64,000 nucleotides of DNA from Halomarina pelagica (GCF_024228315.1 NZ_CP100454.1:2294001-2358000); one strand, 5' to 3'; counted from the first letter of the stretch, positions 1 to 64,000 are shown. Translations and numbers: made by a program. Notes: generated by a model from the letters alone, not told the origin.

Positions 1-450
1 GACCCGCACAAGCTGGGTCGGGCGGCCGTCCCCGCCGGCGGCCTGCTCGCGCGCGACGGTTCCCTGCTCGACGCCCTCGCGATCGACACGCCGTACCTCG
101 AATCGACCGCGCAGGTGACGCTGACGGGGACGCGGTCGGGGGCGGGCGTCGCGAGCGCCGTCGCCGCCATGGAGGCGCTCTGGCCGGACGGCTACGCCCG
201 CGAGGAAGCGCGCGCCGCGGCGGACGCCGAGTGGCTGGCCGGGGAACTCACCGCGCGGGGCTACGAGGTCGTCCCTCCGACCCTCCCCCTCGTGGCCGTC
301 GACCTGCCCGACCGGACGGTCGAGGCGCTGCGCGAGCGCGGCTGGCGGCTCTCGCGGACGGCGGCGGGCGAGGCGCGGATCGTGGTGATGCCACACGTCA
401 CCCGCGGGGTGCTCTCGGCGTTCCTCGCGGACCTCGATCGCGTCGAGTAA
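1..450 (+). CDS. mfnA: MfnA-type L-aspartate/L-tyrosine decarboxylase, C-terminal part
   Basis: The frame is open from the first base of the window, so only the last 149 residues of a PLP-dependent group II decarboxylase are present. The first four residues, DPHK, are the family signature in which Lys forms the Schiff base with pyridoxal phosphate. The rest matches the C-terminal half of the family, ending in a conserved MPHVTR-type segment. In archaea this family decarboxylates tyrosine (methanofuran synthesis) or aspartate (beta-alanine for coenzyme A). Haloarchaea lack methanofuran, so the aspartate role is the better inference. The N-terminus lies upstream of the window. Confidence 0.85.
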
Positions 451-488
451 GAGAAGACTTACAGCGCCGCGCGCGGAACCCGCCGCGT

Positions 489-1052
489 GTGTCAGCGCTC
501 GTGGTCCCCGTCGACGTCGCTCTCGTCGTCTCCGGCGACGTTCTCCACGCGCTGAAGTCGGCGGTCGAGCACGCGACCGGACCGCTCGGGCTCGTCCTCA
601 TCGCGATCTACTCCTTTCTCATCGCGGTCGCCCTCCCGCTTCCCAGCGAGACGGTCCTCCTCGCACCCCTCGACCTCGGGCTTCCGCCGTGGGCCGACTA
701 CACGCTGATCATCCTCGTGAGCGGCGCGGGGAAGGCCGCCGGGAGCGTCCTCGCGCTCCGCCTGGGCAACGAGGCGAAGCAGTCGGGACCGATCATCGAC
801 CTCCTCCGGCGGTCGCGGCTGGACGTGGTGTCCTACTCGGAGCGCAAGACGATCGCGCTCGCCCATCGGTACGGCTACGTCGGCATGGCGCTCGCGCTGT
901 GCGTCCCCTTCTTCCCCGACACGCTCTCGATCTACGCCTTCTCCGTGCTCGAGGACGACTACGCCAAGTTCGCGCTGGCGGCGTTCGTCGGGAGCGCGGG
1001 TCGGCTGATCGTGACGCTCGCGCTCGTCGGCGGTGTCGTCACGGTCCTCTGA
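489..1052 (+). CDS. VTT/DedA-like (YqaA-type) small membrane protein
   Basis: This 187-aa integral membrane protein starts at GTG 489. The frame continues upstream, but that part reads as low-complexity Arg/Pro sequence and is antisense-like. Four or five hydrophobic segments are visible (about residues 30-55, 65-90, 130-150 and 160-187). Between them is a Gly-rich GAGKAAGS segment, similar to the conserved part of VTT-domain (SNARE-associated/YqaA) proteins. Family members are putative lipid scramblases or transporters; the substrate here is unknown. It follows the decarboxylase by 38 bp on the same strand and could be co-transcribed. Confidence 0.7.
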   Translation: MSALVVPVDVALVVSGDVLHALKSAVEHATGPLGLVLIAIYSFLIAVALPLPSETVLLAPLDLGLPPWADYTLIILVSGAGKAAGSVLALRLGNEAKQSGPIIDLLRRSRLDVVSYSERKTIALAHRYGYVGMALALCVPFFPDTLSIYAFSVLEDDYAKFALAAFVGSAGRLIVTLALVGGVVTVL

Positions 1053-1366
1053 AGACCGACGAGGCTATGTAGGACGCGCGGCGAACCCAGTGACGTGACT
1101 CACCCGGCGCGGCCCCCCGCGGTTTCCCCTCCTATGCGCGCGGAGCCGTCGCCGCGTCGGTGAATCGTCGCGTCGGCCGGTCATACGGCCTCCGGGACGC
1201 GACCTGAACCCGACGTTCTCCGGACTGTCGATCGCAGAGCGACCGGCGGGGCCGCGCAGCGCGGCCCCCACGGCACACCACGGACACACGCGGTACACAG
1301 CACGATGATCCACACCGATCACCGAAATCGGCGGGTTTTAGGCCCGCACGGGAGGCATCGATAGAC
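1053..1366. other. Intergenic region upstream of metG with a GC-rich perfect hairpin
   Basis: No convincing gene is present. A perfect 9-bp inverted repeat with a 3-nt loop (CAG) occupies 1248-1268. A T-rich TATA-like stretch (GTTTTAG, about 1332-1338) lies roughly 30 nt before the metG ATG and is the likely promoter. The rest shows nothing recognisable. Confidence 0.45.
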
Positions 1367-3487
1367 ATGAGCCACGAGGACTTCCCCACGGAACGCCCGG
1401 CGGTGGTCACCTGCGGGTTGCCCTACGCCAACGGCGACCTGCACATCGGCCACCTGCGAACGTACGTCGGCGGCGACGTGTTCGCCCGCGCGCTGCGCCG
1501 ACTCGGACAGCGGACCGCCTTCGTCTCCGGGTCGGACATGCACGGCACGCCCGTCGCCGTCAACGCGGAGCGGGAGGGCGTCGCGCCCGAGGAGTTCGCG
1601 CTCCGCTGGCACGAGACGTACGAGGCGACGTTTCCCCGGTTCGGCGTCGAGTTCGACAACTACGGCCACACGCACGACGAGACGAACACCGAGCTGACGA
1701 CGGAGATCGTCCGCGCGCTCGACGAGGCGGGCTACGTCTACGAGAAGGAGATCCTCGTCGCCTACGACCCCGAGGAGGATCAGTACCTCCCGGATCGCTA
1801 CGTCGAGGGGACCTGCCCCTACTGCGGCGCGAAGGCGCGCGGCGACGAGTGCGACGAGGGGTGTCAGCGCCACCTCGAACCCGGCGAGGTCGAGGACCCC
1901 GTCTCGATCGTCACGGGCAACCCCGCGGAGTACAGGGAGCGGACGCACAAGTTCTTCCGCGTCTCCGAGTTCCAGGAGTACCTCCAGGGGTTCATCGACC
2001 GGCTTGAGGGCACCTCGAACGCGCGCAACCAGCCCCGCGAGTGGATCGAGGGCGAACTCAAGGACTGGTGCATCACCCGCGACATGGACTGGGGGATCGA
2101 CTACCCGGGAGAGGGTTCGGAGGACCTCGTCCTGTACGTCTGGGTCGACGCCCCCATCGAGTACGTCTCCTCGACGAAGCAGTACACCGAGCGCGTCGGA
2201 GCAGACGAGTACGACTGGGAGGAGACGTGGAGGGACGCGGGCGAGGTCGTCCACGTCATCGGCCGAGACATCATCCAGCACCACACCGTCTTCTGGCCGG
2301 CGATGCTCCGCGGCGTCGGGTACACCGAGCCGCGGGCCGTCATGGCGAGCGGGTTCGTCACCCTCGGCGGGAAGGGCTTCTCCACCTCCCGGAACCGGGC
2401 GGTCTGGGCCGACGAGTACCTCGACGAGGGGTTCCACCCCGACCCGCTTCGCTACTACATCGCCACCAACGGCGGCTTCCAGCAGGACGTCGACTTCTCC
2501 TGGGAGAAGTTCGCCGAGCGCGTGAACGGCGAACTCGTCGGGACGGTCGGCAACTTCGTCTACCGCTCGCTACTGTTCGCCCACCGCGAGTACGGGGGGA
2601 CGCCGGACGCGCCGCTCTCCGACGAGGTGCGCGAGCGCATCGAGGGCGCGATCGCCGACTTCGACGAGGCCGTCAACGACTACGACGTCCGGGCGGTCGG
2701 TCGGTCGACGGTCCGCCTCGCGCAGTTCGGCAACGAGTACATCCAGCGCAACGAGCCGTGGAAGCTCACCGACGATGACAGCGAGCGCGCCGCACAGGTC
2801 ATCCGGGACTGCGTCCAGCTCGCCAAGGCCGTCGCCGTGCTCTTCCAGCCGATCGCGCCCGACGCCGCCGAGCGCCTCTGGGGACAGCTGAACGAGGACG
2901 GCTCCGTCCACGACGCGACGCTCGACGCGGCGCTCGCGGAACCCGCCGCCTCCTTCGACGCGCCGAGCGAGCTGTTCGAGAAGATCGAGGCCGAGCGCGT
3001 CGAGGAACTCAACGAGAAGCTCGAGGCGCGGGTCGCCGAGGCGACCGAGGAGGACGCCGAGACGGGAGCGGACGCGGACGCCGCCGCTGACGCCGACGAC
3101 GGCGACGGCGACGGCGAGGCCGAATCGGACGCGCCCGACGCGCCCGCGGACCTCGAACCGCTCGTCGACGAGCGCGTCGGGTTCGAGGAGTTCCAGGGGC
3201 TCGACCTGCGCGTCGGCGAGATCGTGCGCGCCGAGCCGATCGAGGGGGCGGACAAGCTCCTCCGACTGGAGGTGGACGTCGGCGTCGAGACGCGACAGAT
3301 CGTCGCGGGCCTCCGACAGCTCCACGACGCGGCCGACCTGCCCGGCACGCGCGTCGTCGTGGTCGCCAACCTCGAGAAGGCCGAACTCTTCGGCGTCGAG
3401 AGCGACGGAATGGTGCTCGCCGCGGGGGAGGCGGCGGACCTGCTCACCACGCACGGCGACGCACCCCCCGGGACGAAGGTTCGGTAG
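1367..3487 (+). CDS. metG: Methionyl-tRNA synthetase with C-terminal tRNA-binding domain
   Basis: The 706-aa cytoplasmic enzyme charges tRNA-Met, and initiator tRNA, with methionine. It has the class I HIGH motif at residues 26-29, a zinc-knuckle insertion (CPYC...CDEGC, about 150-166) and a KMSKS-loop variant FSTSR at about 339-343. A very acidic Asp/Ala/Glu linker (about 560-600) leads to a fused C-terminal EMAP-II/Trbp111-like OB-fold (about 606-706, FQGLDLRVGEI). In many archaea this domain is a separate protein; fusion is usual in haloarchaea. Length and motifs are complete. Confidence 0.97.
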   Translation: MSHEDFPTERPAVVTCGLPYANGDLHIGHLRTYVGGDVFARALRRLGQRTAFVSGSDMHGTPVAVNAEREGVAPEEFALRWHETYEATFPRFGVEFDNYGHTHDETNTELTTEIVRALDEAGYVYEKEILVAYDPEEDQYLPDRYVEGTCPYCGAKARGDECDEGCQRHLEPGEVEDPVSIVTGNPAEYRERTHKFFRVSEFQEYLQGFIDRLEGTSNARNQPREWIEGELKDWCITRDMDWGIDYPGEGSEDLVLYVWVDAPIEYVSSTKQYTERVGADEYDWEETWRDAGEVVHVIGRDIIQHHTVFWPAMLRGVGYTEPRAVMASGFVTLGGKGFSTSRNRAVWADEYLDEGFHPDPLRYYIATNGGFQQDVDFSWEKFAERVNGELVGTVGNFVYRSLLFAHREYGGTPDAPLSDEVRERIEGAIADFDEAVNDYDVRAVGRSTVRLAQFGNEYIQRNEPWKLTDDDSERAAQVIRDCVQLAKAVAVLFQPIAPDAAERLWGQLNEDGSVHDATLDAALAEPAASFDAPSELFEKIEAERVEELNEKLEARVAEATEEDAETGADADAAADADDGDGDGEAESDAPDAPADLEPLVDERVGFEEFQGLDLRVGEIVRAEPIEGADKLLRLEVDVGVETRQIVAGLRQLHDAADLPGTRVVVVANLEKAELFGVESDGMVLAAGEAADLLTTHGDAPPGTKVR

Positions 3488-3531
3488 CGGATCAGCGACA
3501 CGCCTTTCCGGGTCGTTCGCGTAGGCGTCCC

Positions 3532-3705
3532 ATGGCCGACGACGAGTCCGAGTGGCGGTTCACCCCCGACGGCGACCTGATGGGTGCCGGGGACGATCCG
3601 TTCGACGCCGATCCGGAGCCGGAATCGCCGACCTTCGAGAACGCCTTCTTCGTCCTGCTGGGGGCCGTCGCGACGGTCGCCGTCTTCGCGATCATGTTCC
3701 TCTAG
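3532..3705 (+). CDS. Small acidic single-pass membrane protein (57 aa, DUF7312-like)
   Basis: This short ORF begins with ATG and encodes an acidic N-terminal half (MADDESEWRFTPDGDL...) followed by one transmembrane helix (about residues 36-56) ending at the C-terminus. The organisation resembles a small protein often annotated DUF7312 in haloarchaea; that name is from memory and needs a profile search. It lies between metG and nfeD, 44 bp after metG. Its function is unknown; the anchor suggests the acidic part faces the cytoplasm. Confidence 0.65.
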   Translation: MADDESEWRFTPDGDLMGAGDDPFDADPEPESPTFENAFFVLLGAVATVAVFAIMFL

Positions 3706-3744
3706 TCCAGAAGCGTTAATCTACGGACAGACCCTAGCACACGC

Positions 3745-4305
3745 ATGACGCTCCTCCAACTCCCCTCGGGATTGGAACTCTCCCTCCCCGTCCTGTTGTT
3801 GCTCGCGGGGACGGGTCTCATCGTCGCCGAGGCGCTCGCGCCTGGCGCGCACTTCATCGTCGTCGGCATCGCCCTGCTCGCCGCGGGCCTCGTCGGCCTG
3901 GTCGTCGGCGGCGGGGCGCTCGGCATCTTCCTCATGATGCTGTCGGTGTTGCTCGTCGGGGGACTCGCGTTCTACGCCTACCGCGAGTTCGACCTCTACG
4001 GCGGGAAGGGCCGCAGTCGGACGAGCGACTCGTCGTCGCTCCGGGGGAAGACCGGGCAGGTCACCGAGCGGGTGACGACCGCCGGCGGGCAGGTGAAACT
4101 CGACGGCGGGGGGTTCAACCCCTACTACGCCGCGCGGTCGATGGAGGGGGAGATCCCCGAGGGGACCGAGGTGATGGTGATCGACCCCGGCGGGGGGAAC
4201 GTCGTCGTCGTCGAACCGCTGTCGCTCATCGAGGACGCCATCGATAGAGAACTGCGCGAGGGACGGGCGCACGAGACCGACCGCGACGAACCCGAAACCG
4301 TTTGA
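3745..4305 (+). CDS. NfeD family membrane protein
   Basis: The 186-aa protein has hydrophobic segments at about residues 14-30, 36-55 and 58-80, then a C-terminal soluble NfeD OB-fold domain (about 98-158, with GKTGQV and EGTEVMVIDP). NfeD proteins are partners of SPFH/stomatin proteins and help organise membrane microdomains. This is the short form without the ClpP-like protease domain. Its expected SPFH partner is on the same strand at 6428, but an AT-rich segment of about 2 kb with reverse-strand genes now separates them. Confidence 0.85.
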   Translation: MTLLQLPSGLELSLPVLLLLAGTGLIVAEALAPGAHFIVVGIALLAAGLVGLVVGGGALGIFLMMLSVLLVGGLAFYAYREFDLYGGKGRSRTSDSSSLRGKTGQVTERVTTAGGQVKLDGGGFNPYYAARSMEGEIPEGTEVMVIDPGGGNVVVVEPLSLIEDAIDRELREGRAHETDRDEPETV

Positions 4306-4488
4306 TTCGGATACGGCGGTCGCGTTTATTCGTTCGCTCTTGTGTAGTACATTGTTGATGTAGAGCTGTCTTGCGATTCTGTAGTGAATCGAGCGAGACT
4401 AAAACCAGATCGTTAGGCAGTCAGGCGGTCAGTTTTTGTTCCTGTTCTACCGTAGAGAGCTGTATCAACAATCTCCTACGGAAGAGCG

Positions 4489-4860
4489 TTATTCGTTTAG
4501 TCGCTCGAACGTGATTTCACCGTTCGTGACTCGAACAGCGAGCGGGGAGACGGCGTCATTCCATTCGTAGGTATCACTGGGTCCATTCTGAACAGTCACT
4601 TCCACCAAATTATCCGTGTGCATGAGAACTTTGTTGTTAACTGTTTGTTCCTCATTTGGAGATAGCGACATTGTTTCTTCAACAATGATGTCGCTGTCAT
4701 CTATAGAGGTCACTGCAATTGTCACCGTGATTTCATCGGTTGTTTCATTCGAGATGTCGATATCGGTCGCGCCTCGAGAAGAGGAGAGGCAGCCAGCACC
4801 GCTTATCCCGAAAACGGATATACTGCCAGCGCGGAGGACCGTTCGGCGGGAATAGGCCAT
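4489..4860 (-). CDS. Tat-exported putative lipoprotein of unknown function
   Basis: The 123-aa product begins MAYSRRTVLRAG, a twin-arginine signal, followed by a hydrophobic stretch and a lipobox (GAGC) at about residues 22-25. The mature protein is a small, Thr/Ser-rich, beta-type domain with no family I recognise. Two in-frame ATGs lie upstream (4878, 4869). The ATG at 4860 is preferred because an A/T-rich TATA-like box (4884-4894) sits about 27 nt away, fitting leaderless transcription. Codon usage is markedly AT-richer than the surroundings. Confidence 0.65.
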   Translation of the reverse strand: MAYSRRTVLRAGSISVFGISGAGCLSSSRGATDIDISNETTDEITVTIAVTSIDDSDIIVEETMSLSPNEEQTVNNKVLMHTDNLVEVTVQNGPSDTYEWNDAVSPLAVRVTNGEITFERLNE

Positions 4861-4963
4861 GAGATTCATAGATGCCATCTCAGTAAATATTTTTTGCTGC
4901 CAATGTTTTCTTGCTTTGTATTGATTACGAAATAGTGGTGGTGAAGAGATAGATGAAATGTGT

Positions 4964-6223
4964 CTATGAGGTCGTTACTTTTGTGTAGGAACAGGCAGTC
5001 CAACTCCCCCACGTAAGATAGTGTGATTGGCTGTCGTAGGTGTCATAGAGTTCGAACACTTCTCCGCCCTCACGATATCCAATGACGGTAGTTGTATGGT
5101 TCCCATACGGGTTGCTGCGGTCTTGCGCCGTTCCGCCGTTCGTCATATTGAGAAGGAACGGACGATTATTGATGCTGATCTCTGCCAGCGTAAAGTCCGG
5201 ATGATTCCACGCATAGATGTTAGACCCGTTATAGTTTTTCGTTCCCCAGATGTAATTGTCGAACCCATCATCGATCTTCCAAGGATCGGTTGCCCCTTCT
5301 GAATCATTGTCAGTATCCATTGTGATATGGAGTTGGTCAATGATGGATTCACGTGCGTCTGCATCTCCTTCACTGACGCCTTCGTGAAATCCGATGATCA
5401 TCGATCCAGCGATAGGACTGCAGCCGTCCCATCGGCCCCAGGTATCTGGACCCGTTCCCACATATGTCCGGCTAGCGTTGCCCTTGTCGGTTTCTGTCTA
5501 AGCTGGAACTCCATAGATCGTGTCTGAGTCACTGCCACCTGGGTTGATGATATCGGTGGGAGAGATGCTGTCGGTGGAGCCTGAGTGATCAGTATTGTCC
5601 TCGGAACTGGTTAGTGTTCTCCATTCATCTATTACATGATCATTATCAAATGACATTGCTACCGGCGAGATGCCATTCCCGACGGTTTGGGGCTGTTTGT
5701 TACGAAGATTCATTGCTTTCCCCTCCGCGAGTTCGAGACCGTACTTCACGCCACCGTGATATAGGAGATTTCCGCTTACTGTGAATCCCTGCTGTTGGGC
5801 GACGTTGCGCGTTGATTGAACCAATGCATTGGGAGGTGTAGCCCTACTATATTCGAGAATCGGGGCCCAATCTGATCGGGCAGCGGCCGTGACGTAACCG
5901 ACAAATTCGTTGCTCTTCTTAAGAGGAAAGACATACGCACTTGAGATGTACTTAGGACCCTTTCCAGCATTCTTCATGACGAATGTAGTCGATTTTCCTA
6001 CTGTTGCACCCTCCCATGACGCGAAACGAGGATCAGCCACAAGTTCACGGACCTTTGTCCGGACTGCCTGCTTCGCAGTTCCCTTCCTAACTCTATCTTC
6101 GTGACTACGTGAGTTCAAGCCAGAGGCTCCGAGTGCGAGGCCAGAGGCTGTACTGGCGAGCCCAGTTGTTCCGATAGCTTTGAGAACGCTACGACGATTA
6201 AGCTGGAGACCTTTGATTGGTAT
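4964..6223 (-). pseudogene. Tat-secreted C39-like cysteine peptidase, broken by an in-frame amber and lost start codon
   Basis: One minus-strand frame carries a Tat signal (codons for NRRSVLKAIG, Arg-Arg at 6191-6196), then a domain of about 200 aa, an in-frame TAG at 5498-5500, and after it the rest of a papain-fold/C39-like domain. That rest has a WDGC catalytic-Cys motif near 5422, NHTTTVIGY (His) and YDTYD. All catalytic residues lie beyond the stop. No ATG/GTG/TTG lies between the upstream TGA (6239-6241) and the Tat motif. The codon at 6223-6221 is ATA, positioned about 25 nt after a TATA box, so the start was probably ATG. Parts usable as separate frames are 5498-6118 (TTG) and 4964-5461 (GTG). 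Readthrough is an alternative but less likely. Confidence 0.65.
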
Positions 6224-6247
6224 CCAATAGTGTCTTCTTCATAATAA

Positions 6248-6255
6248 TATATAAA
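6248..6255 (-). promoter_or_regulatory. TATA box of the broken peptidase gene
   Basis: On the minus strand the sequence reads TTTATATA, centred about 27 nt before the ATA codon at 6223-6221. This supports a leaderless start at that codon. Confidence 0.5.
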
Positions 6256-6398
6256 CATAACTAACTCTCTGGTAGAGATGTTTGACCTATCGGTAGAAGC
6301 TATGAAGGATAGTTTACGTGATACAGAAGAGAGTTCTGCAGTGTGCGAGATGCCCTTCTTTTGTCTTTAATTGAAAGTGGTTGACCCAGTGCGAATCC

Positions 6399-6405
6399 TT
6401 TTATC
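6399..6405 (+). promoter_or_regulatory. TATA-like box of the SPFH gene
   Basis: TTTTATC lies about 26 nt before ATG 6428, fitting a leaderless transcript. It gives the SPFH gene its own promoter despite separation from nfeD and argues against the upstream TTG at 6371 as the start. Confidence 0.5.
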
Positions 6406-6427
6406 AGTGACATGCCAAGGTCCGAGT

Positions 6428-7642
6428 ATGCTCCCCGCAATCGTGTTGCAGGTCGGTTTCGAGGGCGCGCTGGTGTCGCTCGTGGCGCTGGTGTTGCTGC
6501 TCATCGCGATCGTCGCGGTGTGGCAGGCCGTCGAGATCGTGAACGCCTACGAGAAGCGCGCGCTCACCGTCTTCGGCGAGTACCGCAAACTCCTCGAACC
6601 GGGCATCAACTTCGTCCCGCCGTTCGTCTCGCGGACGTACCCCTTCGACATGCGGACGCAGACGCTGGACGTGCCGCGCCAGGAGGCCATCACGCGCGAC
6701 AACTCGCCCGTCACCGCGGACGCCGTCGTCTACATCAAGGTGATGGACGCGAAGAAGGCCTTCCTCGAGGTTGACGACTACAAGCGCGCCGTCTCGAACC
6801 TGGCGCAGACCACCCTCCGGGCGGTGCTCGGCGACATGGAACTCGACGAGACGCTCAACAAGCGCCAGGAGATCAACGCGCGCATCCGCAAGGAACTCGA
6901 CGAGCCGACCGACGAGTGGGGCGTGCGCGTCGAGTCGGTCGAGGTGCGCGAGGTCAACCCCAGCGCCGACGTCCAGCAGGCGATGGAGCAGCAGACCGCC
7001 GCCGAGCGCCGCCGCCGCGCCATGATCCTCGAGGCGCAGGGCGAACGCCGCAGCGCCGTCGAGACGGCGGAGGGAGAGAAGCAGTCGAACATCATCCGTG
7101 CGCAGGGGGAGAAACAGAGCCAGATCCTCGAGGCGCAGGGCGACGCGATCTCGACCGTCCTCCGGGCGAAGTCCGCCGAGTCGATGGGCGAGCGCGCCAT
7201 CATCGAGAAGGGCATGGAGACGCTCCAGGCCATCGGCGAGGGCGAGTCCACGACGTTCGTCCTCCCGCAGGAACTCACCTCGCTCGTGGGGCGCTACGGC
7301 AAGCACCTCACCGGCAGCGACGTGCAGGCGGACGGGAGCGTCCTCGACAGCCTCGAGTTCGACGAGGAGACCCGCGAGATGCTCGGACTGGACGACATCG
7401 AGCGCATCATCGGCGAGATCGACGAGGCCGCCGAGATGGACGTCGAGCAGATGGAACAGGAGGCCCAGGCGATCAAGGCCGGGGCCGACACGGCCGACAT
7501 CAAGGACCCCGACGAGGTCATCGAGGAGATGGACGCGGAGATGGACGCCGAGACGAACGCGGCCGATTCCGAGTCCACCGGTGGAGCGTCCGCCGGCGAT
7601 GCGTCCGACGAGGAGAGCGTCCGGGAACCCGAGACGCAATAA
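6428..7642 (+). CDS. SPFH/band 7 (stomatin/prohibitin-like) membrane protein
   Basis: The 404-aa protein has one N-terminal membrane helix (about residues 8-30), an SPFH domain (about 35-215, with EPGINFVPPF and TLDVPRQEAITRDN), an Ala/Glu/Arg-rich coiled coil (about 190-260), and an acidic Asp/Glu-rich tail. SPFH proteins oligomerise into membrane microdomain scaffolds and often regulate proteases; NfeD is the usual partner. ATG 6428 is chosen over in-frame TTG 6371 because of the TATA-like box and because the hydrophobic anchor then begins near residue 5. Composition returns to high GC exactly here. Confidence 0.9.
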   Translation: MLPAIVLQVGFEGALVSLVALVLLLIAIVAVWQAVEIVNAYEKRALTVFGEYRKLLEPGINFVPPFVSRTYPFDMRTQTLDVPRQEAITRDNSPVTADAVVYIKVMDAKKAFLEVDDYKRAVSNLAQTTLRAVLGDMELDETLNKRQEINARIRKELDEPTDEWGVRVESVEVREVNPSADVQQAMEQQTAAERRRRAMILEAQGERRSAVETAEGEKQSNIIRAQGEKQSQILEAQGDAISTVLRAKSAESMGERAIIEKGMETLQAIGEGESTTFVLPQELTSLVGRYGKHLTGSDVQADGSVLDSLEFDEETREMLGLDDIERIIGEIDEAAEMDVEQMEQEAQAIKAGADTADIKDPDEVIEEMDAEMDAETNAADSESTGGASAGDASDEESVREPETQ

Positions 7643-7686
7643 GTCTACCCGAAGCGATTTTACCTCCCTCCGTCGTATCGACTGCC

Positions 7687-8301
7687 GTGAGCGACCAGCC
7701 GAGTGGGAGCGTCGACGAGGAAAAGCGGGCGACGTTGCGGCGGTTCGCGGCGCTCGGAGCCGTCGCTCCGCTCGCGCGCCTCGCGGACACGGACGCGCAG
7801 AGCGACGCGCGCGACGCGATCGCGGGCTACCTCTCGACGACGCCCGGCGCGCACTTCTCGAAGATCCGCGACGACCTCTCGCTCGGGACCGGCGAGACCC
7901 AGCATCACCTCCGACGGCTGGTCGAGGCGGGCGCGATCGAGAGCTTCCGCGACGGCGAGTACCGCCGGTACGTCCCGGCGCGGCGGTTCTCCCGCTTCGA
8001 GCGGACGGCGCTCGGCTACCTCCGGCGCGAGACGCCCCGCGGCATGCTCATCGCGCTGCTGCGCGATCCCGACGCGACGGCGAGCGCGCTCGCCGACGGA
8101 CTCGGCGTCTCCCGGCCCACCGTGAGCAAGTACGCGAAGGAACTGGAGGGCGCGGGCCTGCTCGACCGCACCGACGGCTACGCGGTGGTGCGCCCCGAGA
8201 CGGTGCTGACGCTGCTCGTCCGCCACGCCGACTCCTTCGGCGAGGACGCGGTCGCGCTGGCGGGCGAGGCGGACTCGCTGGTCCGGTACGACCCGCGGTG
8301 A
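7687..8301 (+). CDS. Tandem winged-helix transcriptional regulator
   Basis: The 204-aa protein starts at GTG 7687, 44 bp after the SPFH gene. Two winged-HTH units are visible. One lies around residues 45-105 (HFSKIRDDL...THHLRRLVEAG-type recognition helix). The second lies around 130-185 (ATASALADGLGVSRPTVSKYAKELEGAGL). This two-wHTH layout is common in haloarchaeal regulators with MarR/ArsR-like folds. No sensor domain is visible. It may be co-transcribed with the SPFH gene. Targets are unknown. Confidence 0.75.
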   Translation: MSDQPSGSVDEEKRATLRRFAALGAVAPLARLADTDAQSDARDAIAGYLSTTPGAHFSKIRDDLSLGTGETQHHLRRLVEAGAIESFRDGEYRRYVPARRFSRFERTALGYLRRETPRGMLIALLRDPDATASALADGLGVSRPTVSKYAKELEGAGLLDRTDGYAVVRPETVLTLLVRHADSFGEDAVALAGEADSLVRYDPR

Positions 8302-8474
8302 GCCGACCCGACCCGACGGCGTTCTCTCCCCGGAAGCCGATCCGCTGAAGTCAATTCGCCGAAGTCGATCCGCTGAAATCGATCGAGACTGCGTCCCGGA
8401 AGCGGGGCGCTCTGCGGCGTTCCTGTCGATGAATCTATTACTCTTGGGGTCAGACCTGTATCAGAATTCGTACG

Positions 8475-8861
8475 ATGACCAACCACACGGGCAAGGCCAG
8501 TATCGCCCTGCTTATCGGTTTACTCCTGGCCGCGACGGTCGCCGGGTCGGCGACCGAGCAGGCGCTCCTCGCGCTCGTGATAGCGGTCCCCGCGTTCGTC
8601 GTCCTCTATCAGGTCCATCGGGCGATGGACGCGACCTCCGGCGTCGGGGGAAAACTCGAAGCGGCGGTCTGGGAACTCGGCTTCGCGTGCGCGCTCCTGA
8701 CTATCGGCGGCGGCATCGGGACGGGGATCGTCTTCAACGCCGATCTCCACCGACAGGAGTCGCACGTCTCGTTCGTCGTCGCGGTAAGCGTCGCGGTGGC
8801 GTTCCTGCTGCTCGGCTACGCGGTGGACTTTCGGCGTCGGACGGGGTCGAGGTCGGCGTAG
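8475..8861 (+). CDS. Four-helix membrane protein of unknown function
   Basis: This 128-aa protein is dominated by hydrophobic segments (about residues 9-27, 29-48, 66-86 and 98-118) with short polar loops and a basic C-terminus. I do not recognise a family. An AT-rich stretch near 8431-8440 may be its promoter, which would leave a short leader. It is convergent with the gene at 8873, only 11 bp away. Confidence 0.6.
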   Translation: MTNHTGKASIALLIGLLLAATVAGSATEQALLALVIAVPAFVVLYQVHRAMDATSGVGGKLEAAVWELGFACALLTIGGGIGTGIVFNADLHRQESHVSFVVAVSVAVAFLLLGYAVDFRRRTGSRSA

Positions 8862-8872
8862 GGAGATCGACC

Positions 8873-9124
8873 TCAGACGCTGACCTTCCAGGTGGTGCCC
8901 GAGGAGTAGCCCCACTTCTCGACCGACAGCGTCGAGTGCTGCTGGACGGCGCGCATGTTCGCGCCGACCTCCTTCGCGCTCATCCCGAGTTCGTCGCCGA
9001 TGAGCCGCGACTTGAAGTAGGTCTTCGTCCCCGCGTTCTCGCGCAGGAACCGCTCGATGCGCCGCTGCTTCTCCGTGAGGTCCGTCTCCGCGTAGGTCCC
9101 CGTCGCACTCACGCTCGTGCTCAT
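8873..9124 (-). CDS. Small helix-turn-helix-like protein (DUF7123-like)
   Basis: This 83-aa soluble protein has the segment LTEKQRRIERFLRENA followed by TYFKSRLIGDELGMSAKEVG, which reads as a winged-helix recognition unit. I associate this sequence with the haloarchaeal DUF7123 family (from memory). A minus-strand TATA-like box ACTATACC (9153-9160) lies about 28 nt before ATG 9124. The conserved pattern suggests a small DNA-binding protein; its target is unknown. Confidence 0.7.
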   Translation of the reverse strand: MSTSVSATGTYAETDLTEKQRRIERFLRENAGTKTYFKSRLIGDELGMSAKEVGANMRAVQQHSTLSVEKWGYSSGTTWKVSV

Positions 9125-9386
9125 GCTCGTGTTTCCAGAGACGGACTATCCAGGTATAGTGGATTTGGTACGATGGGCTAACGGCCCTCTGTCCGGTGGT
9201 TTTCCCCGCGGCGGGAGGGTCACGGTCCCGACTACGACGGCGTCGACCCCGGGGACCTGGTACGCGCGGGAAACGGCGCGGAGGGCGCAGTCGTCGGCGT
9301 GGGGGGTGTCCGCGGGCGGGGTGGGCGTCGCTGTTCGCACGCTCCCGCATAAACGCCCGGGAGTTTCGACGCCGTCGCCCGTGCGG

Positions 9387-9773
9387 TCACTCGATGACGT
9401 CGCCGACGGCGAAGTTGGACTTCACCTCGCTGATCTCGACCTTGACGCGCTCGCCGATGTCCGCCCCGGGGACGATGATGACGTAGCCGCGCTCGACGCG
9501 GGCGATGCCGTCGCCCTGCTTGCCGATGTCCTCGATCTCGACGTAGCGTATCTCGCCCACCTCGACGGGCGGTTGGGGTTCGCTCGGCGGTCGACCGCCG
9601 GACTCGCCCTTCTCGAGTTGCTCGCCGGTGGCGATGAGCGCGACGCGGTAGGTCTCTCCGGGTTCGATGGAGCCGGTGTCGATCTCGCGACGGGGGACCT
9701 CGACCGTGTAGCGGTCGCCCTCGGCGGTGACGTCCGCACTAAACAGACAGAGGAGCTTTTCTGAGATTTCCAT
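9387..9773 (-). CDS. TRAM domain-containing protein
   Basis: The 128-aa protein ends in a TRAM domain (about residues 72-128, with KQGDGIARVERGYVIIVPGA), a small OB-like RNA-binding fold. The N-terminal half (MEISEKLLCLFSADV...) is a short beta-rich region seen in haloarchaeal TRAM proteins, joined by a Pro/Gly/Ser linker. ATG 9773 is preferred over an in-frame ATG at 9791 because MEISEKLLCLF is the conserved family start. Archaeal stand-alone TRAM proteins act as RNA chaperones; this role is inferred by homology. Confidence 0.8.
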   Translation of the reverse strand: MEISEKLLCLFSADVTAEGDRYTVEVPRREIDTGSIEPGETYRVALIATGEQLEKGESGGRPPSEPQPPVEVGEIRYVEIEDIGKQGDGIARVERGYVIIVPGADIGERVKVEISEVKSNFAVGDVIE

Positions 9774-9821
9774 AGGCCTCTGCACGGGCAATCTGCGCCG
9801 AGCACCAAAGCCCTTACTCGC

Positions 9822-10487
9822 TCAGCGGGGCGTCCCGTCGGGTCGCTTTGCCCCCTCCGAGTCGTGGACGACGACCTCCCCGGGCGCGGGGTGGGCGGGT
9901 TCGTAGGCGTCGCGGACGGCGATGGCCTCCTCCAGTTCGCGCACCGCGCGCTCCCGCAGCGCGGCGGCCAGCTCCTCCGCGTCCTCCCGGTCGATGTCTC
10001 GACCCAGCCCCTCGCACTCGTGGGCGCGGACGATCCCCCGCTCGTCGACCGCCTCGCCCATCGGCTGGCTCGTCCCGGCGAGCGCGACGCTGAAGGGATA
10101 GGTCCGGCAGATGAGCGGCCGGTCCGGGTGGACCGCGCACGCGCCGACGCCGTCGGACTCGCGATAGAAGACGCAGTCCCCGCAGGCGTCGGTCCGGAGC
10201 GCCCACTCGAAGGTCTCGCCCTCCGGCCCGTCGTCGCCCTCGCGCAGGCCGAAGGGCGTCGGGCGGGCCACGTCGCGCCACGGCTCGCCGGTCGCCTCCC
10301 GCAGCGCCCGCACCTCGTCGGGGAAGACGGTCGCCGTGTGCGGGTCGGTCCCGCCGTCGTCCGCCTCCTCCGCGGTGCAGCACGCGCCGCAGCGGGTGCA
10401 CTCGAAGCCGATCGACTCGATCGCGTCCGCGAGGTCGGCGACCTCGAGGTCGCGGGCGCGCTCCAGTTCGGCTTCGAGCGACTCCAT
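9822..10487 (-). CDS. YkgJ-type cysteine-cluster protein
   Basis: The 221-aa soluble protein carries the CxxCGxCC cluster (residues about 29-35, CTRCGACC) and later CGDCVFYRE, CAVHPDRPLICRTYPF. These are the metal-binding motifs of the YkgJ family, thought to bind zinc or an Fe-S cluster. ATG 10487 gives the conserved start MESLEAELERA; the longer frame upstream would read into non-coding sequence. It is transcribed away from the dispersed element at 10580-10696. Confidence 0.8.
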   Translation of the reverse strand: MESLEAELERARDLEVADLADAIESIGFECTRCGACCTAEEADDGGTDPHTATVFPDEVRALREATGEPWRDVARPTPFGLREGDDGPEGETFEWALRTDACGDCVFYRESDGVGACAVHPDRPLICRTYPFSVALAGTSQPMGEAVDERGIVRAHECEGLGRDIDREDAEELAAALRERAVRELEEAIAVRDAYEPAHPAPGEVVVHDSEGAKRPDGTPR

Positions 10488-10579
10488 GTCGTGACCGTGC
10501 GGACGCAGCGGGATAAGGGGCGTGTTCGCCGGCAGGCGTACCCATAGGTGTGCTCTGGTAACCGTGCCGACACAAAGGC

Positions 10580-10696
10580 CTCGAAAGCCCTCGCAGTCTG
10601 GACTCGCGCGGCTCGCTGCGCGCTTCACTCGGCCTCCGGCCTCGTTGCAGTGCTTACGTCGCCGTGCTTCGCCCAGACCGCTCGCCCTTTCAGTCC
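10580..10696 (-). ncRNA. Dispersed structured element, copy 1
   Basis: Read on the minus strand it begins GGACTGAAAGGGCGAG and ends GAGGGCTTTCGAG. It contains GTAAGCACTGCA and GCGCGCAGCGAGC boxes shared with the other three copies (34765-34856, 56737-56861, 62553-62662). The arms GCGGTCTGG and CCAGACTGC pair as nine base pairs with one G-U wobble on this strand. It starts 15 nt after the stop of the MBL hydrolase gene on the same strand. RNA nature is inferred. Confidence 0.5.
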
Positions 10697-10710
10697 GCCA
10701 GGGGTACAGT

Positions 10711-11523
10711 TCACTCGACTGTCGTCGCCCGTTCGCCGTCCCACGTAATCCATTCCTCGACGGCCAGCTTCTCGAGGTGGGCGCTGACGGTGGCCTCCGC
10801 GAGCGCGCGGACGGCGGCGACGTCCTTCTCGTAGGCGGCGTCGGTGACCGCGGGGACCGTTCCGGCTCCCCCGCGCACGGCGGCGAGGACGCGCGCCTCG
10901 CGCTCGCGGCGGTGATCCAGGAGCCGTCGGGCGACGGCGCGGACCTCGCGCGCGCCCTCGATCAGCGGTCCGTGGCCGGGGAGGAGTCGGTGGGGCGCGC
11001 GGGCGTGGACGCGCCGGAGGCTCGCGAGGTAGGCGCGCAGGTCCCCCTCGGGCGCGCCCACCGCGACGCTCCCCTCCGCGACGGCGAGGTCGCCACAGAG
11101 CAGGTGGTCGCCCATCGCCGTCTCGAACGCGAACCCGACGTGCTCGGGGGCGTGACCGGGCAGGTCGAGGACCGTCACCGCGCCGTCGCCCGTCTCGATC
11201 CTCGTCCCCTCGCGGAACGTCCGGTCGGGCGCGACGCCCGTCGCGCGCTCGAAGTCCGCCTCGCGGCCCCCCCGCGCCCAGACGGTCGCGCCGGTCCGCT
11301 CCGCGGCGTGCGCGACGGCCCCGACGTGGTCGGGGTGGTGGTGGGTGACGGCGACGTGGCCGACGTCGAAGCTCGCGAGGATGTGCTCGAGGTCCTCGTG
11401 CCGGGCGGCCGGGTCGACGAGGAGGGCGTCACGGTCGTCGACGACGTAGGCGTTGGTCGCGCCGGAGGGCGCGGCGGTCCGCACGGTGACCGCTATCGGC
11501 CCGGCCCACGAGTGGATGGTCAT
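10711..11523 (-). CDS. MBL-fold metallo-hydrolase with C-terminal winged helix
   Basis: The 270-aa protein has the metallo-beta-lactamase metal motif HHHPDHVG (about residues 61-68), a later LPGHAPEH and CGDLAV segment, and LLPGHGP, together the usual dinuclear metal ligands. The C-terminal 70 residues (REREARVLAAV...AHLEKLAVEEW) form the winged-helix tail typical of LACTB2-like enzymes. Such proteins are hydrolases or nucleases; the substrate is unknown. The next gene upstream on the same strand is the HTH protein at 11572. Confidence 0.85.
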   Translation of the reverse strand: MTIHSWAGPIAVTVRTAAPSGATNAYVVDDRDALLVDPAARHEDLEHILASFDVGHVAVTHHHPDHVGAVAHAAERTGATVWARGGREADFERATGVAPDRTFREGTRIETGDGAVTVLDLPGHAPEHVGFAFETAMGDHLLCGDLAVAEGSVAVGAPEGDLRAYLASLRRVHARAPHRLLPGHGPLIEGAREVRAVARRLLDHRREREARVLAAVRGGAGTVPAVTDAAYEKDVAAVRALAEATVSAHLEKLAVEEWITWDGERATTVE

Positions 11524-11571
11524 GTCTGTCGTAGGTTCGTGGGTGACAAAACGCTGTGCGACGGGCGCGGC

Positions 11572-11844
11572 TTACTCGATGAGGAAGTACACCTGCTTGC
11601 GGGCGTCGCGGAAGCTGTAGCGCGACTCCACGAGGTCGGCCTCGGCGAGTCGATTCAGCGCGTAGCGGACGGTTCGGTCGGGGAGCAGCGAGTCCTCGGC
11701 GAGTTCGCCCTGGGACATCGGTGCCTGGTCCTCCAGGACCTTCGCGACGAGTTTCGCGCTCGGCGGGAGTTCGCGCAGGCGCTCTCTGAAATCGGGATTC
11801 GACAGGGGTGTCTCCGCCGCCTGCTTCTCCACACGTGTACTCAT
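11572..11844 (-). CDS. Small winged-helix (MarR-like) transcriptional regulator
   Basis: This 90-aa single-domain regulator has a clear winged helix: PPSAKLVAKVLEDQAPMSQGELAEDSLLPDRTVRYALNRLAEADLV-type helices from residue 27 to 73, then a beta-wing. It lies 48 bp upstream of the MBL hydrolase on the same strand and may control that unit or itself. An AT-rich interval with an inverted repeat (11883-11937) precedes it. Confidence 0.8.
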   Translation of the reverse strand: MSTRVEKQAAETPLSNPDFRERLRELPPSAKLVAKVLEDQAPMSQGELAEDSLLPDRTVRYALNRLAEADLVESRYSFRDARKQVYFLIE

Positions 11845-11882
11845 GTCTCATCCGTCCGGCAAAACATACCGTAAACCTTCGC

Positions 11883-11937
11883 TATAGGGTGAACAAAACA
11901 ATACTGACTATCCTATGTGTTCATATCACCCTTATAC
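11883..11937. promoter_or_regulatory. AT-rich imperfect inverted repeat, candidate operator
   Basis: The arm TATAGGGTGAACA at the left is matched by TGTTCATATCACCCTTATA at the right (inverse complement with a small insertion). It lies about 40 nt before the start of the HTH gene in otherwise GC-rich sequence. A dimeric wHTH protein could bind it, so autoregulation is a reasonable inference. Confidence 0.45.
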
Positions 11938-12054
11938 ATCGTTGAGTGACACGACCGTCCCGCGGGCGTCGCCACCTGGTTCGAGCGGGGGGCCGCCGTT
12001 TACGGCAGGGGAGTTGACCCACACGGCTTTGCCGCTCGCCCGAGTAGTGGTGGT

Positions 12055-12453
12055 ATGGCGATACCCGACGAGTTCCACGACCTCTTCGAGAAGCGGACGT
12101 TCGCGCATCTCGCCACCGTCATGCCAGATGGGACGCCGCAGGTGACGCCGGTGTGGGTGGACTACGACGCGGACAGCGGAGAGTTGCTCGTGAACACGGC
12201 TCGCGGGCGACTGAAGGAGCGGAACGTCAGCCGGGACCCGAAGGTGGGGGTGAGCCTGGTCGACCCGGACGAGCCCTACCGGTTCGTCTCGGTGCGCGGC
12301 CGCGTCACCGACCTCCAGGAGGAGGGTGCCGACGACCACATCGACGAACTCGCGAAGCGGTACATGGGCGTCGACGAGTACCCCAACCGGGGGGAGGAGT
12401 CGGGCGCGCGGGTCGTCCTCCGGATCGCGACGGAGCACGTGGCGACCTCGTAG
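12055..12453 (+). CDS. PPOX-class F420-dependent enzyme (pyridoxamine oxidase-like fold)
   Basis: The 132-aa protein shows the split-barrel pattern of this family: FAHLATVMPDGTPQVTPVWVDYD at the N-terminus, then LLVNTARGRLKERNVSRDPKVGVSLVD and YRFVSVRGRV. Members use F420 or flavin as cofactor; this sequence fits the short F420-type TIGR03618-like group. The substrate is unknown. It is monocistronic in appearance, followed by a methyltransferase with its own promoter. Confidence 0.85.
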   Translation: MAIPDEFHDLFEKRTFAHLATVMPDGTPQVTPVWVDYDADSGELLVNTARGRLKERNVSRDPKVGVSLVDPDEPYRFVSVRGRVTDLQEEGADDHIDELAKRYMGVDEYPNRGEESGARVVLRIATEHVATS

Positions 12454-12527
12454 GTGCGGTCCCCTTCGGGGCGCGTTCCTCCTAATCCAGTATCGTTTTA
12501 TTGCTCGCCCGGGTCCTTCCGGATAGC

Positions 12528-13232
12528 GTGAAAGGTCAGGAGTGGTACCAGGCCGCCGACGTCGCCGAGGAGTACGACACGAAGCGGTTCTCGCAGGGCG
12601 GCCGGCTCATCGACGAGCGCGAGAAGCAGGCCGTCCTCGACGCCGTCGCGCCGGCCGAAGGCAAACGCGTCCTCGAGATCGCCTGCGGTACCGGCCGGTT
12701 CACCGTCATGCTCGCCGAGCGCGGAGCGGACATCGTCGGCATCGACATCTCCGCCGCCATGCTCCGGCAGGGGCGCGAGCGAGCGCAGCGAGCGGGCGTC
12801 GCGGACCACCTCCAGTTCATCCGCGGGGACGCCGCCCGCCTCCCCTTTCCGGACGACTACTTCGACTCCGTCTTCGCGATGCGCTTCTTCCACCTGGCGG
12901 ACACCCCGGCGTCGTTCCTGAGCGAGATGTGCCGCGTCTCGCGCGATCAGGTGTTCTTCGACACGTTCAACCGGGCGAGCCTGCGGACCGTCTACAACTG
13001 GTTGCTCCCGATGGGATCGCGCCTCTACGCCGAGAGCGAGGTCCTGCGCCTGCTCCACGGCGCGGGCCTGCGCCTCGACGACGAGGACCACGACTTCGTC
13101 CTCCCCTACGGCTTCTATCGCTCGATCCCGAACGACGTCGCCCGGTGGTTCCGCGACGCGGAGGTCTCGCTCGGCGACTCGCCCGCGGGGGCGCTGGCGT
13201 CGGTCTCCTACTGGGACGCGCGCGTCGAGTGA
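12528..13232 (+). CDS. Class I SAM-dependent methyltransferase
   Basis: The 234-aa enzyme has motif I VLEIACGTGRF (about residues 47-57), the acidic ribose-binding residue in VGIDIS, and the post-motif region LPFPDDYFDSVFAM. The fold resembles the UbiE/COQ5-type group; the substrate cannot be told. GTG 12528 is chosen because a TATA-like TTTTATT (12496-12502) lies about 27 nt upstream; an in-frame TTG at 12501 overlaps that box. The C-terminal third is helical (YRSIPNDVARWF). Confidence 0.8.
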   Translation: MKGQEWYQAADVAEEYDTKRFSQGGRLIDEREKQAVLDAVAPAEGKRVLEIACGTGRFTVMLAERGADIVGIDISAAMLRQGRERAQRAGVADHLQFIRGDAARLPFPDDYFDSVFAMRFFHLADTPASFLSEMCRVSRDQVFFDTFNRASLRTVYNWLLPMGSRLYAESEVLRLLHGAGLRLDDEDHDFVLPYGFYRSIPNDVARWFRDAEVSLGDSPAGALASVSYWDARVE

Positions 13233-13359
13233 GGGCGGGCGAGCGCCGAGTTTCCCCGGGTGACCGCCGAGCGGTCCCCGACGACCGCCGAGCGACCGAC
13301 GATCGGCGAACGGGCCGAGTAGGGGGGCTTTTTACCGCTCGGGAGCGGCACGTACGAGT

Positions 13360-14343
13360 ATGCAGCTCTCGGTAGTCGTCCCGACGCTCAACGGCCGAGA
13401 GCACCTGGTGCGCTGTCTCGACTCCCTCGCCGAGCACGCACCCGAGGCGGAGGTCGTCGTCGTCAACGGTCCGAGCGTCGACGGCACCACCGGGACCGTC
13501 AGAGCGCGCGACGACGTGGACGTGCTGGTCGAGATCGACGAGCGGAACATCGACGTCGCCCGGAACGCCGGCATCGACCGATCGACGGGCGACGCGGTCG
13601 CCTTCCTCGATTACTCGGTGACCGTCCAGCCGGGGTGGTACGAGGCGCTCGTCGGCGCGCTGGCCGGGCCCGCGAGCGCCCACCGCGCCAGCGGTCACGG
13701 ACCCGACGTGCCGGCGGTCGTCACCGGTCCGACCCGCCGCGCGCTCCCCGGCGGCGGCGTCGCCAGCGAGGCGGTCGAGCGCCGTCGCCTCGGCGGCCGA
13801 CGCGTGACCTACTTCAACGGCGGAAACGTCGCGTTCACGCGCGAGGCGCTCGACGCCATCGACGGGTTCGACGAGTTCCTCGCGACCGGCGGCGGCCGCG
13901 ACGCCGCCCACCGCCTCGCCGCGCTCGACCGCGCGGTGTCGTGGGTCCCCGGGATGGCCGTCCGCTACGACGGGCAGGGGGAGCCAGAGGGCATCCGGGA
14001 ACCCTCCCTCTACGCCGACGGTGGCGAACTCACTCGCGACTGGTCGTGGCGCTACCGCTCGCTCACGTACCGCCTCGTGAAGAACTACGGCGTGCGGTCC
14101 TGCTGGCGGGTCGGCAGGCACGCGGTCGACGACGCCGCCGACGCGCTCCGCGAGGTGGTCCGCGGCGAGAGCCGCCCGTCGAGCTGGTTCGGGAACGGGC
14201 GGGACGTCCTCTCCGGGGCCGCGACCGGACTGCGGGCCGGGGTCGTCGCACGCGTGCGCGATCGATCCCCGAAGCGCAACCCCCACGGTCTCTCGACGCG
14301 GAGCGACCGCGCCGTCGCCGTCTACGACCGCCGCGACGCCTGA
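13360..14343 (+). CDS. Family 2 glycosyltransferase
   Basis: The 327-aa protein starts LSVVVPTLNGREHLVRCLDSL, the GT-A nucleotide-binding start. A DxD-equivalent appears in VAFLDYSVTV, and an acceptor-site loop follows (TYFNGGNVAFTREALDAIDGFDE). No membrane helix is obvious. A TATA-like CTTTTTACC (13328-13335) about 27 nt before ATG 13360 suggests a leaderless transcript. The sugar and acceptor are unknown; a surface polysaccharide or glycolipid role is possible. Confidence 0.8.
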   Translation: MQLSVVVPTLNGREHLVRCLDSLAEHAPEAEVVVVNGPSVDGTTGTVRARDDVDVLVEIDERNIDVARNAGIDRSTGDAVAFLDYSVTVQPGWYEALVGALAGPASAHRASGHGPDVPAVVTGPTRRALPGGGVASEAVERRRLGGRRVTYFNGGNVAFTREALDAIDGFDEFLATGGGRDAAHRLAALDRAVSWVPGMAVRYDGQGEPEGIREPSLYADGGELTRDWSWRYRSLTYRLVKNYGVRSCWRVGRHAVDDAADALREVVRGESRPSSWFGNGRDVLSGAATGLRAGVVARVRDRSPKRNPHGLSTRSDRAVAVYDRRDA

Positions 14344-14493
14344 CGGGGACGTCCCCGATCGCGCCCGGCGTCGATCCCCCGAGGTCGCCGGGGCTCGCGC
14401 GACCGGTCCGACGACGGATGGGGTGGGACCCAGGTCACGACATAGAATGGCATGCCACGCCATCGCTCGATTTCGGCGGCGATCTACGAAACG

Positions 14494-14501
14494 ATTATAT
14501 A
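14494..14501 (+). promoter_or_regulatory. TATA box of the thermosome gene
   Basis: ATTATATA in CGAAACGATTATATAG lies about 31 nt before ATG 14529. This decides the start: the in-frame ATG at 14514 would be too close to the box to be on the transcript. Confidence 0.55.
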
Positions 14502-14528
14502 GAATCGCAAACCATGTCCCATCTGATT

Positions 14529-16106
14529 ATGGCACAATCCTTCCAGCGTCGCGGTCAGCCGATGTTCATACTCGCGGAGGACACTCAGCGCACCCGCGGA
14601 CGGGACGCGCAGTCGTCGAACATCGCCGCCGGGAAAGCGGTGAGCAACGCGGTACGAACGACCCTCGGGCCGCGGGGGATGGACAAGATGCTCGTCTCCG
14701 ACTCGGGCGACGTCGTCATCACGAACGACGGTGCCACCATCCTGGAGAAGATGGACATCGAGCACCCCGCCGCCCAGATGATCGTCGAGGTCGCCACCAC
14801 CCAGGAGGAGGAGGTCGGCGACGGTACCACGACGGCGTCCGTCCTGGCCGGCGAACTACTCGCGCAGGCGGAGGACCTCCTCGACGACGACGTCCACCCG
14901 ACGGCCATCGTCGAGGGGTACAACGAGGCCGCGCGCCTCGCGCTGGAGGCCATCGACGAGCAGGTGCTCGACGAGGAACTCGACGACGACCTCCTCGTGA
15001 AGGTCGCCAAGTCGAGCATGACCGGCAAGGGCACCGGCGACGTGGGTGCCGAGCCGCTCGCGGAGACGATGGTCGAGGCGATCCGCCACGTTCAGGGCGA
15101 CGAGCGCATCGAGCGCGACGACATCCGCGTCCGCACGCAGACGGGTGCCGGCTCCAGCGCCACCGAACTCGTCACGGGCGTCATCAGCGAGGAGGAGCCC
15201 GCCCACGAGAACATGCCCCGCCGCGTCGAGGACGCCACCATCGCGGTCCTCGACCTCGACCTGGAGGTGCGCGAGGGTAACGTCGACGCCGAGTACAGCA
15301 TCACCAGCATCGACCAGCTCACCGCGGCGCTCGACGCCGAGGAGGGCGAACTCCGGAGCTACGCCGAGGCGCTCGCGGACGCCGGGATCGACGTCGCGTT
15401 CGTCACGGGCGACGTCGACGACCGCGTCGCCTCGTTCCTCGCCAAGCAGGGCATCCTCGCGTTCGAGGACGTGAGCGACGACGAGGCGACCGCCATTGCC
15501 CGCGCGACCGGCGCGAAGCAGCTCGGGAGCGTCAAGGACGTAGACGAGGCGGACCTCGGCCACGCCGAACTCGTTCGCGTCGAGAAGTTCGGCGAGGACG
15601 AACTCGCGTTCGTCGAGGGCGGCGCGGAGGCCCGCTCGGTGACGGTCTTCGCCCGCGGCTCGACCGAGCACGTCGCCGACGAACTGGAGCGCGCGCTCAC
15701 CGACGCGCTCGACGTGGTGACGGCGGCGCTCGACAGGGGCGGCGTCGTCCCCGGCGCTGGCGCGACCGAGATCGCCATCGCCGATCACATCCGCAGCGAG
15801 GCCGCGAGCATCACCGGCCGCAAGCAGCTCGCCGTCGAGGCGTTCGCCGACGCCGTCGACGTGCTCCCACGCACGCTCGCCGCCAACGCCGGCATGGACC
15901 CCATCGACGCGCTCGTCGAACTCCGCTCGACGTTCGAGAGCGAGGGTCGCTCGGGCATCATCGCGCAGGGCCAGACGGGCGTCGTCGCCGACCCCGTCGA
16001 GTACGGCATCCTCGACCCCGCCGCGGTCAAGCGCGAGGCCGTCGAGTCCGCCACCGAGGCCGCGACGATGATCGTCCGCATCGACGACGTCATCGCAGCG
16101 AACTGA
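14529..16106 (+). CDS. thsA: Thermosome (group II chaperonin) subunit
   Basis: The 525-aa ATP-dependent chaperonin subunit begins [20 protein letters not shown]. It has the conserved [26 protein letters not shown] and GDGTTT ATPase motifs of the equatorial domain, an apical domain around residues 200-360, and a final equatorial part with VVPGAGATE and EYGILDP. It assembles into double-ring folding chambers. It stops right after [10 protein letters not shown] and lacks the Gly/Met-rich C-terminal tail found on many thermosome subunits. Which paralogue it is cannot be decided from this window. Confidence 0.93.
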
Positions 16107-16362
16107 TCGCGCGAGCGTCTCGTCGCGAACCTCACGGTTCGTCGCGAGGAGCGGCGAACTGATCGGACGAACGTCTCGTCGCGCGTTCGAGATTCTTTTC
16201 GCGAACGCACGCGACCCGCGCCGAGAGCGGCAGGGCCATCGGGCGCACGGCGTCCCCCCTCGCGTTCGAGCCGGCCGGAGTCGGCGCGCCTCGAACGCCG
16301 TCGCTCTCCGTCACTACCCTTTTTCGGGCTGCGGGCCGTCACTCCGAGCAGGGTACCTAACC

Positions 16363-17682
16363 GTGTCTTCCGACGACCTCGGGCTTGCCGAAGCCGTTTC
16401 GATGGCGGTGGGGGGAATGATCGGTGGCGGTATCTTCGCCGTCCTCGGGGTGGTCGCGAGTACGGCGGGACTCCTCGCCTGGTTCGCGTTCGTTGTCGCG
16501 GGCGTCATCGCCGCCTGCGCGGGGTACTCGTTCGTTCGGCTCAACGCCCTCACCGACGAGCGCGCGGGGCCGATCACGTACATAGAACGGTTTACGGGAA
16601 GCACGAAGCTCGCGGGGATGACCGGCTGGACGTTCGTCTTCGGATACGTCGGCACGATGGCGATGTACGCCTACGCGTTCGGCGGGTACTTCTCGGAACT
16701 CGTCGGCGTCGCGTCGGTCCTCGGCGTACCGCTTCGCCCGCTCGCCTCGCTCGCCGCCGTCGGCGCGTTCGTCGGGCTGAACGTCCTCGGTGCGCACGCC
16801 TCCGGTCGCACGGAGGACCTCCTCGTCGGACTGAAGGTCGCCATCCTCCTGCTGTTCGGCGTGGGGGGCGTCTACTACGGCCTCGCCAACGGCAGCCTCG
16901 GTCTCGGCCTCTCGCAGTTCGGCGCGGGACCGCTCATCGCGGCCGCCATCTCGTTCGTCGCGTTCGAGGGGTGGGAACTCCTCATGTTCGACCAGGGGAG
17001 CATCGAGAACCCCGAAGAGACCGTGAAGCGGGCGATCTTCGCCTCGATCTTCGCGGCGACGATCATCTACGTGCTCGTGGCGATCGTGACGACGAACCTC
17101 GCGCCCGAGGGGGCGATCCAGCAGCATCCCGAGACCGCCCTGGCGATCGCCGCCCGTCCGTTCCTCGGGCAGGTCGGGTTCGTGCTCATCGCGCTCGCGG
17201 CGGTGTTCTCGACGGGCAGCGCGATCAACGCGACGCTGTTCAGTTCCTCGCGGCTCGCGGGCCGGATGGTCTCGGAGGACATGCTCCCCCACCAGATCGA
17301 GGGTGACGGCGACGGCCAACCGGTTCGCGCGGTGCTCGTCCTCGGAGCGCTCACGGCGGCGTTCACCGTCTACGGGAGCCTCAACGGCATCACCTCGTTC
17401 GCGTCGCTCGCGTTCATCACCGTCTTCGGCGCGGTGAGCTACCTCGCGTTCCGTCAGCGCGAGTCGCCCCGCACCGCGCTGATCCCGGCCGTCGGCGTCC
17501 TCGGCGCGGTCGCGACCGTCGTCGCCCTGCTGTGGCACCTCGCAACGAGGGAACCGGCGGTGTTCACGTCCGTCGTACTCGTCGCGGCGACGGTCGTCGT
17601 CGTCGAATTGCTCTACTTCGAACGCGAACCGCTGGCTGCCGAGCTGGGCGAGGTCGAGGAGCGCGTCGAGGACGCGGTGTGA
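16363..17682 (+). CDS. APC family amino-acid permease
   Basis: The 439-aa protein starts at GTG 16363 and has about twelve hydrophobic segments. The first helix carries the Gly-rich substrate motif VGGMIGGGIFAVLG (about residues 17-30), typical of APC transporters, and a conserved ISFVAFEGWELLMFDQ segment appears near residue 200. The C-terminus is acidic. It probably moves amino acids or amines with cation coupling; specificity is unknown. It follows the thermosome gene by 256 bp that contain a short direct repeat. Confidence 0.88.
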   Translation: MSSDDLGLAEAVSMAVGGMIGGGIFAVLGVVASTAGLLAWFAFVVAGVIAACAGYSFVRLNALTDERAGPITYIERFTGSTKLAGMTGWTFVFGYVGTMAMYAYAFGGYFSELVGVASVLGVPLRPLASLAAVGAFVGLNVLGAHASGRTEDLLVGLKVAILLLFGVGGVYYGLANGSLGLGLSQFGAGPLIAAAISFVAFEGWELLMFDQGSIENPEETVKRAIFASIFAATIIYVLVAIVTTNLAPEGAIQQHPETALAIAARPFLGQVGFVLIALAAVFSTGSAINATLFSSSRLAGRMVSEDMLPHQIEGDGDGQPVRAVLVLGALTAAFTVYGSLNGITSFASLAFITVFGAVSYLAFRQRESPRTALIPAVGVLGAVATVVALLWHLATREPAVFTSVVLVAATVVVVELLYFEREPLAAELGEVEERVEDAV

Positions 17683-17777
17683 GCGACCACGGCGTCGTTC
17701 TCCGTCCTCACGCGTCGTAGAACGACGCCCGGTGAGGCGTGAGCCGCCGACGAGGGTGCGTGCGTCCGCGATCCGAC

Positions 17778-18569
17778 TCAGAACCGGAGCGAGACGGCGT
17801 CGCCGACGTCGACTCCGAACGCCTCGTCGCCGCGCCCCCGGTTGACCGCGAGTTCGACGTTGCCGTGGCTGCCGACCGTGACGAGCGCCTCGCCGGGATC
17901 GCGGTGGGCGTAGGACGGGGCGACGGGGTAGGACTCGCCGTTCACGCGCACCGCCTCCCGGCCGTCGAGCGCGTCGCCGGGGACGTTCGTGACGACGTTG
18001 CCGAAGCCGTCCACGACGAGCACCTCGCCGTCCGCGCCGTCGTCGCGCACGTCGGGGGCGGGAAATCGCAGGTCGACGACCTCGTCCGTCGGCCTCGCCC
18101 GGTCGAGTTCCTCGATCCCCTCGACGCCCGCCTCGTGGACCGCGGCGGCGGCGGGGGCGAACACGTCCCGACCGTGGAACGTCGCGCTCTCGGGGTCGTC
18201 CGCGCGCCAGGCGAACGCGTCGATCCCGGATGCGGGGGCCTCGGGTGGAGCGCTCGTATCGCCTTCGTAGCCCGCCAGTCGCCGCGCGGCGGGGAGGAGG
18301 AGGCCGTTGTCCGGGCCGACGAGGGCGTGGTCGCCCGCGCGGAGGACGAGCGCCCGCCGCTCGGTCCCGACGCCGGGGTCCACGACGGCGCAGTGGACCG
18401 CCGGGGGGAAGTACGGCAGGACCTCGCGGAGCCAGAAGGCGGCCGTTCGCACGTCCTGCCGGGGGAGGTCGTGGGCCACGTCGACGACGCGGGCGTCCGT
18501 CCGCCGGAGGACGACGCCCTTCATCGCCGCCGGGTACGGGGTTCCGAAGTCGGTCGTCAGCGTGATCAT
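17778..18569 (-). CDS. SAM hydrolase / SAM hydroxide adenosyltransferase (DUF62)
   Basis: The 263-aa enzyme starts MITLTTDFG, the family signature. It has the conserved VVDVAHDLPRQDV, VVDPGVGTERRALVL and PDNGLL segments, then a C-terminal barrel with VVDGFGNVVTNV. The family hydrolyses S-adenosylmethionine to adenosine and methionine and is related to fluorinase/chlorinase; the hydroxide-using form is expected here. ATG 18569 lies 11 bp after the stop of nadM on the same strand, so the two form an operon. The longer upstream frame is out-of-frame shadow of nadM. Confidence 0.88.
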   Translation of the reverse strand: MITLTTDFGTPYPAAMKGVVLRRTDARVVDVAHDLPRQDVRTAAFWLREVLPYFPPAVHCAVVDPGVGTERRALVLRAGDHALVGPDNGLLLPAARRLAGYEGDTSAPPEAPASGIDAFAWRADDPESATFHGRDVFAPAAAAVHEAGVEGIEELDRARPTDEVVDLRFPAPDVRDDGADGEVLVVDGFGNVVTNVPGDALDGREAVRVNGESYPVAPSYAHRDPGEALVTVGSHGNVELAVNRGRGDEAFGVDVGDAVSLRF

Positions 18570-18580
18570 CGGATCTGTCC

Positions 18581-19135
18581 TCAGTCGTTCGGCCCCTCGG
18601 CGTATCCGTCGCCGTCGCCGTTGCTGTCCGTGCTGCCGACCTGTCGGAGTCTTCCGACGCCGTCCATCTCGTCGATGACGCCGACGACGGCGTCGGGGAC
18701 CAGACTGCGCCAGTCGTCGCCGTTCATCATGCGCTCTCTGACCTCCGATCCCTCGAGCACCTCGCGGCGGAACATCGGCGAGGAGTGGACCTCGATGCCC
18801 GCCTCCTCGAACAGGCGGACGACGAGCGGGTTGTTGGAGTAGGCGACGTCGAACTCCGGGCACATGCTCTGGACGTGGCTCACCCACACGGCGTTGCGGT
18901 TCAGGTCCTCGATCGGGACCGCGTAGGTGATGATGTCGAGGTCGGCCGCGCTCACGGCCTTGGTGATCATGGTGATGCGCTCCCCGGCGGTGAACGGGTC
19001 GTGGAGGGTGTGGGACTGATCCGCGCTCCCAATCCCGAGGACGAGTTCCTCGACGTCCTCGGCGATCCGCTCGACCATCGCGTGGTGGCCCGCGTGGTAC
19101 GGCTGGAACCGCCCGATGTAGAACCCCCGGCTCAT
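18581..19135 (-). CDS. nadM: Archaeal nicotinamide-nucleotide adenylyltransferase
   Basis: The 184-aa nucleotidyltransferase makes NAD+ from NMN and ATP. Residues 8-18 read GRFQPYHAGHH, containing the HxGH-type catalytic motif. The second substrate-binding motif lies in SEVRERMMNGDDWRSLVP (about 128-145). The last 20 residues are a low-complexity acidic tail. It is divergent from lonB, with a 168-bp shared upstream region, and heads the nadM-SAM hydrolase operon. Confidence 0.93.
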   Translation of the reverse strand: MSRGFYIGRFQPYHAGHHAMVERIAEDVEELVLGIGSADQSHTLHDPFTAGERITMITKAVSAADLDIITYAVPIEDLNRNAVWVSHVQSMCPEFDVAYSNNPLVVRLFEEAGIEVHSSPMFRREVLEGSEVRERMMNGDDWRSLVPDAVVGVIDEMDGVGRLRQVGSTDSNGDGDGYAEGPND

Positions 19136-19303
19136 ACCTGACTCTCAACAGGGCGTTTAATAAGCCCAACGAGTCCCCCCGGTTTCGATCGGGGGTGGTC
19201 GAATTCGACCATTTCGGCGGTTCTCGACGCCGTCTGTGTTCGTCGGAGGGGAGAAAGTATATCAGTAGAGGTCCCCTCAGTATCGGTTGACAGCAACGGT
19301 TCT

Positions 19304-21322
19304 ATGAACGATAACAACGCAGACGAGGTCTCTCCGGTGGAAGAGGGGGCCGGCGAGGTGCCGGTCGAGCCGGAGGACCAGTCCGAGTCCGACCTGGGGA
19401 GGGCGGTCGTCGACGACATGGAGATCGACGAGTCGTCGACCGACGACTTACTTGGGGGGCTCAGGATAGAGAGCACGGCAGACATCGAAGTGCCCGATCG
19501 CCTGGTCGATCAGGTCATCGGGCAGGATCACGCCCGTGACATCGTCCTGAAGGCGGCCAAACAGCGCCGTCACGTGATGATGATCGGGTCGCCGGGGACG
19601 GGCAAGTCCATGCTGGCGAAGGCGATGAGCCAGCTCCTCCCCCGCGAGGAGCTACAGGACGTCCTCGTCTATCACAACCCGGACGACGGGAACGAGCCGA
19701 AGATCCGGACCGTCCCCGCCGGCAAGGGCGAACAGATCGTCGAGGCGCACAAGGAGGAGGCCAGAAAGCGCAACCAGATGCGCAGCTTCCTCATGTGGAT
19801 CATCATCGCGATCGTCATCGGCTACGCGCTCATCATCGAGGGGGCCGTCCTCCTCGGTATCCTCGCGGCGGGCGTCATCTACCTCGCGTTCCGCTACTCC
19901 TCTCGCGGTAGCGACGCGATGATCCCGAACCTGCTGGTCAACAACGCGGACCACCAGACCGCGCCCTTCGAGGACGCGACGGGCGCACACGCCGGGGCGC
20001 TGCTCGGCGACGTCCGCCACGACCCGTTCCAGTCCGGCGGCATGGAGACGCCGAGCCACGACCGCGTCGAGGCCGGTGCCATCCACAAGTCCAACAAGGG
20101 CGTGCTGTTCGTCGACGAGATCAACACGCTCGACATCCGCAGCCAGCAGAAGCTGATGACGGCCATCCAGGAGGGCGAGTTCTCCATCACCGGCCAGTCC
20201 GAGCGCTCCTCGGGCGCGATGGTCCAGACCGAACCCGTCCCGACGGACTTCGTCATGGTCGCGGCGGGGAACCTCGACGCCATGGAGAACATGCACCCGG
20301 CGCTGCGCTCGCGCATCAAGGGCTACGGCTACGAGGTGTACATGGACGACACCATCCGCGACGAACCCGAGATGCGCCGCAAGTACGCGCGCTTCGTCGC
20401 CCAGGAGGTCGAGAAGGACGGCCGCCTGCCGCACTTCACCCGCGAGGCGGTCGAGGAGGTCATCCTCGAGGCCCAGCGTCGGTCCGGCCGCAAGGGCCAC
20501 CTGACGCTCGAACTGCGCAACCTCGGCGGGCTGGTCCGCGTCGCGGGCGACATCGCCCGAGCGGAGGACGCGGAGTTCACCACCCGCGAGCACGTGCTGC
20601 GCGCCAAGCGCCGCAGCCGCTCCATCGAGCAGCAGCTCGCCGACGACTACATCGAGAAGCGCAAGGACTACGAGCTGAACGTCTCGGAGGGCGAGGTCGT
20701 CGGCCGCGTCAACGGGCTCGCCGTCATGGGCGAGGACTCCGGCATCGTCATGCCCGTCATGGCCGAGGTCGCCCCCTCGCAGGGGCCGGGCGAGGTCATC
20801 GCCACGGGTAACCTGCAGGACATCGCCCAGGAGGCGGTCCAGAACGTCTCGGCGATCATCAAGAAGTTCTCCGACGAGGACATCTCCCAGCAGGACATCC
20901 ACATCCAGTACGTCCAGTCCTACGAGGGCGTCGAGGGCGACTCCGCGTCGGTGACGATGGCCACCGCGGTCATCAGCGCGCTGGAGAACATCCCGATCGA
21001 CCAGAGCATCGCCATGACCGGCTCCCTGTCGGTCCGCGGCGACGTGCTCCCGGTCGGCGGCGTCACGCACAAGATCGAGGCGGCCGCGAAGGCCGGCCTG
21101 GACACGGTCATCATCCCCGCCGCCAACGAGCAGGACGTGATGATCGAGGACGAGTACAAGGACCAGGTCGAGATCATCCCGGTCCGGCACATCAGCGAGG
21201 TGCTCGAGGTCGCCCTCGTGGGCGAACCCGAGAAGGACTCGCTGGTCGACCGGCTGAAGAACATCACCGGGCAGGCCCTCGACCGGCAGGTCGGCCACGG
21301 CGGCAGCCCGAGCCCGCAGTAA
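19304..21322 (+). CDS. lonB: Membrane-anchored archaeal Lon protease (LonB)
   Basis: The 672-aa ATP-dependent protease has an acidic N-terminus and a Walker A at about 95-102 (GSPGTGKS). Two transmembrane helices are inserted at about 161-200 (FLMWIIIAIVIGYAL...), with Walker B LFVDEIN and an AAA+ lid. The C-terminal Ser-Lys protease domain has catalytic Ser near 547 (GDSAS) and Lys near 590 (HKIEAAAKAG). LonB degrades membrane and regulatory proteins in archaea. A TATA-like AGTATATCA lies near 19256-19264. The CPBP protease gene follows after 3 bp. Confidence 0.95.
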   Translation: MNDNNADEVSPVEEGAGEVPVEPEDQSESDLGRAVVDDMEIDESSTDDLLGGLRIESTADIEVPDRLVDQVIGQDHARDIVLKAAKQRRHVMMIGSPGTGKSMLAKAMSQLLPREELQDVLVYHNPDDGNEPKIRTVPAGKGEQIVEAHKEEARKRNQMRSFLMWIIIAIVIGYALIIEGAVLLGILAAGVIYLAFRYSSRGSDAMIPNLLVNNADHQTAPFEDATGAHAGALLGDVRHDPFQSGGMETPSHDRVEAGAIHKSNKGVLFVDEINTLDIRSQQKLMTAIQEGEFSITGQSERSSGAMVQTEPVPTDFVMVAAGNLDAMENMHPALRSRIKGYGYEVYMDDTIRDEPEMRRKYARFVAQEVEKDGRLPHFTREAVEEVILEAQRRSGRKGHLTLELRNLGGLVRVAGDIARAEDAEFTTREHVLRAKRRSRSIEQQLADDYIEKRKDYELNVSEGEVVGRVNGLAVMGEDSGIVMPVMAEVAPSQGPGEVIATGNLQDIAQEAVQNVSAIIKKFSDEDISQQDIHIQYVQSYEGVEGDSASVTMATAVISALENIPIDQSIAMTGSLSVRGDVLPVGGVTHKIEAAAKAGLDTVIIPAANEQDVMIEDEYKDQVEIIPVRHISEVLEVALVGEPEKDSLVDRLKNITGQALDRQVGHGGSPSPQ

Positions 21323-21325
21323 GCC

Positions 21326-22147
21326 GTGACCGACTGGGCGGCGTTCGTCGGCCTGACGGTCGTCGTCCTCCTCTCCCTTCTCGCGCTGGCGCGACTCTCC
21401 CAGGGGACCGTCCGCGACACACCGCGCCGCGCCGACCGTTCTACGGGATCCGTTCCGCTCGCCGAGTTCGACCCGCCGACCCGACCGTCGTCGCTCCCGG
21501 ACGGCGGCGCGCTCGCGCCGTCGGCACCAGTCACCGACCTCGATCGGATCGGGACCGGCGCGCTCCTCGTCAACGTCGCGCTCTCGCAGGGGCTGTTCGG
21601 CCTCGCGCTCGTCGCCGGCGCGTGGTACACGCGCGTGCCGCTCGCCGCCCTCGGCGTCGACCCCTCCGCCCCTCTGAGCACGGGCTTCCCGGCGCTCGCT
21701 GTCGGCGTCGGCGTCGGGGTCGCGCTCTACCTCGCGAACGCGCTGGGCGCGGCGGGCGCGTCGGCGCTCGGCTTCGACGCCGACGAGACGCTCCGCGAAC
21801 TGCTCACCCCCGACTCGCCCGGCGGGTGGGGGCTGTTGCTCGTCGGCGTCCTGCCCATCATCGCCGGGTTCGAGGAGGTGCTGTTCCGGGCGGCGCTCGT
21901 GGGCGTATTTTCGACGGGGTTCGGCGTCTCGCCGTGGCTCCTCGCGGCCCTCTCCTCGGTCGCGTTCGCGCTCGGCCACGGCGCGCAGGGGCGCGCCGGG
22001 ATCCTCGTGACGGGGGTGCTCGGCTTCGTGCTCGCCGCCGTCTTCGTCCTCACGAACAGCCTGCTCGCGGTCGTCGTCGCCCACTACCTGGTGAACGCGC
22101 TCGAGTTCGTCGTGAGCGGCTACTTCGGCGTGGAGTGGACGGCGTAG
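21326..22147 (+). CDS. CPBP family intramembrane metalloprotease
   Basis: The 273-aa membrane protein starts with GTG 3 bp after the lonB stop, so it is co-transcribed. The Abi/CPBP motifs are present: EEVLFR (about residues 183-188), then a His-bearing segment FALGHGAQGRAG and HYLVNALEF near the C-terminus. The first 90 residues are one helix and a polar linker, followed by about six hydrophobic segments. Family members are putative glutamic/metal type II CAAX-like proteases. Pairing with lonB suggests a role in membrane protein turnover. Confidence 0.88.
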   Translation: MTDWAAFVGLTVVVLLSLLALARLSQGTVRDTPRRADRSTGSVPLAEFDPPTRPSSLPDGGALAPSAPVTDLDRIGTGALLVNVALSQGLFGLALVAGAWYTRVPLAALGVDPSAPLSTGFPALAVGVGVGVALYLANALGAAGASALGFDADETLRELLTPDSPGGWGLLLVGVLPIIAGFEEVLFRAALVGVFSTGFGVSPWLLAALSSVAFALGHGAQGRAGILVTGVLGFVLAAVFVLTNSLLAVVVAHYLVNALEFVVSGYFGVEWTA

Positions 22148-22235
22148 CGCCTCGTACGCCGCCCACAGTGACGACTCCCTGTCGTCAGACGAGCGTCTGA
22201 CGCAAAGTTTTGTACGCCGCGTGAGAATTCGCCCC

Positions 22236-23192
22236 ATGACCAGCCTCACGGAGGTCTACGAGGGGGGCAGCGGCGGGGCCAACCTCCGACGGCTGTACCT
22301 CGGCGTCCTCCTGTTCCTCGCGGGCGTGGCGTTCGTGCTCGGGGGCATCGTGTTCGCGACGGCCGACCCGCGGGCGGGACTGTTCGGCATGACGTGGTGG
22401 CAGCAGCGGGAGGTCGCGGGCGTCCTCGCGGGCGTCGGGCTTCCGGCGGTGTTCCTCGGGATCTTCTCCGTGCTCCCGGCGAGCCGTCGGGTCAGGATCG
22501 CGGCGGTCGTCGGCGCGGCGATCGCGCTCTGCGGCGTCGGGCTCTTCTACCTCGTCTACCCGCACAACTGGGTCAACGACGCGGCGAACTACGCCCTCCC
22601 GGTCGTCGTGATCTACTTCTTCGGCGCGATCGTCACGTTCTGGTGTCTGTTCACCGGCGTCGCCAACTTCAAGACGCGCAACGACCCCGGCGGCACCGTC
22701 ACGCTCGAGATCACCCAGGAGGGCGAGACGCGCGTCGTCGAGGTCGACCGCTCCCGACTGGGGGGTCTCGGCGGCGTCGGCCTGCTCGGGGCCGCCCCCG
22801 ACGGCGAGGTGGCGACGCAGACGAACGATCCAGGCAGTGCGGAGCGGAGCGCGAGTACGAGGACGCGGACGAGCGCGAGCGCGAGCGCCCACCGGAGCGA
22901 CGGCGGCGCGAGCGCCCGCCGCTCGTCGCCCTCCGCGAGCGTGGGGACGGGGGCGAACACGGGCGCAAGGGCCCCCTCAGCGGACGCGCGGGACGCGCGG
23001 GACGAGCGGGACGACGGGGCCGTCCTGCTCGACGGCGAGTCCGACGGATCGAGCGCCCCGGACGTCTACTGCGGCAGTTGCACGCACTTCAAGTACGTCA
23101 GGACCGGCGGCGAACTCCGCCCCTACTGCGGCTACCACGACGAGGTCATGGCCGACATGGACCCCTGCCCGCAGTGGGAACGGAACGGGTGA
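22236..23192 (+). CDS. Membrane protein with C-terminal Cys motif (DUF7139-like)
   Basis: The 318-aa protein starts MTSLTEVYEGGSGGANLRRLYLG. It has about four membrane helices in the first 155 residues, a low-complexity Ser/Ala/Arg linker, and a compact C-terminal segment, CGSC...CGYH...CPQW, that looks like a small metal-binding site. I connect the N-terminal part with the haloarchaeal DUF7139 family from memory. ATG 22236 is preferred over GTG 22221. The function is unknown. Confidence 0.72.
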   Translation: MTSLTEVYEGGSGGANLRRLYLGVLLFLAGVAFVLGGIVFATADPRAGLFGMTWWQQREVAGVLAGVGLPAVFLGIFSVLPASRRVRIAAVVGAAIALCGVGLFYLVYPHNWVNDAANYALPVVVIYFFGAIVTFWCLFTGVANFKTRNDPGGTVTLEITQEGETRVVEVDRSRLGGLGGVGLLGAAPDGEVATQTNDPGSAERSASTRTRTSASASAHRSDGGASARRSSPSASVGTGANTGARAPSADARDARDERDDGAVLLDGESDGSSAPDVYCGSCTHFKYVRTGGELRPYCGYHDEVMADMDPCPQWERNG

Positions 23193-23219
23193 GCACCACC
23201 GTCCCTACCTACTCCTCCC

Positions 23220-23669
23220 TCACAGCCCCTCCAGCGTCGCGCGCACGTCGTCCCAGTGGCTCCCCCGCCAGAAGCACTGTCGGCACGCCGAACAGCGCCA
23301 CACCGCCTCCCCGTCCGGGTCGGGGGCGTACTCGGGGGTCGACGCGTCCGCCGGAACCCGTTCGAGGGGACCGTTGCAGCGCCCGCAGACGGAGGGGCGC
23401 TCGTCGAGCGCGAGCGGGACGCCCGCCGCGACGAGTTCGCGGAGCTGTTCGCGGACGTCGCGCGATTCGACGAGGATCGCGTCGCCGGCGCGCCCCGCGA
23501 GTTGCACGTCCCGCGTGACGAGCGTCCGGTCCTCCTCGCGGGCGAGTTCGAGGAGGTCTCGATCGTCCTCGATCCCCCGATCCAGCGCGTAGGCCGCGTC
23601 GTGGCCGCACATCCGGAGGTAGCTCACCAGGCCGCCGCACATCACGTCGAGCAGGAGACGGAGGCGCAT
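23220..23669 (-). CDS. Mut7-C RNase domain protein
   Basis: The 149-aa protein has an N-terminal PIN-like fold (LLLDVMCGGLVSYLRMCGHDA, then LVTRDVQLAGRAG) and a C-terminal zinc ribbon (CGRC...CSAC, about residues 95-132). Both are diagnostic of the Mut7-C family, whose members are predicted RNases. It lies 11 bp downstream of polX on the same strand and is probably part of the same transcript. Confidence 0.85.
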   Translation of the reverse strand: MRLRLLLDVMCGGLVSYLRMCGHDAAYALDRGIEDDRDLLELAREEDRTLVTRDVQLAGRAGDAILVESRDVREQLRELVAAGVPLALDERPSVCGRCNGPLERVPADASTPEYAPDPDGEAVWRCSACRQCFWRGSHWDDVRATLEGL

Positions 23670-23680
23670 CGTCGCGACGC

Positions 23681-25429
23681 TCAGCGTTCGAGGAACGCCC
23701 GCACGTCGTCGGTCTCCCAGGCGTTCAGCACGTCGCCGACTTCCGCCCAGCCCCGCCGGGCGGTGTGGACGCCGTACCGGATCAGGTCGAAGTTCGACGG
23801 GCTGTGGGCGTCGGTGTCGACGACGACGGTCGCGCCCTGCTCGATGGCGAGCTTCACCGCGCCGCCGGAGAGGTCGAGGCGGCTGGGGCTGGCGTTGATC
23901 TCGAGGGCGGTGTTCGCCTCCGCGGCCGCCGTCGCGACCGTCGAGACGTCGATGTCGAGCCCCGATCGCTGGTTGAGCATCCGTCCCGTCGGGTGGCCGA
24001 TGACGTCGACCTCGGGGTGCTCCGCGGCGCGGACGAGGCGTTCGGTGCCGTCGCCGTCGAGCGCGCTGTGCGGCGAGGCCACGACGCAGTCGAGCTGCTC
24101 GAGGAGGGCGTCGCCCACCGAGACGCTCCCGTCCTCGCCGACGTTCGCCTCGACGCCCGCGAACACCTCGATGTCGGCGTCGTCGCCCACCTCGCGCACC
24201 TCAGCGAGCTGCTCCTCCAGTTCGTCGTCCGACAGGCCGACGCCACCGACCATCCCCGGACCGGTCGCGTGGTCCGAGACGTTGACGTAGTCGTAGCCAC
24301 GTTCCTCGGCGGCCTCGACCATCTCGCGGACCGAGTAGCGCCCGTCGGACCACGTGGTGTGCACGTGGAGGTCGCCCCGGACGTCGCTCTCCTCGATCAG
24401 GTCCGGCAGGCGGTCCTCGGCGGCGGCCTCCACCTCGCCGCGGTCCTCGCGAAGCTCCGGCGGGACGAGCGGCAGGTCGATGGCGGCGTACACGTCCGCC
24501 TCCGTCTCGCAGGCGAGACGCTCGCCCACGCGCTGTCCCGCGTCCGGGTCGTCGACGTCCGACACGTCGAAGACGCCGTACTCGTTGACCTTCAGCCCGC
24601 GCTCGATGGCCCGGTCGCGCACGCTGATGTTGTGGTCGCGGCTGCCGGTGAAGTGCTGGAGCGCGGCGCCGAACTCCTCGGGGGCGACCACGCGGAGGTC
24701 CACGCGGATGCCCGCGGAGCGCACCGACGCCTTCGTCGGTCCCGCCTCGATGACCGCGTCGGCGTCCTCCCAGCCGGTGAACGCCTCGACGACCGCCTCG
24801 GGGTCGTCGCTGGCGACGAGCAGGTCGACGTCGCCGATGGTGGGCTTCCAGCGCCGCAGCGACCCGGCGACCTCCGAGCGCCCGACGGCCGCCACGTCGG
24901 CGAAGTGGCGCTGGATCTCGTCGGCGAGCGGTCGTGCCCGGCTGAGGAGCTGGCGCTCGTTCGACTGGCGGGCGAAGTCGAGGTTGGCGAGGATGTTCTC
25001 CTCCGTCTTCGCACCGAAGCCCGGCACCTCGCGTATCTCCTCCGCCCGCGCCGCGGCTTCGAGGTCGTCGAGCGTCCGGACCCCGAGTTCGTAGTAGAGC
25101 GTTCCGACGGTCTTCGGGCCGACGCCCTCGACGCTCGTCAGCGCCGCCATGTCGACGGGGAGTTCCGCGCGGAGTTCCTCGAGTTCCTCGATCTCGCCCG
25201 TCTCGACGTACTCGACGACCTTGGAGGCGATGGCGTCGCCGACGCGATTGACCTCCTTCACCGCGTCCGTCCCGCCCCGCCGCGCGAGGTCCGCGACGGG
25301 TTCGGGGTGCGAGCGGATGTTCTCCGCCGCCTGGCGGTAGGCCCGCGGCTTGTACTCGACGTCCTGGGCTTCGAGGAGGGCGGCGAACTCCTCGAACAGG
25401 GCGGCGAGTTCCTCGTTGCGGACGCTCAC
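23681..25429 (-). CDS. polX: Family X DNA polymerase with PHP domain
   Basis: The 582-aa protein has helix-hairpin-helix segments (about 50-130, VEGVGPKTVGTLY and VPGFGAKTEENIL), a pol-beta-like palm with GDVDLLVAS (metal-binding Asp residues, about 200), and a C-terminal PHP phosphoesterase domain from about 340 (HVHTTWSDGRYSV, SDHA, HPTGR, DTDAHSP). PolX enzymes fill gaps and process ends in base-excision repair. GTG 25429 overlaps the stop of the upstream gene (GTGA), indicating translational coupling. Confidence 0.93.
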   Translation of the reverse strand: MSVRNEELAALFEEFAALLEAQDVEYKPRAYRQAAENIRSHPEPVADLARRGGTDAVKEVNRVGDAIASKVVEYVETGEIEELEELRAELPVDMAALTSVEGVGPKTVGTLYYELGVRTLDDLEAAARAEEIREVPGFGAKTEENILANLDFARQSNERQLLSRARPLADEIQRHFADVAAVGRSEVAGSLRRWKPTIGDVDLLVASDDPEAVVEAFTGWEDADAVIEAGPTKASVRSAGIRVDLRVVAPEEFGAALQHFTGSRDHNISVRDRAIERGLKVNEYGVFDVSDVDDPDAGQRVGERLACETEADVYAAIDLPLVPPELREDRGEVEAAAEDRLPDLIEESDVRGDLHVHTTWSDGRYSVREMVEAAEERGYDYVNVSDHATGPGMVGGVGLSDDELEEQLAEVREVGDDADIEVFAGVEANVGEDGSVSVGDALLEQLDCVVASPHSALDGDGTERLVRAAEHPEVDVIGHPTGRMLNQRSGLDIDVSTVATAAAEANTALEINASPSRLDLSGGAVKLAIEQGATVVVDTDAHSPSNFDLIRYGVHTARRGWAEVGDVLNAWETDDVRAFLER

Positions 25430-25860
25430 GATCGCCCCCGCCGTCCGCCGTCGTCGCCGAGCACCTGCCTGAGGAAGCTCACCCAGCGCTTCTGGTCAGC
25501 GGCCTCCTGCGCGCGCGCCTCGGCCTCGACGTTCGCCGGACCGAGGTTCTGGAGGGCCTCGAGTGCACGATCGATGCCGACGATGCTCTCGACGAGCGCC
25601 CTCCCCTCCTCGTAGCTGACCTCTCCCCGCTCGATGCGCTGTTTGCGCTGGAGGCGTTCACGGCGGAGGTTCCGCTTCGCCCGGTCGACGCGCTCGCGCT
25701 CACCCGACGGCACCGTCTCCCGGCGCTTTATCTCGAAGACGAACTCCCGGAGGTTCACCTCCTCGCCCTGGACGGTGATGGTCTCCGGGATGCTCGCGCC
25801 CACCGTCGCGCCCTCGCGGTCGATGCGCTCGAGCAGCTGTTTTCGCTCGAACTCTTCCAT
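25426..25860 (-). CDS. DUF5788-like coiled-coil protein upstream of polX
   Basis: The 144-aa, highly charged, helical protein begins MEEFERKQLLERIDREGATVGASIPETITVQ-type sequence and continues with long Arg/Glu-rich helices. It fits the haloarchaeal DUF5788 family (name from memory). ATG 25860 is chosen; the frame extends upstream but reads as non-coding antisense. Overlap of its stop with the polX GTG suggests a shared role in DNA repair, which is inference from context only. Confidence 0.78.
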   Translation of the reverse strand: MEEFERKQLLERIDREGATVGASIPETITVQGEEVNLREFVFEIKRRETVPSGERERVDRAKRNLRRERLQRKQRIERGEVSYEEGRALVESIVGIDRALEALQNLGPANVEAEARAQEAADQKRWVSFLRQVLGDDGGRRGRS

Positions 25861-25932
25861 ACCTCGGGTTGGGCGCGCGGGCACAAAAGTCCGAACGAAA
25901 GGCGTAATGGCCGCGCCGTCGCACCCACCGAC

Positions 25933-26262
25933 ATGGCTGACGAGGAAGAGGAGTCCGGACCCCTGGTCGAACTCGGGGAGGGCGAATCCGTCGAGGGCGC
26001 GCCGCTCGCGCGCGTCACCTCGCGACTGCACTACGGCATCGCGAAGAGCGAGGTCGTCCGCCGCGTCGGCGACGTCGAGATCCGAACCCCCGACGGACCG
26101 CGGACGGTCGAGGACGCCCTCGGCGAGAGCGACGAGACGTACTTCCCGAAGAAGGAGGCGCTCGAAACGACGATCCGCGACGTCGTCGGACGCGGGCCCG
26201 TCCCCACCAGCGACCGGGATCGCGACGCTACGAGCGACGGGAGCCGCGACGGCGACGAGTGA
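25933..26262 (+). CDS. DUF5789-like small acidic protein
   Basis: The 109-aa protein is acidic, with a conserved core (RLHYGIAKSEVVRRVGDVEIRTPDGPRTV, residues about 32-60) and a disordered Asp/Arg tail. I associate it with DUF5789 in haloarchaea. It is divergent from the DUF5788 gene and lies 41 bp before the DUF302 gene on the same strand. Its function is unknown. Confidence 0.75.
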   Translation: MADEEEESGPLVELGEGESVEGAPLARVTSRLHYGIAKSEVVRRVGDVEIRTPDGPRTVEDALGESDETYFPKKEALETTIRDVVGRGPVPTSDRDRDATSDGSRDGDE

Positions 26263-26303
26263 GTCGGTAAGACATTTCTCGCCGGCGACCGTACCAACGG
26301 CCG

Positions 26304-26762
26304 ATGAGTCTCGAGTTCGACCCCTCGGCGCTCGATCCGGAGGACATCGGCGAGAAGGAGGCGACGCTCCACATGGACCACGAGGCGGCCGTCGAGCACG
26401 TCCGCGAGACGTTCGTCGAGGCGGGCTTCGGCGTCCCCGTGGAGTTCTCGCCCTCCGAACTGCTGAACGAGAAGGTGGACGCCGACCGCGACCCCTACTA
26501 CGTCCTCGGCGCGTGCAACCCGGCGATGGCCGACCGCGCGCTCGACATGAGCCTGCGGATGGGCGGACTGTTCCCCTGTAACGTCGTCGTCTGGGAGGAG
26601 GAGCCGGGCGTCCAGCACGTCTATCACCTCAGCATCATGCGGATCGGTCGGCTCGTCGGCGTCGCGCCCGACTCCGAGCAGTGGCGGGAGCTGATCGACG
26701 AGACGGGCGCGCTCGCGGACGAGGCGTTCTCGAACCTCGACAGCCTCGACGGCGCGAACTGA
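26304..26762 (+). CDS. DUF302 domain protein
   Basis: The 152-aa soluble protein fits the DUF302 fold: HMDHEAAVEHVRETFVEAGFGV near the start, then YYVLGACNPAMADRALDMSLRMGGLFPCNVVVWEE. This is the conserved core of the family, proposed to bind small ligands. It is convergent with the small membrane gene at 26767. No cofactor motif is visible beyond the conserved Cys in GLFPCNVVV. Confidence 0.85.
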   Translation: MSLEFDPSALDPEDIGEKEATLHMDHEAAVEHVRETFVEAGFGVPVEFSPSELLNEKVDADRDPYYVLGACNPAMADRALDMSLRMGGLFPCNVVVWEEEPGVQHVYHLSIMRIGRLVGVAPDSEQWRELIDETGALADEAFSNLDSLDGAN

Positions 26763-26766
26763 CCTG

Positions 26767-26967
26767 CTACTCGCGTTTCTCGCGCTCTAACTCCTCCACC
26801 CGCCGTTCGAGTTCGCGGACGCGATCGGTCGAGGAGCGTCGGCGGAGGACCCCGACCACCACGGCACCGCCGACGACGAGGAAGACCAGCGGGATGGCGA
26901 ACACGAGGAGGACGATGAACAGCTCCGGACCGCCCGGAACGCCGGGGAAGAGCGGGATCGACGACAT
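26767..26967 (-). CDS. Small single-pass membrane protein with TatA-like N-terminus
   Basis: The 66-aa product has a Pro/Gly-rich start (PLFPGVPGGPELFI), a long hydrophobic stretch (about residues 14-40) and a basic, then coiled-coil-like C-terminus (DRVRELERRVEELE). The layout resembles TatA in shape, but the canonical amphipathic helix after the membrane segment is missing, so a Tat role is not claimed. ATG 26967 is used; in-frame ATGs at 26994 and 27009 are alternatives. Confidence 0.6.
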   Translation of the reverse strand: MSSIPLFPGVPGGPELFIVLLVFAIPLVFLVVGGAVVVGVLRRRSSTDRVRELERRVEELEREKRE

Positions 26968-27016
26968 GTCAGGGAGGGAGATAGTCGAGGGCATCAGCTT
27001 TCTGGTCACTTCTGCC

Positions 27017-27139
27017 CTACCCGCGTCTGGACGCCCGCCACTTGAGGTAGGCGAGCGCGAGTACGCCGGGGACGCCGAACGCGCCGAGCGCGAGCAGGCC
27101 GACGACCATCAGGTCGGTCGGGGAGACGGCGAGGGTCAC
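27017..27139 (-). CDS. 40-aa membrane peptide translationally coupled to nreA
   Basis: A GTG at 27139-27137 overlaps the nreA stop (GTGA). The frame encodes 40 residues with one hydrophobic helix (DLMVVGLLALGAFGVPGVLAL) and a basic end (KWRASRRG) before TAG. The exact overlap and the membrane-helix composition support a real small gene. The function is unknown. Confidence 0.5.
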   Translation of the reverse strand: MTLAVSPTDLMVVGLLALGAFGVPGVLALAYLKWRASRRG

Positions 27140-28410
27140 GAGCCGTAGTCCCCGAGCGTCGCCTGCAGTCCCGACGCCATCTCGGAACTCCGGCGGAGAC
27201 GGTTCAGGTCGATCGGGAGCGCCGGCGCGAGGGTTCGTATCGCGTCGTGGAACGTCTCGGCTTCCCCCGGCTCAGCGCCGCCCTCGGTGAAGGCGTTCCT
27301 GACGCTCTCGCGGATCATCCAGACGCCCGTCGGCCCCCAGTAGTCCTCGGTGACGTGCCGGAGGACGAGCACCTTGGCCTGTCGCCCCCGGTCGGCGAGG
27401 TGTTCGAGCACGCCGAGGCGGGCGGCGTAGTACGCCCCCGCGGTCTCCTCGACGTACCCCGTCCGGCCCTCGTAGCCCTCGTAATCTGCGCCCACGAGGT
27501 ACCGCGCCTCGGGATCGTAGTTCCAGATGCTCCCCGGAGCCTTCATCTCGACGAGTTCGTACTCCCAGCGCCCGGGCGCGAGGAGCACCCAGAAGCGGTT
27601 GCCCATGTACCCGTTGTACCACACCTCGACGGCGTCGACGCTCGGGGCGTTGCGGATGCGCCCGCGGAGGTACTGGCCCACGGTGTCGTCGACGGCGGTG
27701 ATCGACCAGCGCGTGGGGACGAGCCTGCGGCTCTCGGCGGTGCCGAGCGCGCCCGCCGACAGGATGCGGTTGATGTCGTAGACGTCGAACCCGCGGTTGT
27801 AGAGGTAGTTCATCGCCCCCTCGGCGCGCCAGTCGTCGTCCGAGAGGGTCTTCTCCACGGCGCGGGGTACGTGGGGGTTCTCGGCGAGTTCGGCGCTCTT
27901 CGCGGTCGCGCGCGGGCCGGTCGGCGTCGAGACGTTCGCCAGCCCCGCGTCGAAGTCGATCGTCGGGGGGCCGTCGAGACCGACCTCCACGTCCACCGGT
28001 CGGTCGGCGATGGCGACCTCGCGCTGCACGCCCACGAAGCCGCCCCACTCGTCGGCGACGTGGACGTTCGTCCGCTGGGTCGAGTTGAGCAGGTTCGTCC
28101 GCGCCTGGAACACGTCGTCGATCGTGAACCCCCGGCGGTACCACTCGCCGCTCGTCTCGTAGTCGGCGGCGTGCTCGGCGTCGCTCACGGGCGCGAGGAC
28201 GCCGGCGGAGACGTTCGGGTACGACGAGCGCCCGACGAAGATCGAGGGGGCGGTGCTGCCGAACAGCGAGTCGCCCTGCACGGTCTCCTCGACGCGCCGC
28301 TCGACGTCCGCCAGGTAGTCGGTGATGGCGTAGGACTTCTCCTTCGCCAACTGGCGCATACGGACCGTCTCGTCGACCTCCAGCCCGTCGATGTACTCGT
28401 CGAGACGCAT
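27136..28410 (-). CDS. nreA: DNA repair protein NreA
   Basis: The 424-aa protein matches archaeal NreA along its length, with conserved IFVGRSSYPNVSAG, VAIADRPVDVEVGLDGPP, and LLAPGRWEYELVEMKAPGS blocks. The C-terminus QATLGDYGS fits the PCNA-interacting (QxxLxxY) box known for this family, which acts in repair of DNA damage such as mitomycin lesions. A T-rich/A-rich stretch about 21-28 nt upstream (28431-28438) may be the promoter. Confidence 0.9.
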   Translation of the reverse strand: MRLDEYIDGLEVDETVRMRQLAKEKSYAITDYLADVERRVEETVQGDSLFGSTAPSIFVGRSSYPNVSAGVLAPVSDAEHAADYETSGEWYRRGFTIDDVFQARTNLLNSTQRTNVHVADEWGGFVGVQREVAIADRPVDVEVGLDGPPTIDFDAGLANVSTPTGPRATAKSAELAENPHVPRAVEKTLSDDDWRAEGAMNYLYNRGFDVYDINRILSAGALGTAESRRLVPTRWSITAVDDTVGQYLRGRIRNAPSVDAVEVWYNGYMGNRFWVLLAPGRWEYELVEMKAPGSIWNYDPEARYLVGADYEGYEGRTGYVEETAGAYYAARLGVLEHLADRGRQAKVLVLRHVTEDYWGPTGVWMIRESVRNAFTEGGAEPGEAETFHDAIRTLAPALPIDLNRLRRSSEMASGLQATLGDYGS

Positions 28411-28680
28411 TCGATCGGAGTTGGTACCCGACGGGTTTGAAGGTTCAGTTCCGGCGGACGCGGGATCGACCGCGCGGCGGAATCGTGCCGTTGCAGTCGC
28501 TCGGCGGATAGCGAACAGGCGACGCGGCGGCGATGGGTTCCGACGGCGGTGCGTCGCGCTCCCGCGGAGCGCCGTCGGGCGAACGTCAGCGCACGGGGTC
28601 GCTGGTTCCGGTATCGTATAAGAACGTTCGCGCCGCTCGGGGGTATCGCGACGCGGAGAAGTGGTACTCGGGAACGCGAG

Positions 28681-29637
28681 CTAGCTGTGGATGCCCATCG
28701 CTTCGATCTGTTCCTGGTAGCGGTTGCGGATGGTGACCTCCGTCACCTGCGCGACGTCGGCGACCTCGCGCTGGGTCTTCTTCTCGTTGCAGAGGAGCGA
28801 GGCGGCGTAGATGGCCGCCGCGGCGTAGCCCGTCGGCGACTTGCCCGACAGCAGGCCCTCCTCCGCCGTGGTGGTGATGATCTCGTTGGCCTTCGACTGC
28901 ACCTCTTCGGACAGGCCCAGTTCCGAACAGAACCGCGGGACGTACTTCTTCGGGTCGACGGGCTCCATCTCCAGGGAGAGTTCCTGGGAGATGTATCGGT
29001 AGGTCCGACCGATCTCCTTGCGTTCGACGCGCGAGACCTCGGAGATCTCCTCGAGGCTGCGCGGGATGCCCTCCTTGCGACAGGCGGCGTAGAGCGCGCT
29101 GGTGGCGACGCCCTCGATGGAGCGCCCGCGGATGAGGTCCTCCTTGAGCGCGCGGCGGTAGATGACCGACGCGACCTCCCGTACCGAGCGTGGGACGCCC
29201 AGTGCGCTCGCCATGCGGTCGATCTCGCTCAGCGCGAACTGGAGGTTGCGCTCGCCGGCGTCCTTCGTGCGGATGCGCTCCTGCCACTTCCGCAGCCGGT
29301 GCATCTGACTGCGCTTCTTCGAGGAGATCGAGCGCCCGTAGGCGTCCTTGTCCTTCCAGTCGATAGTCGTCGTCAGTCCCTTGTCGTGCATCGTCTGGGT
29401 CGTCGGCGCGCCGACCCGGGACTTCTGCTGACGCTCCTGGTGATTGAACGCACGCCACTCCGGACCGGGGTCGATCTTCTCCTCCTCGACGACGAGACCG
29501 CAATCGTCACAGACGAGTTCGCCTCGGTCCGTGCTCTTAACAAGGTGGTCGGACCCGCACTCGGGGCATTCCCTCGTATTTTCCCGTTCTGTGTGATTCT
29601 CCTGCTCGCGCTCCCGGGTACGGGTGGACCGTGTCAT
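28681..29637 (-). CDS. tfb: Transcription initiation factor TFB (first copy)
   Basis: The 318-aa TFIIB homologue has an N-terminal zinc ribbon (CPECG...CDDCG, about residues 24-45), a B-finger/linker with [19 protein letters not shown], and two cyclin-like repeats (about 125-215 and 220-310). It bridges TBP-bound TATA/BRE DNA and RNA polymerase. A second copy lies at 60906 in this window, fitting the multiplied TFB genes of haloarchaea. Its own TATA box is at 29665-29672. Confidence 0.95.
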
Positions 29638-29664
29638 CGCATTTTTATAGTATTACGGCTCCGC

Positions 29665-29672
29665 TATTTAAG
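29665..29672 (-). promoter_or_regulatory. TATA box of the first TFB gene
   Basis: The minus strand reads CTTAAATA about 27 nt before ATG 29637, in an AT-rich interval. This fits a leaderless mRNA. Confidence 0.5.
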
Positions 29673-29798
29673 ACTTTGCTTGGTGGAGATCGGCGCATCG
29701 GACGGAGAATTCGCCGACGGGAACGTGTCTGACGCCGATTTACCAGTGGTATCCGTCACGACCGGAATCGACTTGCGACTCCCGGGGCGAATGAGGAC

Positions 29799-30398
29799 AT
29801 GCCGGTCATCGAGTGCGATCCCGACGAGGCGCGAGAGCGCCTGGAGGCGGCGGGCGTCGCGGTGGACGCGGGGAACACGGGGCACGAACGCTGGCGCGCC
29901 GAGTACGAGGGGGCGACGGCGGTGGCGTACGACGACAAGGTCGTCGTGCAGGGTCGTACGCCGGGACGGCTGGTCGGCCTCCTGCGCGGCGGCGGCGGCC
30001 GCGCGCACGTCTACTTCGACGGCGCGGCCCGCGGCAATCCCGGCCCGGCCGCGGTCGGGTGGGTCATCGTCACGGGCGACGGCATCGCCGCCGAGGGCGG
30101 CGAGCGCATCGGGCGCGCGACCAACAACCAGGCGGAGTACGAGGCGCTCGTCCGCGCGCTCGAGGTCGCCGCCGACTTCGGGTTCGACTCCGTCGAGATC
30201 CGCGGCGACTCGCAACTCGTGGTCAGGCAGGTGACGGGCGCGTGGAACACGAACGACCCCGAACTGCGCGAGCGACGCGTCCGCGTCCACGAACTCCTCC
30301 GCGAGTTCGAGGACTGGTCGCTCGCGCACGTTCCGCGGGAGATAAACGACCGCGCCGACGACCTGGCGAACGAGGCACTCGATGACGGGAGTTCCTGA
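29799..30398 (+). CDS. rnhA: Ribonuclease HI
   Basis: The 199-aa enzyme degrades RNA in RNA/DNA hybrids. Residues from about 70 hold the RNase H fold: VYFDGAARGNPGPAAVGWV (first catalytic Asp), NNQAEYEALVRALE (catalytic Glu), RGDSQLVVRQVTG (catalytic Asp) and INDRADDLANEAL (final Asp). The first 68 residues are an extension present in haloarchaeal homologues, possibly a hybrid-binding region. The next gene overlaps it by 17 bp in another frame. Confidence 0.92.
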   Translation: MPVIECDPDEARERLEAAGVAVDAGNTGHERWRAEYEGATAVAYDDKVVVQGRTPGRLVGLLRGGGGRAHVYFDGAARGNPGPAAVGWVIVTGDGIAAEGGERIGRATNNQAEYEALVRALEVAADFGFDSVEIRGDSQLVVRQVTGAWNTNDPELRERRVRVHELLREFEDWSLAHVPREINDRADDLANEALDDGSS

Positions 30399-30921
30399 CG
30401 ACGCCGTAGAGGAGGCAACGCGACTGACCCGACTCGCCCGCGACGCCGTCGACGAGGGCGAAGCCGAGGCCGCGCGCGCGAAGCGCGACGCGCTGCTCGG
30501 CGAACACGGGTTCACCGCCAGAGTGCGGGAGGAAGACGCGACGCTCGTGCTCTATCCCGCCGAGTGGATCGAGGACGGGACGGTCAGGTTCGACCGCATC
30601 GACGACACCGAGCGCGCGGTCGAGCGACCGCTCGAAGGGGCGGGCGACGGCGAGGACTGGGAGGCGATCGAGGCGCACAACCGCGATATCGTCGCGCGGG
30701 TCGCCGACGAACACGGGGAAGTCCACGGAAAGAATGCGGCGGCGTTCGCGGACTTCATGGGGAACCACTACGCGAAGCCGATCGAGGCGGCCACCGCGAG
30801 GATGCGAGCGGAGTTCCTCACCGAGTACTTCCCGCGTAACGCGTGGCCCGACGAGCGACAGCGCGACGCCGTCGGCGAGTCTATCGAACTGACGATAAAA
30901 ACGGCGCGTTCGGTCCGATAG
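30382..30921 (+). CDS. rnhA-operon protein (DUF7108-like)
   Basis: The 179-aa soluble, charged, mainly helical protein starts within the last 17 bp of rnhA, so translation is coupled. The conserved C-terminal part has FADFMGNHYAKPIEAAT and FLTEYFPRNAWPDERQ, with Asp/Glu/Arg-rich helices before it. I know the family only as the haloarchaeal RnhA-operon protein (DUF7108, from memory). A role with RNase HI is inferred from overlap alone. Confidence 0.78.
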   Translation: MTGVPDDAVEEATRLTRLARDAVDEGEAEAARAKRDALLGEHGFTARVREEDATLVLYPAEWIEDGTVRFDRIDDTERAVERPLEGAGDGEDWEAIEAHNRDIVARVADEHGEVHGKNAAAFADFMGNHYAKPIEAATARMRAEFLTEYFPRNAWPDERQRDAVGESIELTIKTARSVR

Positions 30922-31009
30922 CGTCGGTCGGTCGCCGGAGGTCGACTACTCCTCCGACGCGCGCATCGCCCGTGATGCGCGACCGACGCCGCGACTCGTG
31001 ACTCGTGAC

Positions 31010-31369
31010 TTACTCGGCGGCGTCGACGAGCGCGCGCAGTTCGTTCGCGCGCTCCGCGTCGGTCACGAACCGCGAGAAGATCCATCCCAGCTGGCCGAGG
31101 ACGGCGTCCTTGCCCTTCTCGGTCAGCGCGTACTGGTTCGTGCGCTTGTCGAGTTCGCTCTTCTCGACCAGTTCCATCTCGACGAGGTCGTCGAGGTTGG
31201 GATAGAGTCGCCCGTGGTTGACCTCCGCCTGGTAGTAGTCCTCGAGTTCGCGCTTGATCGCGAGACCGTAGCGCGGTTCCTCGGAGAGGATGACGAGGAT
31301 GTTCTGCTGGAACGCCGTAAGTTCCCGCCCGATGCCCGGTTCGCCGGAGACTGACTGTGCCTCTGACAT
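31010..31369 (-). CDS. PadR family transcriptional regulator
   Basis: The 119-aa protein has a PadR winged helix (LTAFQQNILVILSEEPRYGLAIKRELEDYY, then VNHGRLYPNLDDLVEMELVEK) and a short C-terminal dimerisation helix. ATG 31369 is used because the TATA box GTATATAAAA (31391-31400) lies about 23-27 nt upstream; the longer frame would start inside that promoter. Targets are unknown; the box next to its own start suggests possible autoregulation. Confidence 0.88.
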   Translation of the reverse strand: MSEAQSVSGEPGIGRELTAFQQNILVILSEEPRYGLAIKRELEDYYQAEVNHGRLYPNLDDLVEMELVEKSELDKRTNQYALTEKGKDAVLGQLGWIFSRFVTDAERANELRALVDAAE

Positions 31370-31391
31370 GAGAGGATAAATGTCATGGTGG

Positions 31392-31399
31392 TATATAAA
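31392..31399 (-). promoter_or_regulatory. TATA box of the PadR regulator gene
   Basis: The minus strand reads TTTATATA centred about 26 nt before ATG 31369, in a clearly AT-rich region (31370-31440). Confidence 0.55.
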
Positions 31400-31574
31400 A
31401 CTTCTCAACTATCCTTGGATTCATCACCATTTTCGCATTACTGCGACTGATTGTGTACGTATTAACAGATCCGCAACTCGGCTACTTATACCAGTCGTCG
31501 CGAGGTGAATGTCGGTATCGGTGATCGGACGGGAGGCCGAAAGTACTTTTTGGCCGTCTGCCGCACGTCCGGTG

Positions 31575-32108
31575 ATGGCTAACCTCTGGGAAGACCTGGA
31601 AACCGGCCCGAACGCGCCGGAGACCGTCTACGCGGTGATCGAGTGCCTGAAGGGCGAGCGAAACAAGTACGAGTACGACAAGGACGTTCCGGGCGTCGTG
31701 CTCGATCGGGTGCTCCACAGCAACGTCCACTACCCCTCCGACTACGGGTTCATGCCGCGGACGTACTACGACGACGAGGACCCGTTCGACGTCCTCGTGC
31801 TCGTCGAGGACGCGACGTTCCCCGGGTGCATCGTCGAGGCGCGCCCCGTCGCGCTCATGAAGATGGACGACGACGGCGAACAGGACGACAAGGTCATCGC
31901 CGTGCCGACGGAGGACCCGCGCTTCGATCACATCCAGGACCTCGACGACGTCCCCCAGCAGACGCGCGACGAGATCGACGAGTTCTTTTCGACCTACAAG
32001 AACCTCGAGGCCGGCAAGGAAGTCGAGACGCTCGGGTGGGAGGACAGGCGGGCCGCGCTCGACGCCATCGAGCACGCGCAGAACCTCTACGAGCAGAACT
32101 TCGCCTGA
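31575..32108 (+). CDS. ppa: Inorganic pyrophosphatase (family I)
   Basis: The 177-aa enzyme hydrolyses pyrophosphate. The signature is present: KYEYDKDVPGVVLDRVLHSNVHYPSDYGFMP, with the metal-binding motif DEDPFDVLVL (three Asp, residues about 65-74) and later DPRFDHIQDLDD. ATG 31575 is chosen over 31509 because AGTACTTTTT (31543-31551) lies about 28 nt upstream as a TATA-like box and MANLWEDLETGP is the family start. Confidence 0.94.
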   Translation: MANLWEDLETGPNAPETVYAVIECLKGERNKYEYDKDVPGVVLDRVLHSNVHYPSDYGFMPRTYYDDEDPFDVLVLVEDATFPGCIVEARPVALMKMDDDGEQDDKVIAVPTEDPRFDHIQDLDDVPQQTRDEIDEFFSTYKNLEAGKEVETLGWEDRRAALDAIEHAQNLYEQNFA

Positions 32109-32206
32109 TCCCGTCCGTCGATTCCCCGCGGTAATCGTCGGGACGGCCGGAATGTGTTATAATTATGGGTAATTATTTGTGCTCGAGTCCGCTAGCGCTA
32201 GCCGTG

Positions 32207-32347
32207 ATGTCCACGAGAACGTCGTTCGGCTGCCGCCACCTGACGGTCGTCCCCGAGAACTTCGACCCGGACGCCGAGCGTGCCCGTCGCTTCCACGACG
32301 ACTACCGCGATCGCGATCGTAATCCCGCCCACGTCCGCGATCGCTGA
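32207..32347 (+). CDS. Possible small protein (46 aa)
   Basis: A short frame begins ATG 32207 (MSTRTSFGCRHLTVVPENFD) and ends at TGA 32345-32347, with a strongly charged C-terminal half. A good TATA-like box (TTATAATTA, 32157-32165) would place transcription near 32187, just before this ATG. No family is recognised. The promoter-to-ORF arrangement is the only support besides GC-type codon composition, so it is tentative. Confidence 0.4.
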   Translation: MSTRTSFGCRHLTVVPENFDPDAERARRFHDDYRDRDRNPAHVRDR

Positions 32348-32476
32348 GGGCGGTACCCGACCGATCTCGTTCACCGCGCTCGCCGGTTACCACAGCCGAC
32401 GAGCCGAGGCTAGAAAACCCCGCAACCCCTGACGGCGAAAAGAACCTTCTTGTGGGAGTGCCTCGGTAGCTATACC

Positions 32477-33823
32477 ATGGGACTGTTCGACCGCCTTCGC
32501 GGCGATGATGGGCCACGTGTCGCCTTCTTCGGAATCGACGGCGTCCCCTATAGCCTGCTGAGAGATCACACGGACGAGTTTCCGAACCTCGCGGCCGTCG
32601 CGTCCGAGGGGGCCGCGGGGGCGATCGACAGCATCGTCCCCCCCGAGTCCAGCGCCTGCTGGCCCGCGCTCACGACCGGGGTAAATCCCGGCGAAACGGG
32701 CGTATACGGCTTCCAGGACCGGGAGAACGGCTCGTACGACACCTACGTCCCGATGGGCCGCGACGTCCAGGCGACGCGCCTCTGGGACCGCGTCGAGGCC
32801 GCCGACCGCGACGCGACGGTGATGAACGTCCCCGTCACGTTCCCGCCCCAGCGAAACGTCCAGCGGATGGTGAGCGGCTTCCTCTCGCCGAGCGTCGACA
32901 AGGCCGCCTACCCCGACGAACTGCGCGAGACGTTGCAGGAACTGAACTACCGCATCGACGTGAACGCGAAACTCGGCCACCAGGAGGACAAGTCCGAGTT
33001 CATGGAGGACGCCCACGCGACGATCGACGCGCGCTTCGAGGCGTTCAAACACTACGTCCAGCAGGACGACTGGGACCTCTTCTTCGGCGTCTTCATGACG
33101 ACCGACCGGGTCAACCACTTCCTGTTCAAGGACTACGAGCGCGACGGCGAGAACAAGGAGCTGTTCATCGACTTCTACCGCAAGGTCGACGACTACCTCG
33201 GCCAGCTCCGCGAGATGCTCGACGACGACACCACGATGGTCGTCGCCTCCGACCACGGGTTCACCAGCCTCGACTACGAGGTCCACTTCAACCAGTGGCT
33301 CGTGGAGGAGGGCTGGCTCGACTTCCAGGACGACGACCCGAGCGAACTCGGCGACATCACCGACGACACGCGCGCCTACTCGCTCATCCCCGGCCGGTTC
33401 TACGTCAACCTGGAGGGTCGCGAGCCGCGCGGAAGCGTGAGCGAGGAGGACTACGAGTCCGTCCGCGACGAACTCAAGGAGGAACTCGAAGCGCTGGAGG
33501 GGCCCAACGGGACGGCGGTCGCGGAGCGCGTCGTCACCAAGGAGGAGGCCTTCCGCGGCGATCACGACGACATCGCGCCCGACCTCGTCGTGATTCCGAA
33601 CCACGGCTTCGACCTCAAGGCCGGGTTCAAGGGGACCGGCGACGTGTTCGGCGTCGGCCCGCGAAACGGTATGCACAGCTTCAACAACGCCTGCCTGTTC
33701 ATCGACGACCCCGACGCGCGCGTCGGCGACGCCGACCTGCTCGACATCGCGCCGACGATCCTCGACCTGATGGAGGTCGAGTACGACCGCACGTCGTTCG
33801 ACGGCTCGAGTCTCGCCCGATAA
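32477..33823 (+). CDS. Alkaline phosphatase superfamily phosphodiesterase
   Basis: The 448-aa soluble enzyme fits the AlkP/nucleotide pyrophosphatase group. The metal site starts in VAFFGIDGVPYSLL (about residues 15-28), with a nucleophile region IVPPESSACWPALTTGVNPG, and VASDHGFTSLDYEVHFNQWL carries the Asp-His pair. A conserved MHSFNNACLFI is near the end. ATG 32477 is the family start. Similar archaeal proteins are often nucleotide or type I phosphodiesterases; the substrate is not known. Confidence 0.85.
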   Translation: MGLFDRLRGDDGPRVAFFGIDGVPYSLLRDHTDEFPNLAAVASEGAAGAIDSIVPPESSACWPALTTGVNPGETGVYGFQDRENGSYDTYVPMGRDVQATRLWDRVEAADRDATVMNVPVTFPPQRNVQRMVSGFLSPSVDKAAYPDELRETLQELNYRIDVNAKLGHQEDKSEFMEDAHATIDARFEAFKHYVQQDDWDLFFGVFMTTDRVNHFLFKDYERDGENKELFIDFYRKVDDYLGQLREMLDDDTTMVVASDHGFTSLDYEVHFNQWLVEEGWLDFQDDDPSELGDITDDTRAYSLIPGRFYVNLEGREPRGSVSEEDYESVRDELKEELEALEGPNGTAVAERVVTKEEAFRGDHDDIAPDLVVIPNHGFDLKAGFKGTGDVFGVGPRNGMHSFNNACLFIDDPDARVGDADLLDIAPTILDLMEVEYDRTSFDGSSLAR

Positions 33824-33898
33824 CTCGGGGTCGATCGCCGCGTTTCGTCCGTCCTGTCGTTCACGTACAGTTACCCGTCTGGACCGCGTCCCGTCGTC

Positions 33899-34678
33899 AT
33901 GGACGGGGCACCAGGGACGACGCGCGAGGCGCTCTCCCGGATCAGGGAGGTCGTCCGTACCCGCGAGATCCCGCTCGCCGCGGCCGGCATCGCCTACTAC
34001 GCGCTCGTCTCGCTCGTCCCGCTGCTGGTGCTCACTGTCGTCGTCCTCACCGCGCTGGTGGGAGAGCAACTGGCCGAGTTCGTCCTCCGGCAGGCGGGAG
34101 CGATGCTGTCGCCCAGCGGTCGTAACGCGATCCGCGAGACGGTCCGGGACGCGAGCGGCCGCGGCGGGGCGTTCGCGTTCGGCTCCCTGGTCTTCCTGTG
34201 GGCCGCCGTCCGGCTCTTCCGCGGCATCGGTGCCGCCTTCGGGGTCGTCTACGGGACGACCGACGGACACGACGTCCTCCGGCAGTTCCGCGACGCCGTC
34301 GTCGTCCTCGTGACCGTCGTCGCCGTCGCCGCCGTCCTCGCCGGCATCGACAGCGTCCTCCGCGTCAGCACCACCGTCGATCTCGGCGTCGTGAACCTGT
34401 TCGCCCAGTTTCTGGCGCTGACGTTCGTGCTCGTTCCGCTCTACTACTTCCTACCCGACGTCCCGGTGTCGCTCGCCGAGATCGTCCCCGGCGCGGTGCT
34501 CTGCGCCGGCGGCTGGACGGTCCTGGGGGTGGTCTTCGAGGTCTACGCGGCGACCGTCGGACCCTCCCTCTACGGCGCGCTCACGGGCGTCGTCCTGTTC
34601 GTCACGTGGCTGTACGTCTCCGCGCTCGTCCTGCTACTCGGCGTGGTCGTGAACGTCGTCCTCGCCGGCCGCGACTGA
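33899..34678 (+). CDS. YihY/BrkB family membrane protein
   Basis: The 259-aa protein shows the YihY pattern: a leading amphipathic segment, LAAAGIAYYALVSLVPLLVL (about residues 26-45), then five further hydrophobic segments with conserved LWAAVRLFRGIGAAFGVVYG and PLYYFLPDVPVSLAEIVPGA. The family is often misnamed ribonuclease BN; it is an integral membrane protein of unknown function. A dispersed structured element begins about 86 bp after its stop. Confidence 0.88.
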   Translation: MDGAPGTTREALSRIREVVRTREIPLAAAGIAYYALVSLVPLLVLTVVVLTALVGEQLAEFVLRQAGAMLSPSGRNAIRETVRDASGRGGAFAFGSLVFLWAAVRLFRGIGAAFGVVYGTTDGHDVLRQFRDAVVVLVTVVAVAAVLAGIDSVLRVSTTVDLGVVNLFAQFLALTFVLVPLYYFLPDVPVSLAEIVPGAVLCAGGWTVLGVVFEVYAATVGPSLYGALTGVVLFVTWLYVSALVLLLGVVVNVVLAGRD

Positions 34679-34764
34679 GGGTGTGTTCAGGTAGGAGGCC
34701 GGGGAAGCAGCGAGCACCATCCCGAAAGCCCCACCCGCATCGATCGTCCAGCCATCGGTGGGTG

Positions 34765-34856
34765 GGACTGAAGGGGGCGGCTCGATGGGCGACGGTGGAT
34801 GAGGCAAGCACCGCAGCGCGGGGGGCACGAGGAGCGCAGCGAGCCGGGCTTTCGAG
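34765..34856 (+). ncRNA. Dispersed structured element, copy 2 (plus-strand sense)
   Basis: On the plus strand it begins GGACTGAAGGGGGC and ends GGGCTTTCGAG. It contains GCAAGCACCGCA and GCGCAGCGAGC, matching the boxes of the other copies. The arms GGCTCG and CGAGCC pair. Just upstream, 34722-34764 carries the 3'-end motif in reverse (CGAAAGCCC), separated from copy 2 by a CCACCC/GGTGGG hairpin, so this locus looks like a composite or head-to-head remnant. Confidence 0.45.
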
Positions 34857-34945
34857 ATCGTATCTCAACCTCGAGTACCTCATCTAACACCCCTCGCGAC
34901 CGGTGGCCGAAGGTTCAAGTACCGGAACGGGACCACTCCGCCTCG

Positions 34946-35425
34946 ATGGCAGACGACACGCTCTCCGCGCGAATCGACGCGCTCGAACGCGCCCTCACCG
35001 ACGGTCGCGCGCTCCCCGACCTGGCCGACGAGGCGCGGGTCGCGACCCGCCTGACCGAGATCGAAGACCGGGTCGACGAGCTGGACGACCGGATCGCCGA
35101 CTTGGACGCCGCGGTGCAGGCGCTTCGCGGCTACGTCGGCGAGGTCAGGCGCGTCGATCGGGCGGTCGAGCGGCGCGCGGACGCCGCCATCGCCGCCGTC
35201 GAATCGCTCGAGGGGACGATCGCGGCGGCCGACCTCCCCAGCGAGGGGCGACGGGACGCCCCGGACGAGGCAGACGGCTCCGCCGCTCCGTCCGAATCTG
35301 CCCCCGGCCCCCGAACGAGACTCACCGACGGCCCGGAGACGGACGTCGCCGGTACCCCCACCGACGGCGAACGAGAGGCGGACGAGGTCGACGGGGCGCT
35401 CGCCCGCCTCCGGAACGCCCTGTAG
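34946..35425 (+). CDS. Coiled-coil protein heading the pilus-like operon (DUF7310-like)
   Basis: The 159-aa soluble protein begins MADDTLSARIDALERAL. A long heptad-type region (about residues 30-95, VDELDDRIADLDAAVQALRGYV) is followed by an acidic Ser/Ala/Pro-rich tail. It resembles what I recall as DUF7310 in haloarchaea. It starts the tightly packed operon; the next start codon overlaps its stop by one base (TAGTG). A structural or regulatory role in the machine is inferred. Confidence 0.72.
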   Translation: MADDTLSARIDALERALTDGRALPDLADEARVATRLTEIEDRVDELDDRIADLDAAVQALRGYVGEVRRVDRAVERRADAAIAAVESLEGTIAAADLPSEGRRDAPDEADGSAAPSESAPGPRTRLTDGPETDVAGTPTDGEREADEVDGALARLRNAL

Positions 35426-35862
35426 TGCTCCGCGTCGTCCTCGCGGTCCTGCTGGCCGTCGCGCTCGTGGGCGCGTCCCTCCCCGCCGTCGAACGCGCGC
35501 GCGTCGCGTCGAGCGACGCGGCTGTCGAGCGGGAGGCCACCGCGCTCGCGACCGCGGTCGAGCGAGCGTGCGCGGACAGCGACCCCGTCACCCCGGGCGG
35601 GCCCGGCGCGCGTCGCGTCGTCACCCTCGCGCTCCCCGCTCGCTCGTGGGGTCACGCCGGCGTCGAGCGGGTTCGCGTCACCCCGCGTGGCGTCCGCTGG
35701 CGGGTTCGCGGCGGCGCGCGACACCGTCTCCGGTTCGACGGACCGGCCGCACTCGACCGCCCGATCGAACTGCGCGGAGCGGGCCGCCACCGCCTCCGCG
35801 TCGCCTGCGAGCGCCGCGCCGGCCGCGCGGTCGCCGTCGTCCGTCGCGGCACAGGTTTATGA
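35425..35862 (+). CDS. Short N-terminally anchored protein in pilus-like operon (DUF7311-like)
   Basis: The 145-aa protein starts at GTG 35425. An N-terminal hydrophobic helix (LRVVLAVLLAVALVGASL, residues 2-19) is followed by ERARVASSDAAVEREATALATAVERA, a helix like that of TadE or pseudopilin proteins, and then a small Arg-rich beta-type domain. It has no obvious prepilin peptidase site. Its placement directly before the secretion ATPase suggests a minor pilin-like or assembly role. Confidence 0.7.
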   Translation: MLRVVLAVLLAVALVGASLPAVERARVASSDAAVEREATALATAVERACADSDPVTPGGPGARRVVTLALPARSWGHAGVERVRVTPRGVRWRVRGGARHRLRFDGPAALDRPIELRGAGRHRLRVACERRAGRAVAVVRRGTGL

Positions 35863-35886
35863 ACGAGAACGTCACCAGCCCTGCCC

Positions 35887-37791
35887 ATGTCCCGGTTCCC
35901 GTTCGGCCTCCTCGATCGCGGGTCGCCACCCGCCTGCGCCTGCCGCCCGCGCGCGGACGGCGACCGCCTCGTCGTCGACGCGACCGACTGCGACGGCGGC
36001 GGCGTCGTGGAGCGCAGCCCCGACTGCCGCGAGACGGTCGTCGACGCGCTCGCCCGTCGCGACGCCGAGGTCGTGCTCGTCCGCGCCGCGGGCGTCGAGC
36101 GGTCCTACGAGGGGGACGCGGCGGCGTTCCTCGTCGCCGCGGGTCGGTTCGTCGAGGCGGCCGCCCACCGCGACGAGACGCTCGCGGCGCGCGCCCGCCG
36201 CGATCCGCTCCTCGCCGCCAGACAGGCGACCGGCCGCGCGGGGGCGCTCGCCCGCATCGCCGCGGAGACGGGGCTCGCGGAGGGCGCGGCCCGGGCCGAG
36301 GGGTACGAGGACGCTCTCCGCCCGCGCGTCGGGCCGACGGTCGCCCGCGCTCGAATCGCCGTCCGTCCGCCGTCGGACGCGCGCCTCGTCGAGCGGACTG
36401 ACCTCGACACGGGCGCGGTCGTCCGGGTGTACGAGCGCCCGGGGGACGAACTCCGGCTCTACCACCTCGTTCCGATCGAGCACACGTTCGACGATGCCGC
36501 GCTCGCCGCGCTCGCCGCCGCCTACGAGCGGTTGGCGGAGGGGGACGCGACCGGCGACCGCGCCGCGGGGCGCGCCGTCCGGGCGGTCGCGGACGCGAGC
36601 GGGGACACGGACGTGCCCGTCGAGCGCCTCGTCGCGGTGCTCGAGAAGCACACCGCCGGCGCGGGCGTGCTCGACGACCTCTTCGCCGACCCCGGCTGCT
36701 CCGACGTGTTCGTGACGGCCCCCGCCGACGCCGCCCCCCTGCGCGTCCGCCGGGGCGACGAGACGCTCCGGACGAACGTCCGGCTGACAGAGCGCGGCGT
36801 CGAGACGCTCGCCTCGCGCTTCCGGCGGACGAGCGGCCGGGCGTTCTCGCGGGCGAGTCCGACCCTGGACGCGGCGACGACGGCGGGCGGTCGCCGCGTC
36901 CGCGTCGCCGGCGTCACCGATCCCGCGAGCGACGGCGTCGGGTTCGCCTTCCGCGCCCACGACGTCGAGGCGTGGACGCTCCCGGCGCTCGCGGCGAACG
37001 GCACGCTCCCCGCGGACGCGGCGGCGCTCTGCTCGCTCGCCGTCGAGCGCGACGCCGCCTGCCTCGTCACCGGCGGTCGTGCGTCGGGGAAGACGACGCT
37101 CCTCTCCGCGCTCTGCTGGGAACTCCCTGCCGCCGTCCGCGTCGTCGCGATTGAGGACACGCCCGAACTCCCCGTCGCCGCCCTGCGCGAGCGCGGGCGG
37201 GACGTCCAGCGCCTCCGCGCCGACGCGGACGCGGACGGATTCTCCCCCGAGGAGGCGGTCAGAACCGCGCTTCGGCTGGGAGACGGCGCGCTCGTCGTCG
37301 GCGAGGTACGCGGCGCGGAGGCGGGCGCACTGTTCGAGGCGATGCGCGTCGGCGCGAACGACAGCGCCGTCCTCGGCACGATCCACGGCGACGGCGGGGC
37401 GAGCGTCCGCGAGCGCCTCGTCTCCGACCTCGGCGTCCCCGAACGCGCCCTGGGGGCGACCGACCTCCTCGTCACCTGTGCGCTGACGCCGAGGGGTCGT
37501 CGCGTCGCGTCGGTCGAGGAGGTCCACGCCGTCGAGTCGGGGGTCGGATTCGCGCCGCTGTTCGAACGCGACGGCGACGGACTCGCCGCCACGGGTCGCC
37601 TGGAGCGCGGCGAGAGCCGCCTGCTCGCCGGACTCGCCCGCCCCGGCGAGTCGTACGCCGATCTCCGAGCGGCCCTCGACGCGCGGAAAGCGTGGTTCGA
37701 CGAACTGGTCGCCGCCGACCTGACCGACGCCGCGTCCGTCGTGAGCGAGCACGCCCGCCGTCGCGGACGGGACCGACCGGGTGACCGATGA
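35887..37791 (+). CDS. VirB11/PilT-type secretion ATPase of a pilus-like system
   Basis: The 634-aa cytoplasmic ATPase powers type IV pilus-like assembly. The N-terminal 250 residues are family-specific and Arg/Ala-rich. From about 260 come a LFADPGCSDVFV-type N2 domain, Walker A around 396-403 (GGRASGKT, Lys 402), an Asp-box region IEDTPELPV, Walker B GALVVGEVRG, and a His box GTIHGDGG. A TATA-like AGGTTTATG lies near 35855, so it may also have its own promoter. Its stop overlaps the next start (ATGA). Confidence 0.88.
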   Translation: MSRFPFGLLDRGSPPACACRPRADGDRLVVDATDCDGGGVVERSPDCRETVVDALARRDAEVVLVRAAGVERSYEGDAAAFLVAAGRFVEAAAHRDETLAARARRDPLLAARQATGRAGALARIAAETGLAEGAARAEGYEDALRPRVGPTVARARIAVRPPSDARLVERTDLDTGAVVRVYERPGDELRLYHLVPIEHTFDDAALAALAAAYERLAEGDATGDRAAGRAVRAVADASGDTDVPVERLVAVLEKHTAGAGVLDDLFADPGCSDVFVTAPADAAPLRVRRGDETLRTNVRLTERGVETLASRFRRTSGRAFSRASPTLDAATTAGGRRVRVAGVTDPASDGVGFAFRAHDVEAWTLPALAANGTLPADAAALCSLAVERDAACLVTGGRASGKTTLLSALCWELPAAVRVVAIEDTPELPVAALRERGRDVQRLRADADADGFSPEEAVRTALRLGDGALVVGEVRGAEAGALFEAMRVGANDSAVLGTIHGDGGASVRERLVSDLGVPERALGATDLLVTCALTPRGRRVASVEEVHAVESGVGFAPLFERDGDGLAATGRLERGESRLLAGLARPGESYADLRAALDARKAWFDELVAADLTDAASVVSEHARRRGRDRPGDR

Positions 37792-39545
37792 CGCCGCGCC
37801 GAACGCGTCCGCGCGACGGTGGCAGAGGGGATCGGCCGACGATCCGCCGCTTTGCCCGCGGCGCGCCGCCGTCCCTCGCCGGCGTCCCGCGGGATCGCTA
37901 CGAGCGCGCACTCCGGTTCCTCTCACCAACCCTTTCCGTGGAGACCGTCGCCGCCGCGAGCGTCGTCGCGGCGCTCGCGGCCGCCCTCGGTGTCGTCGTG
38001 GTGGGGCTCGCCGTCGCGCCCGGCCTCGGTACGGCCCTCGTCCCCGCGGCGGTCGCGATGGGGTTCCTCGTCGCGGTCGCCGCGTGCCGACTCCCCCCCT
38101 GGGCCGCCCGCGTCCGTCGCACGGCGGCGCTCGGGGCCGCGCCCGACCTCGTCAGCCGCGCCGTGCTGCGGATGCGCCTGACGCCGACCCCCGAGACGGC
38201 CGCGGCGTTCGCCGCCCGAACCGGGCGCGGCCCGCTCGCCGACAGCCTCCGCCGCCACGTCGAGCGGGCCGCCGGGACGCCCGCCTCGGGGCTCGGGTCG
38301 TTCGGGGAGCGGTGGCGGGAGGCGTACCCGGCGCTACGCCGCGCCGCGCTCCTCGTCGAGGCGGCGGGGGCCGCGCCCGCCGGGGAGCGCGAGCGGACGC
38401 TCGACCGGGCCGCCCGTGCCGTCCTCGACGGGACCCGCGAGCGGATGACCGAGGCGACCGCGGACCTCTCCGGCCCCGTCTCCGTGATCTACGCGTTCGG
38501 TGTCTTCCTCCCGCTCGCGCTGGTCGCCGTCCTCCCCGCCGGCCGCGCCGCGGGCGTTCGCGTGACGCTCCCGCTGGTCGTCGCCCTGTACGACGCGCTC
38601 CTCCCCGCGCTGTTGCTCGCCGCCGCCGTCGGCGTGCTCGCGCGCCGCCCGGTCACGTTTCCCGCCCCCACGATCTCGCGGACGCACCCCGACGTTCCCG
38701 ATCGACGGCGGGGTGCGACGGTCGCGCTCGGGGCCGGCATCGCGGCGGGCGGTGCCGCCGGCGCGTTCGTCGTCCTGACTCTCCCCGGCTGGACGCTCCC
38801 GCTCGCCGTCGCCGGGGTCGGCGTCGGCGCTGCTCTCCTCGCGTGGTACCGACCGGTGGTCGCCGTCCGCCGGCGGGTTCGGGCCATCGAGGACGGCCTG
38901 GCCGACGCGCTCTACCTCGTCGGCCGGCGCGTCGAGGAGGGGCGGTCCGTCGAGCGGAGCGTCGAACTCGCGGCCGACGAGGTGACGGGCGAGATGGGTG
39001 CCGTTCTGGAGGCGGCCGCCGCGCGACAGCGACGGCTCCGAGTCGGCGTCGGCGAGGCGTTCCTCGGCGAGCACGGCGCGCTCGCGGCCGTCCCCAGCCC
39101 CCGCGTGCGGAGCACCGCCGACCTGCTCGCGATCGCCGCGCGCGAGGGTCGCCCGGCTGGGGCGGCCGTCGTCGCGATGGCGGACCACGTCGAGGAACTC
39201 CTGTCCGTCGAGCGGCGGTCGCGCCGCGACCTGAAGCGGGTGACGACCACGCTCTCGAACACCGCGGCGGCGTTCGGGCCGCTGGTCGCGGGGGTCACGG
39301 TCGCGCTCGCCGACGCGATCGGCGGCCGCTCGCTCGCGGGCGACTCCGTACCCCTCCCGACGGGCGGCCTCGGCCTCGCCGTCGGGGCGTACGTCCTCCT
39401 GCTCGCCGCGCTCCTGACCGCCCTCGCTGCGGGTCTCGACCGCGGGTTCGACCGCGCCGTCGTCGGCTACCGCGTCGGCGCGGCGCTCCCCGCGGCCACG
39501 GCGGTCTACCTCGTCGCGTTCGCGGGAGCGCGACTGCTCGCGTAG
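37788..39545 (+). CDS. TadC/GspF-like membrane platform protein
   Basis: The 585-aa integral membrane protein has two T2SSF-like halves, each with a cytoplasmic helical part and hydrophobic segments (about residues 50-95, 220-290, 320-360 and 500-580). The second domain includes LADALYLVGRRVEEGRSVERSVELAADEV, typical of the archaeal pilus/archaellum platform (PilC/FlaJ/TadC group). The 4-bp overlap with the ATPase gene marks the core ATPase-platform pair. Function: inner platform that couples ATPase motion to pilin extrusion. Confidence 0.87.
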   Translation: MTPRRTRPRDGGRGDRPTIRRFARGAPPSLAGVPRDRYERALRFLSPTLSVETVAAASVVAALAAALGVVVVGLAVAPGLGTALVPAAVAMGFLVAVAACRLPPWAARVRRTAALGAAPDLVSRAVLRMRLTPTPETAAAFAARTGRGPLADSLRRHVERAAGTPASGLGSFGERWREAYPALRRAALLVEAAGAAPAGERERTLDRAARAVLDGTRERMTEATADLSGPVSVIYAFGVFLPLALVAVLPAGRAAGVRVTLPLVVALYDALLPALLLAAAVGVLARRPVTFPAPTISRTHPDVPDRRRGATVALGAGIAAGGAAGAFVVLTLPGWTLPLAVAGVGVGAALLAWYRPVVAVRRRVRAIEDGLADALYLVGRRVEEGRSVERSVELAADEVTGEMGAVLEAAAARQRRLRVGVGEAFLGEHGALAAVPSPRVRSTADLLAIAAREGRPAGAAVVAMADHVEELLSVERRSRRDLKRVTTTLSNTAAAFGPLVAGVTVALADAIGGRSLAGDSVPLPTGGLGLAVGAYVLLLAALLTALAAGLDRGFDRAVVGYRVGAALPAATAVYLVAFAGARLLA

Positions 39546-39587
39546 CACCGGCGTAAGTTCATATACCGGGAGGGGACCAGCGTCCCC

Positions 39588-40058
39588 ATGTTCGACGTCC
39601 CGCTCGATTCAATCGCCGCGTGGGTCGGCCTCGCGTTCGTCAGCGTCGCCCTCGTCGGCGTGGCGCTCGCCCTCCCGACCGCGACGCCGCCCGACGCGGC
39701 GGCGGCCGCCGACACGATCGACGCGGTCGCCGCGAGCCCGCACGCGGCGGCCGCCGACTACCCCCTCCACGGGGCGACTGTCCGTCTCGACCCCCGACGC
39801 CTCACGCTCACCCGCGGTGGCGCGAGCGCGCACGCGACGTTCGCCTACGGCCCTGTCACGCCAGTTCGGCCGGGGTCGCGTCTCGGTCTGGTGCTCGCCG
39901 GACGACCGCCGACCGCCGTCTTCAGGTCCCCCGGGGCGCTGGCCCGGGCGACGGCGGCGGCCCGCGAGCGCGCGCCGGTCGTCCGGAGCGCCGCCGACCG
40001 ACTGCTCGTCAGACACGTCCGCTGGAGGGGTGTCGATGTCACGCTCGTCGGCGCGTAG
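39588..40058 (+). CDS. Membrane-anchored accessory protein 1 of the pilus-like system (DUF7283-like)
   Basis: The 156-aa protein has one N-terminal helix (about residues 11-31, AWVGLAFVSVALVGVALALP) followed by an Ala-rich helix and a small globular domain (LTLTRGGASAHATFAYGPVTPV). A TATA-like TTCATATACC (39558-39567) sits about 26 nt upstream, so this gene may start a second transcript. It probably sits on the outside of the membrane, as a pseudopilin or assembly component; this is inference. Confidence 0.68.
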   Translation: MFDVPLDSIAAWVGLAFVSVALVGVALALPTATPPDAAAAADTIDAVAASPHAAAADYPLHGATVRLDPRRLTLTRGGASAHATFAYGPVTPVRPGSRLGLVLAGRPPTAVFRSPGALARATAAARERAPVVRSAADRLLVRHVRWRGVDVTLVGA

Positions 40059-40431
40059 GGCGCAGGTTGAGCCGGTAGCGGCGCTGCTTGCGGTCGTCGT
40101 CCTCTGTCTCGCCGTGAGCCTCTACGCGGGCGTCGTCACCGATTTCGTCGCCACCGACTCGAACGCCGACGGGACGACGGCGATCGCCGCCGACCGGGCG
40201 GTCGCGCTCGTCGCGCCGGCGGGCGTCGCGACGCCCGCCGATCTCCCGGCCGCGGTCGACGCCGCGCCGGCGGGGTACCGGCTCAACGCCACGCTCGACG
40301 CCGGCGGTGAGCGCTGGCATCTCGGCCCGGCCGCCCCACCGACGGCACCGCGCGCGACCCGCCCGGTGAGCGTCCGCCTCGCGCCCGGCCGGGTCGTCCC
40401 CGGAACGCTCGCGGTGGTGGTGTGGTCGTGA
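40036..40431 (+). CDS. Prepilin-like small protein 1 (DUF7285-like)
   Basis: The 131-aa protein starts within the end of the previous gene (23-bp overlap). Its N-terminus reads MSRSSARRA then QVEPVAALLAVVVLCLAVSL, with a charged leader, Ala/Gln junction and hydrophobic helix as in archaeal class III prepilins (cleavage expected between A9 and Q10). A short soluble domain follows. It is a candidate pilin or pseudopilin of this operon. A GTG at 40030 is an alternative start. Confidence 0.68.
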   Translation: MSRSSARRAQVEPVAALLAVVVLCLAVSLYAGVVTDFVATDSNADGTTAIAADRAVALVAPAGVATPADLPAAVDAAPAGYRLNATLDAGGERWHLGPAAPPTAPRATRPVSVRLAPGRVVPGTLAVVVWS

Positions 40432-41261
40432 GCGCGCGCGGCCAGAGCACGGTCGTGGACGTCGCGCTCGCGCTCGTCGTCGTCTCCGCCGCGGTCGGCC
40501 TCCTCACGGTCCCGTCGCCCGCTCCGACGGCAGACGGGACGGCCGACGAGACCATCGCGGCGCTCCAGACGACCACCGTGACCGTCACCACCGAGGACGG
40601 AGATCGGACGCTCCACGGGACGCCCGCGCAGCTGCTCGCCCGCGCGACGCTCGACCGGGTTCGGTTCGACGGGACCGCGATCGGCCGCACCGACTCGGCC
40701 GACCGTCGCACCGTCGAGAGAGCCGTCGCCCGAGTCACCCGCCACCGCGCGGCGCGCGCGCAGGTGATCGCCCGGTGGGAGCCGTACCCCGGCGCGTCCG
40801 TCGCCGGCCGGGTCGCCGTCGGTGGGACGCCTCCCGCCTCGGCGACCGTCGACGCGGCGGTGACCACGCTCCCGGCACCGCTCCCCCTCGGCGCGGTCCC
40901 CCCGACGCGCGCGGCGGCCGGGTACGACGCCCTCGGGAGCGCGGCGGCGGAGTCGGTCGTCGCCGCCGTCGCGCCGCCGTCGCTGTGCCGACGCGCCCGT
41001 TTCGACGCTCGCGCCCGAACTCGACTCGTCCGGCGGTACCGCCGGCTCGATCGGGCGCTCGGCGGGCGGACCGTCGCTCCCCCGGCGGAGGCGGGACGTC
41101 TCGCGTCGACGGACCTGACCGCGACACGCGAGCGTCTCCGACGGGCGCTCGCGGCGCGGTTCGCGGACGACCTCCGGGAGCGGTTCGCGTCGCCCGACCG
41201 CGCGGCGCGATCGATGGCGGCCGGGGAGGTTCAGATCGTGGTTCGGACGTGGTCGCCGTGA
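40428..41261 (+). CDS. Prepilin-like protein 2 (DUF7284-like)
   Basis: The 277-aa protein starts MSARG then QSTVVDVALALVVVSAAVGL, a textbook prepilin-like N-terminus with Gly/Gln junction and hydrophobic helix. A larger soluble Thr/Arg/Ala-rich domain follows. The GTG at 40428 overlaps the upstream stop (GTGA). It is a likely substrate of a prepilin peptidase encoded elsewhere in the genome, as none is in this operon. Confidence 0.68.
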   Translation: MSARGQSTVVDVALALVVVSAAVGLLTVPSPAPTADGTADETIAALQTTTVTVTTEDGDRTLHGTPAQLLARATLDRVRFDGTAIGRTDSADRRTVERAVARVTRHRAARAQVIARWEPYPGASVAGRVAVGGTPPASATVDAAVTTLPAPLPLGAVPPTRAAAGYDALGSAAAESVVAAVAPPSLCRRARFDARARTRLVRRYRRLDRALGGRTVAPPAEAGRLASTDLTATRERLRRALAARFADDLRERFASPDRAARSMAAGEVQIVVRTWSP

Positions 41262-44242
41262 GGCTAGCGGACGACCGCCGCGGTCGCGTCCCGTTCGCGC
41301 TCGTGGCCGTCCTCCTGCTCGTCGGGAGCGCGGCCGTCGTCGCTACCGACCGACCGCGTCGCTACGAGACGCCCGCGGTCGACCGGGTCGTGGGGGAGAC
41401 GGTGGCAGCCGCGCAGACGGCGCTCAGGCAGGCCGCCGTCGTCGCCGCGCGCGAGTCGGCCGCGAATCCGGTGGTCGCTCCGGTCGATACGCCCTACGGG
41501 CGGGTCGTCAACGACTCGTCGCCGTTCCGCGACGCCCTCCGGATCCGCGCGTCCCTCCTCGCCCGTTCGTACCTCTCCCGGATCGGGGAGCGACGCGGCG
41601 ACGTCGTCTCCTCGGTCTCCCTCCCGCCCGTTCGGTCGCCCGCCGACCTCCGCGCGGCGAAACGCCGCGTCAGCGTCGAGCGCGCCGGGCCGAACGGGAC
41701 GGCCCTCCGAGTCCGGTTCCGGGGCGTGACGGTGCGGGCGAAGCGCGACGGCCGGGTGATCGCGGAGCGGCGCGTCTCGCCCGTCGTCACCGTCGCCTCG
41801 CCCGCGCTCGCGCTCCACGATCGGGTGGCGGCGTTCGAGCGGGCGCTGAACGCGGGACCGCTCGACGGCGGGCTCGGCCGGCGGCTCGCGATCCAGCTGT
41901 ACGCGCTGGCCTGGGCGCGCGGCTACGCCCAGTACGCGGGCGCGCCCGTCGAGAACGTCGTCGCTAACCGCCACGTCGAGGTGGCGACGAACGCGGGGGC
42001 GCTCGCCGTCCAGCGGGAGACCCTCGGCGCGACCGCGTCCGGCGGTGAGCGCGCCGTCCTCGGCGCGGCGGCGCGGGTGGCGGCGACCGACCTCCTCGCC
42101 GCGAGCGGCGTCGACGCGCGCTGGACCGACGCCGTGGTGGCCGCCGTCCGGGGGGCGTCTTCGTCCACCGGGGCTCACCGGCCGGTTCGGAGCGACGGTC
42201 ACGAGGGGCCGGAGCCGGTGTCCGTTCGGGTGAACCACACCGCGGACCGGGCGCTCGTGGACGTGCTCGGAACGCGCGAGGCGTCGAGGCTCTCGACCGC
42301 CGTCGATCGCGGGTACTCGGTCGACGCGCGGCTGTTCGTCCGCGCGAGGCGAACCGGCGGTTCGACGACGGGGGCGACGGGGGCGACGGGAACGACGGCG
42401 ATCGATCCTGGCGGCAACTGGACGCTGGTCGACCGTCGCCGGAGAACGAGCCGTCGCGTCCTCCCCGGCGGCGGTTCCGCCCCGGTCCGCGTCCCGACGG
42501 GCTGGCGGGCGTTCGAGCGGTACGACCGCCGGGTGGTCGTGACGCACACGACCGTCTCCCGCTGGCGGCGCGGGGCAGCGCGGCGCGTGACGCGCCGCAC
42601 CCGGACCGAGCGCCACGCCGTCTCGATCGCGCTGGCCGGGCGGCACTCCCCCGACTCCCGCGCGCCCCGGGTCGGCGTCGCCGGCGTCTACGAGCGCGGC
42701 GGGCCGCTCGACGGGCCGAACCTCGCCGGCGTTCCCGCCGCGGCCCGCCGCCGTCTCGTCGCCTCGCGCGGCGGTCCCGACGCGCTCGCCCGCCGGGCCG
42801 TGCGCGGTACGCTCGACCGCGAACCGGTCCGACTCGCTGGCGCGCGCCCCGACGGTCTCCGGGCGTGGCTCCGACGCGACCTGGTCGCGCTCCACCGGCG
42901 CGTCCGGTCGACGGCCGTCGCGCTCCCCCGCGGGGCGGTCGCGACCTACGGGGTGAATCCGTCCACCCGCCTCGCGGCGCGCCTCCGTGTGCGGCGCGCC
43001 GAACTGCTGGACGCGCCGACCCGGTACGCGGGGGTCGCCGACAAGGTGCGCGTCGCCGTCCGCCGGGCGTACCTCGATCGGGTCCTCGCCCGCCTCGACG
43101 AGCGCGCGGCGGCGCGCGACCGAACCCGTGGCAACCTGAACGAGGCGCTCGACGGGACGGGCATCGGGTCGCTCGACCGCCTCCGCGCCGTGCGAGCCGT
43201 CGGAGGCGGCCCGTCCCCGGTCGAGCGTCCGCCGCCGGATCGAGGGCTCGGCGGCCCGCTCGCGCTGGCGGTCGAGACCGAGCCGGCGTACCTGCGCCTC
43301 GATCCGGTGGCCCGCGAGCGTCTCGGCGTCGCCGGGCGCGGGACGGTGACGCCGCTCGACGCGCGCAACACGAACCTGTTCACACTCCCGTACGGCGACG
43401 CGGCCGACGCCGTGACGCGCGGTCTCCTCGGCTCGGAGCGCGTCTCGCTTCGCACCGCCGCGCTGATCCTCCGCGCCGAGCGACGGGCGACCGGCGGTCG
43501 TGGGGATCGGGACCTCCGGCGGGCGGTGTCGGCGTCGACCGACCGCGTCCGCGACCGGATGGCGACCGTCCTCGCGGCGGCCGGGGTCGGGGTGACCGAC
43601 GAGACGCCCGGGGCGGTCGTCGACCGGGGACTGTCGCGCTGGCGGACGCCCGCCGGTCGCGCGCTCGCCGTGACGAACGGCTCGGCGATCCGAGCCGTCG
43701 TCGCCGTGACGCCGGGCGTCTCCGACGCGGAGCGCGCGGCGCTCGCCGCCCGCCTCGAGGTCGCAGTCTCGGAGACGCTCGCCTCGCCGTCCGCCCGGCC
43801 GCCGGAGACGGCGGTCGCCGGATCGGTGGGCGTCGTCAGGGCCGCCGTCCGCGAAGGGGCGACGCGGGCGGCGGAGTACGGCGTCAACCGGACGCTCTCG
43901 CGGTTCAACCGCACGTTCGATGCGATCTTCGTCGGCCTGCCCGTCGCGCCCGTCCCCGGCTACTGGTACGCCACGCTCAACGTCTGGGACGTCCACGCTC
44001 GCGGTACCTACGAGCGGCTGGTGGTGCGCTCCCGTCGCGGCGCGAGCGGCGTCGCGTACGTCCGCGACGGGGGCCTCGTCCGACTCGACGTCGACGGTGA
44101 CGGCGCACGCGAGCGCCTCGGCCGGGCCGAACGGGTGGCCTTCGAGACGCGCGTTCCCGTGGCGGTCGTCGTCCCGCCCGGCCGTCGCGGCGTCGGCGAC
44201 CTGGACGGCGACGCCGACGAGCGCTCGCCGGGGTACGGGTGA
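41258..44242 (+). CDS. Giant N-terminally anchored surface protein of the pilus-like system (DUF7286-like)
   Basis: The 994-aa protein starts MRLADDRRG then RVPFALVAVLLLVGSAAVVA, again a basic leader, Gly and hydrophobic helix, though Arg replaces Gln at the junction. The remaining 960 residues are extracellular-type, Arg/Ala/Thr-rich, with helices (GETVAAAQTALRQAAVVAARE) and a C-terminal domain ending in GYWYATLNVWDVHARGTYE and LVRLDVDGDGARERLG. GTG 41258 overlaps the preceding stop (GTGA). It may be a tip adhesin or a very large pseudopilin. Confidence 0.7.
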   Translation: MRLADDRRGRVPFALVAVLLLVGSAAVVATDRPRRYETPAVDRVVGETVAAAQTALRQAAVVAARESAANPVVAPVDTPYGRVVNDSSPFRDALRIRASLLARSYLSRIGERRGDVVSSVSLPPVRSPADLRAAKRRVSVERAGPNGTALRVRFRGVTVRAKRDGRVIAERRVSPVVTVASPALALHDRVAAFERALNAGPLDGGLGRRLAIQLYALAWARGYAQYAGAPVENVVANRHVEVATNAGALAVQRETLGATASGGERAVLGAAARVAATDLLAASGVDARWTDAVVAAVRGASSSTGAHRPVRSDGHEGPEPVSVRVNHTADRALVDVLGTREASRLSTAVDRGYSVDARLFVRARRTGGSTTGATGATGTTAIDPGGNWTLVDRRRRTSRRVLPGGGSAPVRVPTGWRAFERYDRRVVVTHTTVSRWRRGAARRVTRRTRTERHAVSIALAGRHSPDSRAPRVGVAGVYERGGPLDGPNLAGVPAAARRRLVASRGGPDALARRAVRGTLDREPVRLAGARPDGLRAWLRRDLVALHRRVRSTAVALPRGAVATYGVNPSTRLAARLRVRRAELLDAPTRYAGVADKVRVAVRRAYLDRVLARLDERAAARDRTRGNLNEALDGTGIGSLDRLRAVRAVGGGPSPVERPPPDRGLGGPLALAVETEPAYLRLDPVARERLGVAGRGTVTPLDARNTNLFTLPYGDAADAVTRGLLGSERVSLRTAALILRAERRATGGRGDRDLRRAVSASTDRVRDRMATVLAAAGVGVTDETPGAVVDRGLSRWRTPAGRALAVTNGSAIRAVVAVTPGVSDAERAALAARLEVAVSETLASPSARPPETAVAGSVGVVRAAVREGATRAAEYGVNRTLSRFNRTFDAIFVGLPVAPVPGYWYATLNVWDVHARGTYERLVVRSRRGASGVAYVRDGGLVRLDVDGDGARERLGRAERVAFETRVPVAVVVPPGRRGVGDLDGDADERSPGYG

Positions 44243-44292
44243 GCGGACGCGCGGACGTGAACGCACTTATGCCGCGCCGGCGAAGGGGGAGC

Positions 44293-44721
44293 ATGCTCCA
44301 GAACGTCGCTGACGACCCCGGTGCGCTCACGCCGGAGGAGTTGCGCGCCCGCTACGACGACAGCCTTCGAGAGACCGTCGAGGCGGTCGGCGCGGCCGAG
44401 ATCGCGCGGGAGGCGGGCGTCCCCCGCGAGGCGGTCGACGCGCTCGCCGCGGGGGAATCGCCCGACCTCACGCTGGAGGAGGCGGCGGCCATCCTCGCCG
44501 TCCCGGCGGACGCGCCCGACGCCGACGCCATCCGCGTGGAGGTGCTCGACGACCTCATGATGGGGATGTCGATCGCCGTCCTCGACGTCGAGACGCTGGA
44601 GAGCGAACTCGACGGGAAGCTTGAGGCCAAGGAGATCCAGCAGAAGATCGAGGGGCGCTTCCCGATGACGCTCTCGGAACTCGCGCTGCTCCAGCAGGCC
44701 ATCGAGGGGCGCAAGCCGTGA
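44293..44721 (+). CDS. DUF5791-like small soluble protein
   Basis: The 142-aa protein begins MLQNVADDPGALTPEEL and has a HTH-like helical pair (EIAREAGVPREAVDALAAGES) and a C-terminal EGRFPMTLSELALLQQAIEGRKP. I associate it with DUF5791. ATG 44293 is preferred over 44239 because an AT-rich CACTTATG box near 44264 lies about 27 nt before it. Its function is unknown. It follows the pilus-like operon by 50 bp. Confidence 0.75.
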   Translation: MLQNVADDPGALTPEELRARYDDSLRETVEAVGAAEIAREAGVPREAVDALAAGESPDLTLEEAAAILAVPADAPDADAIRVEVLDDLMMGMSIAVLDVETLESELDGKLEAKEIQQKIEGRFPMTLSELALLQQAIEGRKP

Positions 44722-44750
44722 GCGCCCTGGTCTCCCTCGATGCCGGCGTT

Positions 44751-44803
44751 CGGCCGCGCCGAGACGCGGCCGGGGGTCACCGGTGAGAATCGCCGTCCTC
44801 GGC
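44751..44803 (+). repeat. Hairpin/start-codon cassette, copy A
   Basis: Positions 44751-44789 are identical over 39 nt to 54786-54824. After two mismatches a further 12 nt match. The block begins with a perfect 8-bp inverted repeat (CGGCCGCG / CGCGGCCG, 6-nt loop) and ends in the GTGAGAA that starts the following gene. A third partial copy is at 54733-54768. Confidence 0.7.
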
Positions 44804-45676
44804 TGTGGCTACGTCGGCCTCGAACTCTGTCGTCAGTTGGCGGGCCACGACGTCGCGGGCGTCCGACGGTCCGACGACGGGCTGGCCGCGGTCGAGGCGA
44901 CCGGGGCGACCGCCGTGCGGGCGGACGTGACCGACGCCGAGTCGCTCGCGTCGGTCCCCGACGCCGACGCCGTCGTCTTCGCGGCCAGTTCCGGCGGCCG
45001 CGACGCCGACGCCGCCCGGCGGGTGTTCGTGGACGGGTTGCGGACCGTCGTCGAGCACTTCGCCGCGCGCGAGGACCCGCCGGGGCGCCTGGTGTACACC
45101 TCCAGCACGGGCGTCTACGGCGACCACGGCGGCGACCGGGTCGACGAGGAGACGCCGATCGACCCGACGACCGAGAAGACGCGCGTGCTGGCGGCGGCCG
45201 AGCGGGTCGCCCGCGAGGAGGCCGCAGAGCGGGGGATCGAGGGGACGGTCGTCCGCTTCGCGGGGCTGTACGGCCCCGAGCGCTACCGCCTCCGTCGGTA
45301 CCTCGAGGGACCGGTCACCGAGGGCTACCTGAACATGATCCACCGCGACGACGCGGCGGGCGTCCTCCGGTTCGTACTGGAGGAGCGCCCGCCGGACGAC
45401 CTGCTGCTCGCCGCGGACGACGAACCCGCCCCGAAGTGGGAGTTCGCGGACTGGCTGGCCGGCGAGTGCGGCGTCGAGCGCCCGCCGAAGCGGACGAAGG
45501 AGGAGCGCCTGGCGGCCGACGACCTCTCTGCGGCGGCGCGGCGGCGGGTCCTCACGAGCAAGCGCTGCTCGAACGACCGCCTGCGCGAACTGGGCTACGA
45601 GTTCGCCTACCCGACCTACCGGGAGGGGTACCGCGCCGCGATCGAGGCGTACCTGGCAGGCGAGCTCCTCGACTGA
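44783..45676 (+). CDS. NAD-dependent epimerase/dehydratase (SDR family)
   Basis: The 297-aa enzyme has an N-terminal Rossmann motif (MRIAVLGCGYVGLEL, GxGxxG type). The SDR catalytic pattern is visible as LVYTSSTGVYGDHGGD (Ser/Thr and Tyr-x-x-x region), and substrate-side FAGLYGPERYRL follows. The sugar-nucleotide or other substrate is unknown. The GTG start lies inside a sequence cassette also found before the FAD oxidase at 54818, a shared feature of upstream DNA rather than of function. Confidence 0.82.
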   Translation: MRIAVLGCGYVGLELCRQLAGHDVAGVRRSDDGLAAVEATGATAVRADVTDAESLASVPDADAVVFAASSGGRDADAARRVFVDGLRTVVEHFAAREDPPGRLVYTSSTGVYGDHGGDRVDEETPIDPTTEKTRVLAAAERVAREEAAERGIEGTVVRFAGLYGPERYRLRRYLEGPVTEGYLNMIHRDDAAGVLRFVLEERPPDDLLLAADDEPAPKWEFADWLAGECGVERPPKRTKEERLAADDLSAAARRRVLTSKRCSNDRLRELGYEFAYPTYREGYRAAIEAYLAGELLD

Positions 45677-45716
45677 GTGGCCTCCCACCTAAGGCGCTCG
45701 GACGGGAAGGGGAGGT

Positions 45717-46808
45717 ATGGCTACGAAGAACGGCACGTGGGCGTATCGGGACGCGTTCGATGGGTTCGCCCGCACCTACTTCCGCCGGTTCGGCGAGGGC
45801 GTGGTGTCGAGCGTCGGTCTCGGCACCTACCTCGGCGACCCGACGGACGCCGTGGACGAGTCGTACCACGAGACGATCGTGCGCGCGCTCGAGAGCGGCA
45901 TCAACGTCGTCGACACGGCGATCAACTACCGCGCCCAGCGCTCCGAGCGGGTGGTGGGCCGCGCGCTGGCCGACGCCGACGTGGACCGCGAGGCCGTCCT
46001 GCTCGCGACGAAGGGCGGGTTCGTCCCCTTCGACCACGGCCGCCCCGCCGACCCCGCCGCGTACGTCCGCGAGCAGTACGTCGACAGGGGGATCGTCGAC
46101 CCCGACGACCTCGTCCGGGGCATCCACTGCATCGCGCCTGGCTTTCTCGACGATCAGCTCGACCGCTCGCTCTCCAACCTCGACGTCGACGCGATCGACC
46201 TCTACTACGTGCACAACCCGGAGACGCAACTGGAGGAGAACTCGCGAGAGGCGGTCTACGATCGGCTCGAGGAGGCGTTCACCCTGCTCGAACGGCGCGC
46301 GGCCGCGGGCGACATCCGCCACTACGGCGTCGCCACCTGGCAGTGCTTCCGCGTTCCGCCCGACCACGACGCGTATCTCTCGCTTCCCGAGGTGGTGAAC
46401 CGCGCCCGCGCCGCCTCCGACGCGGCGGGGACGGCGGCGACGCACCTCCGCGCGATCCAACTCCCGTTCAACGTCCACATGGCCGACGCGTTCACCGTCG
46501 AGGCCCACGAGTCGGTCGAGGGGCGTCAGAGCGCCCTCCGGTTCGCCCACGAGTCGGGCCTGGGCGTCTTCACCAGCGCGTCGCTCGGGCAGGGAGAGCT
46601 GACGCGGGAGGGGGCGATCCCGGACGCCGTGGACGCGAAGCTCGCGGGCGAGACGCCCGCCCAGCGCGCGATCAATTTCGCGCGGAGCGCGCCCGGCGTC
46701 ACCTGCTCGCTCGTGGGGACGAGCGGTCCCGACCACCTGGAGGAGAACCTCGCCGCCGGGACGTTCGAGCCGATGGGCGCGCGGGCGTTCGACCGGACGT
46801 TCGAGTAG
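45717..46808 (+). CDS. Aldo/keto reductase
   Basis: The 363-aa protein fits the aldo/keto reductase barrel: VSSVGLGTYLGDPTDAVDE at the start, GINVVDTAINYRAQRSERVVG (catalytic Asp/Tyr region), a conserved Lys segment LATKGGFVPF, and IDLYYVHNPE with the His motif. It would use NADPH to reduce a carbonyl compound. A good ribosome-binding-type GGGGAGGT lies just before ATG 45717, 40 bp after the epimerase, so they are probably co-expressed. Confidence 0.86.
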   Translation: MATKNGTWAYRDAFDGFARTYFRRFGEGVVSSVGLGTYLGDPTDAVDESYHETIVRALESGINVVDTAINYRAQRSERVVGRALADADVDREAVLLATKGGFVPFDHGRPADPAAYVREQYVDRGIVDPDDLVRGIHCIAPGFLDDQLDRSLSNLDVDAIDLYYVHNPETQLEENSREAVYDRLEEAFTLLERRAAAGDIRHYGVATWQCFRVPPDHDAYLSLPEVVNRARAASDAAGTAATHLRAIQLPFNVHMADAFTVEAHESVEGRQSALRFAHESGLGVFTSASLGQGELTREGAIPDAVDAKLAGETPAQRAINFARSAPGVTCSLVGTSGPDHLEENLAAGTFEPMGARAFDRTFE

Positions 46809-46817
46809 CGCGCCTCC

Positions 46818-47471
46818 TCAGCGGTCGACCGCGCGGAGGTACTCCTCCAGCAGCGCGGGGAACTCCCGACCGTAGAGGTAGCGCAGGCCGAGTTCCTCGG
46901 CCCAGTTGATGATGCCCTGGTCCTCCGTGACGACGCCCGCGTCGAGTTCGCGCGCGAGGATGAGCAGGTCGAAGTCCTCCCGCGAGTCGAGGACGCCCCG
47001 CCGTAGCGCCCCGCGGTACTTCTCGCGGAGATCGGAGATGACGATGTCCACCCCGGTCATGTAGTCGTGGTCGTCGACGGTCTCGGCGCGGGCGCGCTCG
47101 GCGCGGCGGACGGCCTCCTCGGAGACGCGCAGGCCGCGGTCCACGCGGTCGTTCATCTCCTCGACGAACCGGTAGACGATCTCCGCCGGGACCGACACCT
47201 CGTAGCGCGCGGGGTTCTTCCGGATGACCCACGTGTTGAGCTTCGAGACGGTCTCGTCGGACACGTCGCGGTCCGCGAGGATGGTCGTCAGTTCGCGGTG
47301 GATCGACGGCGGCATGTAACAGGAGATGTTGAGCGTCAGCTTCGCCGCCGCGACGGCGTCGAGCAGTCGGTCGAGCGCCTCCGCGAGCGTCTCGTCGTCC
47401 CGCCGGATCTCGTTAGTGAGGAACGCCGACGTATCCAGCACGAACCGCTGTTTGAGCGGGTAGTCGGCCAT
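46818..47471 (-). CDS. RNA ligase partner protein (PIN-like, MJ_0950 family)
   Basis: The 217-aa protein has an N-terminal PIN-fold start ([15 protein letters not shown], with the acidic metal ligands) and later [45 protein letters not shown], carrying further conserved Asp residues. The family is known as the partner of the Pab1020-type RNA ligase encoded divergently at 47603. It is likely an RNase or RNA-binding factor working with the ligase; the joint role is not established. Confidence 0.88.
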
Positions 47472-47498
47472 GTGTGGTACTCGTTCGCGTCCCGGGGA

Positions 47499-47578
47499 GA
47501 TATATCATACCCGCGGCGAGGAGGGGGCGGCGCACCGGCCGCGGTCGGCGCGCCGCCCCGGCGACGACTCGCTTTTAC
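47499..47578. promoter_or_regulatory. Bidirectional promoter with central hairpin between RNA ligase and partner
   Basis: A minus-strand TATA (ATGATATATC, 47499-47508) serves the partner gene, whose ATG is at 47471. A plus-strand CTTTTAC (47572-47578) lies about 27 nt before ligase ATG 47603. Between them a GC-rich hairpin (GGGCGGC at 47525-47531 with GCCGCCC at 47552-47558) contains an inner ACCG/CGGT stem. Confidence 0.45.
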
Positions 47579-47602
47579 GCCCTCGCGCGGTACGTCAGTG
47601 GT

Positions 47603-48712
47603 ATGAGTTACCACGAGTCGTTGGGGGTGTCTCGTGCTGACTTCGAGGCGCTCGCCGAGCACTTCCAGGAGCGGGTCTACGAGGGACGGCGCTACCGCGC
47701 GCTCCCGGACGCCCGGCGGTCGCTCGAACGCGGGACCGCACTCCTCGACGGCGTCGTCGTCCGGGGGTTCCCGAAGGTCCCACGGACGTTCGTCCTCGAG
47801 ACGGGCGTCCCCCGGCACTTCGACGGTCCGTTCGTCGTCGAGGAGAAACTGAACGGGTACAACGTCCGCGCGGTGCGCGTCGAGGGGGAGGTGCTCGCGT
47901 TCACGCGCGGCGGGCTGATCTGCCCGTTCACGACGTGGGCGGTGCGCGACCGCCTCCCCGTCGAGGCGTACTTCGACGCGCACCCCGAGTCGATGCTCTG
48001 CGCGGAGGCGATCGGTCCGGAGAACCCCTACACGGCCCACGACTACCCGGCGGTCGAGTCGCTGGCGTTCCGGGTGTTCGACCTCCGCGACCGAACGACG
48101 GGCGAACCGCTCCCCGTCGCGGAGCGCCGGGAGCGCTGTGCGGCGTTCGACCTCCCCGCCGTCCGGCAGTTCGGGACGTATCGTCCGGAGGGGGCGGCGG
48201 CCGAACTCCGCTCGGTCGTCGACGGACTCGACGCCGAGAATCGCGAGGGGGTGGTGATGAAGTCCCTCGACGGGTCGACGCTACTCAAGTACACGACGAG
48301 CGCGGCGAACCGCGGCGACCTCGCGTACGCCTTCTCGGTCCCCTTCGACTACGGCCGCGACTTCGTGTTCCGGCGACTCGTCCGCGAGGCGTTCCAGTCG
48401 GTGGAGTGGGACGAGGACGAGGCGACGCGCGCCGAGCGCGCCCGGGCCGTCGGCGAGGCGATCCTCGAACCGATGGCCGGGACGTTCGAGGCGGTGGCCG
48501 ACGGCGACCTCGCGGGCGAGCGCCACACCGTCCGCGGTCCGCCGGCGGTCGTGGACGCGCTGCTCGCCCACCTCCGCGAGCAGGGCATCCACGTCGTCGT
48601 CGAGGCCGACGCCGTCGAGGCGGGCGAGCGCGTCGTCACCTACCTGAAGCGGATGGCGGCGACGACCGACCGGACGCGGGCGTACCTCGACGGGGCGATC
48701 GTACGGGAGTAG
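47603..48712 (+). CDS. RNA ligase (ATP-dependent, Pab1020 family)
   Basis: The 369-aa enzyme has the nucleotidyltransferase motif KLNGYNVR, with adenylated Lys at residue 82. Further motifs are VLAFTRGGLICPFT, MLCAEAIGPENPY and EGVVMKSLDGSTLLKYT (motif V-like), followed by a C-terminal dimerisation region. Archaeal members can circularise RNA in vitro. It is divergent from its partner gene at 46818-47471. ATG 47603 fits a leaderless start after CTTTTAC. Confidence 0.9.
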   Translation: MSYHESLGVSRADFEALAEHFQERVYEGRRYRALPDARRSLERGTALLDGVVVRGFPKVPRTFVLETGVPRHFDGPFVVEEKLNGYNVRAVRVEGEVLAFTRGGLICPFTTWAVRDRLPVEAYFDAHPESMLCAEAIGPENPYTAHDYPAVESLAFRVFDLRDRTTGEPLPVAERRERCAAFDLPAVRQFGTYRPEGAAAELRSVVDGLDAENREGVVMKSLDGSTLLKYTTSAANRGDLAYAFSVPFDYGRDFVFRRLVREAFQSVEWDEDEATRAERARAVGEAILEPMAGTFEAVADGDLAGERHTVRGPPAVVDALLAHLREQGIHVVVEADAVEAGERVVTYLKRMAATTDRTRAYLDGAIVRE

Positions 48713-48728
48713 CCGGCTCGGCGGCGGG

Positions 48729-48752
48729 CGGCGCGTCGCTCTCGACGCGCCG
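48729..48752. terminator. Perfect GC-rich hairpin 17 nt after the RNA ligase stop
   Basis: A 10-bp perfect stem (CGGCGCGTCG with CGACGCGCCG) closes a 4-nt loop CTCT. No U-run follows, so archaeal-style termination is not shown; the hairpin could instead mark the 3' end of the mRNA or be a target of an RNA enzyme. Confidence 0.35.
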
Positions 48753-48846
48753 AGCAGCCCGTCGTGAATGCCTGTCTCTGGCACGGAAACGGTCGATCGT
48801 CTCCGGTTTCGGAAGATTTGACACGGCTCGCGCGGAACCCCACGAC

Positions 48847-50031
48847 GTGTCTCGCAGTCAGTTGTTCGGGTCGCTGTGTGCGATGGTCTTCCTCGTGAAC
48901 CTCGCCCGAGTCATCTACGCCCCTCTCCTGGTCCCCCTCCAGCAGACGTTCGACGTCACGGAGGCGACGCTCGGGCTCATCACGGCGCTGGCGTGGTTCG
49001 GGAGCGCCAGCCCCCGGTTTCCGGCGGGCTACCTCCTCACGAAGACCTCGCGGATGGCGGTCGTCGTCGGATCGGGGATCGTGCTCACCGGGTCGGCGCT
49101 GCTCGCCGCCGCGGCACCCTCGATCGAGGTCATCATGGTGGGGGCGTTCTGCATGGGCCTCGCGAGCGGCCCCTACTTCATCGCCGCCGGGCCGCTGCTA
49201 AGCGAACTCTTCCCGGGCCGGGTCGGTCGCGTTCTCGGCGTCCACGGCGCGGCCAGCCAGTTCGCCGCCGTCGGGGCCGCGCCGTTCGTCCTCGTCGTCC
49301 TCGCGTTCGGGTCCTGGCGCGCGACCTTCGCCGTCATCGCCGCCCTCACCGCGGCCGTCACCGTCGTCCTCGCTCTCGTCGGGCGTCGGGCGGATCTCCC
49401 CGACGCGGGGGCGGCCGACCGCGACCTCCTCGGGGCGGCGCGCGCGCAGTGGCGCATCATCCTCGCGGGCATCGCCTTCGTCAGCCTCACCGGCCTCGTC
49501 TGGAACGGCGTGTTCAACTTCTACGTCATCTACATGATCCAGGCGAAGTCCCTCTCGGAGCCGATGGCGAACGCGCTGCTCACCGTGCTGTTCGCCGCCG
49601 GCATCCCGGCGTTCGTCGTGGGCGGCGACTTCGCGGAGCGCCTCCCGACGGTCCCCTTCGTCATCGGGATCTCGGTGGCCTTCGCGCTCTCGCTGCTCGC
49701 GCTCGCGACGGTCACCGGACTGCTCGCCGTCGTCGCCGTCACCGCCGTCGTCGGCTTCGTCGTCCACTGCCTCTTTCCCGCCGTCGACACCTACATCCTC
49801 GGCTCGGTCCCCGACGAGCACCGCGCGAGCACCTACGCCGCCTTCAGCGGGACGGTGATGCTCCCGCAGGCGATCGGATCGGTCGCCTTCGGGGTCGTCC
49901 GCACCGCCGGCGTCGGGTGGGACGCGCTCGCCCGGTGGTCGGCGCTCGGCCTCCTGCTCGCCATGGGCGTGCTCGTGGGGCTGTACGCCGACGGCCGCCT
50001 CCCCTCGGCGGGCGTCCCCGCCGAACGGTAA
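48847..50031 (+). CDS. MFS transporter
   Basis: The 394-aa protein starts at GTG 48847 and has twelve hydrophobic segments arranged in two sixes, with a cytoplasmic gap near residue 180 (GRRADLPDAGAADRD). The loop 2/3 region FPAGYLLTKTSRMAVVVG and the conserved FPGRVGRVLGVHGAASQFA fit major facilitator transporters. The N-terminal leader is short and basic (MSRSQ). The substrate is unknown. It is in the same direction as the RNA ligase, with a hairpin in between. Confidence 0.85.
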   Translation: MSRSQLFGSLCAMVFLVNLARVIYAPLLVPLQQTFDVTEATLGLITALAWFGSASPRFPAGYLLTKTSRMAVVVGSGIVLTGSALLAAAAPSIEVIMVGAFCMGLASGPYFIAAGPLLSELFPGRVGRVLGVHGAASQFAAVGAAPFVLVVLAFGSWRATFAVIAALTAAVTVVLALVGRRADLPDAGAADRDLLGAARAQWRIILAGIAFVSLTGLVWNGVFNFYVIYMIQAKSLSEPMANALLTVLFAAGIPAFVVGGDFAERLPTVPFVIGISVAFALSLLALATVTGLLAVVAVTAVVGFVVHCLFPAVDTYILGSVPDEHRASTYAAFSGTVMLPQAIGSVAFGVVRTAGVGWDALARWSALGLLLAMGVLVGLYADGRLPSAGVPAER

Positions 50032-50153
50032 CTCACGTCTCCGTCTCCACCCCCGTTTGCGCTTCCCGCTCCACGTCGATCGGACTCGCGAGGGCGGGTA
50101 TCCCCCGCGCGAGACGGCTGGACTTTTGCGTCGTCGGCGCTGACTCACCGCCG

Positions 50154-51248
50154 ATGGAATACGTACAGGAGCGCGTGACGACGCTCCACGACTTCGCCGA
50201 CCCGGTCCCCGACGCGCCCGTCGACCGGGCGGCGGTGGTCGTCCCGGCGACCGAGCGCGAGTACGCCAGCCTCGCGGCCGAGCGCACGTTCGCGACGCTC
50301 GAACGGGTCGACCCCGCCAGGGTGGTCGTCGCCCTCCGGGCGGACGAGGGGCGGGTCGGCGCGATCCGCGACTGGCTCTCGGCGTACGATTTCGACTGCG
50401 AGGTGCTCTGGTGCGACGGGCCGGGCGTCGAGGCGCTGCTCGCCGACGCCGGTCTCGACGGGACCCGGGGCAAGGGACGGGACGTGTGGCTGGCGCTCGG
50501 CGTCGCCGCCGCGAGCGAGGAGTACGTCGTCGTCCACGACGCCGACGCGAAGGGCTACTCCGAGCGCCACGTCCGCCGCCTGCTCTTCCCGCTCGAGCGC
50601 GGCTACGACTTCTCGAAGGGCTACTACGCCCGCGTCGAGAACGACCGCCTCTACGGACGGCTCTTCAGGCTCTTCTACGCGCCGCTCGTCCGCGCGCTCG
50701 CGGACCGCCACGACGCGCCGATCGTCGACTACCTCGGCGCGTTCCGCTACGCCCTCTCCGGGGAGTTCGCCGCCAGCGGGTCGCTCGCCCGACGACTCCG
50801 CGTCCCCCGCGGCTGGGGGCTCGAGGTCGGCACGCTGGGCGACGCCTTCCGCGAGGCGGGCTTCGCCGGCACCGCCCAGGTCGACCTCGGCGTCCACGAA
50901 CACGACCACCGCGCCGTCTCCGGCCCGAGCGGGCTGGGCGACATGAGCGAGCAGGTCGGGGCGGCGCTCCTCCACGCGCTCGCCGACGGCGGCGTCCGCC
51001 CGGCGTTCGACGGACTCCGCGAGGCCTACCGCGAGGCGGCGGCCGCCCTCGTCGAGCAGTACGCCGCCGACGCCACGTTCAACGGTCTCGACTACGACCC
51101 GGGCGACGAGCGCGAGCAGGTGTCGGCCTACGCCCGCGCGATCCGGCCGCCGGGCACGGACGACCGCCTGCCCGCCTGGGACGACGCGCCGATCGCGCCC
51201 GCCGCCGTCCGCGAGGCCGCCCGCGAGGACCTGGAGGGGATCGAATGA
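50154..51248 (+). CDS. GpgS/GT81-like glycosyltransferase
   Basis: The 364-aa enzyme has the GT-A layout of glucosyl-3-phosphoglycerate synthase: GTRGKGRDVWLALGVAAASEE, then VHDADAKGYSERHV (DxD motif, metal binding), RGYDFSKGYYARVENDRLYGR, and an acceptor region YLGAFRYALSGEFAAS. The first strand is atypical (VVPATEREY instead of PALNEE). It may make a glucosylglycerate-type compatible solute or glycolipid. The next gene overlaps its stop (ATGA). Confidence 0.7.
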   Translation: MEYVQERVTTLHDFADPVPDAPVDRAAVVVPATEREYASLAAERTFATLERVDPARVVVALRADEGRVGAIRDWLSAYDFDCEVLWCDGPGVEALLADAGLDGTRGKGRDVWLALGVAAASEEYVVVHDADAKGYSERHVRRLLFPLERGYDFSKGYYARVENDRLYGRLFRLFYAPLVRALADRHDAPIVDYLGAFRYALSGEFAASGSLARRLRVPRGWGLEVGTLGDAFREAGFAGTAQVDLGVHEHDHRAVSGPSGLGDMSEQVGAALLHALADGGVRPAFDGLREAYREAAAALVEQYAADATFNGLDYDPGDEREQVSAYARAIRPPGTDDRLPAWDDAPIAPAAVREAAREDLEGIE

Positions 51249-51703
51249 GCGACCCGATCGACCTCGACGGCGACGACCTCGCGGGCGTCGTCGACCTCTT
51301 CGGCGCGCTCACCCGCGAGGAACTCGACCGCGCGCTCGCGGAACTCGCGTTCAAGCGGGACGCCGACCCGCCCGACGCGGGGGTGATCGAGCGGGCGCTC
51401 GCCGACTACGAACTCGTCGCCCACGACGACCGGCTGGTTCCCGGCCCCGCCGCCTTCCCCGCGCTCCCCGAGGGCGCGGCGGACCTCCCCCACATCCTCG
51501 ACGTGGAGCCTCGCTCGCCGGACCGCGCCGCCGTCGCGCGCGCCGTCGAGGAGCGGTTCCGCGCCGAAACCGCCCGGGCGCTCGCCGAGGGTGACGACGA
51601 CGCAGTCGTCCGTCTGCTCGACGCGAGCTACGACCTCGAGGCGTGGGGACCGATCGACCTGGGGGACGCGCGCCGCCGACTCGACGACGCGCGCGAACCG
51701 TGA
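51245..51703 (+). CDS. DUF7109-like protein coupled to the glycosyltransferase
   Basis: The 152-aa, acidic, helical protein begins MSDPIDLDGDDLAGVVDLFGALTREELDRAL and continues with LAFKRDADPPDAGVIERAL. No catalytic motif is seen. I link it to DUF7109 from memory. The 4-bp ATGA overlap with the glycosyltransferase gene indicates co-translation; a supporting role for that enzyme is inferred from context only. Confidence 0.72.
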   Translation: MSDPIDLDGDDLAGVVDLFGALTREELDRALAELAFKRDADPPDAGVIERALADYELVAHDDRLVPGPAAFPALPEGAADLPHILDVEPRSPDRAAVARAVEERFRAETARALAEGDDDAVVRLLDASYDLEAWGPIDLGDARRRLDDAREP

Positions 51704-51762
51704 GTGGGCTGTTACCGCACCGCTTGCGCAGGACGTAAGCCGATTCCGTCCGAGAGGGGGAT

Positions 51763-52362
51763 ATGGACCTGTCGCGGGTGGCCGCCCACGAGCCGGTCGA
51801 GGTGACCGACGAGGAGCGCGAGGCGGCCGTGCTGGTGCCGATCGTCGATCGCGGCGGCGATCCGCACCTCCTCTTCACGAAGCGCGCCGACCACCTCGGC
51901 GAGCACCCGGGACAGATGAGCTTCCCCGGCGGCGGCCGCGAACCCGGCGACGACGACCTCCTCGGGACCGCCCTGCGCGAGGCGAACGAGGAGATCGGTC
52001 TCGACCCCGCGTCCGTGGAGGTCGTCGGCCGCCTGGACGACATCCGGACCGTCACCAGCTACTCCGTGCGCCCGTTCGTCGCCCGGATCCCCGACCGCGA
52101 GTACGCGCCCGACGAGCGCGAGGTGGCCGAGATCGCCGTCCTCTCGATCGCCGACCTCATCGACCCCGACAACTACGAGTCCGAACGCCGCGAGCACCCC
52201 CACTACGGGGAGATCCGACTGCACTTCTTCCGCGTCGGCGGCTACACGGTCTGGGGCGCGACCGGCCGAATGCTCGTCCAGTTCCTCGAACTCGCCACCG
52301 ACTGGCGCATGCCCGAGGAGGTCGACCGCGTCGTGGATCCGGATGCGGACCTCCCAACCTGA
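51763..52362 (+). CDS. NUDIX hydrolase (CoA pyrophosphatase-like)
   Basis: The 199-aa enzyme has the Nudix box GGGREPGDDDLLGTALREANEEIGL (residues about 51-75; Arg-Glu-x2-Glu-Glu core REANEEIGL), preceded by KRADHLGEHPGQMSFPGGG, a pattern of the CoA/NudL-type pyrophosphatases. It would cleave CoA-like or other nucleoside diphosphate compounds. It appears monocistronic. Confidence 0.88.
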   Translation: MDLSRVAAHEPVEVTDEEREAAVLVPIVDRGGDPHLLFTKRADHLGEHPGQMSFPGGGREPGDDDLLGTALREANEEIGLDPASVEVVGRLDDIRTVTSYSVRPFVARIPDREYAPDEREVAEIAVLSIADLIDPDNYESERREHPHYGEIRLHFFRVGGYTVWGATGRMLVQFLELATDWRMPEEVDRVVDPDADLPT

Positions 52363-52422
52363 ACGTCACTCCGGAAAGTCATCATCGAAAGAGTGTTCCC
52401 CGCGCTGATCGACGGGTGCGGT

Positions 52423-52641
52423 ATGCGAAGATCGTTCGACGATCCGGAATGGCTGTTCGAGGGCGCAGTCCGCATCGGTGTCATCGTCGCGCTCACCCTC
52501 CTCGTCTCCGGCCTCCTCTCGGTGTTCGACGCCGGCCTCCCCGGTGCCATCGGCGGGTTCTTCGGTTACGTCGCCGCCGTCGTCCGCTACACCGGCCTCC
52601 TCACCGCGGTGATGTACGCCGTCGCGCGGGCGAGGCGGTAG
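52423..52641 (+). CDS. Small two-helix membrane protein
   Basis: The 72-aa product begins MRRSFDDPEWLFEGAVRIGV and contains hydrophobic segments at about residues 16-38 and 48-68. No family is recognised. ATG 52423 is used; in-frame ATG 52393 is possible, but that stretch reads less like conserved sequence. The interval 52642-52841 downstream shows no further gene. Confidence 0.55.
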   Translation: MRRSFDDPEWLFEGAVRIGVIVALTLLVSGLLSVFDAGLPGAIGGFFGYVAAVVRYTGLLTAVMYAVARARR

Positions 52642-52841
52642 CGTCCCGACGGCGTGCGTCGTCTCCGTCGTCGTCGGACGCGCTCGTCGGGACGCAATCG
52701 TGCGGGAACGAGGCGGTCGCCACACTCGCCCGGAACGACATCCTTATCCGACGAACGGCCGTCTCTCGCCCCATGGTCGCACCCGCGGCTGATCGAGTTC
52801 CGCACCGACTGTAGACGCTTCTGCGCGACCGGGGTGACGCG

Positions 52842-53705
52842 ATGCTGACCCAGCGGACGCTCTCCGCCGCCGGCATCGACGCCGTCGCGCTGAAACCGAC
52901 CGAGTGCGACGTGGGCGACGCTCGCTCGCTCGGCGTCGACACGATCGCCATCGACTACGAGGGGCGCGCGCACCTGCCCGACGCGGCGACGCTGCGGTCG
53001 CTCGCCGCCGAGTCGACGGTCTACCTCACCACGCCCGTCCGGACGGACGGGTTCGACCCCCTCGGGGACGACTCGCTGCTCTCTGACCTCCCCGAGGGCG
53101 TCGGTCGGGTGCTCGTCGCCGGCAACGCGGCGTACCTCACCGACGCCGAGCGGAAGCGCGCCATCGCCCCCCGCCTGCGGGCCGCGCTCGACGGGATCGT
53201 CGAGGCGGCCGGTGACGAGCCGACGCCCGCGCCCTGGATCGGCACCGAGGGCGTAGAGCGCCTCGCGCTGGCGGCGGTACTGGAATCGGGCGACTCCAGT
53301 GCCGGACGGGACGGGGAGGCCGCGTCGCCGGGCGCGGGCGGCGTCCAGTACGACCTGCTGGGTCGCACCACCGAGCGGGAGCTGCGCGCGCTGCGCTCGG
53401 TGGGCTTCGAGGGCGACGTGGCCGTCTACGCGCCCACCGTACTCACCGCCGACGAGGACGCGATCCTCGACGCGCTGGGCGGATACGTCTCGCGACGGCG
53501 CGCCGTCGGGCGGGCGCTCCCCGAGGGCGCGGCGACCGATCGCCGCGCGTCGGGACGCGCTCGCGAGGTGCTCCTCGCGGCGGCGCGCGACTTCGCGCTC
53601 GTCGGGACCGTCGACGAGGTCCGCGAACAGGTCGACGCCCTCCGGGACGCGGGCGCGACCGCGGTCGTCTGCTACCCCGCCCGGGGACTGGACGCGCTCG
53701 CGTAG
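52842..53705 (+). CDS. DUF7388-like protein, luciferase-like C-terminus
   Basis: The 287-aa soluble protein begins MLTQRTLSAAGIDAVALKPTECDVGDARSLGVDT. Its C-terminal part (RDFALVGTVDEVREQVDALRDAGATAVVCYPARGLDAL) resembles the last segment of F420-dependent luciferase-like monooxygenases. The N-terminal half is not similar to them, so an incomplete or diverged flavin/F420 fold is possible. I recall it as DUF7388. The function is unknown. Confidence 0.72.
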   Translation: MLTQRTLSAAGIDAVALKPTECDVGDARSLGVDTIAIDYEGRAHLPDAATLRSLAAESTVYLTTPVRTDGFDPLGDDSLLSDLPEGVGRVLVAGNAAYLTDAERKRAIAPRLRAALDGIVEAAGDEPTPAPWIGTEGVERLALAAVLESGDSSAGRDGEAASPGAGGVQYDLLGRTTERELRALRSVGFEGDVAVYAPTVLTADEDAILDALGGYVSRRRAVGRALPEGAATDRRASGRAREVLLAAARDFALVGTVDEVREQVDALRDAGATAVVCYPARGLDALA

Positions 53706-53766
53706 GGGTCTCCGGGTCGGACCGGCCAGTTCGGATCGATCGAATCCGTCGAACCGGTCGGCCGCG

Positions 53767-54264
53767 TCAGGCGTCGCGCCCGTCGGAGGCTCCGTCCTCT
53801 CGCTCGTCCTTCGGTTCCCCCTCGGCCTCACCTCTCTCCCCGTTTCCGTCCTCCTCCTCCGTCGAGACGGCGACCGCGACGTCGCGCCCCGCGTCGGTCT
53901 TCGGGATGCGTACCCGGAGCGTGCCGTTGCTCGCGAGCGTCGCCTCCGCCGCTCGCGGGTCGACGGCGGCGTCCTCCGGGAGGTCCACCGACCCGTCGAG
54001 GGAGAGTCCCCGGCCGGGGACGCGCATATCGTAGTCCTCGTAGTAGTCGCGGAAGCGATCGATGCGGATCCGGACGGTGTTGCGGTCGAAGCGCACGTCC
54101 ACGTCCTCCCCGGTCGCGCCGGGCGCGTCGAAGACCGCGAGATACGCGTCGTCGCTCTCCAGCAGATCGACGGACAGCGGCGTTCGCTCCTGGACGCGAC
54201 TGGAGAACTTCCCGACGCCGTCGAGGACGACGCTCTCGACCCGCTCGCTCAGGTCCTTCAACAT
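53767..54264 (-). CDS. Hsp20/alpha-crystallin-like protein
   Basis: The 165-aa protein starts MLKDLSERVESVVLDGVGKF. Its core from about residue 30 to 120 (PLSVDLLESDDAYLAVFDAPGATGEDVDVRFDRNTVRI, and VDLPEDAAVDPRAAEATLASNGTLRVRIPK) follows the alpha-crystallin pattern, with the C-terminal IxI-like RVRIPK. The final 40 residues are a charged, disordered Asp/Glu/Arg tail. It is likely a small heat-shock chaperone. GvpH-type proteins have similar sequence. Confidence 0.8.
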   Translation of the reverse strand: MLKDLSERVESVVLDGVGKFSSRVQERTPLSVDLLESDDAYLAVFDAPGATGEDVDVRFDRNTVRIRIDRFRDYYEDYDMRVPGRGLSLDGSVDLPEDAAVDPRAAEATLASNGTLRVRIPKTDAGRDVAVAVSTEEEDGNGERGEAEGEPKDEREDGASDGRDA

Positions 54265-54308
54265 GGTCGGAGGTTCGGACGAGAGCGGCTTATCGGTTGC
54301 CCCGTCGA

Positions 54309-54467
54309 TCAGAGGACGATCTCCTCGAGGTCGTCGGTCGACCCGCAGTACGGGCAGGAGAAGTCTTCGACGGACGTCTCGTCGGGCATGTCGTACGTGT
54401 AGTGGAGTTCGAACATGTCGAGTTCGCACTCCGCGTTCGTGCATTTGACCTCGAGCGTCTTCGGCAT
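54309..54467 (-). CDS. Small zinc-ribbon protein (52 aa, DUF7559-like)
   Basis: The 52-aa product reads MPKTLEVKCTNAECELDMFE and ends SCPYCGSTDDLEEIVL. Two Cys pairs (CTNAEC and CPYC) form a probable zinc ribbon. ATG 54467 is chosen because the frame before it is Arg/Pro-rich shadow. It lies just upstream of the Hsp20 gene on the same strand (44 bp), so they may share a transcript. Confidence 0.72.
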   Translation of the reverse strand: MPKTLEVKCTNAECELDMFELHYTYDMPDETSVEDFSCPYCGSTDDLEEIVL

Positions 54468-54576
54468 GTTCACCGCTACGGACGGGTCGCTAATCAATTC
54501 CACGGGGCGAGGGCGGCGACGCCGCACGTCGCCGCGTTCCGCGACGAGTTAAGCCGCGGCGCGACCAGCGTCCGAT

Positions 54577-54756
54577 ATGCGACTCGCAGCGCAGACTACG
54601 ACGACGTTCCGCGACGCGGCGTGCGAGGTCGCGCCTCTCCCGACGGGGGGCACGGAACAGCACGGCCCGGCGCTCCCGTTCGGGACGGACCACCTCGCGG
54701 CCGAGGCGCTCGTCCGGGCGGTCGAGCGAGACGACGCGGCCGGGGGTCGCCGGTGA
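54577..54756 (+). pseudogene. Truncated creatininase-family gene (N-terminal 59 aa)
   Basis: The frame encodes 59 aa ending in TGA. LPTGGTEQHGPALPFGTDHL (residues about 21-40) is the creatininase/ArfB N-terminal metal motif, with the Glu-Gln-His ligand set, but the family is about 240 aa and the remaining metal-binding parts are absent. The last residues are encoded by copy C of the duplicated hairpin/start cassette, so the gene was most likely cut by recombination there. Confidence 0.72.
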
Positions 54757-54838
54757 GAACTGCCGTCCGCCCCGGTTCCGGTGTACGGCCGCGCCGAGAC
54801 GCGGCCGGGGGTCACCGGTGAGAACTGCCGTCCTCGGC
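54733..54838 (+). repeat. Hairpin/start-codon cassette, copies C and B in tandem
   Basis: Copy C (54733-54768) and copy B (54798-54833) match over 36 nt with one mismatch, 65 nt apart. Copy B's upstream part contains the palindrome at 54786-54807 and equals 44751-44789. Copy B supplies the GTG of the FAD oxidase gene; copy C holds the stop of the creatininase remnant. Confidence 0.65.
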
Positions 54839-56017
54839 GCGGGGGCGATCGGCACCACCGCCGCGTACGACCTCGCGACGCGCGGGGCGGACGTGACCGT
54901 CTTCGAGCGCGAGTCCGTCGCCGCCGGGAGCAGCGGGCGGGCGTCGGGCCTCTGCTACGACGCCTACGCCGGGCGCACCGACGCCGCCGTGGGCGACCGC
55001 GCGCTCGAACGGTTCCGGGAGCTGTCCGGCACCGGCGACTTCGAGTTCACCGACCGCCCGTACGTCTGGCTGGCGCGCGAGGGCGACGAGCGCCGCGCCG
55101 CGGCCATCCGCGAGCAGGTCGGCCGGATGCGCGAGCACGGCCGGAACGTGTCGCTCCTCTCGAAGGCGGCGCTCGCGGACCGCTTCTCGGCGCTCGAAAC
55201 GGACGACGTGGCGGTCGCGGCCGTCGCCGAGAACGCGGGTCACGCCGACCCCGCGAGCTACGCCGCCGCGATGGCCGATCGCGCGCGGGAGGCCGGCGCG
55301 ACGATCCGCGAGCGCACGCCCGCGACGCTCCGGGAAGGAGGGGACGGGAACGAGGGTCCCGTCGTCGAGACGGACGGCGGACGGGAGTCGTTCGACGCGG
55401 TGCTCGTCGCGGCGGGCGCGCACACCCGGCGGGTGCTCGCGGCGGCGGGGATCGCCGTCCCGCTCAAGCCCTACCGCGTGCAGGCGCTCGTCACCGGACC
55501 GACGCCGGTACGGGACCGTGACGCCCTGCCGATGCTCTTCGACGCGACCGGGGGTTACTACCTCCGGCCGTACGGCGCGGGCCTGCTCGTCGGCGACGGC
55601 ACCGAGCCGGTGGAGCGCGACCCCGACGACTGGGACCGCGGGGCCGACGACTGGTTCGTCGAGGACTGCGCGGGGTACCTGGCGTCGGCGCTCGGGGAGG
55701 CACTCGGCGCGGAGGGGGATGAGGGTGCGGCCCTCGGTGCGGGCGGGGCGACGGCGCTCCCCGTCGAGCGCGCCTGGGCGGGTCTCTGCACGGCGACGCC
55801 GGACGGCGACCCCCTCCTCGGGGAGTGCGCGCCCGGCGTCTACGTCGCCGCGGGCTGGCAGGGCCACGGCTTCATGCGCGCGCCGGCGCTGGGCGAGGTG
55901 ATCGCCGAGGGGATGCTGGGCGGCGAGGGGATCGGGGGCTTCGCCCCGACGCGCTTCGACGGGAGCGAGGACTTCGAGATCGTGGAGGGAATGGACGTGG
56001 CGGTGGAGCCGGAGTGA
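54818..56017 (+). CDS. FAD-dependent oxidoreductase (DAO/glycine oxidase-like)
   Basis: The 399-aa flavoprotein starts MRTAVLGAGAIGTTAAYDLATRGADVTVFE, the dinucleotide-binding motif (GxGxxG then acidic residue). It has a GSSGRASGLC segment and a C-terminal DGDPLLGECAPGVYVAAGWQGHGFM, as in D-amino-acid/sarcosine oxidase-like enzymes. The natural substrate is unknown. The GTG at 54818 lies within the repeated cassette also seen before the epimerase at 44783. Confidence 0.85.
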   Translation: MRTAVLGAGAIGTTAAYDLATRGADVTVFERESVAAGSSGRASGLCYDAYAGRTDAAVGDRALERFRELSGTGDFEFTDRPYVWLAREGDERRAAAIREQVGRMREHGRNVSLLSKAALADRFSALETDDVAVAAVAENAGHADPASYAAAMADRAREAGATIRERTPATLREGGDGNEGPVVETDGGRESFDAVLVAAGAHTRRVLAAAGIAVPLKPYRVQALVTGPTPVRDRDALPMLFDATGGYYLRPYGAGLLVGDGTEPVERDPDDWDRGADDWFVEDCAGYLASALGEALGAEGDEGAALGAGGATALPVERAWAGLCTATPDGDPLLGECAPGVYVAAGWQGHGFMRAPALGEVIAEGMLGGEGIGGFAPTRFDGSEDFEIVEGMDVAVEPE

Positions 56018-56128
56018 GGTGAGGCCGCTGTCGGCCGTCGCGCCGGTGCGATGGACGCGACGCGGTCGACGGACGGGCCGACCGAACGCAGTACTAACTG
56101 GTCGGGCGTCGTAGGGCGAGCGAGTTCC

Positions 56129-56680
56129 ATGAGCGTACACTGTAACGGACCGACGACGCGCGCGAGGGGCGACGCGCCACGGGACGCGCTCTCGCGCGAG
56201 GACTGGCCGGGGCTCGCGCTGGCCGTCGCCTTCTGCGAACTGGCGGGGATCGTCCCGGGGATCGTCACCCGCGAGGACGTCGCCGCGCTGAACGAGCGGG
56301 AGACGGTCGATCCCGACGTCGCGCCGCCGGGGCGGGTCGTCCCGCTCGTCTGGAACGTCCTGTTCGCGCTGATGGGCGTCGCCCTCTACCTCGTGTGGCG
56401 CGACGCCGGCGACACCCCGGAGGGGAAGGTCGCCGTCGGCTTCTTCTCGGCGCAGCTCGGCCTGAACGTCGCGTGGTCGTTCGTCGTCTTCGGCTCGCGG
56501 GCGCGGAACACCTACCTCGTCGGCTTCGCGATGATCGTCCCGCTGCTGCTCGCCGTGGCGGTGACCGTCGTCGCGTTCGCCCGCGTCAGCCTGCGGGCGG
56601 CGCTGCTGCTCGTCCCGTACCTCGCGTGGGTGAGCTTCGCGACCGTCCTCTGCTACCGGGGGTGGCGGTTGAACCGGTAG
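56129..56680 (+). CDS. TspO/MBR family membrane protein
   Basis: The 183-aa protein has five hydrophobic segments and the family pattern: LALAVAFCELAGIVPGI at the first helix, PPGRVVPLVWNVLFALMGVALYLVWR (conserved Pro-Pro and Trp), and FFSAQLGLNVAWSFVVFGSR. It probably binds porphyrins or sterol-like ligands and is linked to oxygen/light responses in archaea and bacteria. ATG 56129 is chosen over 56051. A dispersed structured element follows in the downstream interval. Confidence 0.87.
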   Translation: MSVHCNGPTTRARGDAPRDALSREDWPGLALAVAFCELAGIVPGIVTREDVAALNERETVDPDVAPPGRVVPLVWNVLFALMGVALYLVWRDAGDTPEGKVAVGFFSAQLGLNVAWSFVVFGSRARNTYLVGFAMIVPLLLAVAVTVVAFARVSLRAALLLVPYLAWVSFATVLCYRGWRLNR

Positions 56681-56736
56681 GGAGCGAACGCGGAGCACTT
56701 CCTTGCAACGCGTTCGACCGATCTCGTCACGAACGT

Positions 56737-56861
56737 CTCGAAAGCCCTCGCGCTCTCGACTCCCACAGTACGCGCTGCGCGCCTCGCCTCGCTCGCCCCG
56801 CTCTCTCACCTGCGGTGCTTACGGTACTGGGGTTCGTCGAGAGTGCTCGCCCTTTCAGTCC
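56737..56861 (-). ncRNA. Dispersed structured element, copy 3
   Basis: Minus-strand sense begins GGACTGAAAGGGCGAG and ends CGAGGGCTTTCGAG, with GTAAGCACCGCA and GGCGCGCAGCGCG boxes inside. The arms GCACTCTCGAC and GTCGAGAGCGC pair over 11 positions with one A-C mismatch. A second stem (CCCCAGTAC with GTACTGTGGG) continues the helix with a bulged U. The remaining interval 56681-57014 holds only the promoter of the radical SAM gene (GTTTTAC, 56984-56990). Confidence 0.5.
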
Positions 56862-57014
56862 ACCAGGGCGACGCTCGCTCGGTCTGCACCGCGGATCGGA
56901 TGATCGATACGTGCGTCCTGGTGTGGACTCGAAGGCGTTCGAGTCGGTGGCTGTCGAAGCGTAGACTGTAGCAGGTAGTCACCGTTTTACGCGCTCGTCC
57001 ACTCACACCCTCCA

Positions 57015-58769
57015 ATGACCGATCCGGCGACGCTCGACGTGACGCTCGTGGACGGCTACGTCGACGAGCCGGCGCACTTCGGCGTCCCGCCGTACGTCTC
57101 GACGTACCCGCGCTACGTCGCGGGCGCGCTAGTGGACGCCGGCGTCCCCGAGGAGCGCATCACCTACCACACCATCGACGCGCTTCGCGAGGACCAGCGC
57201 CGGTGGCGCGACGTGGAGGAGGCGGACCTGTTCGTCTACGTCGGCGGGATGACCGTCCCCGGCAAGTACGTCGGCGGCACGCCCGCCGAACCCGACGAGG
57301 TGCGGCGCATGGCGTGGACCGCGACGGGGACGACGCTGATGGGCGGGCCGGTCCGCTTCGGCGTCGGCGAGCAGAACGAGGGCGCGAGCGACACGGAGCG
57401 CAGGGACCTCGACTACGACTTCGTCGCCAAGGGGGACGTGGAGGCCGCCGCCCACGACCTCGTCGCGAACGGACTGGAGGGGTTCGGGAACCGCATGCGC
57501 GACGTGGAGGAGGTGACGCGGTGGGCCGAGCGCGGCGCGTTCGTCGTCGAGGCTCATCCCAACCACCCCGACTACCTCATCGCCGAACTGGAGACGGGCC
57601 GGGGCTGTCCCTACCGCTGCTCGTTCTGCACGGAACCGCTGTACGGCGACGCCACCTTCCGCCCGCCCGAGACGGTCGTCGCGGAGGTCGAGGCGCTCTA
57701 TGAGCGCGGCGTCCGACACTTCCGACTCGGGCGGCAGGCCGACATCCTCGCCTACGGCGGCGACGGCGAGCGGCCCAATCCCGACGCGCTCCGGGCGCTC
57801 TACGGCGGGATCCGCGAGGTGGCCCCCGACCTCGGGACGCTCCACCTCGACAACATGAACCCGGTCACGATCGCGCGGTGGCCGGAGCTGTCCCGGGAGG
57901 GAATCGAGGTGATCGCGCGGCACAACACGCCCGGCGACACGGCGGCCTTCGGCCTGGAGTCGGCCGATCCCGTCGTCCAGGAGGAGAACAACCTCAACGT
58001 GGACGCCGAGGAGTGCTTCGAGGCGGTCCGGATCGTCAACGAGGCGGCGGGGTGGCGTCCGGGGGCGGGGGCGGACGGCGCACCGGGGGACGGCGCACCG
58101 TCGGAGGGATCGTCCGGGGAGGGAGCGGACGCCAACCGCCTCCCGAAGCTCCTGCCGGGGATCAACCTCCTCCACGGGCTGAAGGGCGAGCGACGGGAGA
58201 CCTACGAACTGAACAAGGAGTTCCTCCGGCGGGTGTACGACGAGGGGCTGATGCTCCGCCGGGTGAACATCCGACAGGTGATGGCCTTCGCGGGGACCGA
58301 GATGTCGGAGACGGGATCGGCCATCGCGAAAGAGCACAAGAAGCTCTTCAAGCGGTACAAGCGGGAGGTGCGCGAGGAGATCGACAACCCCATGCTGCGG
58401 CGGGTCGCGCCCGTCGGCACCCGCCTGCCCGACGTCCACCTGGAGTACCACAGGGACGGCCGGACGTTCGGTCGTCAGCTGGGGACCTACCCGCTCCTCG
58501 TGGCGATCCCGGGCGAGCGCGACCTCGGAACGACGGTCGACGTGGCGGTGACCGACCACGGGTACCGCTCGGTGACGGGCGTCCCCTACCCGCTCGACGT
58601 GAACGCGGCGTCGATGGACGAACTGACGGCGATTCCGGGGGTGGGCCGCCAGCGCGCCGGCAACCTCGTCGTGGACCGACCGTTCGCCTCCGTCGCGGAC
58701 GCGGCCGAGCGCGCCGGCGTCGACCTCGCCGACTTCGCCACCGTCCGGACGCCCGAGGGGGCCGACTGA
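57015..58769 (+). CDS. Radical SAM protein with C-terminal helix-hairpin-helix
   Basis: The 584-aa protein has the 4Fe-4S cluster motif CPYRCSFC with Cys at residues 198, 202 and 205, in TGRGCPYRCSFCTEP. A TIM-barrel core with HFRLGRQADILAYGGDGE follows, then a variable Gly/Ala/Asp linker around 345-375, and a C-terminal HhH segment (MDELTAIPGVGRQRAGNLVVD, about 535-556) that suggests DNA or RNA binding. It belongs to the COG1031 group of unknown function. TATA-like GTTTTAC lies about 28 nt before ATG 57015. Confidence 0.88.
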   Translation: MTDPATLDVTLVDGYVDEPAHFGVPPYVSTYPRYVAGALVDAGVPEERITYHTIDALREDQRRWRDVEEADLFVYVGGMTVPGKYVGGTPAEPDEVRRMAWTATGTTLMGGPVRFGVGEQNEGASDTERRDLDYDFVAKGDVEAAAHDLVANGLEGFGNRMRDVEEVTRWAERGAFVVEAHPNHPDYLIAELETGRGCPYRCSFCTEPLYGDATFRPPETVVAEVEALYERGVRHFRLGRQADILAYGGDGERPNPDALRALYGGIREVAPDLGTLHLDNMNPVTIARWPELSREGIEVIARHNTPGDTAAFGLESADPVVQEENNLNVDAEECFEAVRIVNEAAGWRPGAGADGAPGDGAPSEGSSGEGADANRLPKLLPGINLLHGLKGERRETYELNKEFLRRVYDEGLMLRRVNIRQVMAFAGTEMSETGSAIAKEHKKLFKRYKREVREEIDNPMLRRVAPVGTRLPDVHLEYHRDGRTFGRQLGTYPLLVAIPGERDLGTTVDVAVTDHGYRSVTGVPYPLDVNAASMDELTAIPGVGRQRAGNLVVDRPFASVADAAERAGVDLADFATVRTPEGAD

Positions 58770-58884
58770 TTCCGACGGGGCGGCCGCGGGCCGTCCCGCC
58801 CCCGCTCGCCGTCCGTCGCCCGTGACCGTCCCGTCCCGTGACCCGTGGGCAAGGCACTTATTCGTCCGTGCCGACGGGCGACCA

Positions 58885-60678
58885 ATGACCGAGGTGAGCG
58901 TCGTCCTCCCCGCCTACAACGAGGAGGCGACGATAGAGCGGACCGTCGAGACGACCCTCGCGACGCTCGCCTCGTTTCTGCCCGACGGCTCGTTCGAGGT
59001 GATCGTCGCGGAGGATGGCTGCGACGATCGCACCCCGGAGATCGCCGCGCGCATCGCCGGCGGCGACCGCCGCGTCCGACACGTCCACTCCGACGACCGC
59101 CTCGGGCGGGGCGGCGCGCTGGTGCGGGCGTTCCGACTCGCGGCGGGCGAGACGCTGGTCTACCTCGACACCGACCTCGCGACGGGGATGGACCACCTGG
59201 AGGAACTGGTCGAGAGCGTCCGTACGGAGGGGTACGACGTGGCGACCGGCTCGCGGCTCGTCCCCGGGCACGTGGTCGGTCGCCCCGCGAAGCGCGCCGT
59301 CCCGAGCCGCGGGTTCAACGCCGCCGCTCGGCTCCTGCTCGGCTCCCGCCTGCGCGACCACCAGTGCGGGTTCAAGGCGTTCGACCGGGGGGCGCTCTTC
59401 GCGCTCCTCGACGACGTTCGGGACGAACACTGGTTCTGGGACACGGAGGTGCTCGTCCGCGCCCAGCGCCGGGGCTACCGGATCAAGGAGTTCCCCGTGG
59501 GGTGGATCCCGCGCGAGGAGACGACGGTCGACTTCGTCCGCGACGTGCTCGGCATGGGGAGTCAGCTCCTGCGCTGCTGGTGGGAGTTCGCCGTCCGCCC
59601 GCGGATCACGCCGCGCGCGTCCGTCGCCGCCGGGGCGCTGCTCGTCGCGCTCGCGGCGGCGTTGATGACGCTCTACATCGACTTCGGTACGGTGCTCGCG
59701 GAGGTGAGCGCGGCCGACCCCGTCCCGATCGCGCTCGCGGCCGCCGTCTACGCGCTGTCGTGGCCCCTCCGCGGCGGTCGCTACCGGGCCATTCTCTCCG
59801 AACTCGGGTACGACGCGCCGCTCGGCTTCCTCACCGCCGCGGTGTTCGTCAGCCAGACCGGCAATCTCGTCTTCCCGGCCCGCGCGGGCGACGCCGTCCG
59901 TGCGTACGTGGTGAAGGTCAAGCGGGGGGTGCCCTACCCGACGGGGTTCGCCTCGCTCGCCGTCGAACGGGTCTTCGATCTGCTCACGATCACCGTCCTC
60001 GCAGGGACGGTGCTGTTCGGACTCTCGGCGGTCGGTCTCGCCGATCCCTCGGGCCTCGACGGCGTTCCCGCGGCCTACCGGCGAAGCGGGCGGACGGCGC
60101 TCGCCGTCGCGGGGGCGATGGGCGTCGCGGCGATCCTCGCGGTGTGGCTCGTCGTCCTGAGCGCGCGCGGCGACCGCCGCCTCGCCCGCCGCGCCGTCGC
60201 CCGGATCAGCTCCGACTCCTACGCCGACTACGTCGCCGACGCCGTCGAGCGGTTCGCCGGCGACGTGCAGGCGGTGGCGGGGAACCCGCGAGCCTTCGGC
60301 CGCGTCGCCGCGTCCAGCCTGGCGATCTGGACGCTCGACGTCGCCACCGCGCTCCTCGTCCTCGCCGCCTTCGACGTGGGGCTCTCGCCGGTCGTCCTCG
60401 TCGCCGTCGGCTTCTTCGCGGTGAGCGTCGGCAACCTCGCCAAGGTGCTCCCGCTGTCGCCCGGCGGGGTCGGCCTCTACGAGGGGGCGTTCACGCTGCT
60501 CGTCGTCGGACTGACGCCGGTGGGGTTCGCCACGGCGTTCGGGGCGGCCATCGTCGACCACGCGGTGAAGAACGCGGTCACGGTCGCGGGCGGCGTCGCC
60601 TCGACGCTCGCGCTCAACGTCTCGCTCGCGACGGCGGTCGAGGAGACGCGCGACGCCGAGATCGCCGAGATGGACTGA
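58885..60678 (+). CDS. AglD-like membrane glycosyltransferase with flippase-like domain
   Basis: The 597-aa protein fuses an N-terminal GT2 domain (about residues 1-235: VSVVLPAYNEEATIERTVE, YLDTDLATGMDHLEEL with DxD) to a C-terminal UPF0104/lysyl-PG-synthase-like membrane domain of about eight helices (GNLVFPARAGDAVRAYVVKVKRG and LPLSPGGVGLYEGAF). This is the domain order of haloarchaeal AglD, the enzyme that adds the final mannose during S-layer N-glycosylation. The exact role here needs comparison. ATG 58885 is the conserved start. Confidence 0.82.
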   Translation: MTEVSVVLPAYNEEATIERTVETTLATLASFLPDGSFEVIVAEDGCDDRTPEIAARIAGGDRRVRHVHSDDRLGRGGALVRAFRLAAGETLVYLDTDLATGMDHLEELVESVRTEGYDVATGSRLVPGHVVGRPAKRAVPSRGFNAAARLLLGSRLRDHQCGFKAFDRGALFALLDDVRDEHWFWDTEVLVRAQRRGYRIKEFPVGWIPREETTVDFVRDVLGMGSQLLRCWWEFAVRPRITPRASVAAGALLVALAAALMTLYIDFGTVLAEVSAADPVPIALAAAVYALSWPLRGGRYRAILSELGYDAPLGFLTAAVFVSQTGNLVFPARAGDAVRAYVVKVKRGVPYPTGFASLAVERVFDLLTITVLAGTVLFGLSAVGLADPSGLDGVPAAYRRSGRTALAVAGAMGVAAILAVWLVVLSARGDRRLARRAVARISSDSYADYVADAVERFAGDVQAVAGNPRAFGRVAASSLAIWTLDVATALLVLAAFDVGLSPVVLVAVGFFAVSVGNLAKVLPLSPGGVGLYEGAFTLLVVGLTPVGFATAFGAAIVDHAVKNAVTVAGGVASTLALNVSLATAVEETRDAEIAEMD

Positions 60679-60793
60679 ACGGCTCGAACGCGGGAGCGTC
60701 GCGGGGTCGATAGATAAACAGGCGCGGACGGATCGCTCTGACGGGAGAACGGGCAGTATTCGACGCTATCGCGCGCGTTCGATGGTGTAGATT

Positions 60794-60905
60794 CTTATAA
60801 TCGGTACCGGAACCATTAAGAAGCTTTCGGGCCAAGGGACCGTACCAGACGACTGTCCGGGATTTTCGGGGGCCTCTCCTGCCCGGATAGCACACGCCCT
60901 CACAA
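60794..60905 (+). promoter_or_regulatory. Promoter and leader of the second TFB gene
   Basis: CTTATAAT (60794-60801) fits a TATA box. Transcription near 60825 would give a leader of about 80 nt, unusual for a haloarchaeal gene. The leader holds a 6-bp inverted repeat (TCCGGG at 60856-60861 and CCCGGA at 60882-60887). ATG 60906 follows CCTCACAA. Confidence 0.4.
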
Positions 60906-61868
60906 ATGAGTGATTCGAACACGCGAACGCGGGAACGACAGACCGAAGAAGAGCAGTCCGACGAGCGGGAAGGACTCGACTGTCCCGAGTGTGGCGGGAA
61001 CCTGATCAGCGACACGGAGCACGGCGAGACGGTGTGCGCCGACTGCGGTCTCGTCGTCGAGGAGGACAGCATCGACCGCGGCCCCGAGTGGCGCGCCTTC
61101 GATTCCCGGGAGAAGGACAAGAAGTCGCGCGTCGGCGCGCCGACGACCAACATGATGCACGACAAGGGCCTGTCGACCAACATCGACTGGCGCGATAAGG
61201 ACGCCTACGGCAACTCGCTCGGATCGCGCCAGCGCGCGAAGATGCAGCGCCTCCGGAAGTGGAACGAGCGCTTCCGCACGCGCGACTCCAAAGAGCGCAA
61301 CCTCAAGCAGGCGCTCGGCGAGATCGATCGGATGGCCAGCGCCCTCGGCCTCCCCGAGAACGTCCGTCAGATGGCGAGCGTGATCTACCGCCGCGCGCTC
61401 GACGAGAACCTCCTGCCCGGTCGATCCATCGAGGGCGTCGCCACCAGCGCCGTCTACGCCGCCGCGCGCCAGGCGGGCGTCCCGCGGAGCCTCGACGAGA
61501 TCGCGGACGTCTCGCGCGTCGAGAAGAGCGAGATCGCCCGCACCTACCGCTACGTGGTGCGGGAACTCGGCCTCGAGGTGAAGCCCGCCGACCCCGAGAG
61601 CTACGTCCCCCGTTTCGCCAGCGCCCTCGGCCTCTCCGACGAGGCGGAGAACCGTGCGCGCCGCCTCCTCCGCAACGCGAAGGAGCAGGGCGTCCACTCC
61701 GGGAAGTCCCCGGTGGGACTCGCCGCGGCCGCCGTCTACGCCGCCGCCCTGCTGACCAACGAGAAGACGACCCAGGCCGCGGTGAGCGAGGTCGCGGACA
61801 TCTCCGAGGTCACCATCCGCAACCGGTACCACGAACTGCTCGAAGCCGAGCAGGACATCCCGGTGTAG
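60906..61868 (+). CDS. tfb: Transcription initiation factor TFB (second copy)
   Basis: The 320-aa TFIIB homologue has a zinc ribbon (CPECGGNL...CADCG, about residues 26-48), the linker [20 protein letters not shown], and two cyclin-like repeats. It parallels the gene at 28681-29637 throughout, but differs at many positions, so the two are paralogues and not recent duplicates. Haloarchaea use several TFBs with different promoter preferences; it may drive a subset of genes. A leader with a small hairpin precedes it. Confidence 0.95.
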   Translation: MSDSNTRTRERQTEEEQSDEREGLDCPECGGNLISDTEHGETVCADCGLVVEEDSIDRGPEWRAFDSREKDKKSRVGAPTTNMMHDKGLSTNIDWRDKDAYGNSLGSRQRAKMQRLRKWNERFRTRDSKERNLKQALGEIDRMASALGLPENVRQMASVIYRRALDENLLPGRSIEGVATSAVYAAARQAGVPRSLDEIADVSRVEKSEIARTYRYVVRELGLEVKPADPESYVPRFASALGLSDEAENRARRLLRNAKEQGVHSGKSPVGLAAAAVYAAALLTNEKTTQAAVSEVADISEVTIRNRYHELLEAEQDIPV

Positions 61869-61910
61869 GTCGGTTTTCACGTTTATCACCTCCCGCGTCG
61901 AGCGTCCGCC

Positions 61911-62297
61911 ATGGCCTTCGGTCCCCGCTACGACCTCGCACAGGGCGTCCTCCTCCTCGTGGCCGTGAGCCTCCTTCTCGCCGGTTTCGGCGTCCCTTCG
62001 GGGCCGAGTCTCCTCACCCTCTCGTTCGTCGCCCTCGCGCTCGCCGGACTCCTCGCGCTCGCGGCGAGTCGGCGACCCGCGATCGAGGTCGCCGGTCGGC
62101 GCGTCGACTACCTCACCCTTCGGGGCACCTCGGGCTGTCTCGTCGGAACGGCGCTCGTCCTCTCCGGCGTGACCCTCTCGCTCGACGGCGACCCGTTCGG
62201 ACTCCTCGTCGTCGTCAGCGGCCTGTTCGTCGTCGGTACCGGCATCGGCGTGCTACTCCGCCGTCCGACGTTCGTCCCCGAACTGCGAACCGCGTGA
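61911..62297 (+). CDS. Four-helix membrane protein of unknown function
   Basis: The 128-aa protein has hydrophobic segments at about residues 10-26, 31-50, 72-90 and 97-115, with a short basic loop (SRRPAIEVAGRRVDYLTLRG). No family is recognised. It follows TFB by 42 bp and may be its operon partner. Its stop lies just inside the first of the short GACCACGGTC repeats. Confidence 0.6.
   Translation: MAFGPRYDLAQGVLLLVAVSLLLAGFGVPSGPSLLTLSFVALALAGLLALAASRRPAIEVAGRRVDYLTLRGTSGCLVGTALVLSGVTLSLDGDPFGLLVVVSGLFVVGTGIGVLLRRPTFVPELRTA

Positions 62298-64000: not shown

Follow-up and report, generated by a model that had tools for sequence, protein, structure and literature searches.

The locus considered here raises the question of whether an assembly ATPase, its membrane platform and a group of N-anchored membrane proteins, one of them 994 residues long, form a single machine, and if so a machine of what kind. 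It occupies positions 34946-44242, on the + strand, of a 64,000-nucleotide stretch of the Halomarina pelagica genome, referred to here as the window. The locus is one instance of a pilus-building type of machine that is widespread in haloarchaea and has been described before. Judging from the sequence, it may make a short filament, an adhesive pilus or a secretion pseudopilus. We favour, with a probability of roughly 60%, a dedicated archaeal type IV filament machine of the pil-2 or clade 4F type, with the giant protein at its tip or surface. The kind of machine is already known; some of its anatomy is new, and the subunits that set it apart can now be named.

All eight open reading frames given in the preliminary description are present. 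Six of the products belong to existing Pfam DUFs (DUF7310, DUF7311, DUF7283, DUF7285, DUF7284 and DUF7286) and one to T2SSE. Gene 1 (34946..35425) encodes a coiled-coil cytoplasmic protein of 159 aa (DUF7310; PF23991, 96.3 bits), and gene 2 (35425..35862) a short, leaderless, N-anchored protein (DUF7311; PF23993, 125 bits), whose GTG start at 35425 shares 1 bp with the stop of gene 1. The ATPase (gene 3, 35887..37791, 634 aa) and the platform (gene 4, 37788..39545, 585 aa) follow, and then the leaderless, N-anchored DUF7283 protein (gene 5, 39588..40058, 156 aa; PF23954, 161.7 bits) and three prepilin-like proteins: DUF7285 (gene 6, 40036..40431, 131 aa; PF23956, 105.5 bits), DUF7284 (gene 7, 40422..41261, 279 aa; PF23955, 195.1 bits) and the giant DUF7286 (gene 8, 41258..44242, 994 aa; PF23957, 1019.8 bits). 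The DUF7286 model match spans residues 5-993 of the giant, which is 78% identical to its counterpart in Halomarina halobia. The remaining overlaps are of 4 bp (genes 3/4 and 7/8), 10 bp (6/7) and 23 bp (5/6), and two intergenic gaps, of 24 and 42 nt, precede the ATPase gene and gene 5, respectively. Since the products match family models and dozens of haloarchaeal loci show the same gene order, the locus is more than a chance assembly of genes.

The Walker A motif placed at residue 396 of the ATPase is indeed found there (GGRASGKT), followed by VGEVRG and TIHG. The protein matches PF00437 (E=2.6e-18), its nearest NCBIfam family is the TadA-type TIGR03819 (E=9e-37), and its closest solved chains are 2OAP, CpaF and FlaI; together with the Walker A motif, the two family matches identify it as the VirB11/TadA-type ATPase of an archaeal type IV filament system. 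Its N-terminal part carries four Cys residues in 51/51 haloarchaeal orthologues, three of which are shared by 7/7 methanogen-type sequences. The platform of such a system is also present: gene 4 encodes a hydrophobic, multi-span protein of the TadC/T2SSF type that is paired with the ATPase throughout and adjoins it in every complete locus, though it matches PF00482 only weakly (18 bits, under the cut-off).

TATA-like boxes stand on the + strand before gene 1 (TTCAAGTA, 34914..34921, at a position conserved in other loci), gene 3 (TTTATGAA, 35856..35863, at the same position in 5/34 loci) and gene 5 (TTCATATA, 39558..39565, found at -29 to -31 in 23/68 loci). Compared across loci, boxes lying at about -29 to -32 relative to the start codon, the distance expected for leaderless archaeal transcripts, precede the genes for DUF7310 (21/45 loci, 19 of them at that distance), the ATPase (5/34) and DUF7283 (23/68); the other genes rarely have one (0 to 3 loci per gene), the background being 0.6% per scanned window. 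These boxes suggest that the locus probably consists of up to three transcription units. RT-PCR in pil-2 of Halobacterium has nonetheless shown co-transcription from pilB2 onward (PMC4292770). The locus had been called self-contained; the term is too strong, because boxes precede genes 1, 3 and 5 and because the motor and subunit modules lie far apart in 7/105 genomes.

Joint inheritance was surveyed in 145 genomes drawn evenly from the class, of which 111 carry DUF7286, 105 the cognate ATPase and 106 DUF7284. DUF7286 is present in 105/105 genomes with the cognate ATPase, within 8 kb of it in 98 and apart from it in 7; a Fisher value for this co-occurrence was set aside, as it treats related genomes as independent. 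Gene order was compared in 65 named loci found via DUF7286 and in 25 further loci, and the arrangement DUF7310-DUF7311-ATPase-TadC-DUF7283-DUF7285-DUF7284-DUF7286-(DUF5791) returns with little variation. A dedicated ATPase/platform pair and a fixed group of membrane proteins, the 994-aa protein included, are thus inherited together, and at the genome level DUF7286 homologues do not regularly occur without the pair. Six genomes have a DUF7286 match and no cognate ATPase. The matches are only partial in four of them (G012, G056, G067 and G125) and split over two contigs in the fifth (G121); the sixth, G045, appears to be a real exception, having DUF7284, a full-length DUF7286 and distant ATPases only. 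Two congeneric genomes (G012 and G067) bear deletion scars, at which the head of the locus is joined to the C-terminal part of DUF7286 and nearly the whole gene set has been taken out. Most of the sampled haloarchaea have kept the machine or lost it nearly whole.

In Halovenus and Halopiger the cognate ATPase lies elsewhere in the same genome. That the modules can lie so far apart would suit a reading in which the motor locus is just a neighbour of the anchored proteins, which themselves form a plain membrane complex. We consider this very improbable, given that separated motor and pilin modules are still kept and lost together. Two diverged copies of the pilin-like set occur in four genomes (G058, G077, G116 and G141), two of which (G077 and G116) have a single cognate ATPase above threshold. 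The locus also seems to decay repeatedly: two genomes (L034 and L064) have an interrupted cognate ATPase, the DUF7286 gene of another locus (L011) has an in-frame TAG, and pilB2 of Hbt. salinarum NRC-1 is likewise interrupted (PMC4292770).

The N-termini on which three proteins had been called prepilin-like are RA|QVEP in gene 6, RG|QSTVVD in gene 7 and RG|RVPF in gene 8, with predicted cleavage at A9|Q10, G7|Q8 and G9|R10, respectively, and a strongly hydrophobic stretch after each. The signal is conserved in DUF7285, where [RK][AG]| stands ahead of a conserved xx[ESTPD][PASG] in 94/99 orthologues, and in DUF7286, which has R at -2 in 85/88 orthologues, G or A at -1 in 87/88, and P at +3 invariant in a 55-sequence alignment. 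For DUF7284 the description holds in part. A short leader ending in R[AG]| before [IVTQM]STVxD is found in about two thirds of loci, a fraction that includes manual reading of loci left unclassified by script, and in the remaining third (Halorubrum, Haloplanus and others) the start codon lies directly ahead of TSTVLD. As this leaderless start coincides with the predicted mature N-terminus, it hints independently that the site has been predicted correctly. DUF7311 and DUF7283 start at their anchor in haloarchaea, without a leader, and the genes in their places in three methanogen-type loci carry a G before the conserved stretch.

Leaderless DUF7311, DUF7283 and many DUF7284 proteins are again compatible with a plain membrane complex; the -2 and -1 residues, which rank among the most conserved of the DUF7286 family, argue against it and for the filament machine. 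By sequence motif, class III prepilin signals are present on the subunits, and DUF7285, DUF7284 and DUF7286 would be cleaved there. As the preliminary description noted, the locus encodes no prepilin peptidase. The sole peptidase A24 match of the genome lies about 243 kb away (G000:C1:2085794), and this enzyme would be supplied in trans.

The giant DUF7286 is itself probably a prepilin, an assignment that is new here. Its AlphaFold2 model (mean pLDDT 79.8, pTM 0.49) combines a helix at the N-terminus with long helices and several beta regions, the mutual arrangement of which is uncertain; DUF7284 is modelled with a pLDDT of 86.4. Fold searches of both against the PDB returned nothing at E<=0.001 and no pilin-like fold, and no homology was found between DUF7286 and DUF7284. 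Weak ribosomal and SecB-like fold matches were rejected, as was a phage fibre that was the sole match of a DUF7286 profile search against PDB sequences (E=0.11). In the filament machine that we favour, the ATPase and platform would draw a constant group of N-anchored subunits out of the membrane to build a pseudopilus or short filament. With 131 aa, DUF7285 would be the most pilin-sized subunit, and DUF7284 and DUF7286 would be pilin-type stems bearing large outward domains. The giant would probably sit at the tip or surface, presenting its conserved C-terminal domain, and may act there in contact with surfaces or surface proteins.

Among known systems, the locus very probably corresponds to pil-2 of Halobacterium (Losensky et al. 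2015) and to a clade 4F system (Makarova et al. 2016), and is not a new device. Losensky et al. described pil-2 of Hbt. salinarum as PilB2, PilC2 and three FlaFind prepilins in seven co-transcribed genes, restricted to haloarchaea by nucleotide search and with weak similarity to actinobacteria (PMC4292770). Both loci (pilB2-pilC2, OE1347R-OE1332R in Hbt. salinarum) have an ATPase, a platform and then several genes including three predicted prepilins, as one haloarchaeal locus type, and the actinobacterial similarity has a parallel in the TIGR03819 match of the window ATPase. PilB2 is reported at 28%/48% to FlaI, close to the 30% over about half its length with which the window-type ATPase of a Halobacteriaceae-like genus matches the FlaI-like ATPase of that genus; it is from the published description and this FlaI-like similarity, rather than from the OE sequences, that we infer identity with pil-2. 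Unlike the present locus, which measures about 8.4 kb from gene 3, pil-2 was reported as 6.9 kb; its giant was not called a prepilin, and genes 1 and 2 were not mentioned as part of it. Clade 4F is described as having a Cys-rich ATPase N-terminus, a haloarchaeal coiled-coil component and an S-layer-like partner (PMC4858521). The present system shares the Cys-rich N-terminal region, the coiled-coil component in haloarchaea and the occurrence in methanogens, with clade placement made by pairwise comparisons rather than a tree. The pil-2/4F naming is provisional, since Legerme and Pohlschroder placed PilB1 and PilB2 of H. volcanii in clade 4C (PMC6491452).

Another reading is a long adhesive pilus made mainly of PilA-type pilins encoded elsewhere, in which the in-locus proteins would serve as minor pilins, priming assembly and capping the tip. 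Stand-alone PilA-family major pilins have been proposed for clade 4F (PMC4858521), PilB-C pairs can use in-trans pilins in Haloferax (PMC6491452), and pilB2 / pil-2 is induced in adherent cells (PMC4292770). We regard this reading as quite unlikely, as no in-trans pilin genes are tied to the locus here and the pilus observed in H. salinarum requires pilB1. Visible pili were in fact lost in a pilB1 deletion although pil-2 remained, which also counts against the filament machine favoured here, but pilC2 has an internal stop in that organism, making the function of pil-2 there doubtful (PMC4292770).

Likeness to other assembly systems is partial. The Sulfolobus bindosome (Bas) also has an ATPase and platform accompanied by a few proteins that resemble class III prepilins, and a match to the BasE model was found for the present locus (E=4e-13); its subunit families are different, and the window locus has no sugar-binding proteins. 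With the bacterial Tad system the locus shares a TadA-like ATPase and a TadC-like platform, and the use of small and large anchored pseudopilins resembles that of TadE/F/G. It differs in having no Flp pilin, no secretin and no outer membrane; neither an Flp pilin nor a secretin was found among the products of the locus or of its two neighbours.

The system also has relatives outside haloarchaea. DUF7286 relatives of about 970-1400 aa are found in other lineages of the phylum, and Methanosarcina acetivorans, among the control genomes, is DUF7286-positive. Three loci of one family (L096-L098), suspected to be from Methanocella relatives, have the order DUF7311-like protein (hhalign 94%), second anchored protein, DUF7285, DUF7284 and DUF7286. 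Homology of the second gene to DUF7283 was rejected, as the two have no detectable similarity and share only their place in the order. Seven methanogen-type genomes encode a related ATPase and TadC that adjoin each other, away from the subunit genes; the pilin-like set and a related motor thus extend beyond haloarchaea. In 9/10 methanogen-type loci the giant, or its C-terminal piece, is immediately followed by a gene of the sarcinarray family; the tenth locus is cut by a contig end. At L104:3-4381, three C-terminal pieces of DUF7286 are interleaved with three genes of the sarcinarray family, a pattern that would fit joint duplication of the pair. Sarcinarray proteins are tabulated among S-layer-type proteins (PMC5244752), and none was found in 59 haloarchaeal genomes. 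The occurrence of DUF7286 relatives in methanogens is new here, as is the consistent pairing of these relatives with sarcinarray surface proteins, which points to a physical or functional partnership, a hypothesis made concrete in organisms with genetics (Methanosarcina, Haloferax).

Secreted proteins encoded beside the giant in methanogens also fit a type II-like secretion device, in which a prepilin-like piston would push specific proteins through the S-layer without a stable fibre. We treat this as a serious rival, if a rather unlikely one. Each subunit is present in a single copy, the locus contains no obvious abundant major pilin, and no pil-2 pili are visible in H. salinarum (PMC4292770), all of which would agree with a piston; the sarcinarray proteins, however, carry their own signal peptides, and in haloarchaea no substrate gene is linked to the locus. 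The type IV filament machine is favoured because of the conserved gene order, the 105/105 co-occurrence of ATPase and DUF7286, the deletion scars, the R-[G/A] motif, the leaderless DUF7284 start, the A24 peptidase in trans, the methanogen subunits with their related motor, and the sarcinarray linkage. Besides the pilB1 result, we count against it the -2 residue of DUF7286, which is not always basic in methanogens, the unusual Arg at +1, the want of a pilin-like fold match, and G045.

A more specific version is put forward tentatively: DUF7286 might be a true prepilin that caps a short pseudopilus and, via its C-terminal domain, holds or positions partner surface proteins, sarcinarray in methanogens and another partner in haloarchaea, as a surface-display machine common to both and distinct from adhesive pili and archaella. 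If so, archaeal type IV filament motors would also build short surface-display complexes, not only long pili.

Some further features of the region were considered. A DUF5791 gene (window 44239-44721) overlaps gene 8 at its stop codon (4 bp) and is the next gene in most loci; it was rejected as a ninth component because it is retained where the machine is deleted (L111 and L112), and is probably an independent neighbour. The pI exceeds 11 in five of the six membrane proteins here (8.0 in DUF7285), which is unusually basic for a haloarchaeon, but basicity was dropped as a functional clue since orthologue pI varies widely (DUF7286 median 6.5, minimum 4.05). Finally, window positions 36001-44000, which cover the locus, form a G+C peak (77-78.5% vs about 70%) that does not hold across orthologues, and positions 4001-6000 have a low G+C (0.516) in a window otherwise at 64-78%.
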